From Melioribacter roseus (GTDB lineage Bacteria > Bacteroidota > Ignavibacteria > Ignavibacteriales > Melioribacteraceae), in NCBI GenBank assembly GCA_020723165.1, contig DYJK01000026.1:1-36234 (forward strand): a stretch of DNA of 36,234 nt, read 5' to 3'. The position numbers and the translations under genes were made by a program. Numbering within the stretch: the stretch's first letter is position 1; every line of letters begins with the position of its first letter. The notes beneath the pieces are model-generated. The model did no database searches. It had not been told where the DNA came from and was given only the letters and a program-made list of their open reading frames with translations. Below, piece after piece: positions 1 to 36,234 of the stretch.

Positions 1-818
1 AAGATGGAAAACTCATTCTCAACCTAAAACATCCGAGCGGCGTTACATATTTAGATTTCGGTCCCGATGGAAATTACATTGCTTCCGCTGCTTATGATTC
101 AAAAGTCAGACTTTGGAAATTACCGGAAGGAACATTAGTAAAAGAGTTTGCCGGTCACAAAGGCACCGTTTGGTCGGTCTGTTTTAGCCCGGATGGAAAA
201 ACCGTTGCAAGCAGCGGAGATGATACATCAATAAAATTATGGGATATCGAAAGCGGTGAGTTGAAAAATACTTTGTCCGGTCACACGCTCACAGTTTGGG
301 ATATAAAGTTCAATACCGATAATAAAATATTGGCAAGCAGTAGTTTTGATAATACAATTAAGATATGGAATATCCCCGATGGGAAATTATTACGTACACT
401 TGCTGGGCACTCTGAAGCCGTTGTTGCTTTAGCATTCAGTCATAATGGGAAAAAATTAGCAAGTACAAGCGATGACCAGGCAATTAAGATATGGAATACC
501 GGTGATTGGAGTTTAATGCATACATTGGAAGTTCCCGAACATATCCAGGCGGCTGACTTCTCGCCGGATGACAAGTTATTACTGACCGGTGGAAGGGATA
601 AACCAACTATAGGAGAATTCTTACAAAACTTTTTAGGTGACTCTGAACTTAACAAGGGAGTTTCAATGCGTCTCTGGAATGTTGAATCCGGTAAACTTCT
701 CCAAACATTTTCACAACATTCAAATGATGTAAATGATGTAGCATTTTGTGGCGATGGTAAATGGATAGCAGCCGGAAGTTCCGATAAGACTGTTTCTCTA
801 TGGCAATTAAAAAGGTAA
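1..818 (+). CDS. WD40-repeat protein, 3' part (5' end outside window)
   Basis: The reading frame is open from base 3 to the TAA at 816-818, so the gene begins before the window; an internal TTG at 261 is not a credible start. At least six WD40 blades are visible. Each ends in a Trp-x strand (RLWKLPEG, KLWDIESG, KIWNIPDG, KIWNTGDW, RLWNVESG, SLWQLKR) and has an upstream GH/SPDGK turn. Blade five carries a longer loop around DKPTIGEFLQNFLGDSE. WD40 propellers are protein-interaction scaffolds; no enzymatic domain is visible and the N-terminus, which would define the protein, is missing. The stop codon falls inside a GTAAtCCAGATTCCCA stretch resembling the start of the double-hairpin repeat just downstream, so repeat DNA may have shaped the C-terminus. 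The family call is secure; the cellular role is unknown. Confidence 0.9.
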   Translation, partial: DGKLILNLKHPSGVTYLDFGPDGNYIASAAYDSKVRLWKLPEGTLVKEFAGHKGTVWSVCFSPDGKTVASSGDDTSIKLWDIESGELKNTLSGHTLTVWDIKFNTDNKILASSSFDNTIKIWNIPDGKLLRTLAGHSEAVVALAFSHNGKKLASTSDDQAIKIWNTGDWSLMHTLEVPEHIQAADFSPDDKLLLTGGRDKPTIGEFLQNFLGDSELNKGVSMRLWNVESGKLLQTFSQHSNDVNDVAFCGDGKWIAAGSSDKTVSLWQLKR

Positions 819-1223
819 TCCAGATTCCCAACAGCAAAGTAACTCAGATTTCCAATCTGAGTTTATAAAAGAGCAGATTAAAAATCTGCTCTACTATTAA
901 ACTTATTTATTCATTGACAAAATGAATTGCTTATTTAATTTTATCCCAACTTCTTAAGGCGTATCCTTTGATATCGCAAATTGCGATTTCATGTGAAAGC
1001 TTTAACAGAACTAAACTTCGCGTTCTCAACTTTTAATCTGTTTACTGAACAAATTGATTGACAAAGCTAAATCCCTTTACTAAATTTCTCATAAGAGTGA
1101 TGGGTATTGCGTCCTTCCATTATATCAGAAGGATCAATTAAGTATTGCACTGTTACAAGCGTAAGTTGCAAACCTTAATTTGACGATTGAAAATTATTAT
1201 TAACCATATAAAACTCTACTACT
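819..1223. other. 405-bp intergenic region with repeat and possible promoter
   Basis: The first ~80 bp hold the double-hairpin repeat (839-897). The remainder is AT-rich and shows no convincing small gene or structural RNA. A TTGACA at 1058-1063, a 17-bp spacer and TAAATT at 1081-1086 form a plausible sigma70-like promoter for the nuclease/channel pair, leaving a ~130-nt leader. A short palindrome (ATCGCAAATTGCGAT, 973-987) could be an operator. These assignments are weak, because FCB bacteria often use a different promoter consensus. Confidence 0.4.
839..897. repeat. Double-hairpin intergenic repeat, copy 1
   Basis: Two adjacent palindromes. The first is AACTCAGATT/AATCTGAGTT around 841-863. 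The second is AGAGCAGATT-aaa-AATCTGCTCT at 870-892. The same composite in the same orientation recurs at 2806-2864 and, degenerate, at 3300-3359. A fragment resembling its first few bases (taatCCAGATTCCCA) also lies at 816-830. It looks like a REP/MITE-type dispersed repeat. It could also act as a transcription terminator for the WD40 gene. Confidence 0.8.
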
Positions 1224-2006
1224 ATGTTAACAAAAAGTAAACTGCGACAACTCCTCGCCTCTCTAAAAGAATACCACAGACAGTACCTCAAAAAGTTTAA
1301 TCCTGATCTAGATGAATCTGGGACGCGATTAATGGTTAACTCTTTTCTGACAGACGTGCTAGGATTTGCACCAATAGAAGAAGTTAAGACAGAATATATG
1401 ATTCGAGGAACCTATGCCGACTATGTTGTTAAATTAAAACAAGTGCAATATTTCTTAGTTGAAGTCAAAGCGCTTGGTATTGAACTTTCTGAAAAACATC
1501 TACGACAAGCGGTTAATTATGGGGCCAACGAAGGCATTGAATGGGTTTTGTTAACCAATGGTAAACGTTTTGACTTTTATAAGATTCTTTTTAAAAAACC
1601 AATAGAGGAAAGAAAAGTATTTTCTATAGACTTGGGCGACCAGTCAAAACTAAAAGAGCACCTAGAAAAAATCCAATTTTTACACAGACTTTCAGTTGCA
1701 GCCAAAGGACTTGATTTGCTATGGAATAAATGCATTGCATTAGATCCAACAACCATTGCCGGGCTGCTTCACAACAAACCTATTCTCAATTTTATCAAAC
1801 GTGCTTTAAAAAAGAAATACAAACATAAGTTTACTGATGAAGAAATTGGAGGTTCTCTCAATAGAATTATTTACGAGGCTATTCAGATTGAAAACGTAAA
1901 GCAAACGACCATTAGAAAAAGAAAAGATAAAAGAAAAGACATAAACAAAAACCCGATTGAAAAACAACCAGAGAAGATTATTATACCCCTAACTCTTGAG
2001 AGATAG
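1224..2006 (+). CDS. Orphan type I restriction HsdR N-terminal-like nuclease
   Basis: This 260-residue protein resembles the stand-alone HSDR_N/PD-(D/E)XK nuclease domain. Visible catalytic pattern: Glu31 in a helix (DESGTRLMVNSFL), Asp66 in YADYVV, Glu80-Val-Lys82 in FLVEVKALG, then Gln95-x3-Tyr99 in QAVNYG, the usual HsdR order. No helicase motor follows and no HsdM or HsdS lies nearby, so it is not a normal type I restriction system. The C-terminus (about 190-260) is lysine/arginine-rich (IRKRKDKRKDINKN) and may bind nucleic acid. Its 3' end touches the K+ channel gene; the channel's ATG is 14 bp after the stop. Double-hairpin repeats lie on both sides of the pair. A DNA-cleaving or DNA-sensing role is inferred from the motif. 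ATG start; no clear ribosome-binding site. Confidence 0.75.
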   Translation: MLTKSKLRQLLASLKEYHRQYLKKFNPDLDESGTRLMVNSFLTDVLGFAPIEEVKTEYMIRGTYADYVVKLKQVQYFLVEVKALGIELSEKHLRQAVNYGANEGIEWVLLTNGKRFDFYKILFKKPIEERKVFSIDLGDQSKLKEHLEKIQFLHRLSVAAKGLDLLWNKCIALDPTTIAGLLHNKPILNFIKRALKKKYKHKFTDEEIGGSLNRIIYEAIQIENVKQTTIRKRKDKRKDINKNPIEKQPEKIIIPLTLER

Positions 2007-2019
2007 CCCGGTTCGTGGG

Positions 2020-2670
2020 ATGGCTGATACAAAAGAAAATAAATTAGGATTTTTAAACTTACTTGTTCTTGTATTATCCATTTATGTTTTAGCTGTATTA
2101 CTAGTTGATACGCTATTCGAACTACCAACCGAAATTTCGCGGCTTTTATATTATACTGATAACATAATTTGTGCAGTCTTTCTCTACGACTTTTGTATTC
2201 GTTTTTACAGAGCGGAAAGTAAATGGAAGTTTATTCGCTGGGGTTGGATCGACCTTCTTTCTAGCATACCAGCAATAGATTATTTGAGGGTGGGACGAAC
2301 GTTTCGTTTAATTCGTTTACTGAGACTACTAAGAGCATTTCGTTCTACAAAACTTCTGATAAATTACATTTTCCGTAACCGTGCACAAGGTGCATTTTCA
2401 ACCGCTTCTATCATTGCTATTCTTCTTATTATTTTTTCATCAATTGCAATTTTACAAGTGGAAGACGATCCCAGCAGTAACATAAAAACTGCTGAAGATG
2501 CAATATGGTGGGCATATGTAACTATTACTACGGTTGGCTATGGAGACAAATATCCAATAACAACAGAGGGGCGAATAATTGCTGGCATTTTAATGACTGC
2601 GGGTGTTGGACTTTTTGGAACATTTACTGCATTTGTTGCATCTTGGTTTGTTTCAAATAAAAAAGAATAA
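2020..2670 (+). CDS. Voltage-gated-type potassium channel (ion transporter family)
   Basis: Six-transmembrane Kv-type channel of 216 residues. S1 is about 11-32 and S2/S3 about 45-88. S4 carries seven arginines exactly three residues apart (Arg90, 93, 96, 99, 102, 105, 108). The pore helix is followed by the selectivity filter TTVGYGDKYP (171-179) and S6 (about 184-211). There is no cyclic-nucleotide or RCK domain. The frame is open back to a TTG at 1996 that would overlap the nuclease gene by 11 bp; I prefer the ATG at 2020. It should form a tetrameric K+-selective channel in the inner membrane. Pairing with an orphan restriction-type nuclease is not explained by housekeeping K+ homeostasis and suggests a membrane effector, though this is inference. 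A small hairpin (ACTACC-GGTAGT, 2693-2709) follows the gene. Confidence 0.88.
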   Translation: MADTKENKLGFLNLLVLVLSIYVLAVLLVDTLFELPTEISRLLYYTDNIICAVFLYDFCIRFYRAESKWKFIRWGWIDLLSSIPAIDYLRVGRTFRLIRLLRLLRAFRSTKLLINYIFRNRAQGAFSTASIIAILLIIFSSIAILQVEDDPSSNIKTAEDAIWWAYVTITTVGYGDKYPITTEGRIIAGILMTAGVGLFGTFTAFVASWFVSNKKE

Positions 2671-2805
2671 AAGTACATGGACTTAACAGAAAACTACCTC
2701 CTGGGTAGTATATACAGATAAATAAACTCTTTCTTAGCTGCTCTAATCATATGTTACAAATAAAATGATTCCGTTAAGGCAATACATTGAGTGCTGATTT
2801 ATTAT

Positions 2806-2864
2806 GTAACCCAGATTCCCAATCTGAGTTTATAATAGAGCAGATTAAAAATCTGCTCTATTAC
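2806..2864. repeat. Double-hairpin intergenic repeat, copy 2
   Basis: Almost the same as copy 1: GTAACCCAGATTCCCAATCT followed by GAGTTTA, then TAGAGCAGATT-aaa-AATCTGCTCTA (2836-2860). Same orientation as copy 1, 1,967 bp further on. It lies between the convergent K+ channel and arfB genes. The second palindrome followed by ATTACTTTTAT could serve as a bidirectional terminator. Confidence 0.8.
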
Positions 2865-2875
2865 TTTTATCATGA

Positions 2876-3289
2876 CTAATTTAAATACCTTCTCATTTTT
2901 TTCTTTTCGCTCAGCCTTCTCTTTACTTCAATTCTTTTTTGATTTGACGCTGCCGTTGGATTTGTTCCAATTCTACGTTTGACCTTCTGAGAAGATTTAT
3001 CAATTAACACAATTAATCTTGCAATAGCATCCTGGCGATTTTTCTCTTGAGTCCTAAATCGGTTGGCCTCAATAACCAGTACTCCCTCCTTAGTTACCCT
3101 TCTTCCGCCGATAGCCATTAATTTTGATTTCATATAATCGGTAAGTGATACCGAAGCTGTAATATCAAACCGCAATTGAACTGCTGTTGAAACCTTATTT
3201 ACATTCTGTCCGCCCGGTCCCGAAGAACGAACAAACTTGAATGTTAACTCACTCTGCTTAATTGTAATATTTTTATTAATCCTAATCAT
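2876..3289 (-). CDS. arfB: Alternative ribosome-rescue peptidyl-tRNA hydrolase ArfB
   Basis: A 137-residue member of the YaeJ/ArfB class of release-factor-like proteins. The catalytic GGQ motif is at residues 26-28 within SSGPGGQNVNKVSTAVQLRF, and no codon-recognition domain is present. The tail (about 100-137) is rich in Lys/Arg (KVKRRIGTNPTAASNQKR), as expected for insertion into an empty mRNA channel. ArfB hydrolyses peptidyl-tRNA on ribosomes stalled on mRNA without a stop codon, using GGQ for water placement. Length matches the family. It reads toward the K+ channel gene; double-hairpin repeats lie on both sides. ATG start at 3289. Confidence 0.93.
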   Translation of the reverse strand: MIRINKNITIKQSELTFKFVRSSGPGGQNVNKVSTAVQLRFDITASVSLTDYMKSKLMAIGGRRVTKEGVLVIEANRFRTQEKNRQDAIARLIVLIDKSSQKVKRRIGTNPTAASNQKRIEVKRRLSEKKKMRRYLN

Positions 3290-3299
3290 AATTCCAATT

Positions 3300-3359
3300 G
3301 TAACTGCAGATTTTCAATCTGCTGTATTTTAAAGAGACGATTAAATAAACATGCTCTAC
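3300..3359. repeat. Double-hairpin intergenic repeat, degenerate copy 3
   Basis: First half: GTAACTGCAGATTTTCAATC then TGCTGTA, with the stem GCAGATT-ttc-AATCTGC at 3306-3322. The second half (AGAGACGATT...ATGCTCTAC, 3333-3359) keeps the outer arms of the AGAGCAGATT palindrome but has lost internal pairing. Same orientation as copies 1 and 2. It fills the gap between arfB and trhO. Confidence 0.65.
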
Positions 3360-3366
3360 CGTTTTT

Positions 3367-4251
3367 TTACCCATGCACTCTACTTCTTTTGTTTGAAGAA
3401 TTGCGGCATAGATCGGAGCAGCAATATTCATTTTTAATTTTACATTCTTCGCAAGTGACAAGCAATTTATCGCAATCTTGATTGTGACAATTTATATAAT
3501 ATGAAGTTGGTTTTCCGCAGTAATAACATTTACCAATATGTTTTATTTCCTCCTTCGTGTTAGGGGTAACAATTCTTCTTTCATCAAACACAAATACAGA
3601 TCCCTCCCAGTATTTATCGGGATGCTGTGTTATGTAATTCCAGATACCGCCGTTCATTTGGTAAACATCCTTGAAACCTTTTTGCACTAGATATGCAGAT
3701 GCCTTTTCGCATCTTATTCCACCGGTGCAGTATGTTACAATTGTTTTATCTTTATAGGGTTCAAGTTCTTCAGTAACTTTAGGCCAGTCGCGGAAAGTAT
3801 CCATTTGTGGAGTAATTGCATTTTTAAACTTACCAATGTCGCTTTCATAATCATTACGCGTATCAATAATTACAAAATCTTTCCCGGTTTCATAAAAACT
3901 ATTTAGTTCTTCAGGTTTCAACCGTCTTGCTGTTTTAGAAAGATCAACTTCACCAAAACATGCATTGACAATTTCATTTTTAACGCGCACGTGAATTTTT
4001 TTAAAAGCATGTTCGTTGTGCTGATCCTCTTTAAACCAGGTATCGGCAAATTCCGGGTACCTTTGTATTTCGTTTTTATATTTCAAAATATTCACCACTG
4101 TACCGGAAACAGTAGCGTTAATACCTTCGTATGAAATCCATACTCTGCCGAGGATATCATTCTCAGAGCAAAATTTCAGGTGTTCCTTTCGAAAAACCTC
4201 CGGGTCGGCAAACTGTACATATTTATAAAATAGAAGTACTCTGTAATTCAT
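3367..4251 (-). CDS. trhO: tRNA uridine(34) hydroxylase (rhodanese-type TrhO/YceA)
   Basis: A 294-residue protein with the TrhO layout: N-terminal acylphosphatase-like domain (about 1-95), then a rhodanese domain (about 120-215) with active-site Cys175 in VTYCTGGIRCEKA and a second Cys181. The C-terminus (240-282) carries nine cysteines (CYYCGKPTSYY, CHNQDC, CEEC, CCSDLC) and probably binds zinc. TrhO performs oxygen-dependent hydroxylation of U34 in the tRNA anticodon, giving 5-hydroxyuridine, the precursor of cmo5U/mo5U. Codirectional with arfB but separated by 77 bp of repeat DNA. Divergent from the SpoIID operon. The ATG at 4251 fits the family start (MNYRVLLFYKY). Confidence 0.92.
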   Translation of the reverse strand: MNYRVLLFYKYVQFADPEVFRKEHLKFCSENDILGRVWISYEGINATVSGTVVNILKYKNEIQRYPEFADTWFKEDQHNEHAFKKIHVRVKNEIVNACFGEVDLSKTARRLKPEELNSFYETGKDFVIIDTRNDYESDIGKFKNAITPQMDTFRDWPKVTEELEPYKDKTIVTYCTGGIRCEKASAYLVQKGFKDVYQMNGGIWNYITQHPDKYWEGSVFVFDERRIVTPNTKEEIKHIGKCYYCGKPTSYYINCHNQDCDKLLVTCEECKIKNEYCCSDLCRNSSNKRSRVHG

Positions 4252-4273
4252 AAATCTTCATAATTTTGTTTAT

Positions 4274-4281
4274 CAAAGATA
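4274..4281 (-). promoter_or_regulatory. Possible Bacteroidota-type -7 element for trhO
   Basis: On the minus strand TATCTTTG matches the TAnnTTTG consensus of Bacteroidota sigma-A promoters and sits 22 bp before the trhO ATG. No TTG was found at the expected -33 distance, so support is partial. Confidence 0.35.
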
Positions 4282-4398
4282 AGAAATCCTATTTTATACG
4301 GAAAATTCTCTCTACTAATTAATAAAGGGGTTTCTTCTGCCTACCTATTCTCTGACATCGTTCTTATATTTCGAACCGGATAATAAAATGTTGGAAAG

Positions 4399-5733
4399 AT
4401 GACCGAACCGCAAATATCCATAGGAATACTCAGCAGCAGCGAAATAAGATTCGAACTCTACGGTGAATTTACAAGCACGGGTTTGAAGAATAAACTGAGC
4501 GGAAGATATAATGCCAAACTTGATGAGGGTATAATAAAAATTTACCAGGATTCCACATTGGTGATGGGTTCAGACGAAATAAACTTTACGCCGAATGATT
4601 TTGAAATTGAATCATTCCTTCTACGTGATGTAATAATCGGTAAAAATTTTCATTGGGAAAAGAAAGAGAACCAAAGATTTCGCGGCAGTTTAAAATTTAT
4701 ACGCGAAGAAGGTAAAATAACCGCTGTTAATATCATCTCTTTAGAAGAATATTTAACCAGTGTTATTTCGTCGGAGATGAGTCCAAACAGTTCTACTGAA
4801 CTGTTAAAAGCACATGCAATCGTTTCAAGAGGATGGTTACTTTCCCAACTTGAAAAGATCAGGCCCAAAACAAAAACGGTTTCAAACAACGAAATCAAAA
4901 GTGAAAACGAATTGATCCGCTGGTACGACCATGAAGATCATACTAATTATGATTTCTGTGCAGATGATCACTGCCAGCGTTATCAAGGGGTTACTAAAAT
5001 TATCAGCGACAGTGCAAACAACGCTGTTAGATCCACAGAAGGGTTGGTATTGATTTATGATAATAAAATTTGCGACACACGTTATTCAAAATGCTGCGGC
5101 GGAATTACCGAGTCATTTGAAAATGTTTGGGAACCGGTTAGACACAGCTATCTCTCGCAAATTGTTGATTATAAATTTGAGCTCGATGGTATCGATTACG
5201 ATTTAACAAAAGAGAACAATGCCGGGCGATGGATAAAATCGAATCCGCATGCTTACTGCAACACCGATGATCCGAGAATCCTTTCACAAATACTTGTTGA
5301 TTTTGACCAATCAACACAAAACTTTTTCCGGTGGCAGACAGAATTTACCCAGGAAGAATTATCCGCAATAATTAAATCAAAAAGCGGAATTGATTTTGGA
5401 GAGATAAAAGATCTTATCCCGGTAGAGAGAGGTTATTCGGGAAGAATAAAAAAATTAAAAATCATCGGGACAAAAAAGGAACTGGTAATCGGTAAAGAAC
5501 TTGAGATAAGAAGAACTCTTTCCAAATCACATTTGTATAGCTCGTGCTTCATTGTGAAAAAAGAAAACTTTGTAAATAATATTCCACAGAAAATCATTCT
5601 ACAAGGCGCCGGGTGGGGACACGGAGTCGGGCTTTGCCAGATAGGTGCGGCTGTTATGGGTGAAATCGGTTACGGATTTGACGAGATACTGGTTCATTAC
5701 TTCAAGGGCGCACAAATTCAAAAAATCTATTGA
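4399..5733 (+). CDS. SpoIID/LytB-domain peptidoglycan-processing protein
   Basis: A 444-residue protein with the SpoIID/LytB signature: the entry segment SLEEYLTSVISSEMSP (about 114-129) followed by KAHAIVSRGWLL, the central CQRYQGV and CCGGITESFENVW motifs, and the C-terminal GAGWGHGVGLCQIGA (about 403-418). SpoIID proteins are lytic transglycosylases that cut glycan strands stripped of stem peptides; related LytB proteins enhance amidases. No signal peptide or membrane segment is visible from the ATG at 4399, which is odd for a wall enzyme, and an intracellular or murein-recycling role cannot be excluded. First gene of a tight operon: its TGA overlaps the ATG of the glycosyltransferase by one base (TGATG). 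Confidence 0.88.
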   Translation: MTEPQISIGILSSSEIRFELYGEFTSTGLKNKLSGRYNAKLDEGIIKIYQDSTLVMGSDEINFTPNDFEIESFLLRDVIIGKNFHWEKKENQRFRGSLKFIREEGKITAVNIISLEEYLTSVISSEMSPNSSTELLKAHAIVSRGWLLSQLEKIRPKTKTVSNNEIKSENELIRWYDHEDHTNYDFCADDHCQRYQGVTKIISDSANNAVRSTEGLVLIYDNKICDTRYSKCCGGITESFENVWEPVRHSYLSQIVDYKFELDGIDYDLTKENNAGRWIKSNPHAYCNTDDPRILSQILVDFDQSTQNFFRWQTEFTQEELSAIIKSKSGIDFGEIKDLIPVERGYSGRIKKLKIIGTKKELVIGKELEIRRTLSKSHLYSSCFIVKKENFVNNIPQKIILQGAGWGHGVGLCQIGAAVMGEIGYGFDEILVHYFKGAQIQKIY

Positions 5734-6848
5734 TGAAAATTCTTATTACATGTTTATCAAGAAGCTGGGGCGGCATGGAAATGTATACCTTGCTCACAGC
5801 CGTTCAGCTTAGAAAACGAAACTATAATGTAGAGATTCTCTGCTATCCCCGATCATGTTTTCACAAAGAAGCAGAGAACGAAAATTTTAGAATCATTATA
5901 TCGGCTTTCAAAAATTATTTTCACCCGGTTGAAGTAATTTCTTTTGCCAAACAAATCAAAAGAAATAATTATGATATAATTCATTCAGGCGGCTCGCAAG
6001 ATCTCTGGCTGGTTGTACCGGCATTAAAAATCTCCGGCATCAAAATACCTTTAATTTTATCTAAACATGTCGGCTCATTCATAAAGAAGAAAGATATTTT
6101 TCATAGATCGATTTACAGACGTGTCACTTATGCTTTAGCTATTAGTAACGTAATCAAAAAGAACTTAGTTGATACCACACCATTACGTGAAGAAAAAATC
6201 TTGCTTCTTCATAACGGGATTGATACTAAAAAATTCGACCCGGGAAAAGTTGACAGATCAAAAGTTAGAAATGAATTCAACATTACAGAAAATGAATTAC
6301 TGATTGGAATGATGGCGCGGTTCAGTTCCGGCAAAGGTCACGAGGAATTTCTACAAGCGGCTCATCACTTACTAGCCAAGCACAATAATATTCGTTTTAT
6401 GATTGTCGGTGAACCGAGCATAGGCGAAGATAATTATGCCGCCGAGATAAAAACCCTTGTGACAAATCTTGGAATAATTGATAAAATTATTTTTACCGGA
6501 TTCCGTAAAGACACTCCAAATATTTTGGCTGCGCTCGATATTTTTGTTTTTCCGTCTCATGCAGAAGCATTCGGATTGGCACTTGTCGAAGCGATGAGCA
6601 TGGGTAAACCTTCCGTATGTTCAAATTCAGATGGTGTTCTCGATATTGCAGTTGACGGAGTTACTTCTTATCTATTTCAAAAACAGAACTGGCAATCTCT
6701 CGCGGATAAATTAGAACTTTTGATAAGCTCACCTGAAAAAAGATATGAGTTTGGAAGTGCGGCAAGAAATCGAGCGAAAGAAATGTTTGATATTGAAATT
6801 TTTACAGATAAGCTAATTAATATTTACAAACAAGCAAAAAACAAATGA
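5733..6848 (+). CDS. Glycosyltransferase family 4 (GT-B fold)
   Basis: A 371-residue GT-B enzyme with the N-terminal acceptor domain starting MKILITCLSRSWGGMEMYT, linker HNGIDTKKFDP (160-170) and a C-terminal donor domain (about 185-371). The EX7E motif is E278AFGLALVE286. These are marks of retaining GT4 transferases using a nucleotide-sugar donor. Acceptor and sugar cannot be read from sequence. No transmembrane segment, so cytoplasmic or membrane-peripheral. I take the ATG at 5733 rather than the in-frame TTG at 5730. The stop overlaps the next gene as ATGA (6845-6848), which argues for translational coupling. Neighbours suggest an envelope polysaccharide or lipid glycoside role. Confidence 0.92.
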   Translation: MKILITCLSRSWGGMEMYTLLTAVQLRKRNYNVEILCYPRSCFHKEAENENFRIIISAFKNYFHPVEVISFAKQIKRNNYDIIHSGGSQDLWLVVPALKISGIKIPLILSKHVGSFIKKKDIFHRSIYRRVTYALAISNVIKKNLVDTTPLREEKILLLHNGIDTKKFDPGKVDRSKVRNEFNITENELLIGMMARFSSGKGHEEFLQAAHHLLAKHNNIRFMIVGEPSIGEDNYAAEIKTLVTNLGIIDKIIFTGFRKDTPNILAALDIFVFPSHAEAFGLALVEAMSMGKPSVCSNSDGVLDIAVDGVTSYLFQKQNWQSLADKLELLISSPEKRYEFGSAARNRAKEMFDIEIFTDKLINIYKQAKNK

Positions 6849-8944
6849 CATTTTTAAACCCGGCAGTTTTATTTGGTCTATTAGCGGCGTCGATCCCGAT
6901 TGTTCTGCATTTTTTAAATTTAAGAAAGCTGAAAAAAATAAATTTTAGCACTCTCACATTTTTAAAGGAATTGCAAAAAACAAAAATCCGGAGAATCAAA
7001 CTCAAACAGTGGCTGCTGCTCCTCTTGCGTGTATTAATTATCGCTTCCCTCGTATTGGCATTTGCAAGACCAACAGTAAAATCGTTTCCGTTTACTTCAG
7101 GTAAAGCAAAAACTTCCGCAGTATTTATGATCGATAACACCTTCAGCATGTCGGTAATAGGTGATTACGGCACGTATTTAAATCAGTCAAAACAGATTGC
7201 TGGAAATTTACTTACTAAATTTGATGACGGGGATGAAATTGCCGTGCTTCCCTTTTCCGCCGGTTACAATATTACCCCATCTCTAAAAACTAACCTTGGA
7301 GCGGTCAAAAACGAAATTGATGAAATCCAGGTAACCCAAAGCAGTCCAACTTTAAATGAAACGCTTATAAAAGCCGGGAACCTTTTATACAACTCCAAAA
7401 ATTTTAACAAAGAGATTTACATTTTTACGGATCTTCAAAAAAGTAGATTGTATAACTCAATTAACGAATTATCGGATCTATATAATTTGTTCGGCGAAAA
7501 CATCCGCGTTTTCATAATCTCACATAAAGACAAATCAATTCAAAACCTGGGGATCGATCAATTAAAACTTAACAATCAAATTATCGAAAAAAATAAAACC
7601 ATAAGTTTCACTTCCGGGATTACTAATTACTCCAGCATCCCGATCAACAATAGTGTTGCATCATTATTCATTAGCGGTAGAAGAAGTGCACAGCAAAATG
7701 TAAGTCTCTTGCCCGGTGAAACACGGGAATTTGATTTCGAAACAACCTTGGCGGATACCGGTTTAGTAGATGTTTATGTGGAACTTGAGGATGATGATAT
7801 TCTTGATGACAATAAACGATTTACATGTTTATACTTGCCGGATCACTATTCGGTATTGATTGTCAACGATGTTAAAGAAGATTCGAAATTTATTAAGCTC
7901 GCTATTGGTAACCAGTCACAAACGATTCAATTAACCGAAATTTCATCTTCCTTACTTTCATCACAAGATTTATCCAGATACGATGCATTAATTCTCTTTG
8001 TACCCGAAAACATTTTACAAAGTGATAAACTAACCAACTTTGTTTCTTCCGGCGGCGGTCTAATTTTACTACCCGGCTCTAAAACAACATTAAGCAGTTA
8101 TCAAAATATTTCCAATATGCTTGGAATAAATCCGCCGGTTTCAATTATCGGCAAATCCGGTTCGACTGAATTATCAATTCAATTTGACAAAGCAGACTTG
8201 AATCATCCGATACTGGCAGATTTATTCGAAGGAAATTCAAAACCCGGGATTGATTCACCGGATATTTATTATTACTTCCGTACTTTCCCAGGAAGCAACG
8301 GAAGAAGTATAATTTCTTTATATGATCAATCGGGTTTTTTAAGCGAGTACAAATTAGGATCCGGCAGAATTTTAAATTTCAGTTCTGCGCCCTTACTTGG
8401 CTGGAATAATTTCCCGGTAAAAGCTTTATTCGCTCCGCTTATGTACAAATCATTAATGTATGTCTCGTCCAAATCAAAAGACGAAAAAGAAATTACTGCC
8501 GGCAATACAATACTTGCGGACATCAATGGGTTAACGAGCGGCAACATTAAAATTGTTGCGCCGGGTAATAGAACCGAATTTGTAGATTCCGATACACTAT
8601 ACAATAAAAATTATTTTGAATATAAGAACACCGGCAATACTGGTATTTACAAATTTTATTCGGGTACCAAACCGTTGGATTATATCCCGGTTAACCATGA
8701 TATGAACGAATCTAACTTAGAAAAATTAAGCGAGCCGGAACTGGATGATTATTTCGGTAAGATTAACTTTAAAGGCAGTATCACATATACCGGGCCGGGA
8801 GATGATTTACAAAAGATTATCTATGAATCGAGATACGGTTCCGAACTCTGGAAATTATTTATTATTGCAGCACTTGTTTTAGCTTTAATTGAGATGTTCA
8901 TAGCACGGAATTCAAAAAAGGATATTGTTGAAATAACTAAATAA
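6845..8944 (+). CDS. BatA/VWA membrane protein
   Basis: A 699-residue protein starting with the BatA domain (residues 1-76): TM1 at about 7-24, the basic loop LRKLKKINFSTLTFLKELQKTKIRRIKLKQ, and TM2 at about 55-75. A von Willebrand A domain follows (about 90-250) with a MIDAS-like D97NTFS101MS. A long extracytoplasmic part resembles a class-I glutamine-amidotransferase-like/beta region (LPDHYSVLIVNDV, LILLPGSKTTL). The last membrane helix is at about 673-692 (LFIIAALVLALIEMFIA). Such proteins are common in Bacteroidota, and relatives of the Bat set have been linked to envelope stress or aerotolerance. Here it stands alone, without MoxR, DUF58 or other Bat genes. Coupled by ATGA to the glycosyltransferase upstream; hflX begins 14 bp downstream. 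Confidence 0.85.
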   Translation: MTFLNPAVLFGLLAASIPIVLHFLNLRKLKKINFSTLTFLKELQKTKIRRIKLKQWLLLLLRVLIIASLVLAFARPTVKSFPFTSGKAKTSAVFMIDNTFSMSVIGDYGTYLNQSKQIAGNLLTKFDDGDEIAVLPFSAGYNITPSLKTNLGAVKNEIDEIQVTQSSPTLNETLIKAGNLLYNSKNFNKEIYIFTDLQKSRLYNSINELSDLYNLFGENIRVFIISHKDKSIQNLGIDQLKLNNQIIEKNKTISFTSGITNYSSIPINNSVASLFISGRRSAQQNVSLLPGETREFDFETTLADTGLVDVYVELEDDDILDDNKRFTCLYLPDHYSVLIVNDVKEDSKFIKLAIGNQSQTIQLTEISSSLLSSQDLSRYDALILFVPENILQSDKLTNFVSSGGGLILLPGSKTTLSSYQNISNMLGINPPVSIIGKSGSTELSIQFDKADLNHPILADLFEGNSKPGIDSPDIYYYFRTFPGSNGRSIISLYDQSGFLSEYKLGSGRILNFSSAPLLGWNNFPVKALFAPLMYKSLMYVSSKSKDEKEITAGNTILADINGLTSGNIKIVAPGNRTEFVDSDTLYNKNYFEYKNTGNTGIYKFYSGTKPLDYIPVNHDMNESNLEKLSEPELDDYFGKINFKGSITYTGPGDDLQKIIYESRYGSELWKLFIIAALVLALIEMFIARNSKKDIVEITK

Positions 8945-8958
8945 ATTTTAACTACAGT

Positions 8959-10239
8959 ATGAAACCCACAATTATCGAATTACAAAACAGACCGAAGGAG
9001 CGTGCAATTTTAATTGCTCTGTCTTCCGGCGACATTTCTAAAAATCAAGTTGAAGAACACCTTGACGAACTTGAATTACTAACCGACACTGCCGGTGCCG
9101 AAACAGTTTTTAAAATCATGCAAGATAAATATAGACCCGACCCGGCGTTTTTTATCGGGAAAGGGAAAGCAGAAGAAGTCGCCCAGTTAATAGAATTGAA
9201 CGATATCCAGCTTGTTATCTTTGATGACGATCTAAACCCAACACAAACACGTAACCTTGAAAAACAATTTGAACGGAAAGTTTTAGATAGAAGCGGATTA
9301 ATTCTTGATATCTTTGCATCACACGCCCAGACACGCGAAGCTAAAACACAAGTAGAGCTAGCCCAATTACAATACATGCTGCCGCGGTTAACACGCGCGT
9401 GGACGCACCTTTCAAAACAATATGGCGGTATCGGTACTAAAGGACCCGGCGAAACACAAATAGAAACAGACCGCAGACTAATTAGAACACGTATTAGTAA
9501 GCTGAAAGAAAACTTAAAAAAAATTGAAGCGCAGCAGAATACTAAGAGTTCATCAAGAAAAGAATTTTTAACCGCCACACTTGTCGGTTACACAAACGCC
9601 GGCAAATCAACTCTGTTAAATCGTTTAACAAATGCCGGTGTTCTTGCCGAGGATAAATTATTTGCAACACTCGATTCTACAACGCGGGCTCTTGAACTTG
9701 AAAAGAACAAAAAAATACTGCTCAGCGATACTGTTGGATTTATCCGCAAACTACCCCACAATTTGGTAGCTTCGTTCAAAACAACGTTGAACGTCGTTCG
9801 GGATGCAGATATTATTATTCACGTTATTGATACCGCACACGATTTCTTTGAAGATCATATCAAAGTTGTTGAAGATACGTTGCATGAACTTGAGTGCAGT
9901 AAGAAAATTCAGATTAAGGTTTTTAATAAAATTGATATACTCGACAACAAGCAAAAAATGGAATTTATCTCGGATCATTATCCCGGTTCAATATTTATCT
10001 CCGCAGAAAGAGGAATAGGAATTAATAAATTAAAAGAAATGATATTAGACATTTATGAAAAAAACTTTGTGATACTTACAGTTAAAGTCAAACAGAGTGA
10101 TTCAAAGATAATTTCCAAAATTTACGAGCTGGCAGAGGTTACAAATATTGAATATGAAGAAGAGACAGTGGTTATTAAATACCGCGCTAGCGCTGTGAAT
10201 CATAACCAGATATTAAAAATGTTGAGTGTCGGACGATAA
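8959..10239 (+). CDS. hflX: GTPase HflX
   Basis: A 426-residue HflX with the N-terminal HflX domain (1-200), including the glycine-rich linker KQYGGIGTKGPGETQIETDR (154-173) and the coiled region to about 195. The G domain carries G1 GYTNAGKST (210-218), G3 DTVG (257-260) and G4 NKID (323-326). HflX binds the 50S subunit and splits stalled 70S ribosomes, especially under heat stress. All nucleotide-binding motifs are intact and length is normal. Last gene of the SpoIID-GT4-BatA operon with a 14-bp gap, so it is probably co-transcribed; a functional link to envelope genes is not established. No clear terminator hairpin follows. Confidence 0.96.
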   Translation: MKPTIIELQNRPKERAILIALSSGDISKNQVEEHLDELELLTDTAGAETVFKIMQDKYRPDPAFFIGKGKAEEVAQLIELNDIQLVIFDDDLNPTQTRNLEKQFERKVLDRSGLILDIFASHAQTREAKTQVELAQLQYMLPRLTRAWTHLSKQYGGIGTKGPGETQIETDRRLIRTRISKLKENLKKIEAQQNTKSSSRKEFLTATLVGYTNAGKSTLLNRLTNAGVLAEDKLFATLDSTTRALELEKNKKILLSDTVGFIRKLPHNLVASFKTTLNVVRDADIIIHVIDTAHDFFEDHIKVVEDTLHELECSKKIQIKVFNKIDILDNKQKMEFISDHYPGSIFISAERGIGINKLKEMILDIYEKNFVILTVKVKQSDSKIISKIYELAEVTNIEYEEETVVIKYRASAVNHNQILKMLSVGR

Positions 10240-10309
10240 AAAATATCTTAATTAGATAAAAGTTGAATTAGAATGGATTGTACTTTTTAGAACGGATGCG
10301 CTTCGAAGA

Positions 10310-12001
10310 TCAATCACTCACTAATATCTCTATCCGGTTGTTTTTCTTCCTACCATCGTAATTATCATTGTCAGCTATTGGATTTTCTTCACCGTAACCG
10401 GCGGAAGTCATTTTCGGCGACAAATAAATTGATTCTTGCTTTAAGTAATCGACTATTGTTTCAGCCCTCGATGTTGAGATTTCTATATTTGTTCGCTGGG
10501 CACCAACATCATCCGTATAAGCAGAAATTTGATATTGCGAACCTTCAAGATCTTCCAGTGCAACTTTAAGCTGGTTTAACACACTCATAGATTGATCATT
10601 TAACCGCCAGCCGGCCGGTCTGAAATTAATATTATAAACGCGGATCAATATATTATCGCCTTCTTCAAAGACTTCCATATCAATTTCCGTAAATCGATCT
10701 AGATCTATTTTATTAGAAAGTAATCGTGAGGGTTGGTGTACCGGCGCTTTTTCAGAAGGTTCGGTTTTAACATATTCTGTTCTTTGTGATTGTTCCGGTT
10801 TATTGAGCGTTTCCCAAATATTCCATTTTAGAAAAACTTCTTCCCATGTATTTTCCCCGTCTTCAACTGATTTGATAACATTGGTAATCCAATTAGCTTT
10901 CCGGGCTTCTGTTTTTGAATAATCAGCTAATGATGAAACTTCGGCTTCGGTATAGCTCTCTGATTCAATTAATTTTTCTGCCTGGTAATAGGATTTCAAA
11001 GCATTGTCAAAACAGATCGGTGAATAATTATCCGCATCATTTTCTTTAGCAAGTTCAATTTCTTGCCGCGGTATAAAGAGGAATCGTTCTTTAACAGCAA
11101 TTTGTTTACACAGTTTATATTGGGGAATTGCCTCTTCAACATATTCTCTTGCAGCATCATATTCTTTATTTTCAAATTCGCTACCGGCTTGTTTAAGAAT
11201 TTCCTCGGCTTCCAGCCATTCAACAGCAGCATAATTTTCCGCACCGGCGTTACGCGCTTCGTTTCTGGCAGTTAACAAGGGTGGGTATACTTTAGCAAAA
11301 TCCTTGGCAATTGAGGCAGCTCTTTCAAAATAGACTGCCGCTTCAGCAACATTTTGATTAATAATACTTATCTCTTCACCGTTCGATAATCCTTCAAAAG
11401 CCGAAAAATAATATTCCAATCCATATGTGTAAGATTCCGGTGATAGTAGGTATGCCAATGTACTATCGGATTTTTGTATCGGCTTCCAATTAAAAATTAA
11501 ATCCCTTGCTTTCTCAGAATATAATATTGCGCGCGAATAATCATTGATAATATTATTCGATAATGATGGCAGCACTTCGTAATTACGATCATCATATTCT
11601 GCAATGGCTTCCAGTAATCCTTCTTCCGCCGGTTCCCAGTAATACGGTGAAAATTTATCTGCGTTAATATTTAATGCGGCTTTTCTTGATGTTAAAATAC
11701 TTTTAAAGAAATCGTTACTTTTATCAATCTCTTCATTCATTATTGTCATAAAAGTGATTGATCTTTCCAGTTCTTCCGTTATCGATGAATTACTTCCTCT
11801 GCTTTTTAGTATTTCAACTGCTCTGTTATAATGATCGATCGATTTGTCAAAATCTTCCGGTTTAAATATTTGAGCATTTCGATCCAAAGCATCGTTTAAC
11901 GTGATACGCGTCTCTTCAAAAAGCTTATCGGTCCTTGTCTGCATATATATAGTAGAAGACAAAAGAAGCAAAGACAGAGTAATATTTCTTATGATCATCA
12001 T
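10310..12001 (-). CDS. OmpA-family protein with long helical repeat region
   Basis: A 563-residue protein from the ATG at 12001, which lies one base after the TGA of the upstream lipoprotein (TGAAATG). An in-frame extension back to 12112 would overlap that gene and lacks a signal peptide. Residues 1-22 (RNITLSLLLLSSTIYMQT) form the signal sequence. About 25-420 is helical, Glu/Ala-rich and TPR-like (YFERAASIAKDFAKVYPPLL, WLEAEEILKQAGSEFENKEY). The C-terminus (about 451-563) is an OmpA-like peptidoglycan-binding domain containing YQISAYTDDVG and ISTSRAETIVDYL, which keep the Asp and Arg used to hold diaminopimelate. Likely anchors an outer-membrane complex to the wall. Last gene of a four-gene envelope operon. 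Confidence 0.85.
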   Translation of the reverse strand: MMIIRNITLSLLLLSSTIYMQTRTDKLFEETRITLNDALDRNAQIFKPEDFDKSIDHYNRAVEILKSRGSNSSITEELERSITFMTIMNEEIDKSNDFFKSILTSRKAALNINADKFSPYYWEPAEEGLLEAIAEYDDRNYEVLPSLSNNIINDYSRAILYSEKARDLIFNWKPIQKSDSTLAYLLSPESYTYGLEYYFSAFEGLSNGEEISIINQNVAEAAVYFERAASIAKDFAKVYPPLLTARNEARNAGAENYAAVEWLEAEEILKQAGSEFENKEYDAAREYVEEAIPQYKLCKQIAVKERFLFIPRQEIELAKENDADNYSPICFDNALKSYYQAEKLIESESYTEAEVSSLADYSKTEARKANWITNVIKSVEDGENTWEEVFLKWNIWETLNKPEQSQRTEYVKTEPSEKAPVHQPSRLLSNKIDLDRFTEIDMEVFEEGDNILIRVYNINFRPAGWRLNDQSMSVLNQLKVALEDLEGSQYQISAYTDDVGAQRTNIEISTSRAETIVDYLKQESIYLSPKMTSAGYGEENPIADNDNYDGRKKNNRIEILVSD

Positions 12002-12002
12002 T

Positions 12003-13247
12003 TCAGTGTTTAAGAGTATCTTGAATAAAAGTTTCAAATTTTTGCTTAAAGAGCAGCGTATCATTATCACCGCTTGTCGTTGCCTCAACACTCCGGTCAG
12101 ATATATTAACAATCTCGTAAATAGAGACCATTATGTTATAACTGTTACTGTCCAATTCGGTTTTACTCGTTCCAATTCCAAGTTTGAATTTATCAATTAT
12201 GTTAGTTCCCTTAATTGTAAAATTTGCAGTTGAATCATAGAATGTATAATCGGTCGAATCGGGATGAAGATAATATACTTTCGCATAAACGATGCGTTCT
12301 TCATCCTCCTCCACATCAACATCAAAATTCAATTCCCTGAACTGCGTGTATTGATCGCCATCAACATCAAGAGGATTAGACCACCAGACACTTGAAAATT
12401 TATAATGGTAGCTGTCCTCTTCATCCGATTCAAATTCAATATCATTGAGTAAAGGGTCTTCGGGATCCTTAAACGCTACCAGCGCACCGATATCAGATCT
12501 GTAAACTTCAACCCTAAAATCATATTGATCATAGGTCAATTTTAGTTCCGGCAAACCAAAAACATATTTTAATGTATCAACCAGTTCGCCTTTTACATCA
12601 TACTCATTAACTGCCTGGAACAGTTTGTATGTCTCATCCGCAGATTTTTTATAAAATATTTTTATATATACTTTCTTGTTAAAAGTCTGGGTACTGTAAA
12701 CATTTATATTCATTGTGGCATAGCGCCAATATGTGTTCCCATCCCGGTCATAACTATTAGACCACCAAAAATTTACAAAGCAAGAATTATCATTACCAGA
12801 TTCTTCAAACTTATTCGCAAACAGTTCTGTTGATAGACTGTCGGTTTGCGCTTCCAGCCGGTCCTTGTTCACTTCGTAAAGTTCAATTGAAAAATCATAT
12901 TGATCTCTTTGTAATTCTTTGTTTGGTGCGCCAATTGAATAAAAAAGTTTGTTCTCAAAATCGCCGCCGGTCACCTCAATTTCCGGCGAGATTCCATAAA
13001 GAGAAAATGTTGAAGCATCTTGAGGTTTATAATAGATACGGGCTTGAACGTTTCTTGTTACTTCCTCTTGAAGATAAACACTAAAATTTAATCTCTTAAA
13101 TTGTGCATAACCGTCCAGGTTTCCATCAATCTTATCCGACCAATACACATTATCGATAGAATATGTGTAGTCTATGTCTTCTTCGGTACTGCAAGAAAGA
13201 GTTGCAAGAATAAGAATTATTATTGTCAATATTTTTTTATAAACCAC
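12003..13247 (-). CDS. Lipoprotein with three tandem beta-rich repeats
   Basis: A 414-residue protein with a signal ending at Cys19 (ILATLSCS), plausibly a lipoprotein although position -3 is Thr. Three repeats of about 110-120 residues are visible (about 30-150, 156-270, 283-405). Each opens with an aromatic motif (VYWSDKIDGNLDGY, FWWSNSYDRDGNTY, VWWSNPLDVDGDQY) followed by an NFSV/NINV/NFDV strand and an IYY/FYK/VYY strand. Each closes with YDF-x-E-Y or a variant (YDFSIELY, YDFRVEVY, YNIMVSIY). The D-x-DG-x-Y loop could bind Ca2+. It recalls the choice-of-anchor H proteins, but I cannot verify that. GTG start at 13247 overlaps the upstream lipoprotein gene by 11 bp; the OmpA-family gene follows one base after its stop. 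Confidence 0.7.
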   Translation of the reverse strand: MVYKKILTIIILILATLSCSTEEDIDYTYSIDNVYWSDKIDGNLDGYAQFKRLNFSVYLQEEVTRNVQARIYYKPQDASTFSLYGISPEIEVTGGDFENKLFYSIGAPNKELQRDQYDFSIELYEVNKDRLEAQTDSLSTELFANKFEESGNDNSCFVNFWWSNSYDRDGNTYWRYATMNINVYSTQTFNKKVYIKIFYKKSADETYKLFQAVNEYDVKGELVDTLKYVFGLPELKLTYDQYDFRVEVYRSDIGALVAFKDPEDPLLNDIEFESDEEDSYHYKFSSVWWSNPLDVDGDQYTQFRELNFDVDVEEDEERIVYAKVYYLHPDSTDYTFYDSTANFTIKGTNIIDKFKLGIGTSKTELDSNSYNIMVSIYEIVNISDRSVEATTSGDNDTLLFKQKFETFIQDTLKH

Positions 13248-14964
13248 GTTTTTCCTCTAAATATTTTCTGATAGCATCTTTAACTGCTGCACTGGTATCC
13301 GTAGGTTCAAATCTATTTTCTAATGGAACTTGTTCAATCGGAATTTCATTGTAAGTCATAGTTTGTATGAAATCATCGCTATGGATAGACGATCTTGTAT
13401 AGTTGAGACATACATCAAATCCTAAATCGCCAACACCAATTGAGAAGCAAACTCTAAAATTACCGTTTGAAGAAATCTCAACAGAAGCCCTTATTGTAAA
13501 TCCGGCGCATATCTCAAGAACTTCAAGATCAACGCATGCTTCGCCGTGCAGCTTTATTTTCCCCGTAAATGTAAAAGTTCCGTCAACATGTTTTAAGGAA
13601 ACTTCTGCGGATAATTCATAATCCAAAGAAAGTGGACCTTTGCTTGCACTCAAACCGTTTCGTGCGTAACCGGTCAGTTCAAAATTTCCGTTACGTTCAG
13701 CATAGCCCTTCACACCCACTCTGCTCAAACCAGCAACAACAGCCTCTCCGGAAAAATGGAGTGAGCTCGATGTTACTTCAAGTGCTGTATGCCCCATGTC
13801 TATTTCGTGACCAAGGATCTTAAGAGTTGTTTGTGATTTAAATCCCAATTCCCATTCGGAAAGCTCTGTACCAATTGTTCCATAGAAAGTTTCTTTCTGT
13901 TCAACCGGAACAAGGTAATCTAAGAAATCCCAATCTTGCCCGATAACTTCATAAAGGAAATCACTCGGTGAAGATGGCGGCATTTCACGTTCGCCAACAA
14001 ATTTTAATTGCGTAGTACCGGATTGCTCATAACCCAAATACAAACTTGCAGTTCCCAATACAATTTCAACATTCAGCCAATCGAGCGCTTCATGGTCTAA
14101 TGTTACTTTACCGTTTAGCCCCATCTGAAAATCGGCATTCCTTCCGCCAAAGAAACTATCATAATTCGAACTCGATGAACCGAGAGCAAGAACAGCTTCG
14201 CCGCTGAATGCTAAAGGATACTTCCCAAGAGGCACAGTCCCTGAAATATAAAAATGACCTTTGAATTTTGGTATTGTGTAGCTTGTAACAATCGGTTCGA
14301 ATGGAATAAATCCTTGGGCGGAGACAGCGATTCCCACATCGGAAATGTCACCTAGCTTGGTACCGGTAAAATCGCAAGATGTAAAGTAGTAAGGATCGAG
14401 CGGATCTATAGCAATTTTTTTGATGTTTTGAAATTTAGAACTCGTAATTCTTGCAGAATACGGTTCATCATTTTCATAATAAAAATAGTATCGATCGGGA
14501 TCTACAGGCCATCCAAATGGACCGGCTTCAAATTCACTTCCTTTCTTAAATACAAGCGAAGCGAAAGGCATTCCTTCCATATTTAATTTTTTCAGTAGTC
14601 CCTCACGCGGCAGTTCTGCAACACCCATTCCGCTTATATCGGAATAAAAATTTCCTGATGCATCTTTCTTTAGATCAAATGTTCCGTTAGTTAACCTAAT
14701 ATCCCCGTACTTTGAATTTTCAATGTAAACACTGCCTTGAATACGATACCCGAAATCAGTTTCAACTAGACTACTTTTGTTCGCTTTAAGAGCGAGTGCG
14801 TTATTACCGGATCCTAATAAAAATGTTTCGTGGTCGGGGTCTAATCTCTGAACTACAAAAGGATCAGCCGGTTCAACAAAATTTTCTTTTGTGCACTGCA
14901 TCAAAAAAAGTATTGCAATGGAAATGCCTATAATGGATAGATAATGTTTAGATTTTTCATTCAT
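13237..14964 (-). CDS. Large beta-rich lipoprotein of unknown function
   Basis: A 575-residue protein with hydrophobic segment IIGISIAILFLMQ ending at Cys24 (LMQC), consistent with a lipoprotein though Gln at -1 is unusual. The rest is mostly amphipathic beta strands with Gly/Ser/Phe-rich turns (YPLAFSGEAVLALGSSSSNY, FTGKIKLHGEACVDLEVLEI). The C-terminal half has repeated sheet segments resembling a long beta-solenoid or half barrel (SLKHVDGTFTFTGKIKL, FRVCFSIGVGDLGFDVCLNY). I recognise no catalytic motif. Second gene of the operon: 26 bp after the SH3/barrel gene, with its 3' end overlapping the triple-repeat lipoprotein by 11 bp. Position suggests a surface partner of the OmpA-family protein. 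Existence as a gene is secure; function is not. Confidence 0.75.
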   Translation of the reverse strand: MNEKSKHYLSIIGISIAILFLMQCTKENFVEPADPFVVQRLDPDHETFLLGSGNNALALKANKSSLVETDFGYRIQGSVYIENSKYGDIRLTNGTFDLKKDASGNFYSDISGMGVAELPREGLLKKLNMEGMPFASLVFKKGSEFEAGPFGWPVDPDRYYFYYENDEPYSARITSSKFQNIKKIAIDPLDPYYFTSCDFTGTKLGDISDVGIAVSAQGFIPFEPIVTSYTIPKFKGHFYISGTVPLGKYPLAFSGEAVLALGSSSSNYDSFFGGRNADFQMGLNGKVTLDHEALDWLNVEIVLGTASLYLGYEQSGTTQLKFVGEREMPPSSPSDFLYEVIGQDWDFLDYLVPVEQKETFYGTIGTELSEWELGFKSQTTLKILGHEIDMGHTALEVTSSSLHFSGEAVVAGLSRVGVKGYAERNGNFELTGYARNGLSASKGPLSLDYELSAEVSLKHVDGTFTFTGKIKLHGEACVDLEVLEICAGFTIRASVEISSNGNFRVCFSIGVGDLGFDVCLNYTRSSIHSDDFIQTMTYNEIPIEQVPLENRFEPTDTSAAVKDAIRKYLEEKRGL

Positions 14965-14990
14965 CTTGTTCTTTTATCTCAAGTTTCTAA

Positions 14991-16100
14991 TCATAAAGCA
15001 AATTTATAACCTACAATAACATCTAAATGATTTGAGCCGGGATATAATGTATTGAAGCTGCGGAATTCACCTTCGACCGGTTTGTGCCCGAACTCTGCTT
15101 CTTTTGATCCAAAGAAAATGTATTGTGCTTCGATATAAAAATTGCTGAAGCTATATATTAATCCGCCGCCGGCAGCATAACCCGGCCCGGAAGCTTTCTC
15201 TAACCGGAAATAACTGTTATCTGTACCGTATTTAATATTTTGAAAATTAGAAGACCAATAGTTTCCGCCGGCTAAAGCATAAATTTCCAAATTGTCGTTG
15301 AACAAGCTGAGAATTCGATATACTATATGAAAATATATTTGATGAGTTTTAAGATAGTTTGTTGTTAAACGCGATTCGGAATAATTGTATCCTAACCTAA
15401 AACCAAAATTCCAGTTTGTATTACTATACTCTAAATAACCTCCTAACGGGTTGAAATAATTCTTCAGATTCTTTTCATACGGCAAATGGTAAGCTCCGTA
15501 CGAAATTCCAACTGCTAAATAAGGAAAACTTCCGCCGGTAGTTAATTCGAAATAATTTATAAATCCATTATACGGGTAAACACATTTCCTCCATATGCCG
15601 GGGAAATTTTGTTGATCCTTTACCACTAAAATTTTTTCACCTTCCTTTAGTAACCCAACAGTAGGTGAGGCGTTATCCATCTCTTCTTTAACAAAAGCAT
15701 ATTGAATTGAACAATAGATTATCTCCCATTCCCATCTTGAATATTCATTTTCAACAATTGGATAATTAAATTTCTCATCGAGCTCCTCTTTTTCGGAAGG
15801 GGTGATAAGAAATTTTTCATCAATAAATCCATTTAGTGGATATACAATTTTTTTCCATCCGAATTTTGCCCATTCCTCGTCAACAATTAAAACTTTATCG
15901 CGGTAGTAAACAAATCCTACGGTATCGGCATCTTCATTTGTGTTTTTAAGAACCGGTACCTTCCCGTCTTTTGCATACAAAACATTCGCAGTCCATTCGC
16001 GATCATCGGTTGTAAAAAAACCAATAGGTAACAATTCTATAGTGAATAGAAAGTAAAGAAGAAATGATAAATATGCAGTCAATTTATATTGGTGTTCCAT
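14991..16100 (-). CDS. SH3-like and outer-membrane beta-barrel protein
   Basis: A 369-residue protein from the ATG at 16100; a GTG at 16103 is the alternative start. The N-terminal hydrophobic stretch (about 7-28, LTAYLSFLLYFLFTIELLP) is a signal sequence or anchor. Two bacterial SH3-like repeats follow. The first (about 40-95) ends KIVYPLNGFID and the second (about 110-165) ends KCVYPYNGFIN. Each has a DKVLIVDEEW or EKILVVKDQQ strand. The remaining ~200 residues are alternating aromatic/polar strands (NWNFGFRLGYNYSES, NFYIEAQYIFFGSK, LDVIVGYKF) typical of an 8-10-strand outer-membrane barrel. It may bind wall material through SH3 and span the outer membrane. First gene of the four-gene envelope operon; upstream 16101-16271 has no clear promoter. 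Confidence 0.7.
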   Translation of the reverse strand: MEHQYKLTAYLSFLLYFLFTIELLPIGFFTTDDREWTANVLYAKDGKVPVLKNTNEDADTVGFVYYRDKVLIVDEEWAKFGWKKIVYPLNGFIDEKFLITPSEKEELDEKFNYPIVENEYSRWEWEIIYCSIQYAFVKEEMDNASPTVGLLKEGEKILVVKDQQNFPGIWRKCVYPYNGFINYFELTTGGSFPYLAVGISYGAYHLPYEKNLKNYFNPLGGYLEYSNTNWNFGFRLGYNYSESRLTTNYLKTHQIYFHIVYRILSLFNDNLEIYALAGGNYWSSNFQNIKYGTDNSYFRLEKASGPGYAAGGGLIYSFSNFYIEAQYIFFGSKEAEFGHKPVEGEFRSFNTLYPGSNHLDVIVGYKFAL

Positions 16101-16271
16101 CACTTACATTAATAACTCGATGTAATAGAACCATTAAGGAATTCACTTTGAAATTAATAATTTCCTAACTGAATGAAAAGAATTTTTAACACATCCCACT
16201 TAATTATTAAGACTCGATATGCTTTTATTTTAACGAAAGATTGTTAAAACTGTTAACTGGGAGCGAATATT

Positions 16272-16457
16272 TTAATTGGAATTCTCTTTTTTTGTATTCG
16301 ATTGATCTTGTTTTTTCCCGGTATAAATACTCTCTTTACCAAGACGTTCTCTTTTATCAATCCATTTATCAAATTTGAATATTAGCCAACCGAATAATGC
16401 CAACCCGGTTAAAAGTAAAATTGTTACAAGAACAAAAACAATGGTGTAAAGACTCAT
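16272..16457 (-). CDS. Small single-pass membrane protein
   Basis: A 61-residue protein with one strong membrane helix (about 5-28, TIVFVLVTILLLTGLALFGWL) followed by a Lys/Asp/Asn-rich cytoplasmic-type tail (KQDQSNTKKENSN). Start ATG at 16457 with TGGA about 9 bp upstream on the minus strand. It lies in the 464-bp gap between the envelope operon and the divergent ammonia-lyase gene and is not obviously co-transcribed with either. Composition and the helix make a real gene more likely than not, but no family is recognised. Confidence 0.6.
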   Translation of the reverse strand: MSLYTIVFVLVTILLLTGLALFGWLIFKFDKWIDKRERLGKESIYTGKKQDQSNTKKENSN

Positions 16458-16567
16458 AAAAAATCCATTTTTTAAATTAGACGCATAAAAGCTAATATAA
16501 TTCTATGAAATTTTTCAATGCTTATTCTTAAGTTTCGTAACCAAATTTTTAACATTAGAGGTTTATC

Positions 16568-18106
16568 ATGCCTATTATTCTTGATGGTTCCAATTTAACA
16601 GTAGAAAAATTAGTAGCAATTGCACGTTACAAAGAAAAAGTTGAATTACATCCCGATGCGCTTGAAAGAATTAAAATCTGCCGCACAATGTTAGAAGAAA
16701 AGATCAACGCACATGAAATTATGTATGGGGTCAATACCGGTATTGGTGAATTTTCCGAAGTCGTTTTGAACGATGACCAGGTAAAAGAGTTTCAAAAATA
16801 TTTGATCTATAACCATGCTGCCGGTATTGGTGACCCGGCACCAATCGAATATGTACGCGGCGCTATTACCGGAAGAATAAATGTTCATGCTCATGGAATG
16901 AGCGGCTGCCGTCCAGAAATAACTTTAACTCTTATTGAAATGCTGAATAAAGAAGTAACACCGGTCGTATGCCAGAAAGGATCTGTTGGCGCATGCGGAG
17001 ACCTTGCACCGATGAGCCAGATAGCATTGCTAATGATGGGAGAAGGCGAGGCATTTTACAAAGGAGAAAAACTTCCCGGTAAAGTTGCATTTGAAAAAGC
17101 CGGGATTAAAATACCGGGTTTACAAGCTCGCGATGGACTTGCAACAATCAACGGATCAAATTTGCTTACCGCGATGAGTGCAATACATCTATATGATATC
17201 AACCGCTGGCTCAAACAATCCGAGATTGCTTGTGCTATGACACTCGAAGCATTACTTGCCAATTTGAAACCTTATGATTCAAGATTGCATGAAGTTCGCG
17301 GATTTAGTGGTGCAATTCGCAGCGCAAAATCTATTATGAAAAATATTATGGGGAGTGATCTTCAAACCGGCAAGATTAAAACAAAAGTGCAAGATGCATA
17401 TTCGATGCGATCTTCTCCGCAAGTAATCGGTGCTGCACATGATGCAGTTCGTTGGGCAAAAGAGCAAGTTGAGATTGAGTTGAACGGTGTTGGTGATAAC
17501 CCCATTTTCTTACCGCAGCATAGATTAACATTGACCGGTGCAAATTTCCAGGGCACTCCGGTGAGTTTGCCGATGGATATGGTCGGCGCTGCTGTTACAA
17601 TGATTAGTGTTTTATCCGAACGTAGATTGAATAGACTATTGAATCCAGCATTAAGTGTAGGACTCCCGGAGTTTCTAACAAAAGGTGCCGGAATGTTTTC
17701 AGGATTAATGCTTAGCCAGTACACAGCAGATTCATTAATTGTCGAACAAAGAATTTTATCGACACCGGCATCGATTCAATCAATTCCGGCGGCGGCAGAT
17801 CAAGAAGATTTTGTTTCAATGGGAATGAACACAGCAATAAAGAATGCTCAAATATTAGATAATGCTTATGGCGTTTTGGGAATTGAATTTATTGCCGCTA
17901 CACAAGCACTCGATTTCAGAAATTTCCAAAACGGAAAAGGCGTTACAAAGGCACGCGAAGTTGTACGCAGACATGTAGCACATCTCGATGTTGATCGTCC
18001 ACTTTATCCCGATCACACAAAAATGAAAGAAGTGGTAAAGAGTTGTGAGATTTTGGAGGAAGTAGAAAAAGAAATCGGCTCACTTGAATTGACTCTGCCA
18101 TCCTGA
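16568..18106 (+). CDS. MIO-family aromatic amino acid ammonia-lyase (histidine ammonia-lyase-like)
   Basis: A 512-residue member of the histidine/phenylalanine ammonia-lyase family, which forms the MIO cofactor from an Ala-Ser-Gly triad. Here the triad is Ala142-Cys143-Gly144 (GSVGACGDLAPMS). Other active-site residues match the Pseudomonas HutH positions closely: Tyr53 (MYGVNTGIG), His83 (YNHAAGIG), Asn195 (TINGSN), Tyr278 and Arg281 (AYSMRSSPQ), Phe327 (GANFQG) and Glu413. The usual NQEDH is DQEDF, so histidine may not be the substrate. It would eliminate ammonia from an L-amino acid to give an arylacrylate. No hutU/hutI/hutG genes are adjacent. Good ribosome site AGAGG six bases before the ATG. 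Its stop codon lies at the edge of a dispersed repeat. Confidence 0.88.
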   Translation: MPIILDGSNLTVEKLVAIARYKEKVELHPDALERIKICRTMLEEKINAHEIMYGVNTGIGEFSEVVLNDDQVKEFQKYLIYNHAAGIGDPAPIEYVRGAITGRINVHAHGMSGCRPEITLTLIEMLNKEVTPVVCQKGSVGACGDLAPMSQIALLMMGEGEAFYKGEKLPGKVAFEKAGIKIPGLQARDGLATINGSNLLTAMSAIHLYDINRWLKQSEIACAMTLEALLANLKPYDSRLHEVRGFSGAIRSAKSIMKNIMGSDLQTGKIKTKVQDAYSMRSSPQVIGAAHDAVRWAKEQVEIELNGVGDNPIFLPQHRLTLTGANFQGTPVSLPMDMVGAAVTMISVLSERRLNRLLNPALSVGLPEFLTKGAGMFSGLMLSQYTADSLIVEQRILSTPASIQSIPAAADQEDFVSMGMNTAIKNAQILDNAYGVLGIEFIAATQALDFRNFQNGKGVTKAREVVRRHVAHLDVDRPLYPDHTKMKEVVKSCEILEEVEKEIGSLELTLPS

Positions 18107-18198
18107 GGTTTACATTGAGCTTATCAAAACATTTTTCCGAAGAAGAATCTTCATACACAATAGGTAGGAGATTCTTCTTCGCTTCGCTCATCAGAATT
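18099..18198. repeat. MITE-like repeat at the ammonia-lyase 3' end
   Basis: A ~100-bp element overlapping the ammonia-lyase stop (TCCTGAGG). It contains a 12-bp inverted repeat, GAAGAAGAATCT (18139-18150) and AGATTCTTCTTC (18169-18180). It ends GGTAGGAGATTCTTCTTCG...CTCATCAGAATT, closely matching the unit at 22369-22415 (GTAGGAGATTCTTCGTCG...CTCAGAATT). It is therefore a dispersed family within the window. It may also terminate transcription. Confidence 0.65.
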
Positions 18199-18374
18199 TA
18201 AGTTGTCTCAAAATTGCGGATTTTCTTAAATAAAATTTCTATTTTCAATTGTGAATAATGGATATCCGTTTTCTTATATAAAATTGTTTTCTGTCCCATC
18301 TTTTTTAGAAGTCGATTGTGAACTTCTCTCTCTATTTTAATTGTTTTTATAAATAAAACAACCGTGAGGTTAAA

Positions 18375-20531
18375 ATGAAAATTAAGAGCACAGTCTTTTT
18401 CGCTGCCTTAGTAATATTATTTTTCATCGCTTCAAATAATTACTCCCCGGTTTACTCGCAAGATTTAAGTTCGTTACAAATAGATTTCGGCGAAATCCCT
18501 TCGGCAACTATGCCGCTCGATATAGCATTGAAGCACCGCTTCAAAATAAAAAACAACGGAACGACAAATTTAATTTTTGATTTGCAAGCGAGAGTAATCG
18601 ATACAAACCAGGAAGCGGTTACTTTTCCGCAGCCGCCGGTTTTGTATCTCGCACCGGCTGAAGAAATCGAGATCGCTTGCATACTCGATGCGGCAACCGG
18701 TAATTTAGGTATACTCCCAGTTGGGCAACACACGAGAAGTGTTAAATACAAATTCATCAATCATAATAATAGTGCAGACTCTGTTTCCGCAACTGCGACT
18801 TATTCAATTACGGTGATCGACAAAAACAACATTTCCGGTTCTTATTCCGTTAGCGGAAAAGTTGTTGATGAAAATGGCAACCCGGTCCCGAATGTTCAGA
18901 TTAATCTCGATACCGGTGCGGATTTTAGTCTGCCCAACGGAACAAACAACAATGGCGAGTTCAATTATTCCGTTCCGTACAACACAAAATGGATGATCAA
19001 AGCAAGCAAGGAAGGTTACAACGATGCATACCAGTTTGTAGATTTGAATCAAGCCGGGCAATATCAGATTGTGTTGACGCGTGCAAAATTTTACAGCGTA
19101 AATTTTCAAACCAAAGCTTCGGTTGATTTTGATTTCGGATTTTGGCAAGGTGCGGTTTCGGATGATGAAAGTAAAATTCTTCTTACGCAAGGAATGGAAA
19201 TTTGGTACAACGATAATCTACGTACCGAGAGTAAATTATTTCTTTACAACTCTGGCGGCACAAAAATTTGGGAACACCCGATGGGATACGAATCGTGGGG
19301 AATTTCAATCAGCCGCGACGGTAATTATGCCGCTTACGCGCAGAAGCATATCACTCAGCCGAAAATTGTTTTGCTCGAAACTTCTTCTCCAACAGTATTG
19401 TGGGAAAAAGATTTTGATATTCAAAATTTTCCGACCGGCTCCTTTTTCATCGGGCACAACAGCAATGAAATAAGAATCTCGAACACAAATAAGTATGTTG
19501 CTCTTGGCAGCGGCGAAGGTGATTTTTATCTTCTCGATTTACCGACCGGAAATTTATTGTGGACTAAATTCACTGCCGGACAAGTTAGAAATGTTAGATT
19601 TTCCAGTGATGATAATTACGTTTACGTCGGAAGCGACCCGTGGCTTTACAAAGTTAACACCGCCAATGGATCTGTAGTTTGGAAATCTTACATTTACTCG
19701 TGGCCCCTCCATTACGGATTGCGTTTATCGCCCGATGAAAGTTTGATCGCATCGATGGTAAAAAGCGGCGAGATAACCGTTATCAACACAAGCGACGGTT
19801 CAAAAGTTTGGGATTTCGATCCCGGCGTGATTGGGCAGTGGCTTGAATTTTCTCGCGACGGCAAACAAATTGCCGCTTCTGCATTTGGCGGCGTTTGGGT
19901 TTTTGACATTGCAACCGGCGAACCTTCATGGAGAGTTAAAGGCACAAAAGCCGGGTACTTTTCAAAAGATAACAACTACCTACTTTTGTTCAACGAACTT
20001 TACACAAAAGAAGGAACAAGAATTTACATGTTGCCGCAAAATCAAGGCGGACAGTTTGCATTCATAAATGAAAACAACACAAACGCTGTGTTGGCAACCG
20101 GGCAAATGTATTCACCCGGCGTAGGATTGGTATTTTACGAAGGAACTGTTACAGATGTTGAACAAGAAAATTTACTGCCGCAATCTTTTTCGCTGGAACA
20201 GAATTATCCGAATCCGTTTAATCCGTCAACAACGATTGAGTATTTTATTCCGACCTCACCCTTGAATCCCTCTCCTTACCAAGGAGAGGGACATAGGGAA
20301 AAGTTAGTTACATTAAAAGTGTATGATATTCTAGGAAGTGAAGTTGCAACGCTCGTGAATGAAAAACAAACTCCGGGAAAATATTCTGTACAGTTTAACG
20401 TAGAGACAGTGCGCGCAACATCTCTACCAAGCGGAATTTCCGCCCAAGGCGGATACGCCTCTGGCGTATATTTCTACACTTTAACAGTTGGTTCATATCA
20501 CTCGGCAAGAAAAATGGTTTTGCTGAAATGA
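18375..20531 (+). CDS. Secreted propeller protein with T9SS type A sorting domain
   Basis: A 718-residue exported protein. Signal peptide 1-28 (VFFAALVILFFIA, cut near VYS-QD). An Ig/Hydin-like region (30-150) is followed by a carboxypeptidase-regulatory-like domain (about 153-235, GSYSVSGKVVDENGNPVPNV). A PQQ/WD40-like propeller (about 245-590) has repeated VVWKSYIYSW, KVWDFDPG and EPSWRVKG strands. The C-terminal Por sorting domain (about 600-718) has NYPNPFNPSTTIEY at 610-623, VTLKVYDILGSEVATLVN, PSG...GVYFYTL and a final KMVLLK. Type IX secretion would carry it over the outer membrane, with cleavage of the tail and possible surface attachment. Palindromic repeats have inserted in frame inside the sorting domain. 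SD GAGG is five bases before the ATG. Confidence 0.9.
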   Translation: MKIKSTVFFAALVILFFIASNNYSPVYSQDLSSLQIDFGEIPSATMPLDIALKHRFKIKNNGTTNLIFDLQARVIDTNQEAVTFPQPPVLYLAPAEEIEIACILDAATGNLGILPVGQHTRSVKYKFINHNNSADSVSATATYSITVIDKNNISGSYSVSGKVVDENGNPVPNVQINLDTGADFSLPNGTNNNGEFNYSVPYNTKWMIKASKEGYNDAYQFVDLNQAGQYQIVLTRAKFYSVNFQTKASVDFDFGFWQGAVSDDESKILLTQGMEIWYNDNLRTESKLFLYNSGGTKIWEHPMGYESWGISISRDGNYAAYAQKHITQPKIVLLETSSPTVLWEKDFDIQNFPTGSFFIGHNSNEIRISNTNKYVALGSGEGDFYLLDLPTGNLLWTKFTAGQVRNVRFSSDDNYVYVGSDPWLYKVNTANGSVVWKSYIYSWPLHYGLRLSPDESLIASMVKSGEITVINTSDGSKVWDFDPGVIGQWLEFSRDGKQIAASAFGGVWVFDIATGEPSWRVKGTKAGYFSKDNNYLLLFNELYTKEGTRIYMLPQNQGGQFAFINENNTNAVLATGQMYSPGVGLVFYEGTVTDVEQENLLPQSFSLEQNYPNPFNPSTTIEYFIPTSPLNPSPYQGEGHREKLVTLKVYDILGSEVATLVNEKQTPGKYSVQFNVETVRATSLPSGISAQGGYASGVYFYTLTVGSYHSARKMVLLK
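20268..20290. repeat. In-frame palindrome CCCTCTCCTT-acc-AAGGAGAGGG
   Basis: A perfect 10-bp stem with a 3-base loop inside the T9SS gene. Together with neighbouring bases it encodes the extra segment TSPLNPSPYQGEGHREKL between the TTIEYFIP and VTLKVYD strands, which normally lie close together in this domain. It looks like a short repeat element fixed in frame. Confidence 0.75.
20400..20427. repeat. In-frame GTAGAGAC-type palindrome, 28 bp
   Basis: Runs GTAGAGACAGTGCG then CGCAACATCTCTAC; 11 of 14 positions pair. It encodes VETVRATSLP, replacing the usual short linker before LPSG in the sorting domain. Its outer arms GTAGAGA/TCTCTAC match the perfect palindrome at 20543-20571, just after the stop codon. 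Confidence 0.7.
20431..20466. repeat. In-frame GC-rich insert duplicating the Ser-Gly of LPSG
   Basis: Contains GCGGAATTTCCGC (palindrome) followed by CCAAGGCGGATACGCCTCTG. It encodes GISAQGGYAS, so the usual LPSGVYFY becomes LPSG-ISAQGGYA-SGVYFY. Ten extra codons, frame kept, palindromic sub-units: most simply an inserted repeat. Confidence 0.65.
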
Positions 20532-20542
20532 AAAATAAGATG

Positions 20543-20571
20543 GTAGAGACGACTCGGCGAGTCGTCTCTAC
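20543..20571. repeat. Perfect 29-bp palindrome GTAGAGACGACTCG-g-CGAGTCGTCTCTAC
   Basis: A 14-bp perfect stem around one central base, 11 bp after the T9SS gene stop and just before the convergent lipoprotein gene's stop (20575). It could end transcription from both sides, but no T-run follows, so it is more likely a REP-like element; the arms match the in-frame element at 20400-20427. Confidence 0.8.
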
Positions 20572-20574
20572 AAC

Positions 20575-21024
20575 TTACTCACTCAACTCAAATTCTTTTT
20601 CTATCGAAATTTTCTTCTGCGAATAATCATCCGTTACATTGAAAATGATTTTGTATTTGCCCGGCAGATATGTTGAATCGAGTTCTGCTTGCATTTCGAT
20701 GGGCAGATCGGCGAATCTCTCTTTTGATTTTTCGTCGATCAATCCTTCACCGATTCCTTCGAGAAGTTTTCCTTCAGGTGTTTTTAAATCAACCATGTAA
20801 GAGAGTTTTACCGAGTAAATTTCATTATTCTCATTCTGCACAAAACCTTTAACACGGCACGTTGCGTTTAATTCCCATCCGGGACTTATCGAATATGCAA
20901 ATGCCTCCGCGGAAAAGAGTTCGAGTTTTTCTTCATTGCTTGAACAAGCTGAGAAAAAAACTACAATTAAAAAAAGGGTCGAATAGATTCGACCCTTGTA
21001 AGAGTTTTGATTTACAAATTTCAT
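20575..21024 (-). CDS. Small lipoprotein of unknown function, coupled to serC
   Basis: A 149-residue protein with a lipoprotein signal: basic start (MKFVNQNSYKGR), hydrophobic IYSTLFLIVVFF, then SAC with Cys27. The mature part is beta-rich and ends with an Ig-like pattern (YLPGKYKIIFNVTDDYSQKK). No known family recognised. Its ATG (21024) lies one base after the serC TGA (TGATATG), so it is probably translated from serC readthrough mRNA. A strong hairpin plus T-run lies inside the signal-peptide codons on the same strand and may cut expression relative to serC. A link to serine synthesis is not implied by the protein. Confidence 0.75.
   Translation of the reverse strand: MKFVNQNSYKGRIYSTLFLIVVFFSACSSNEEKLELFSAEAFAYSISPGWELNATCRVKGFVQNENNEIYSVKLSYMVDLKTPEGKLLEGIGEGLIDEKSKERFADLPIEMQAELDSTYLPGKYKIIFNVTDDYSQKKISIEKEFELSE
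20969..20997 (-). terminator. Hairpin with T-run inside lipoprotein signal codons
   Basis: On the minus strand AAGGGTCGAAT-ct-ATTCGACCCTT (stem 11 bp, loop 2) runs straight into TTTTT, the form of an intrinsic terminator. It lies 27-55 bases into the lipoprotein gene and just past serC. It may partly terminate the serC transcript. Confidence 0.6.
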
Positions 21025-21025
21025 A

Positions 21026-22111
21026 TCAATTATTCTTTTTAAAATCTTCCATGAATGCAGTCAAATCTTCGACACCTTTTTTGGGGAAGGCGTTGTAGAT
21101 TGATGCACGGATTCCGCCGACGGATCTGTGTCCTTTCAATCCATCAAATCCTTTCTTCTTCGCTTCATCAATAAATTTCTTTTCGAGTTCCTCGTTCGGC
21201 AAACGATAAGTTATGTTCATCAACGAACGGTCTTCTGCAACAATGGTGCCTTTGTAGTAACCGCCGCTTGTATCGATAGCATCGTACAAAATTTTTGCTT
21301 TGTCCATGTTACGTTTGTACATCTCATCGAGTCCGCCCATGTTTAACAACCACTTGAATACCAATCCGGCAATGTAAATACCGAATGTTGTCGGTGTGTT
21401 GTACATCGAATCGTTCTCCGCGTGGATTTTATAATTCATATATGTGTGAAGTGAATCGGAGCTTCTTTCCAAAAGATCTTTTTTAATAATTACAACGGTA
21501 ACACCAGCCGGACCAATATTTTTTTGCGCGCCGGCGTAAACCAAACCGTATTTGTTGATATCAATTTTTTTGTGGAGGAAATCCGAAGAAGCATCGCACA
21601 CAAGCGGAACATTTCCAACTTCGGGTTCATTGCGCCATTCCGTTCCGTAAATTGTATTGTTGGATGTGAAGTGAACGTACGATGTATCGGGATCGAGTTT
21701 TAATTCCGACTGTTTCGGAATGCGTACAAAACTTTCGCTTTCTGTGGTAGCCGCAATATTTACAGCGCCGACTCTCTTTGCTTCTTTAACAGATTTCTTT
21801 GCCCACGAACCGGTAACAATATAATCTGCTTTATTTTTCGGCGGCATCAAGTTAAGCGGAACCATTGAGAATTGCAGTGTAGCACCGCCTTGCAAAAATA
21901 ACACTGCATAGTTATCTCCGATGCTCAACAATTTGCGCAAGTCAGCTTCTGCATCTTTAATTATACCGTCAAAAATTTTTCCGCGGTGACTCATTTCCAT
22001 TACGCTCATTCCGCTTCCTTTGTAAGAATACAAATCTTTCTGTGCTTCAAGCAGAACTTCTTCTGGTAATATCGCCGGACCAGCACTTAAATTATAAATT
22101 CGTTTTTCCAT
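21026..22111 (-). CDS. serC: Phosphoserine aminotransferase
   Basis: A 361-residue SerC starting MEKRIYNLSAGPAILPEEVL. It has the PLP-fold landmarks GGATLQFSMVPLNL, a substrate/cofactor segment (VTGSWAKKSVKEA) and YAGAQKNIGPAGVTVVII, whose lysine (AQKN) forms the PLP Schiff base. The tail GLKGHRSVGGIRASIYNAF carries the phosphate-binding HRSVGG-R. It makes O-phosphoserine from 3-phosphohydroxypyruvate and glutamate, and may also serve vitamin B6 synthesis. SD AAAGGA precedes the ATG at 22111. In many Bacteroidota serC is followed or preceded by serA and a DUF1015 gene; here DUF1015 is present but no serA, and the gap holds repeats. Confidence 0.97.
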   Translation of the reverse strand: MEKRIYNLSAGPAILPEEVLLEAQKDLYSYKGSGMSVMEMSHRGKIFDGIIKDAEADLRKLLSIGDNYAVLFLQGGATLQFSMVPLNLMPPKNKADYIVTGSWAKKSVKEAKRVGAVNIAATTESESFVRIPKQSELKLDPDTSYVHFTSNNTIYGTEWRNEPEVGNVPLVCDASSDFLHKKIDINKYGLVYAGAQKNIGPAGVTVVIIKKDLLERSSDSLHTYMNYKIHAENDSMYNTPTTFGIYIAGLVFKWLLNMGGLDEMYKRNMDKAKILYDAIDTSGGYYKGTIVAEDRSLMNITYRLPNEELEKKFIDEAKKKGFDGLKGHRSVGGIRASIYNAFPKKGVEDLTAFMEDFKKNN

Positions 22112-22413
22112 TTTTCCTTTTCTCCGTTTATTTTTTTTTAATTCTGATCCCGACGCAGTCGGGAGAAGAATCTCCTACCATATCGTGCTAAAGATTTTTC
22201 TTCTAAGCTGTTACAAATAAATAATTTTTTCCTCGACATTGTTTTACAAAAACAACCGATCAATAAAATCTGACTTGTTTGTTGCAAGCTAACTCTTGTA
22301 AACTTTTTTCGTTTTACACATTTATGCTGCAATTGTTATCCGCCAAACTAAATCTCTTACTCACTCGAGTAGGAGATTCTTCGTCGTCCCGATTTCATCG
22401 GGACTCCTCAGAA
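22112..22413. other. Intergenic region between DUF1015 gene and serC, bounded by inverted repeats
   Basis: About 300 bp without a credible gene; a 64-codon frame on the minus strand has no family features. Both ends are repeat units facing each other (22138-22178 and 22369-22417). The ~190 bp between them is AT-rich and should hold the serC promoter and leader, but I cannot place a convincing promoter. Confidence 0.5.
22138..22178 (-). repeat. MITE-like repeat unit, left arm
   Basis: Begins TTAATTCTGA, contains the internal hairpin TCCCGAC-GCA-GTCGGGA and ends AGAAGAATCTCCTAC. This is the inverted form of the unit at 22369-22417, whose end TCAGAATTAA is the exact complement of TTAATTCTGA. 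Confidence 0.7.
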
Positions 22414-22417
22414 TTAA
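22369..22417 (+). repeat. MITE-like repeat unit, right arm, overlapping a stop codon
   Basis: GTAGGAGATTCTTCGTCG followed by the hairpin TCCCGAT-TTC-ATCGGGA and the end CTCAGAATTAA. The last bases cover the TAA stop (22414-22416) of the minus-strand DUF1015 gene. Same family as the element at 18099-18198. Confidence 0.7.
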
Positions 22418-23649
22418 ATGGTATGCACCAGCAACCCGTCCCGCAGTTTTGGTTCAAACCATGTTGATTTCGGCGGCATAATTTCTCCGGCATCGGAAAT
22501 GTTTATGAGATCATCGAGCGTTACCGGATACATCGAAAATGCAACAGCCGCTTTTCCGCCGTCAACTAATTTTACCAGTTCATCTGTGCCGCGTATTCCG
22601 CCGATGAAATCAATTCTGTTGTCTGTACGCGGATCTTCGATGCCAAGTACGGGGTGCAGTAAATAATTCTGCAGAATACTTACATCAAGATTTTCACCAA
22701 CTGTCGTTCCCGGTTTAACATTTCCGTTCGGTTTGATCAGGTACCATTTTTTATCAATGTACATCGCAAAAGTTTTGCTTGAAGAAGGTTTCGAAGAAGA
22801 TGTTTCTTCAACTGTAAAGTTGCTTTTTATTTTTTCCATGAATTTATCTTTATCGTTTCCGTGCAGATCATGCACAACGCGGTTGTACGGCATAATTCTT
22901 AACTGATCAGCCGGGAAAAGTACTGCGAGAAAATAATTATATTCTTCGGTGCCGGTATGATTTGAGTTGAGTTCCTTTTTGACTTTCTGCGCACGGCTTG
23001 CACTTGCCGCTCGGTGATGACCATCAGCGATGTAAAGATTTTTTACTTTCGCGATCTCGTCAACAACCGCATTGGCGGCTTCCACCGGCATTACCCAAAC
23101 TTGATGTTTAATTCCATCAACCGCGGTAAAATCATAAACGGGAGAATTTTTCTTCATTGTTTCGTTTACAATTTTATCGACTTCGTGAACTCCTTTATAA
23201 GTTAAGAATACGGGACCGGTTTGTGCTTCGGTTGTAACAATATGATTTGTTCTGTCGTCTTCTTTTACTTTGCGCGTCTTCTCATGTTTTTTTATAACGT
23301 CGTTGTTATAATCTTCAACTGAAAAAGTTGCGGCAATTCCGGTTTGAGAATGAATGCCCATTGTAAGTTTATAAATATAAAGCTTCGGTTCATTTTCTTG
23401 AATCAGCGGAGCTTCTTCTTTCAATCTTTCGAAATTAGATTTTGCTTTCTGATAAACTTCCGAAGAATATGTATTGACATCATGTTTCAATTCAATTTCC
23501 GAACGCGTGACTCGAAGAAAACTGAGCGGATTACCTTTTGCAAGTTCTGCCGCTTCTTCTTTGTTCACAACATCGTAAGGAACGCTTGCAACAAGATGAG
23601 CTACTTTTCCATGTGGTCTAACTGCTCTAAAGGGTCGTATTACAGCCAT
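22414..23649 (-). CDS. DUF1015 family protein
   Basis: A 411-residue protein with the DUF1015 profile: N-terminal IRPFRAVRPHGKVAHLVASV and PYDVVN, LSFLRVTRSEIEL, the central DGHHRAASASR (a conserved DGHHR-like motif) and C-terminal FSMYPVTLDDLINISDAGEI followed by MPPKSTWFEPKLRDGLLVH. The family is widespread in Bacteroidota and often next to serC/serA. The reaction is not established, though the HHR motif and fold suggest a small-molecule enzyme; some members are annotated as HTH-containing or SpoOJ-like without proof. ATG at 23649 with GGAG five bases upstream. The TAA stop lies inside a repeat arm. Likely transcribed toward serC, with a repeat-filled gap. Confidence 0.88.
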   Translation of the reverse strand: MAVIRPFRAVRPHGKVAHLVASVPYDVVNKEEAAELAKGNPLSFLRVTRSEIELKHDVNTYSSEVYQKAKSNFERLKEEAPLIQENEPKLYIYKLTMGIHSQTGIAATFSVEDYNNDVIKKHEKTRKVKEDDRTNHIVTTEAQTGPVFLTYKGVHEVDKIVNETMKKNSPVYDFTAVDGIKHQVWVMPVEAANAVVDEIAKVKNLYIADGHHRAASASRAQKVKKELNSNHTGTEEYNYFLAVLFPADQLRIMPYNRVVHDLHGNDKDKFMEKIKSNFTVEETSSSKPSSSKTFAMYIDKKWYLIKPNGNVKPGTTVGENLDVSILQNYLLHPVLGIEDPRTDNRIDFIGGIRGTDELVKLVDGGKAAVAFSMYPVTLDDLINISDAGEIMPPKSTWFEPKLRDGLLVHTI

Positions 23650-23760
23650 TTATTCTCCGGAAAATTGAAAAATTGTGTTGGGAAAATTACTACTTAAAGG
23701 TAAGATAGTAAAATTAATCAACGCCGGATTTTCATTACCGGCAGATAAAATTTTAATCTA

Positions 23761-23831
23761 AAATTCTTGTCCGAAGGAATCCTTCGGACGTCCCGATTCT
23801 TCAACCCAGATCAGAATCGAGACAAGAAATT
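23761..23831. repeat. 71-bp composite palindromic element with inverted ends
   Basis: Outer arms AAATTCTTGTC (23761-23771) and GACAAGAAATT (23821-23831) pair at 10 of 11 positions. Inside are a perfect hairpin GTCCGAAGGA-a-TCCTTCGGAC (23769-23789) and CGATTCT/AGAATCG (23794-23800, 23813-23819). It lies between the DUF1015 start and the TlpA-family stop. MITE-like; may also terminate the TlpA-family transcript. Confidence 0.65.
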
Positions 23832-23837
23832 AGAAAA

Positions 23838-25721
23838 TCACTGTATCATGTCAATCATAACACCGATTTCATCAACCATTTCATCTGTATTTCCACCAAA
23901 CCCAACGCTTTTGAACCTGATTTTACCGTTTTTATCTATAATAAATTTCGTTGGAATTCCGGACACTTTATAGCTTGTGATAACTTCGTTTTTCTCATCC
24001 AACAAAACATGAAATGGATAACTATTCTTCGTAATAAAATCCGATGCGTTCTGTTTTTTATTTTCAACATTTTCCCATGTATTTACAAATAAAAATTTCG
24101 CCTTGCCGAACTGTTCATATTGTTCGACAGCTTTTTTCATACCAGGGAAAGATGAAATACATGGGCCGCACCAGGTTGCCCAAAAATCTACTATTACTGT
24201 TTTGCCATTGAAATCCGCAAGCGAAACATTTTTCCCTTCAAGATCAACAAGTGAAAATTGAGGCGCCGGTTCATCCATAATTTCTTTTTTTAATTTTTCA
24301 ATCAACTTTTCTTTGGCTGCTTCTTCAAATTTAGAATAGTAGGAATCAAACCCGTTCTCACTGCCGTTATTTTTAACGAATGTTTCTTTTAACATTTCTT
24401 TCATTTTAGAGGTAGACGCCCCTTTAGAAATAAATTTTTCCAATTCGGTTTGTGCTTTTTTATAATCACCAGTATCCATCAAAGCTGCAACATAATTTTG
24501 ATTCATCTCCGGATCTTCATATTTGCTCATTTCAACTGCTTCTTGAAGTGCGGAAAGGGTTTCGGAATTTTTTCCCAGCTTTTTCAAAATCATTCCATAT
24601 GTATCGAGTATCATTCCCAGCGAACCTCTGCGAACATCCTCCCATTCTTTTGTAGCCATATAATTTGGTTTGGGTTGAGCCGGATTTTTAATTTCATTAC
24701 GTGCCAGTTCAATTCCTTTTTTTGCTAGCACCGCTGCCGATTCAAGATCAAAATCTTTTTCATACATCGACCAAGCTAATGTGTTATACGAATTTGCTTT
24801 TGCATCTGTCAATTTCTTTTCTAAGAATTCTTTCGCTTCTACAAATTTTCCGTTTTGGTTTAATACTCTAAAAATATCGTAGTTGAAATTCGATAAATAT
24901 TTTCCATTTGGATAAGATGCAGAATATTCATCTGCGAGTTTTATTTTCTGATCCAATTCTTTTACGCCTCTAAAGCCAAGGTACTTTTGCAACTGGGTAT
25001 AACTTCCGTTTGGATATTTCTCATTTATAATTGCTTTCAACTTGGTCGATCCTTCCGCATCCTTTAATCTATCAGACCAGCTTATCAATATGCTTAAAAA
25101 ATCTTCGGATGTATCACCTGAATTTTCCAATGATGCCAGGTCGGATAAAACAATGTCTCTCCCTTTTTCCTTTTCGTTACTTAGCACAGAACTGAAATAA
25201 AAATTTATGTAGTCTTTCTTCAGTGAAGGGTTAAGAGCAAATTCTTGTTTAAAAAGCTCATATGCCTTTTCTTGATCGTTATCAATTTCAAAAATTCCGA
25301 ACCAGGAGGCATAACCGACACCCAAACCAGCATAAGTGCCCGGTATAGGTTTTCCATCTTTATAAAGATGAATAACATAAGTTTGTTTCTGGTTGATATC
25401 CTTATCCGTACCATTCGAAAAGATAATCGAAATTCCTAAAGTCGAATCCGAAGGTGTAAAGCTGCCTACCCAGCTGCCTCCCGATTTTTTCATTGGGAAT
25501 TCTTCTGCATTATACAAATTCTTACCGTATTCATAAACAAACATCGATACAGCTTCCGAACCGTTCAGAACTGTACCATCTGGATTATATGTAATGGCTA
25601 TTTCCGATTTTACTCCCGGATTTTCCGGCTTATAAGAGAAAGTTTTTTCTGCTGCGCCGGTTATTTCAAAAAGAAAAAATGTCACAAGTAAAATTAAACT
25701 GAAATACTTAATGCGGTTCAT
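23838..25721 (-). CDS. TlpA-family thiol-disulfide protein with long N-terminal repeat region
   Basis: A 627-residue exported protein from the ATG at 25721, preceded by GGGGA at a good distance; a TTG four codons earlier is less likely. Signal peptide about 1-22 (YFSLILLVTFFLFEITGA). An Ig-like domain (about 25-130) precedes TPR-like helices (about 140-460). The C-terminus (about 485-627) is a TlpA/ResA-type thioredoxin fold with FWATWCGPC (redox pair CxxC), cis-proline loop SGIPTKFII and PAPQFSLVDLEGKNVSLADF. It should reduce or exchange disulfides in the periplasm, perhaps on cytochrome c or its own partner proteins. Such long TlpA proteins are frequent in Bacteroidota. The marR gene lies ~80 bp upstream on the same strand, so co-transcription is possible. 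Confidence 0.88.
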   Translation of the reverse strand: MNRIKYFSLILLVTFFLFEITGAAEKTFSYKPENPGVKSEIAITYNPDGTVLNGSEAVSMFVYEYGKNLYNAEEFPMKKSGGSWVGSFTPSDSTLGISIIFSNGTDKDINQKQTYVIHLYKDGKPIPGTYAGLGVGYASWFGIFEIDNDQEKAYELFKQEFALNPSLKKDYINFYFSSVLSNEKEKGRDIVLSDLASLENSGDTSEDFLSILISWSDRLKDAEGSTKLKAIINEKYPNGSYTQLQKYLGFRGVKELDQKIKLADEYSASYPNGKYLSNFNYDIFRVLNQNGKFVEAKEFLEKKLTDAKANSYNTLAWSMYEKDFDLESAAVLAKKGIELARNEIKNPAQPKPNYMATKEWEDVRRGSLGMILDTYGMILKKLGKNSETLSALQEAVEMSKYEDPEMNQNYVAALMDTGDYKKAQTELEKFISKGASTSKMKEMLKETFVKNNGSENGFDSYYSKFEEAAKEKLIEKLKKEIMDEPAPQFSLVDLEGKNVSLADFNGKTVIVDFWATWCGPCISSFPGMKKAVEQYEQFGKAKFLFVNTWENVENKKQNASDFITKNSYPFHVLLDEKNEVITSYKVSGIPTKFIIDKNGKIRFKSVGFGGNTDEMVDEIGVMIDMIQ

Positions 25722-25799
25722 AAAAATCCCCAATCTGGTTTTAGAATTAAGACTAAAATATAAATAGCGGCGAGTAAAGACAATCCAATTAAACGTGTT

Positions 25800-26255
25800 T
25801 TACATTTTACTTACAGCCAAACCTAATTTTTTTAACAACTCTCCAAGTAATTTTTGTTCATCAAGCGTTAATACGTTAAATAGTTTAGTAATATGTTCCG
25901 CATGTTCGGTAAAAATATTATTAAACAACTCTTGTCCCTTTTCGGTAAGCTGAACATTAATTGTACGCCGGTCTTCCTTACTGTGAATCCTTTCGAGTAA
26001 TCCAAGCTTCTCGATATTATCAAGAACCAAAGTCATATTGCCGCCGGTAACCAGCATTTTATTACAAATTTCTCCAACTTTCAAAGGTCCTAAATGTCCG
26101 AGTAATTCGATTACTGCAAATTGAGGCTGTGTTAATCCAAATTTTCTTATATTTTCTACAGAGCGCTTATTGACTGATGAAAATGCCCTGGCAAGTTTTA
26201 CCCATGTAGTTAATGCAAGATCTGTTTTCTTTCCGTACTTTTTAGTTGTTTTCAT
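25800..26255 (-). CDS. MarR-family transcriptional regulator
   Basis: A 151-residue winged-helix protein: dimer helices at both ends, recognition region LTQPQFAVIELLGHLGPLKV, GEICNKMLVTGGNMTLVLDN, the wing SKEDRRTINVQLTEKGQELF and a C-terminal LLGELLKKLGL helix. MarR dimers repress genes by binding short palindromes and leave DNA on ligand or oxidant binding. One cysteine (GEICNKM) is present, so redox sensing cannot be called. The gene reads away from DUF2203 and toward the TlpA-family gene; both are reasonable targets. OsmC, typical of OhrR-linked regulation, is nearby but convergent with DUF2203. Likely autoregulated at the divergent promoter region. Confidence 0.93.
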   Translation of the reverse strand: MKTTKKYGKKTDLALTTWVKLARAFSSVNKRSVENIRKFGLTQPQFAVIELLGHLGPLKVGEICNKMLVTGGNMTLVLDNIEKLGLLERIHSKEDRRTINVQLTEKGQELFNNIFTEHAEHITKLFNVLTLDEQKLLGELLKKLGLAVSKM

Positions 26256-26285
26256 ATCTATTCCTAATTGAAGTAATACTAACTT

Positions 26286-26314
26286 AAATTAATATTGTTT
26301 ATCACACTTGTCAA
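26286..26314 (-). promoter_or_regulatory. Predicted marR promoter
   Basis: On the minus strand TTGACA, a 17-bp spacer and TAATTT match a sigma70-type promoter and lie about 30 bp before the marR ATG. A 9-bp palindrome AGTAATACT (26272-26280) between promoter and start could be part of an operator. Not verified. Confidence 0.4.
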
Positions 26315-26381
26315 GGAGCTATTTGTAATTTAAATTTGTTTTGAGTAGAATATAATAGAAAGTTAAAGAAAGGTTTAGCAA

Positions 26382-26762
26382 GTGTCCCAAACAGATATAA
26401 AATACTTTACAGTACGAGAAGCAAACAAAACTTTACCCTTAGTAAAGAAGATTGTGAAAGATATATTAGATTCAGCTTATCAAGTCAAAATTATCGCTGA
26501 ATCATTTGATGGAAAGATAGAAGAGAATAAAGAAATCAACCAATATCTATCTAATATAGAATATTATATGAAAGAACTTGAAGAGATAGGATGTTCTTAT
26601 AAAGATTGGAATTACGAAATCGGACTTGTAGATTTCCCGGCTGTTATTGATAGTGAAGAAGTTCTTTTGTGCTGGCGCAGTGACGAAGAAAAAATAATTT
26701 ATTATCACGGAATAAACGACGGTTACGCCGGAAGAAAACCGATACCGGAAGAGCTATTATAA
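26382..26762 (+). CDS. DUF2203 family protein
   Basis: A 126-residue protein with the DUF2203 layout: N-terminal YFTVREANKTLPLVKKIVKD, a long helical pair (about 30-75) and a C-terminal block VDFPAVIDSEEVLLCWR followed by DEEKIIYYHGINDGYAGRKP. The family is small, cytoplasmic and of unknown function. GTG start at 26382 is supported by AGAAAGG eight bases upstream. Divergent from marR (126-bp gap), so the regulator may act here. Convergent with osmC across a shared hairpin. Confidence 0.88.
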   Translation: MSQTDIKYFTVREANKTLPLVKKIVKDILDSAYQVKIIAESFDGKIEENKEINQYLSNIEYYMKELEEIGCSYKDWNYEIGLVDFPAVIDSEEVLLCWRSDEEKIIYYHGINDGYAGRKPIPEELL

Positions 26763-26764
26763 AA

Positions 26765-26784
26765 GCGCGGTTATTTAACCACGC
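26765..26784 (-). terminator. Hairpin between DUF2203 and osmC
   Basis: GCGCGGTTA-tt-TAACCACGC pairs with one mismatch. On the minus strand it is followed by TTTTATAA, giving a reasonable terminator for osmC. The plus-strand side has only CTTCTATTCT, so it is weaker for DUF2203. Confidence 0.45.
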
Positions 26785-26800
26785 CTTCTATTCTATAATA

Positions 26801-27235
26801 TTAACCCGCTTTTGATTCTTCAATTCTGTATGAATGTGTAATCTCAACCGACTTTTGAAGCATAGCAGTTACACTGCAATATGTTTTTTGTGATAGTTCT
26901 ATTGCCCTTTCAACTGCTTCTACCGGAATATCCGTTCCATGAAAAACAAATTCAATATGAATTTTTGTATAGACTTGCGGATGTGTCTCTTGCATTTCGG
27001 CAGAGAGGTTCATTTCAAAACTATCAAAATTGATTTTTTTCTTTTTTAGAATTACCGCGACATCACTTCCGGTACAGCCGGCAAGTGCGAGCAGTATCAA
27101 TTCTTTAGGACGCGTTCCGGCATTACTTCCGCCAAATTCTTCGGGCCCATCCATTGTTACCCAATGATTAGAATCGGCTTTTCCAATAAATGTTACACCT
27201 TTAATGTGCTTAACTACTGCTTTTTTCGCTGCCAT
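26801..27235 (-). CDS. OsmC-family peroxide/redox protein
   Basis: A 144-residue OsmC/Ohr-fold protein. The first conserved cysteine is in LALAGCTGSDVAVIL and the second in QKTYCSVTAMLQKS, the pair used to reduce organic hydroperoxides. The central acidic/aromatic strand pattern (IHIEFVFHGTDIPVEAVERA) fits the YhfA-like OsmC subgroup. It probably detoxifies peroxides or persulfides as a cytoplasmic homodimer. Ohr against OsmC/YhfA cannot be settled by eye. ATG at 27235. Codirectional with the deaminase upstream (91-bp gap). Confidence 0.9.
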   Translation of the reverse strand: MAAKKAVVKHIKGVTFIGKADSNHWVTMDGPEEFGGSNAGTRPKELILLALAGCTGSDVAVILKKKKINFDSFEMNLSAEMQETHPQVYTKIHIEFVFHGTDIPVEAVERAIELSQKTYCSVTAMLQKSVEITHSYRIEESKAG

Positions 27236-27325
27236 TTATACAACTCTATAATTAGTTTAAAATATTTATTTTGTTAGATGCAAATAAGTAAAAAAAGATT
27301 TTGCAAAAACTTTCAATTGTATCCA

Positions 27326-27766
27326 TCATTCCCCAATATCTTCATTCCAAAGGGAAGGATTTGCTGCTATAAAATCGTTCATCAACTTAATACACTCGCG
27401 ATCATCCATAACAACAAGTTCAACGCCACGCGATCTCAAGTAGTCTTCAGGTCCCTTGAACGTTTTATTTTCACCAATAACAATTTTAGGAATTTTATAT
27501 AACAGTGCCGTACCGCTGCACATATCACAAGGTGATAACGTAGAATACAGAACCGCTTTTTGATAATCTTTTGAAGTCAATCTCCCGGCATTTTCAAAGC
27601 AATCCATTTCAGCATGAAGAATAGAACTCCCTTTTTGTACGCGCCGGTTGTGCCCTCTTCCAACAATCTTTCCATCAATCACCAGCACGGAACCGATTGG
27701 AATTCCACCCTCACTTAATCCTTTTTTTGCTTCATCAATTGCTGCTTCCATAAATTGATCTGCCAT
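27326..27766 (-). CDS. Cytosine/nucleoside deaminase, yeast Fcy1-like
   Basis: A 146-residue CDA-fold deaminase. Zinc ligands His51 (HAE, with proton-shuttle Glu53), Cys80 and Cys83 (TLSPCDMCSG). It resembles yeast cytosine deaminase more than TadA. Shared blocks include GIPIGSVLVIDG, GRGHNRRVQKGSSILHAE, VIGENKTFKG and the C-terminal NPSLWNEDIGE, which recalls the yeast WFEDIGE end that closes over the active site. It would convert cytosine to uracil in pyrimidine salvage, releasing ammonia. TadA activity is less likely because the tRNA-binding C-terminal helix of TadA is not visible. Not obviously in an operon with pyrimidine genes. ATG at 27766. Confidence 0.85.
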   Translation of the reverse strand: MADQFMEAAIDEAKKGLSEGGIPIGSVLVIDGKIVGRGHNRRVQKGSSILHAEMDCFENAGRLTSKDYQKAVLYSTLSPCDMCSGTALLYKIPKIVIGENKTFKGPEDYLRSRGVELVVMDDRECIKLMNDFIAANPSLWNEDIGE

Positions 27767-27898
27767 AAAATCTCCATTATTGTTTTATTAATTGATAATG
27801 CTTTAAAACAAGATCGCAATAAAATAATTTGAATTAACTAAATAAAATTTCCTTCTAATATTAAACGTTCTTAGATTAGGAATAAATCTTAAAAAAAT

Positions 27899-28822
27899 AT
27901 GAATAAACCACAAAGCAAACATATAGATATTATCGGTTTCCCGATGGATTTAGGCGCTGACCGGCGCGGTGTTGATATGGGACCTACAGCATTACGAATT
28001 GCCGGTATCGAGCAAAAACTTGAATCCCTCGGTTACAACGTTTTAGATCTTGGCGATGTTTTTATACGCAACCAGGAAATACAAAAGGTTAAAGACACAA
28101 AGTTGAAATACCTTGATGAGATTGTAAAAACCACAGATAAACTTGCTAATATCGTGGAAAAATCTTTGGGCTCTAGCCATTTTCCGCTTTGTATTGGCGG
28201 AGATCACTCTATGGCAATCGGAACTGTCTCGGGCGTAGCAGCACATTGCAAAAAAGAGAAACAAGAACTCGGACTAATTTGGATCGATGCCCACGCAGAT
28301 ATAAATACTGATAAAACTACCCCATCGGGAAATATACACGGCATGAGTGTGGCGGCATTACTTGGTTTAGGCACACAATCGCTTACACATCTTTACGGTT
28401 TCTCACCAAAAGTGAAACCTGAAAATGTTGCTATGATTGCAATAAGAAGTCTCGACCCCGGAGAAATAGAATTAATTAAAAGACTCAATTTGAAAGTTTA
28501 TACGATGACGGAAATCGATAGGAAAGGAATTGGATTTATAATTAACAAAGTATTAAAAGATTTAAAATCCCGTGTTCAACACATTCATGTTAGTTTTGAT
28601 GCCGATTCATTAGATCCGGCAATTGCCCAAGGTGTCGGCACTCCAGTTAATGGCGGATTGAACTACCGCGAAGCTCACTTATTGATGGAATCAATTGCAG
28701 AATGCGGTTGTATGTCTTCTTTAGAAGTTGCTGAGATTAATCCTATACTCGATAATAAAAATAAGAGTGCTGAACTTACAGCGGAGTTGATTGCATCAAG
28801 TATGGGGCAAAGGATTTTATAA
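27899..28822 (+). CDS. rocF: Arginase
   Basis: A 307-residue arginase with all manganese ligands: His103 (GGDHS), Asp130-His132-Asp134 (WIDAHADI), Asp234 and Asp236 (SFDADSLDP). Substrate residues are also present (NIHGM, His147; GVGTPVNGGL). The start MNKPQSKHIDIIGFPMDLGA and length suit the RocF type rather than agmatinase. Hydrolyses L-arginine to ornithine and urea. No urease or ornithine genes are adjacent, so it probably works alone in nitrogen or polyamine supply. ATG at 27899; a weak AGGA lies far upstream. Next gene begins ~70 bp on, same strand. Confidence 0.95.
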   Translation: MNKPQSKHIDIIGFPMDLGADRRGVDMGPTALRIAGIEQKLESLGYNVLDLGDVFIRNQEIQKVKDTKLKYLDEIVKTTDKLANIVEKSLGSSHFPLCIGGDHSMAIGTVSGVAAHCKKEKQELGLIWIDAHADINTDKTTPSGNIHGMSVAALLGLGTQSLTHLYGFSPKVKPENVAMIAIRSLDPGEIELIKRLNLKVYTMTEIDRKGIGFIINKVLKDLKSRVQHIHVSFDADSLDPAIAQGVGTPVNGGLNYREAHLLMESIAECGCMSSLEVAEINPILDNKNKSAELTAELIASSMGQRIL

Positions 28823-28890
28823 TCCTTAATTATTGTTTAAATGAGAATAATAACGGTTTGAATTCTAATACAAAGTAGTATTTCAATACA

Positions 28891-29583
28891 ATGGATGAGA
28901 ATAATTTTCCCGATATCTTTAACGAACCAGATAACAAATACCCGGAAGAACAAGGCAAAAGAATCTTCGGGCGTTCCCAACACAATGTTTTAATTGCCGG
29001 TGTTTGTGCCGGGATAGCAAGGTATACTAAAACTGATCCGGCAGTAATCCGTATCCTTGCAATGCTCACTTTGCTATTCGGGGGTTGGAGTGTTGCTGCT
29101 TATTTAATTTTTGCAGCTCTAACACCTATTGATAAATATGAAGATAAACCTTCGGAAGAAGATTATCATAAACAGCGGAAGATTAATTACAAAACTGTGT
29201 TGAGCGGCTCAATGATTTTATCAGGCATCTATTTTGGATTCCGTTCCATCGGATATTTCTCTTCGGATAGATTGTTTGTGCTTCCAAATTCATACATAAT
29301 TCCTATTGTTTCTTTTATTATCGGTGTATTGCTGCTATACGACAAATATCATACTAAAATCTTTAGTGTTAATTACAAAATTAATTTCTATCGTTCACGT
29401 AAAGACAGAAGACTACTTGGCATATGCGGAGGAATTGCGGAATATACCGGTACCGATTCTACCACAATACGAACCATTTTTTTTATAAGTACCCTATTAA
29501 CCCTTGGTGTTTTTGCCGTTGCTTATTTAACCTTAGCTTTTTTCACACAACTTGAAACAACAACCGATGACATTAACTCATAA
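28891..29583 (+). CDS. Protein with two PspC domains
   Basis: A 230-residue membrane protein with two PspC domains: 23-82 (NVLIAGVCAGIARYTKTDPA then a helix) and 165-222 (RLLGICGGIAEYTGTDSTTI then a helix). Two further hydrophobic stretches lie between them (about 104-122 and 130-150). PspC domains occur in phage-shock and LiaF-type envelope stress circuits. The doubled arrangement in one chain is less usual than a single domain but is found in Bacteroidota. Its stop overlaps the start of the LiaF-like gene, so they should be co-expressed. ATG at 28891. Confidence 0.88.
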   Translation: MDENNFPDIFNEPDNKYPEEQGKRIFGRSQHNVLIAGVCAGIARYTKTDPAVIRILAMLTLLFGGWSVAAYLIFAALTPIDKYEDKPSEEDYHKQRKINYKTVLSGSMILSGIYFGFRSIGYFSSDRLFVLPNSYIIPIVSFIIGVLLLYDKYHTKIFSVNYKINFYRSRKDRRLLGICGGIAEYTGTDSTTIRTIFFISTLLTLGVFAVAYLTLAFFTQLETTTDDINS

Positions 29584-30073
29584 AAGAATATCCGGGGCAG
29601 CATTTATATTTTATGGCGTATGCTCTCTGATTAGTTATTACTCGATAATAAATATTTCCTCATACACAGTAACCGGCTTGGCTTTTATTTTGTTTGGGAT
29701 TCCGTCTACATACCTCGCATTTAAAAATAACCGGCGAGATCTGCTTTTACTTTCAGCTCTTATTTTTATGATAGGAATTATTTTAGTAATTAAATCCAAC
29801 TACGAAATAATTAACACACGCGGAATAGTTTTTACTTCGATTCTTTTTATTGGTGGAACACTTTTTTTTATTTTATTTATAGACAACGCCGGCGTAAAAG
29901 GATTTCTCTTTACTTCGCTAATTTTAATCATTGCGGGAATTATCCCGATAACTTTTTTAAAAGGGATCGGCATTCTTGATTATGCAAATAAAGCAGCCGA
30001 CATAGCAGAGGATTTCTGGCCGGTTGCTTTAATAATATTAGGATTGAATGTCTTCCTGAATAGGAAAAAATGA
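29567..30073 (+). CDS. LiaF-like transmembrane protein
   Basis: A 168-residue protein with five likely membrane helices and the closing motif FWPVALIILGLNVFLNRKK, which matches the LiaI/LiaF-type transmembrane module. I choose the ATG at 29567, overlapping the PspC gene by 17 bp; an in-frame TTG at 29552 is the alternative. No soluble C-terminal domain is present, so it is a membrane part only. Paired with a PspC protein, it may sense or buffer envelope stress. Convergent with the anti-sigma gene (11-bp gap). Confidence 0.7.
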   Translation: MTLTHKRISGAAFIFYGVCSLISYYSIINISSYTVTGLAFILFGIPSTYLAFKNNRRDLLLLSALIFMIGIILVIKSNYEIINTRGIVFTSILFIGGTLFFILFIDNAGVKGFLFTSLILIIAGIIPITFLKGIGILDYANKAADIAEDFWPVALIILGLNVFLNRKK

Positions 30074-30084
30074 CTTGTCTAAAT

Positions 30085-31161
30085 TTACTTTCCTAACGTA
30101 CCTTGCAAATAAGTTTGAACCGACGGTGTTGGTGAACCGGTGTTCGATTCAATTGTCAGTTTTATCAAGTCAATTTGTTCTTTCGGCAAGAACGGAAACG
30201 AGGTAAGCCGTATATATTCACTTCCATTTGGGGAATAGACACCAAGCGAATAAGACTGTCCTCTGCTTACAACCCACAATTGCAAACCCTGGTTTGGTTG
30301 CAAAGATACTGTATTTCTAAATTGGATTAATCCTTCTTTCTGATCGAATGCAAGTAATAATCTTGCACTACCTTTATCCACCGGGCTAACCGCTGAAAGA
30401 TTAGATACAACAACATCTTTATAATTGAAAAACTCTATCAATGAAATATGTACACTCATAAAATTATTAGCTGTTGCAAGTTCGCTTCGTAAAGAGGTAA
30501 TATCATGCTTTAAATCTTCAACTTGTTTATTTAACTCATCAACAGATGTATATGTGTAATACCCTAAAATCGTAAAAAGTAAAATCACCAATATTATCGC
30601 AAGCCATCCCGGTAAACTGGAAGTTGATTTATCTTGCACCGGCGGAGTATAAACTTGCTGTGGCTGCTGTTGCGGTTGATTTGAGAAAAGTGATTGTGGT
30701 TGTTCATTAGCCATGGTTTTAACTCCGCTTTCTTTAGTATCACCCTTGATGAATGTTGAGGGTGGTTCATTAATAGAAGTCTTCTTCCAATTTTCTGCTA
30801 TAGTAAAAGTTGAAGGCGACGCTGCCGGAGATTTAATAACTGTCTGCCGTGTTGCTGCCCCTTGAACAGCAGATTCCCCACCAAATGTTACGATAGTTTT
30901 TTTTCTCTCTTCCTGAATTCTAGATTTGATTTCTTCTTTCAACCCGATCAATTTTTTAGCAACATTATCTTTTATCGTTGGATCCGGAAGTTCGATATCT
31001 AAAATAATTGGAATCATCGATACTATATTTTGCAGTTCACCTAATTCATTTGCCGGTAAATCACCCCCGGCATTTAAATATTCTTTAAATTGAACGAAGT
31101 TGGCTTTATCAATACAGCCGGACGCAAAAGCAGATATTATTTCTCTTATCGAATCAGCCAT
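30085..31161 (-). CDS. RskA-type anti-sigma factor
   Basis: A 358-residue protein. The N-terminal helical domain (1-90) would bind the sigma factor. A proline/glutamine-rich linker (110-180, NQPQQQPQQVYTPP) leads to one membrane helix (about 184-204, LPGWLAIILVILLFTILGYY), a short coiled coil (208-232) and a periplasmic RskA-like domain (about 235-358) with LQLWVVSRGQSYSLGVY. It would hold the adjacent ECF sigma factor inactive at the membrane and release it on signal-driven proteolysis. No HxxxCxxC zinc motif in the N-domain. The gene begins 4 bp after the sigma gene stop, so they form an operon. Confidence 0.87.
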   Translation of the reverse strand: MADSIREIISAFASGCIDKANFVQFKEYLNAGGDLPANELGELQNIVSMIPIILDIELPDPTIKDNVAKKLIGLKEEIKSRIQEERKKTIVTFGGESAVQGAATRQTVIKSPAASPSTFTIAENWKKTSINEPPSTFIKGDTKESGVKTMANEQPQSLFSNQPQQQPQQVYTPPVQDKSTSSLPGWLAIILVILLFTILGYYTYTSVDELNKQVEDLKHDITSLRSELATANNFMSVHISLIEFFNYKDVVVSNLSAVSPVDKGSARLLLAFDQKEGLIQFRNTVSLQPNQGLQLWVVSRGQSYSLGVYSPNGSEYIRLTSFPFLPKEQIDLIKLTIESNTGSPTPSVQTYLQGTLGK

Positions 31162-31165
31162 TTCT

Positions 31166-31744
31166 TCATTCCTTTATCAAATAATCTCTTAAACTATGTA
31201 ATGCTGTCATCACCTTATTCCGCACCGTCTCAATAGGAACATTAAGTTTATCTGCAATCTCATCTATAGTATAACCCTCATAATATGCAAGATGCAGAAC
31301 GTATTTTTGTGTATCGGTTAGTCTAGATAATGCTTTTTCAATTTTCGGTTTTAAACTCAATGCGGTTTTGAAATCCAAACTATCCATTCCCCCCAGGAAA
31401 GTAGGAATAATAAAATAATCTTCATAACCATCATCGTAAAATTGAGCCGTAGAAGATGCTGACCGGTCTCTGCGTAAAGTATCTACTGCTTTGTTGCGTG
31501 CAAGTGTTATAAGCCAGTTGTAAACATTACCTATATTGAAATCGAATTTATCTATCTTACGCCAGATTATTACAAATACTTCCAAAAGGATTTGCTCAGC
31601 GGTTCCTTGATCGGGTGCTATCTTTTTTATTACAGTATAGAGAAGAGGTGAATAGCGGTTATATAATTCTTCCAAAGCCCGTGAATCGAACTTGGAAATC
31701 TCTCGCATCAAATCTAAATCCGTAAGTTCTTTGTACTTACTCAA
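31166..31744 (-). CDS. ECF RNA polymerase sigma factor (SigK-like)
   Basis: A 192-residue ECF sigma factor: region 2 (about 20-95, ALEELYNRYSPLLYTVIKKI ... VYNWLITLARNKAVDTLRRD) and region 4 (about 130-190, RLTDTQKYVLHLAYYEGYTI, DEIADKLNVPIETVRNKV). No region 1.1 or 3. Start is TTG at 31744 (MSKYKELTDLDLM), preceded by an AGAGGA about 11 bp upstream; the next Met is at residue 13. Controlled by the RskA-like partner downstream. A Bacteroidota-type promoter lies upstream. Target genes cannot be read from this window. Confidence 0.93.
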   Translation of the reverse strand: MSKYKELTDLDLMREISKFDSRALEELYNRYSPLLYTVIKKIAPDQGTAEQILLEVFVIIWRKIDKFDFNIGNVYNWLITLARNKAVDTLRRDRSASSTAQFYDDGYEDYFIIPTFLGGMDSLDFKTALSLKPKIEKALSRLTDTQKYVLHLAYYEGYTIDEIADKLNVPIETVRNKVMTALHSLRDYLIKE

Positions 31745-31774
31745 ATTTTATCTATTCCTCTTTTTAGAACCAAC

Positions 31775-31805
31775 CAAAAGTATCATTACTAACTGAAAAT
31801 AACAA
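31775..31805 (-). promoter_or_regulatory. Predicted Bacteroidota-type promoter for sigma/anti-sigma operon
   Basis: On the minus strand TTG (31805-31803), 20 bp, then TACTTTTG (31782-31775), which matches TTG-N19/20-TAnnTTTG. It lies 30 bp before the TTG start of the sigma factor. This spacing supports FCB-group sigma-A recognition. Confidence 0.5.
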
Positions 31806-31866
31806 GAATTCTAAATCAGCATTGCTTCAAACAACACTATACAAAAAACCATCGTCTAATTTTTGT

Positions 31867-31874
31867 TATATTTG
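31867..31874 (+). promoter_or_regulatory. Possible -7 element TATATTTG of alaS
   Basis: Exact match to TAnnTTTG, 24 bp before the alaS ATG. No TTG at the right distance upstream, so it is a partial match only. Confidence 0.35.
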
Positions 31875-31898
31875 TTTCGTTAAAAAAAATGCAGATTT

Positions 31899-34538
31899 AT
31901 GACTTCAAACGAAATAAGACAGCAATTCCTCGATTTTTTTAAAAGCAAAGAACACAGAATCGTTTCAAGCGCACCGGTTGTTCCGCATGGCGACCCAACA
32001 TTGCTTTTTACGAATGCCGGCATGAATCAATTCAAAGATGTTTTTCTTGGAACCGGTTCGCGCGATTATAAACGCGCCGCAGACACACAAAAATGTATCC
32101 GTGTTTCGGGAAAACATAATGACCTCGAAGAAGTAGGGCACGATACTTACCACCACACCTTTTTTGAGATGCTCGGCAACTGGTCGTTCGGCGATCCCTC
32201 TTCAAAAGACGGAATCGGGACGGGCTATTATAAGAAAGAAGCCATCAAATGGGCGTGGGAATTATTGACCGAGGTTTGGAAACTTCCGAAAGAAAGATTA
32301 TGGGCAACCGTTTATCGCACAGATGATGAAGCAATTAAATTTTGGGAAAGCGAAACCGACATTAAACGTGAACACATTTTACGATTTGATGAGAAAGATA
32401 ATTTTTGGGAAATGGGCGAAACCGGTCCGTGCGGTCCGTGTTCTGAAATTCATATCAACTTGAGCGATGATTACGACAACCCGAAATATGTGAACGCCGG
32501 TGATCCGAAGTGCATCGAAATTTGGAATCTTGTTTTCATTCAATACAACCGCGATGAAAACGGAAAACTTCACGACCTTCCGGCAAAACATGTCGATACC
32601 GGAATGGGCTTCGAACGCGTTTGCGCTGTACTGCAAAAGAAAAAATCAAATTACGATACGGATGTTTTCACACCGATAATTAACGCGGTAGAAAAACTTT
32701 CCGACATAAAATACGATTACAAACTTTCGGCAGACGATAATTCATCGACCGGACAAACTAACGTTGCAATGCGTGTAATTGCAGATCACATCCGTACGCT
32801 TACATTTGCTATTGCAGACGGCGCAATGCCGGGCAACGAAGGACGCGGTTACGTTTTGCGTAGATTACTGCGCCGCGCCGCTCGTTACGGAAGAAAAATT
32901 AATTTGAAAGAGCCGTTCCTTTACAAACTTGTTTCCGTTGTTGTGGAAAATTTCTCGCAAGTTTTCCCGGAAATAAAATCGAATCAAGCACAGATTGAAA
33001 AAATTATTAAAGCAGAAGAAGAAAGTTTTAACGCAACACTTGACCGTGGAATTGAATTGTTTGATCAGCTTGTAAAAAAATTAAATGCACTGAATGAAAA
33101 AGTAATTTCCGGTGCGGATGTTTTTAAGCTTTACGATACTTACGGTTTCCCGGTTGATTTGACAGCAGTAATGGCGCGTGAACAAGGTTTTCCAATTGAC
33201 GAAAAACTCTTCAACGAATTGATGAACAAACAAAAAGAAAAGTCACGCTCTTCCAAGAATACTGGGTTTGTTATGCTTGGTCGCCCTATAGACTGGATAG
33301 GGTTTGAATTGTGTACCCAAGATCTATATACAATATTTACCGGTTATGATGAATTATGCACAGAAACAGAAATTCATGGTATCAAAAGAGTAAATAAGCA
33401 AACTCATATTGTTCTTGAGAGAACCCCTTTTTACTATGAATCAGGCGGACAGGTTAGTGATACTGGCAAGATAATTGTAGGGAACAAATCTTTTAATGTA
33501 ATTAGTATTTACAAAATTGATTCTAGAATAGTCCATGTTGTTGAAAACCCTTATGAGTATAAATTCGAATTACGCACATCCGTAATCGCTGAAGTAGAAT
33601 TTACCAGGCGCTGGGACATAATGCGCAATCACTCAGCTACACATTTTCTGCACAAAGCGCTTCGAGAAATTCTCGGTACGCACGTTCAGCAGTCTGGTTC
33701 GTATGTCGGTCCCGACCGTCTTCGTTTTGATTTCACTCATTTCGAAAAAGTAAAAGAGAGCGAGCTCGATGCAATCGAATCGCTCGTGAACGAAAAACTG
33801 CGCGAGAATATTTCGTTAACACATCACCGCGATACTCCGTTTGACTCTGCAAAGAAAATGGGCGCGCTCATGTTCTTCGGCGATAAATACGGCGACAAAG
33901 TTAACGTGGTTCAGTTCGGCGATTTCACAATGGAATTTTGCGGCGGCACTCACGTAAAAAATTCTTCGCAGATCGGTCTGTTCAAAATTGTTTCGGAATC
34001 TTCAATCGCAAGTGGCGTACGAAGGATTGAAGCGGTTACCGGAGCCGGAGTAGAAAAATTTATCAAAGAACAAGAAGACAGAATTCAGAAGTCGGAAGTC
34101 AGAATTAATGAGTTGCAAGACGAGAAAAAGAAACTTGAGAAAGAACTTGCCGATTTGAAACTGAAAGAAAAACTCGGCGGAATCGATGTGATTGTTTCTT
34201 CTCCGCAAGAAGTGAACGGAATAAAAATTTTCAAAGGAAAAGTTTCGGCATCAAACATGGATGAATTGAAAGCGATGGGTGATGAACTCCGCGAAAAAAT
34301 GAAGAGCGGTGTGGGCGTTTTAATTTCTGAAATAGAAGATAAAGTTGGAATTGTTGCGGTTGTTTCCGATGATTTGATCAAAGAGAAAAAAATTCTTGCC
34401 GGAAATATTGTTAAACAAGTCGCACAAATTGTAGGCGGAAGCGGCGGCGGTCGCCCTCATCTTGCAACTGCCGGCGGAAAAGATGTTTCAAAAATTGATG
34501 AAGCACTGGATTTTGTTGGAAATGCCATTTCCCTCTAA
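31899..34538 (+). CDS. alaS: Alanyl-tRNA synthetase, with altered 3' end
   Basis: A complete 879-residue AlaRS. Catalytic domain about 1-450 (TNAGMNQFKDVFLG, CIRVSGKHNDLEEVG, GNWSFGD, MGETGPCGPCSEIH). Editing domain with HxxxH at His578 (NHSATHFLHKAL) and CGGTH at Cys681-His685. C-Ala region with a coiled coil (RIQKSEVRINELQDEKKKLE) and the glycine-rich GGSGGGRPHLATAGGKD. It charges tRNA-Ala and clears mischarged Ser/Gly. Two oddities: codons for about residues 452-580 are more AT-rich and differently chosen (more TAT, AGA, CCT, ATA) than either side. Also, the last 51 bp before the final eight codons recur 1.3 kb downstream, with a different set of last codons (see alaS remnant). The present end GNAISL may have arrived with the inserted segment. 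Confidence 0.97.
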   Translation: MTSNEIRQQFLDFFKSKEHRIVSSAPVVPHGDPTLLFTNAGMNQFKDVFLGTGSRDYKRAADTQKCIRVSGKHNDLEEVGHDTYHHTFFEMLGNWSFGDPSSKDGIGTGYYKKEAIKWAWELLTEVWKLPKERLWATVYRTDDEAIKFWESETDIKREHILRFDEKDNFWEMGETGPCGPCSEIHINLSDDYDNPKYVNAGDPKCIEIWNLVFIQYNRDENGKLHDLPAKHVDTGMGFERVCAVLQKKKSNYDTDVFTPIINAVEKLSDIKYDYKLSADDNSSTGQTNVAMRVIADHIRTLTFAIADGAMPGNEGRGYVLRRLLRRAARYGRKINLKEPFLYKLVSVVVENFSQVFPEIKSNQAQIEKIIKAEEESFNATLDRGIELFDQLVKKLNALNEKVISGADVFKLYDTYGFPVDLTAVMAREQGFPIDEKLFNELMNKQKEKSRSSKNTGFVMLGRPIDWIGFELCTQDLYTIFTGYDELCTETEIHGIKRVNKQTHIVLERTPFYYESGGQVSDTGKIIVGNKSFNVISIYKIDSRIVHVVENPYEYKFELRTSVIAEVEFTRRWDIMRNHSATHFLHKALREILGTHVQQSGSYVGPDRLRFDFTHFEKVKESELDAIESLVNEKLRENISLTHHRDTPFDSAKKMGALMFFGDKYGDKVNVVQFGDFTMEFCGGTHVKNSSQIGLFKIVSESSIASGVRRIEAVTGAGVEKFIKEQEDRIQKSEVRINELQDEKKKLEKELADLKLKEKLGGIDVIVSSPQEVNGIKIFKGKVSASNMDELKAMGDELREKMKSGVGVLISEIEDKVGIVAVVSDDLIKEKKILAGNIVKQVAQIVGGSGGGRPHLATAGGKDVSKIDEALDFVGNAISL
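34466..34516. repeat. 51-bp direct repeat, left copy (within alaS 3' end)
   Basis: Identical to 35783-35833, offset 1,317 bp. It begins AACTGCCGGCGG and ends CACTGGATTTTGT. It encodes TAGGKDVSKIDEALDFV of AlaRS. The two copies frame the ATPase gene like attL and attR. Confidence 0.9.
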
Positions 34539-34566
34539 AAATGACCTATCCTTCCCCAAAGATCAA

Positions 34567-34626
34567 AAATACGGTTGCCTGACTGACCGAATTAACGTAA
34601 ATTCAGTCAGTCAAAAAGCCGTATTT
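34567..34626. repeat. Large interrupted inverted repeat before the ATPase start
   Basis: Left arm AAATACGGTTGCCTGACTGA (34567-34586). Right arm TCAGTCAGTCAA-aaag-CCGTATTT (34603-34626), pairing at 19 of 20 positions with one 4-base bulge and a 16-base loop. It ends two bases before the ATPase ATG, so no free ribosome-binding site remains. Could be an operator, a translational control hairpin or an element end. Confidence 0.8.
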
Positions 34627-34628
34627 AC

Positions 34629-35759
34629 ATGATTATAGAAAGAATAATAGAAAATTCCCTTTTACAAAAACTACAACCAGGCAAAGTAGTCTTGCTTTTG
34701 GGTCCCCGAAGAGTTGGCAAAACATTTTTGTTAAACAAAATCATAACAAAATTTTCTGAGAAAAAAATATTTTGGAATGGGGAAGATCTTTCTGTTCATG
34801 ACTTGTTAAAGAAAAGAAGCGTGCAAAACTATAAAAATATAATAGGTGATTCGGAAGTTATTTTTATTGATGAAGCGCAGAAAATACCCGAAATAGGACT
34901 AATCTTAAAATTAATTATCGATTCATTCCCAAACATAAAAATAGTTGCTACCGGTTCTTCTGCATTTGATATAAAAAATTCAACGGGCGAGCCTTTGACT
35001 GGTAGAAAGCGTGATTTGTTTTTGTTTCCACTTTCAGAAAAAGAACTTGTCGAATATGAGAAGATCGAACAAAGAGCTGACAATCTTAAAGAAAGATTGA
35101 TATATGGCTCCATGCCTGAAATAATTTATGGGAAAAGCAAAAACGAAAAACAAGAGTATTTAAAAGAACTGATGAACTCGTATTTACTAAAGGATATTCT
35201 TGTTTATGAAAACGTCAAAAACTCTGCAAAAATTTTTGATCTACTTCGAATGATTGCTTTCCAAGTTGGCAACGAAGTTTCATTAAACGAATTGAGCAAA
35301 AAATTAGCTATCTCTAAAAATACTGTTGAAAGATATCTTGATCTGCTTGAAAAAGTATTTATCATATTTAGAGTTAGAGGATTCAGCAAAAATCTGAGAA
35401 AAGAAATTGTCAAAAGTTCTAAATGGTATTTTATCGATAATGGAATACGGAACGCAGTAATTTCTAACTTCAACTCGCTGAATTTTCGCGATGACGTCGG
35501 AGCCTTGTGGGAAAATTATATGATTAGCGAACGTATCAAATATCAATCTTACAACAGCATATTTTCCAACAACTATTTCTGGCGCACATATGATCAACAA
35601 GAAATAGATTTTATAGAAGAACGTGAAGGGAATCTCTTTGCTTATGAATTCAAATGGAAACCCCAGAATTTAAAAGTCCCTAAAGCATGGATAAAAGCAT
35701 ATCCTGAATCGCAATTCAAAATTATCTCTTCAGAAGATTATTTTGAATGGCTCACATAA
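34629..35759 (+). CDS. AAA ATPase with DUF4143 C-terminal domain
   Basis: A 376-residue P-loop protein: Walker A GPRRVGKT (25-32), Walker B VIFIDEA (77-83), sensor-like ATGSSAFD (107-114), EPLTGRKRD (121-129). A winged-helix segment (ISKNTVERYLDLLEKVFII) follows. The C-terminal DUF4143 region has restriction-fold features: LWENYM, then QEIDFIEE and AYEFKW, recalling a D...ExK nuclease pattern. The family is very common, often sporadic in genomes, and has no settled function; a mobile, defence or toxin-like role is suspected. It lies alone between two 51-bp copies of the alaS end, behind a strong hairpin, with AT-rich codon use. No integrase is present. ATG at 34629. Confidence 0.9.
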   Translation: MIIERIIENSLLQKLQPGKVVLLLGPRRVGKTFLLNKIITKFSEKKIFWNGEDLSVHDLLKKRSVQNYKNIIGDSEVIFIDEAQKIPEIGLILKLIIDSFPNIKIVATGSSAFDIKNSTGEPLTGRKRDLFLFPLSEKELVEYEKIEQRADNLKERLIYGSMPEIIYGKSKNEKQEYLKELMNSYLLKDILVYENVKNSAKIFDLLRMIAFQVGNEVSLNELSKKLAISKNTVERYLDLLEKVFIIFRVRGFSKNLRKEIVKSSKWYFIDNGIRNAVISNFNSLNFRDDVGALWENYMISERIKYQSYNSIFSNNYFWRTYDQQEIDFIEEREGNLFAYEFKWKPQNLKVPKAWIKAYPESQFKIISSEDYFEWLT

Positions 35760-35782
35760 TTTTAATCACACCAAATCGTTTT

Positions 35783-35855
35783 AACTGCCGGCGGAAAAGA
35801 TGTTTCAAAAATTGATGAAGCACTGGATTTTGTAGGGAAGGTAGTTATCCAATAA
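35783..35855 (+). pseudogene. alaS: alaS 3' end remnant (right direct repeat)
   Basis: The first 51 bp are identical to 34466-34516. The frame then continues GTA-GGG-AAG-GTA-GTT-ATC-CAA-TAA, giving DFVGKVVIQ and a stop at the same codon distance as the intact gene (DFVGNAISL). Upstream bases (35760-35782) are not alaS. This is best read as the original end of alaS displaced by an insertion. It is too short to be a gene in its own right. Confidence 0.8.
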
Positions 35856-35865
35856 AAATAAATTT

Positions 35866-35894
35866 GTAAGGAACGCAAAATTTGCGTTCCCTAC
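35866..35894. repeat. 29-bp palindrome GTAAGGAACGCAAA-a-TTTGCGTTCCCTAC
   Basis: A perfect 10-bp core stem (GGAACGCAAA/TTTGCGTTCC) within outer arms that pair except one position. Same length and GTA...TAC ends as the element at 20543-20571, but a different core. It lies 7 bp past the LytTR gene stop and may act as its terminator. Confidence 0.7.
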
Positions 35895-35901
35895 GTTTAT
35901 T

Positions 35902-36234
35902 TCACGTTGGAAAAGTATGCCGCATAATATTTGCATATCTGTGACTGAAAGAAAAATCCTCTTCAATATTTTTTAGATGAACAGCGTACGTTCTGTCGTT
36001 GGTTTTTGTAATCCGCTCGATGTAATCCAGATTAATAATTGTTGCGCGGTGAATTCTAAGAAATAATTTTGCCGGCAGAACTTTAATCCAGTTTCTTAAC
36101 GACTTCCTCACGATAATTTTACAATTATCTTTTGTAACAATTTTGCTGTACTCCTTCAGCGCCGTAACGCAGACAATATCCGTAAACTTTACGAGCTTCA
36201 ACTTGTTTCCAATCTTAACAAGAATATGATCATT
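35902..36234 (-). CDS. LytTR-family DNA-binding regulator, C-terminal part
   Basis: The frame is open to the window end (first visible residues NDHILVKIGNKLKLV), so the N-terminus is missing. What is seen is a LytTR domain: TDIVCVTALKEYSKIVTKD, KIIVRKSLRNWIKVLPAKLF, LRIHRATIINLDYIERITK and FSFSHRYANIMRH, matching the RIHRS-x-IVNLDYI core. LytTR proteins are usually response regulators with an N-terminal receiver, but it may also be a single-domain or membrane type. An internal TTG at 36201 is not the true start. Likely a two-component output; the kinase is not in the window. Confidence 0.88.
   Translation of the reverse strand, partial: NDHILVKIGNKLKLVKFTDIVCVTALKEYSKIVTKDNCKIIVRKSLRNWIKVLPAKLFLRIHRATIINLDYIERITKTNDRTYAVHLKNIEEDFSFSHRYANIMRHTFPT

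Follow-up and report, generated by a model that had tools for sequence, protein, structure and literature searches.

Probable double-foot REPs of the GTAGAGAC type in the T9SS sorting-domain loops of Melioribacter roseus

Two palindromes at the end of a sorting-domain gene

The window analysed here is a stretch of 36,234 nucleotides from Melioribacter roseus, in which the gene at 18375-20531 ends in a probable T9SS C-terminal sorting domain (20202-20528, plus strand), recognised from PF18962, TIGR04183 and a structural model. Both families align across the domain despite scores just under their cut-offs (24.0 bits for PF18962, cut-off 27; 21.1 bits for TIGR04183, cut-off 23), and its alignment with 16 other sorting domains contains 18 invariant columns. 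A model built from these 17 sequences has a mean pLDDT of 73, and a structure search with it placed the T9SS domains 8glk and 5m11 within the first six matches at an E of about 0.01.

Two palindromes, both probably double-foot REPs of the GTAGAGAC type, lie at the end of this gene. The coding element, GTAGAGACAGTGCGCGCAACATCTCTAC (20400-20427, plus strand), occupies what is referred to below as site 2 of the sorting domain. It has arms of 14+14 bases that are Watson-Crick paired at 11 of 14 positions, and is read in frame as GTA GAG ACA... to give VETVRATSL, at a codon position that it has in common with 20 other complete copies in the same genome. The intergenic element, GTAGAGACGACTCGGCGAGTCGTCTCTAC (20543-20571, no strand assigned), is a perfect 14+1+14 palindrome wedged between two convergent stop codons, namely the TGA of the host gene (20529-20531), 11 nt before it, and the stop of a minus-strand ORF of 149 aa (20575-21024, no Pfam match), 3 nt from it. 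The original prediction had placed a coding and a perfect intergenic element 115 bp apart and counted three lost pairs in the former; coordinates, spacing and pairing all proved correct. Both elements carry a 5′ GT[AG]G and a 3′ C[TC]AC end on one palindrome; these ends are GTAG/CTAC, and the CGTC end motif of Rickettsia-type or CGTC REPs is absent from both. The core of the intergenic copy, GACTCG, is also the core of the site-1 copies in the sorting domains of C130 and C185. As RNA, the intergenic copy folds at -20.8 kcal/mol (z -5.1, with none of 200 shuffles as low) and the coding copy at -7.5 kcal/mol (z -1.9, 13 of 200 as low), while a search for known RNA families across the window gave no match.

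The same sorting domain carries further palindromic sequence. At site 1 there is an in-frame TCCCTCTCCTTACCAAGGAGAGGGA palindrome of another family (20267-20291, no strand assigned), which encodes part of PSPYQGEGHRE and is present in three sorting domains of the genome. Beside site 2, the sequence, the fold of 20395-20475 and the alignment agree on two short in-frame hairpins without assigned strand (20439-20468), TCCGCC-caa-GGCGGA at 20439-20453 and TACGCC-tct-GGCGTA at 20454-20468, which form a local insert, SGISAQGGYASGVYFY, of nine or ten extra residues between two SG motifs. Elsewhere in the window, the hairpins at 841-900 and 2833-2863 are related to each other and have AATCTGCTCT arms; they recall the AATCTGCGTT repeats that flank the transposase gene L010. 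A perfect hairpin, AAGGGTCGAAT..ATTCGACCCTT, lies at 20974-20997, close to where the convergent 149-aa ORF starts.

In the model of the window's domain, strands 23-30 and 48-55 border site 1, and strands 73-80 and 102-110 border site 2, which takes in a stretch of low confidence (86-97). If these strands correspond to strands 2/3 and 5/6 of known T9SS domains, the two sites would be the loops between them, which are reported to be variable. In the available part of PMC11285876, an insertion-type replacement of the strand 5-6 loop did not affect the export of a known cargo, and the strand 3-4 loop mattered; in the sorting domains of the present analysis no palindrome was found in that second loop.

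Copies, transposases and their distribution

The strict pattern GTAGAGACN{0,30}GTCTCTAC matched once in the window and never in 100 dinucleotide shuffles of it. Across the genome (3.81 Mb in 193 contigs) it gave seven matches against none for the reversed control, and the relaxed pattern GTARAGACN{8,14}GTCTYTAC gave 19 well-kept copies, again with no control match. Degenerate copies escape exact patterns, so the window's coding copy is not among the 19. These searches exclude the possibility that no other copies exist. With REP-associated tyrosine transposases (RAYTs) also encoded, they uphold the proposal that the two elements, with shared arms and different cores, belong to one mobile palindrome family, which is the best-supported reading of both.

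REPs are defined as extragenic, and their mode of spread is unsettled. Here, 16 of the 19 well-kept copies lie inside open frames, but intragenic REPs are known, and this placing therefore touches the name rather than the kind. Ten copies occupy site 2, four site 1, one a RAYT gene and one another coding sequence (C96:511), and the three intergenic copies all start 2-15 nt past a stop codon. One of the candidates, C57:8539, was considered as a frame-shifted sorting-domain copy and rejected; it is intergenic, 15 nt past the stop of a sorting-domain gene. A PF18962 profile search gave 122 matches at E<=10, and the DNA of all except three weak ones was used, as 30 loci, 80 further stretches and the window itself. 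At 122 x 240 bp, such domains account for about 0.8% of the genome and hold 14 of the 19 copies.

Site 2 is the codon position that follows ...FN or ...D and precedes SGVYFY, and site 1 follows TTIxYxIP. When degenerate and nested forms are included, the 103 aligned rows in which site 2 was read contain 21 complete elements, plus one broken by N (L114). Perfect palindromes (arm >=9, loop <=4) were counted in the 101 distinct complete domains without N and occurred in 25 of them, against 35 of 5050 codon-shuffled domains; the other 76 have none. Their total is 31, with 21 at site 1, ten at site 2 and none elsewhere in the domain. Three other palindrome families also use site 1. Occupied domains are only five residues longer at site 2 than unoccupied ones, so that the 28-bp element replaces about 13 nt and is no clean insertion.

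Several domains show variants at site 2. L102 and L103 have another GTAG palindrome there, giving the peptide VGANRRFALQ. In L082, L099, L107, L118 and L120, a second palindromic element of 30 bases lies in frame precisely at the apex of the GTAGAGAC palindrome, and the outer palindromes of these five have three different cores. L088, L096 and L117 carry a different, GCATTCCGAGC-like repeat with the peptide HSExSRGI/M.

A candidate enzyme is present as well. A search for a REP-associated tyrosine transposase, proposed along with the original prediction, was rewarded: the PF01797 profile has eight matches at E<=1 in the genome, which encodes RAYT-type transposases, one of them with an in-frame copy in its own gene. 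This RAYT, L014 (C102:16813-17346, minus strand), contains GTAGAGACTCGCCGCGGCGAGTCTTTAC in frame past the HuH motif, encoding VETRRGESLP, ten residues that recur in the sorting domain of L001. Across 40 sequences N80, H81, H83, W140, Y161, N165 and P166 are invariant and Q141 nearly so; L014 has two marks of subclass 2.4, the HuH, W-Q and Y---NP motifs and a REP lying in frame between HuH and Y. The closest structure to its model is TnpAREP 4er8 (E 8.1e-7), and its family scores are 23.1 bits for PF01797 (cut-off 23) and 55.8 bits for NF047646, under the cut-off of 80. Within its 3.2-kb locus only the internal copy was found and no second REP beside the gene, which is therefore not REP-flanked as REPtrons are. 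In the RAYTs L012 and L013, the corresponding loop contains other GTAG repeats, in two-hairpin form and in frame. In L011 (C139), a RAYT of another kind, a GTAGGTCGAAC palindrome follows MPNHVH in frame, and a related single-foot repeat, GTAGGTCGAAG, flanks the gene on either side.

Internal palindromes were counted in a set of 104 non-identical RAYT ORFs that contain MPNHxH, those of the present genome included; these ORFs are related and hence not independent. Perfect arms of >=12 occurred in the loop window of 47 of the 104, compared with one in an upstream window of equal size and none in 2080 codon shuffles. When one mismatch and arms of >=9 were allowed, 89 of the 104 had an element, with both feet in 55, the left only in 16, the right only in 12 and neither in 6; all 71 left feet stood in one of two open frames. 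A second count found an internal element in 88 RAYTs, 68 of which also had a flanking palindrome, and internal and own flanking palindromes shared >=12 nt in 26 of 68 cases against 50 of 5916 pairs from other loci. Some cyanobacterial and Patescibacteria RAYTs (L178, L180, L193) contain several tandem REP-encoded loop peptides, such as a repeated DVETRNFT.

To follow the distribution beyond this genome, sets of 296 phylum and 76 family genomes were used, both samples from larger groups. With a core of 8-14, the strict pattern was found in 62 of the 296 phylum genomes (reversed control 2), and RAYTs of the L014 kind in 130. A RAYT accompanied 49 of the 62 palindrome genomes against 81 of the 234 others, an odds ratio of 7.1 that ignores kinship among genomes that are not independent; the other 13 palindrome genomes had no RAYT match at E<=1e-10. 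At 29 first-match loci from the phylum set, the palindrome lay in a RAYT ORF in five, a sorting domain in one, another long ORF in two and none of these in 21. Within the family, the relaxed pattern occurred in 51 of 76 genomes (control 1), and the first-match loci of other family genomes had a sorting-domain copy in 7 of 28 cases (G304, G047, G176, G314, G316, G306, G116), a weaker concentration than in the present genome. The family probably includes Melioribacter: all 172 sampled 60-mers of the locus L338 (G082) are present in a contig of Melioribacter sp. MnB_16. A site-2 pattern matched 13 of 76 family genomes; 30 of its loci were taken, comprising 22 sorting domains, one RAYT (L303), one ambiguous case (L308) and six that were neither. 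Site 2 is confirmed in seven genomes (G000, G035, G047, G304, G328, G350, G176), and together with G314, G316, G306 and G116 one or other site is occupied in at least 11 of the 76.

Outside the family, site 1 was confirmed once (L155 in G263, from another family of the order), and site 2 was not confirmed in the 296 sampled phylum genomes. A pattern covering several GTAG types at site 2 matched 14 of these 296 and yielded ten new loci: one sorting domain from the family itself (L373, G047), its frame shifted at the element, one long ORF without a sorting domain (L369) and eight in ORFs of <=93 aa. Site 2 of L373 holds a GTAGGGGC palindrome of 29 bases, which causes the frame shift and thereby disrupts the sorting domain; the relatives of this palindrome in L102 and L103 are 28 bases long and keep the frame.

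Core evolution and the origin of the copies

The cores at site 2 were compared across 48 elements from six genomes, one N-bearing element having been dropped. All eight in G350 read TTGCCG and both in G047 GAGGCA; the 14 in G035 read GCCATA (8), GCGCCA (5) or GTTGCA (1), and the commonest among the 21 of the present genome are GTTGCA (6) and GTTCCA (4). Core identity averaged 0.669 within and 0.415 between genomes, while that of the 60 nt upstream was 0.719 and 0.658. When only pairs whose upstream identity was 65-75% were compared, the cores scored 0.658 within (180 pairs) and 0.399 between genomes (418 pairs), and none of 2000 label permutations reached either difference. By this sequence comparison, site-2 cores are largely genome-specific.

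There are 19 distinct site-2 cores, eight of which are perfectly self-complementary. Among 18 distinct elements of the present genome, 92.1% of cells pair and 7 of 14 pairs are altered on both sides. Covariation between the arms amounted to 0.336, a level that none of 500 shuffles attained (0.162) and that compares with at most 0.164 for slid partners, although softer measures were reached by shuffles (both-side-changed pairs in 17 of 500, pair types in 48 of 500). The suggestion that the window's coding copy lost three pairs through selection on the protein fares less well: among copies at the same codon position, 9 of 48 keep all 14 pairs and 43 of 48 at least 12, and coding status alone thus does not force the loss.

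Several explanations for this pattern were weighed. That the palindromes are accidents of chance or codon usage in a common loop peptide has next to no probability: the encoded peptides are indeed similar (VETxxxxSLP), but the absence of matches in shuffles and reversed patterns and the excess of perfect palindromes over codon-shuffled domains rule it out, and the same palindromes are found between genes. Retention for a function, either as 3′ ends and bidirectional terminators or as RNA folds that delay translation or shield the mRNA of secreted proteins, is very improbable. It could draw on the position of all three intergenic copies just past stop codons, with the window copy between convergent genes, on the covariation of the arms and on a single terminator-like match (minus strand, 20571-20543; 0.3 in shuffles). 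However, the T-run of that match is weak, offset and confined to one strand, the window's coding copy folds weakly, and three quarters of the sorting domains do without any such palindrome.

The main rival to transposition is recombination between sorting domains, by which one or a few arrivals would have been multiplied through duplication or short-tract gene conversion among about a hundred paralogues, with the transposase now doing little there. This account is considered rather unlikely, even though the 122 PF18962 matches offer much homologous sequence, element-bearing domains of the genome are alike upstream of the site (VNEYQQPGKYSVQFN), cores are common to several copies within genomes, and over the next 15 nt downstream same-core pairs of the genome are 0.92 identical against 0.79 for different-core pairs. 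Upstream, in contrast, same-core pairs from all genomes are barely closer than different-core pairs (0.78, 0.81, 0.70, 0.67 and 0.87 against 0.73, 0.77, 0.66, 0.69 and 0.84 in successive bins). Furthermore, the same sites are occupied by different palindrome families, further copies are found within a RAYT, within another coding sequence and past stop codons, and the internal core of the G350 RAYT L336 is that of all eight site-2 copies (three RAYTs read of eight matches).

Both palindromes are probably best regarded as GTAGAGAC-type double-foot REPs of the subclass 2.4 TnpAREP/RAYT kind, a family whose copies in this genome lie mainly in two T9SS sorting-domain loops, and comparison of the sequences suggests that the transposase replaces the copies. 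Briefly, single-strand transposases of subclass 2.4 would handle short, non-autonomous double-foot REPs; the RAYT is predicted to cut the folded single-stranded REP at its foot and may then copy or exchange it into sites elsewhere. REPs that land inside genes would mostly be lost, but would be tolerated in the two permissive loops and immediately past stop codons. Repeated exchange, or hairpin-templated repair, could keep the copies palindromic and let cores shift together within one genome. Points against this reading are that no REP was found beside L014, that 13 palindrome genomes had no RAYT match, that shuffles reached the two softer covariation measures, that fewer first-match loci of other family genomes lie in sorting domains, that the element at site 2 is no clean insertion, and that RAYT-internal cores differ from the site-2 cores in most of the genomes compared.

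A bolder version is that the RAYT keeps its cognate REP in its own frame as a linked donor. From such donors, one palindrome sequence would be exchanged for another while the ends stay fixed, the loops would be rewritten repeatedly, and a selfish repeat would diversify the loops of many secreted proteins. This is improbable. In the present genome, the RAYT core recurs exactly in one of 21 site-2 copies, with two degenerate relatives, and no match between RAYT-internal and sorting-domain cores was found among the RAYT matches read in G035 (3 of 11), G047 (2 of 4), G304 (3 of 4) and G328 (2 of 3). A rule that site-2 cores equal the RAYT-internal core of the genome was rejected, being clear in G350 only; the internal copy is a possible donor for site 2, though not a general one.

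Taken together, the genome provides about a hundred paralogous sites that are permissive for landing, in which element cores resemble one another within a genome and differ between genomes, their ends and flanks being kept. The sorting-domain copies thereby constitute a natural experiment on transposition versus gene conversion, and on whether the internal RAYT copy acts as donor. The palindromes also account for odd loop peptides in the sorting domains of this lineage (VETLHATSLP, SPLNPSPYQGEGHRE), and possibly for domains that score just under model cut-offs, that of the window included.

Relation to known palindromic repeats

What appears to be new is the concentration of double-foot REPs in two T9SS sorting-domain loops with cores grouped by genome, which was not found in print. 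No treatment of palindromes in T9SS sorting domains was recognised in a literature search that mostly did not extend to subscription papers, and among the matches listed in a search by sequence strings no title concerned bacterial repeats.

In a REPIN, two REPs in inverted orientation have GTAG at their outer ends. The in-frame two-hairpin forms in the RAYTs L012 and L013 resemble them, whereas the window elements are single hairpins without a spacer.

The RAYT part of the present system is already known from Quentin et al. (2018, PMC6006769), the available part of which describes double-foot REPs together with in-frame REPs inside tnpAREP genes of subclass 2.4 (Bertels group 4) and reports this subclass from Bacteroidetes, Cyanobacteria and other phyla. 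Like those found here, the REPs described there are dispersed and have GTAG at the 5′ and CTAC at the 3′ end, and the transposase likewise has NHxH, WQ and YxxNNP motifs with in-frame REPs between HuH and Y. The same part of that paper is silent on T9SS sorting domains, on loops as repeated landing sites and on genome-wise change of cores.

Other parallels come from Di Nocera et al. (2013, PMC3733652), as far as its available text extends. Rickettsia palindromic elements (RPE) also lie in frame in protein genes, but RPE-4 and RPE-6 are CGTC-tagged, unlike the GTAG-tagged window elements, and CGTC repeats are described there as lacking a dedicated transposase. Closer are the GTAG palindromes of the same study, some of which lie in frame in genes and many close past stop codons, and whose families share the trait of alternative complementary stem bases. 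These REPs are mostly intergenic and the intragenic ones lie in varied genes, although two recB genes share one REP site, whereas 14 of the 19 well-kept copies described here lie in a single domain family.
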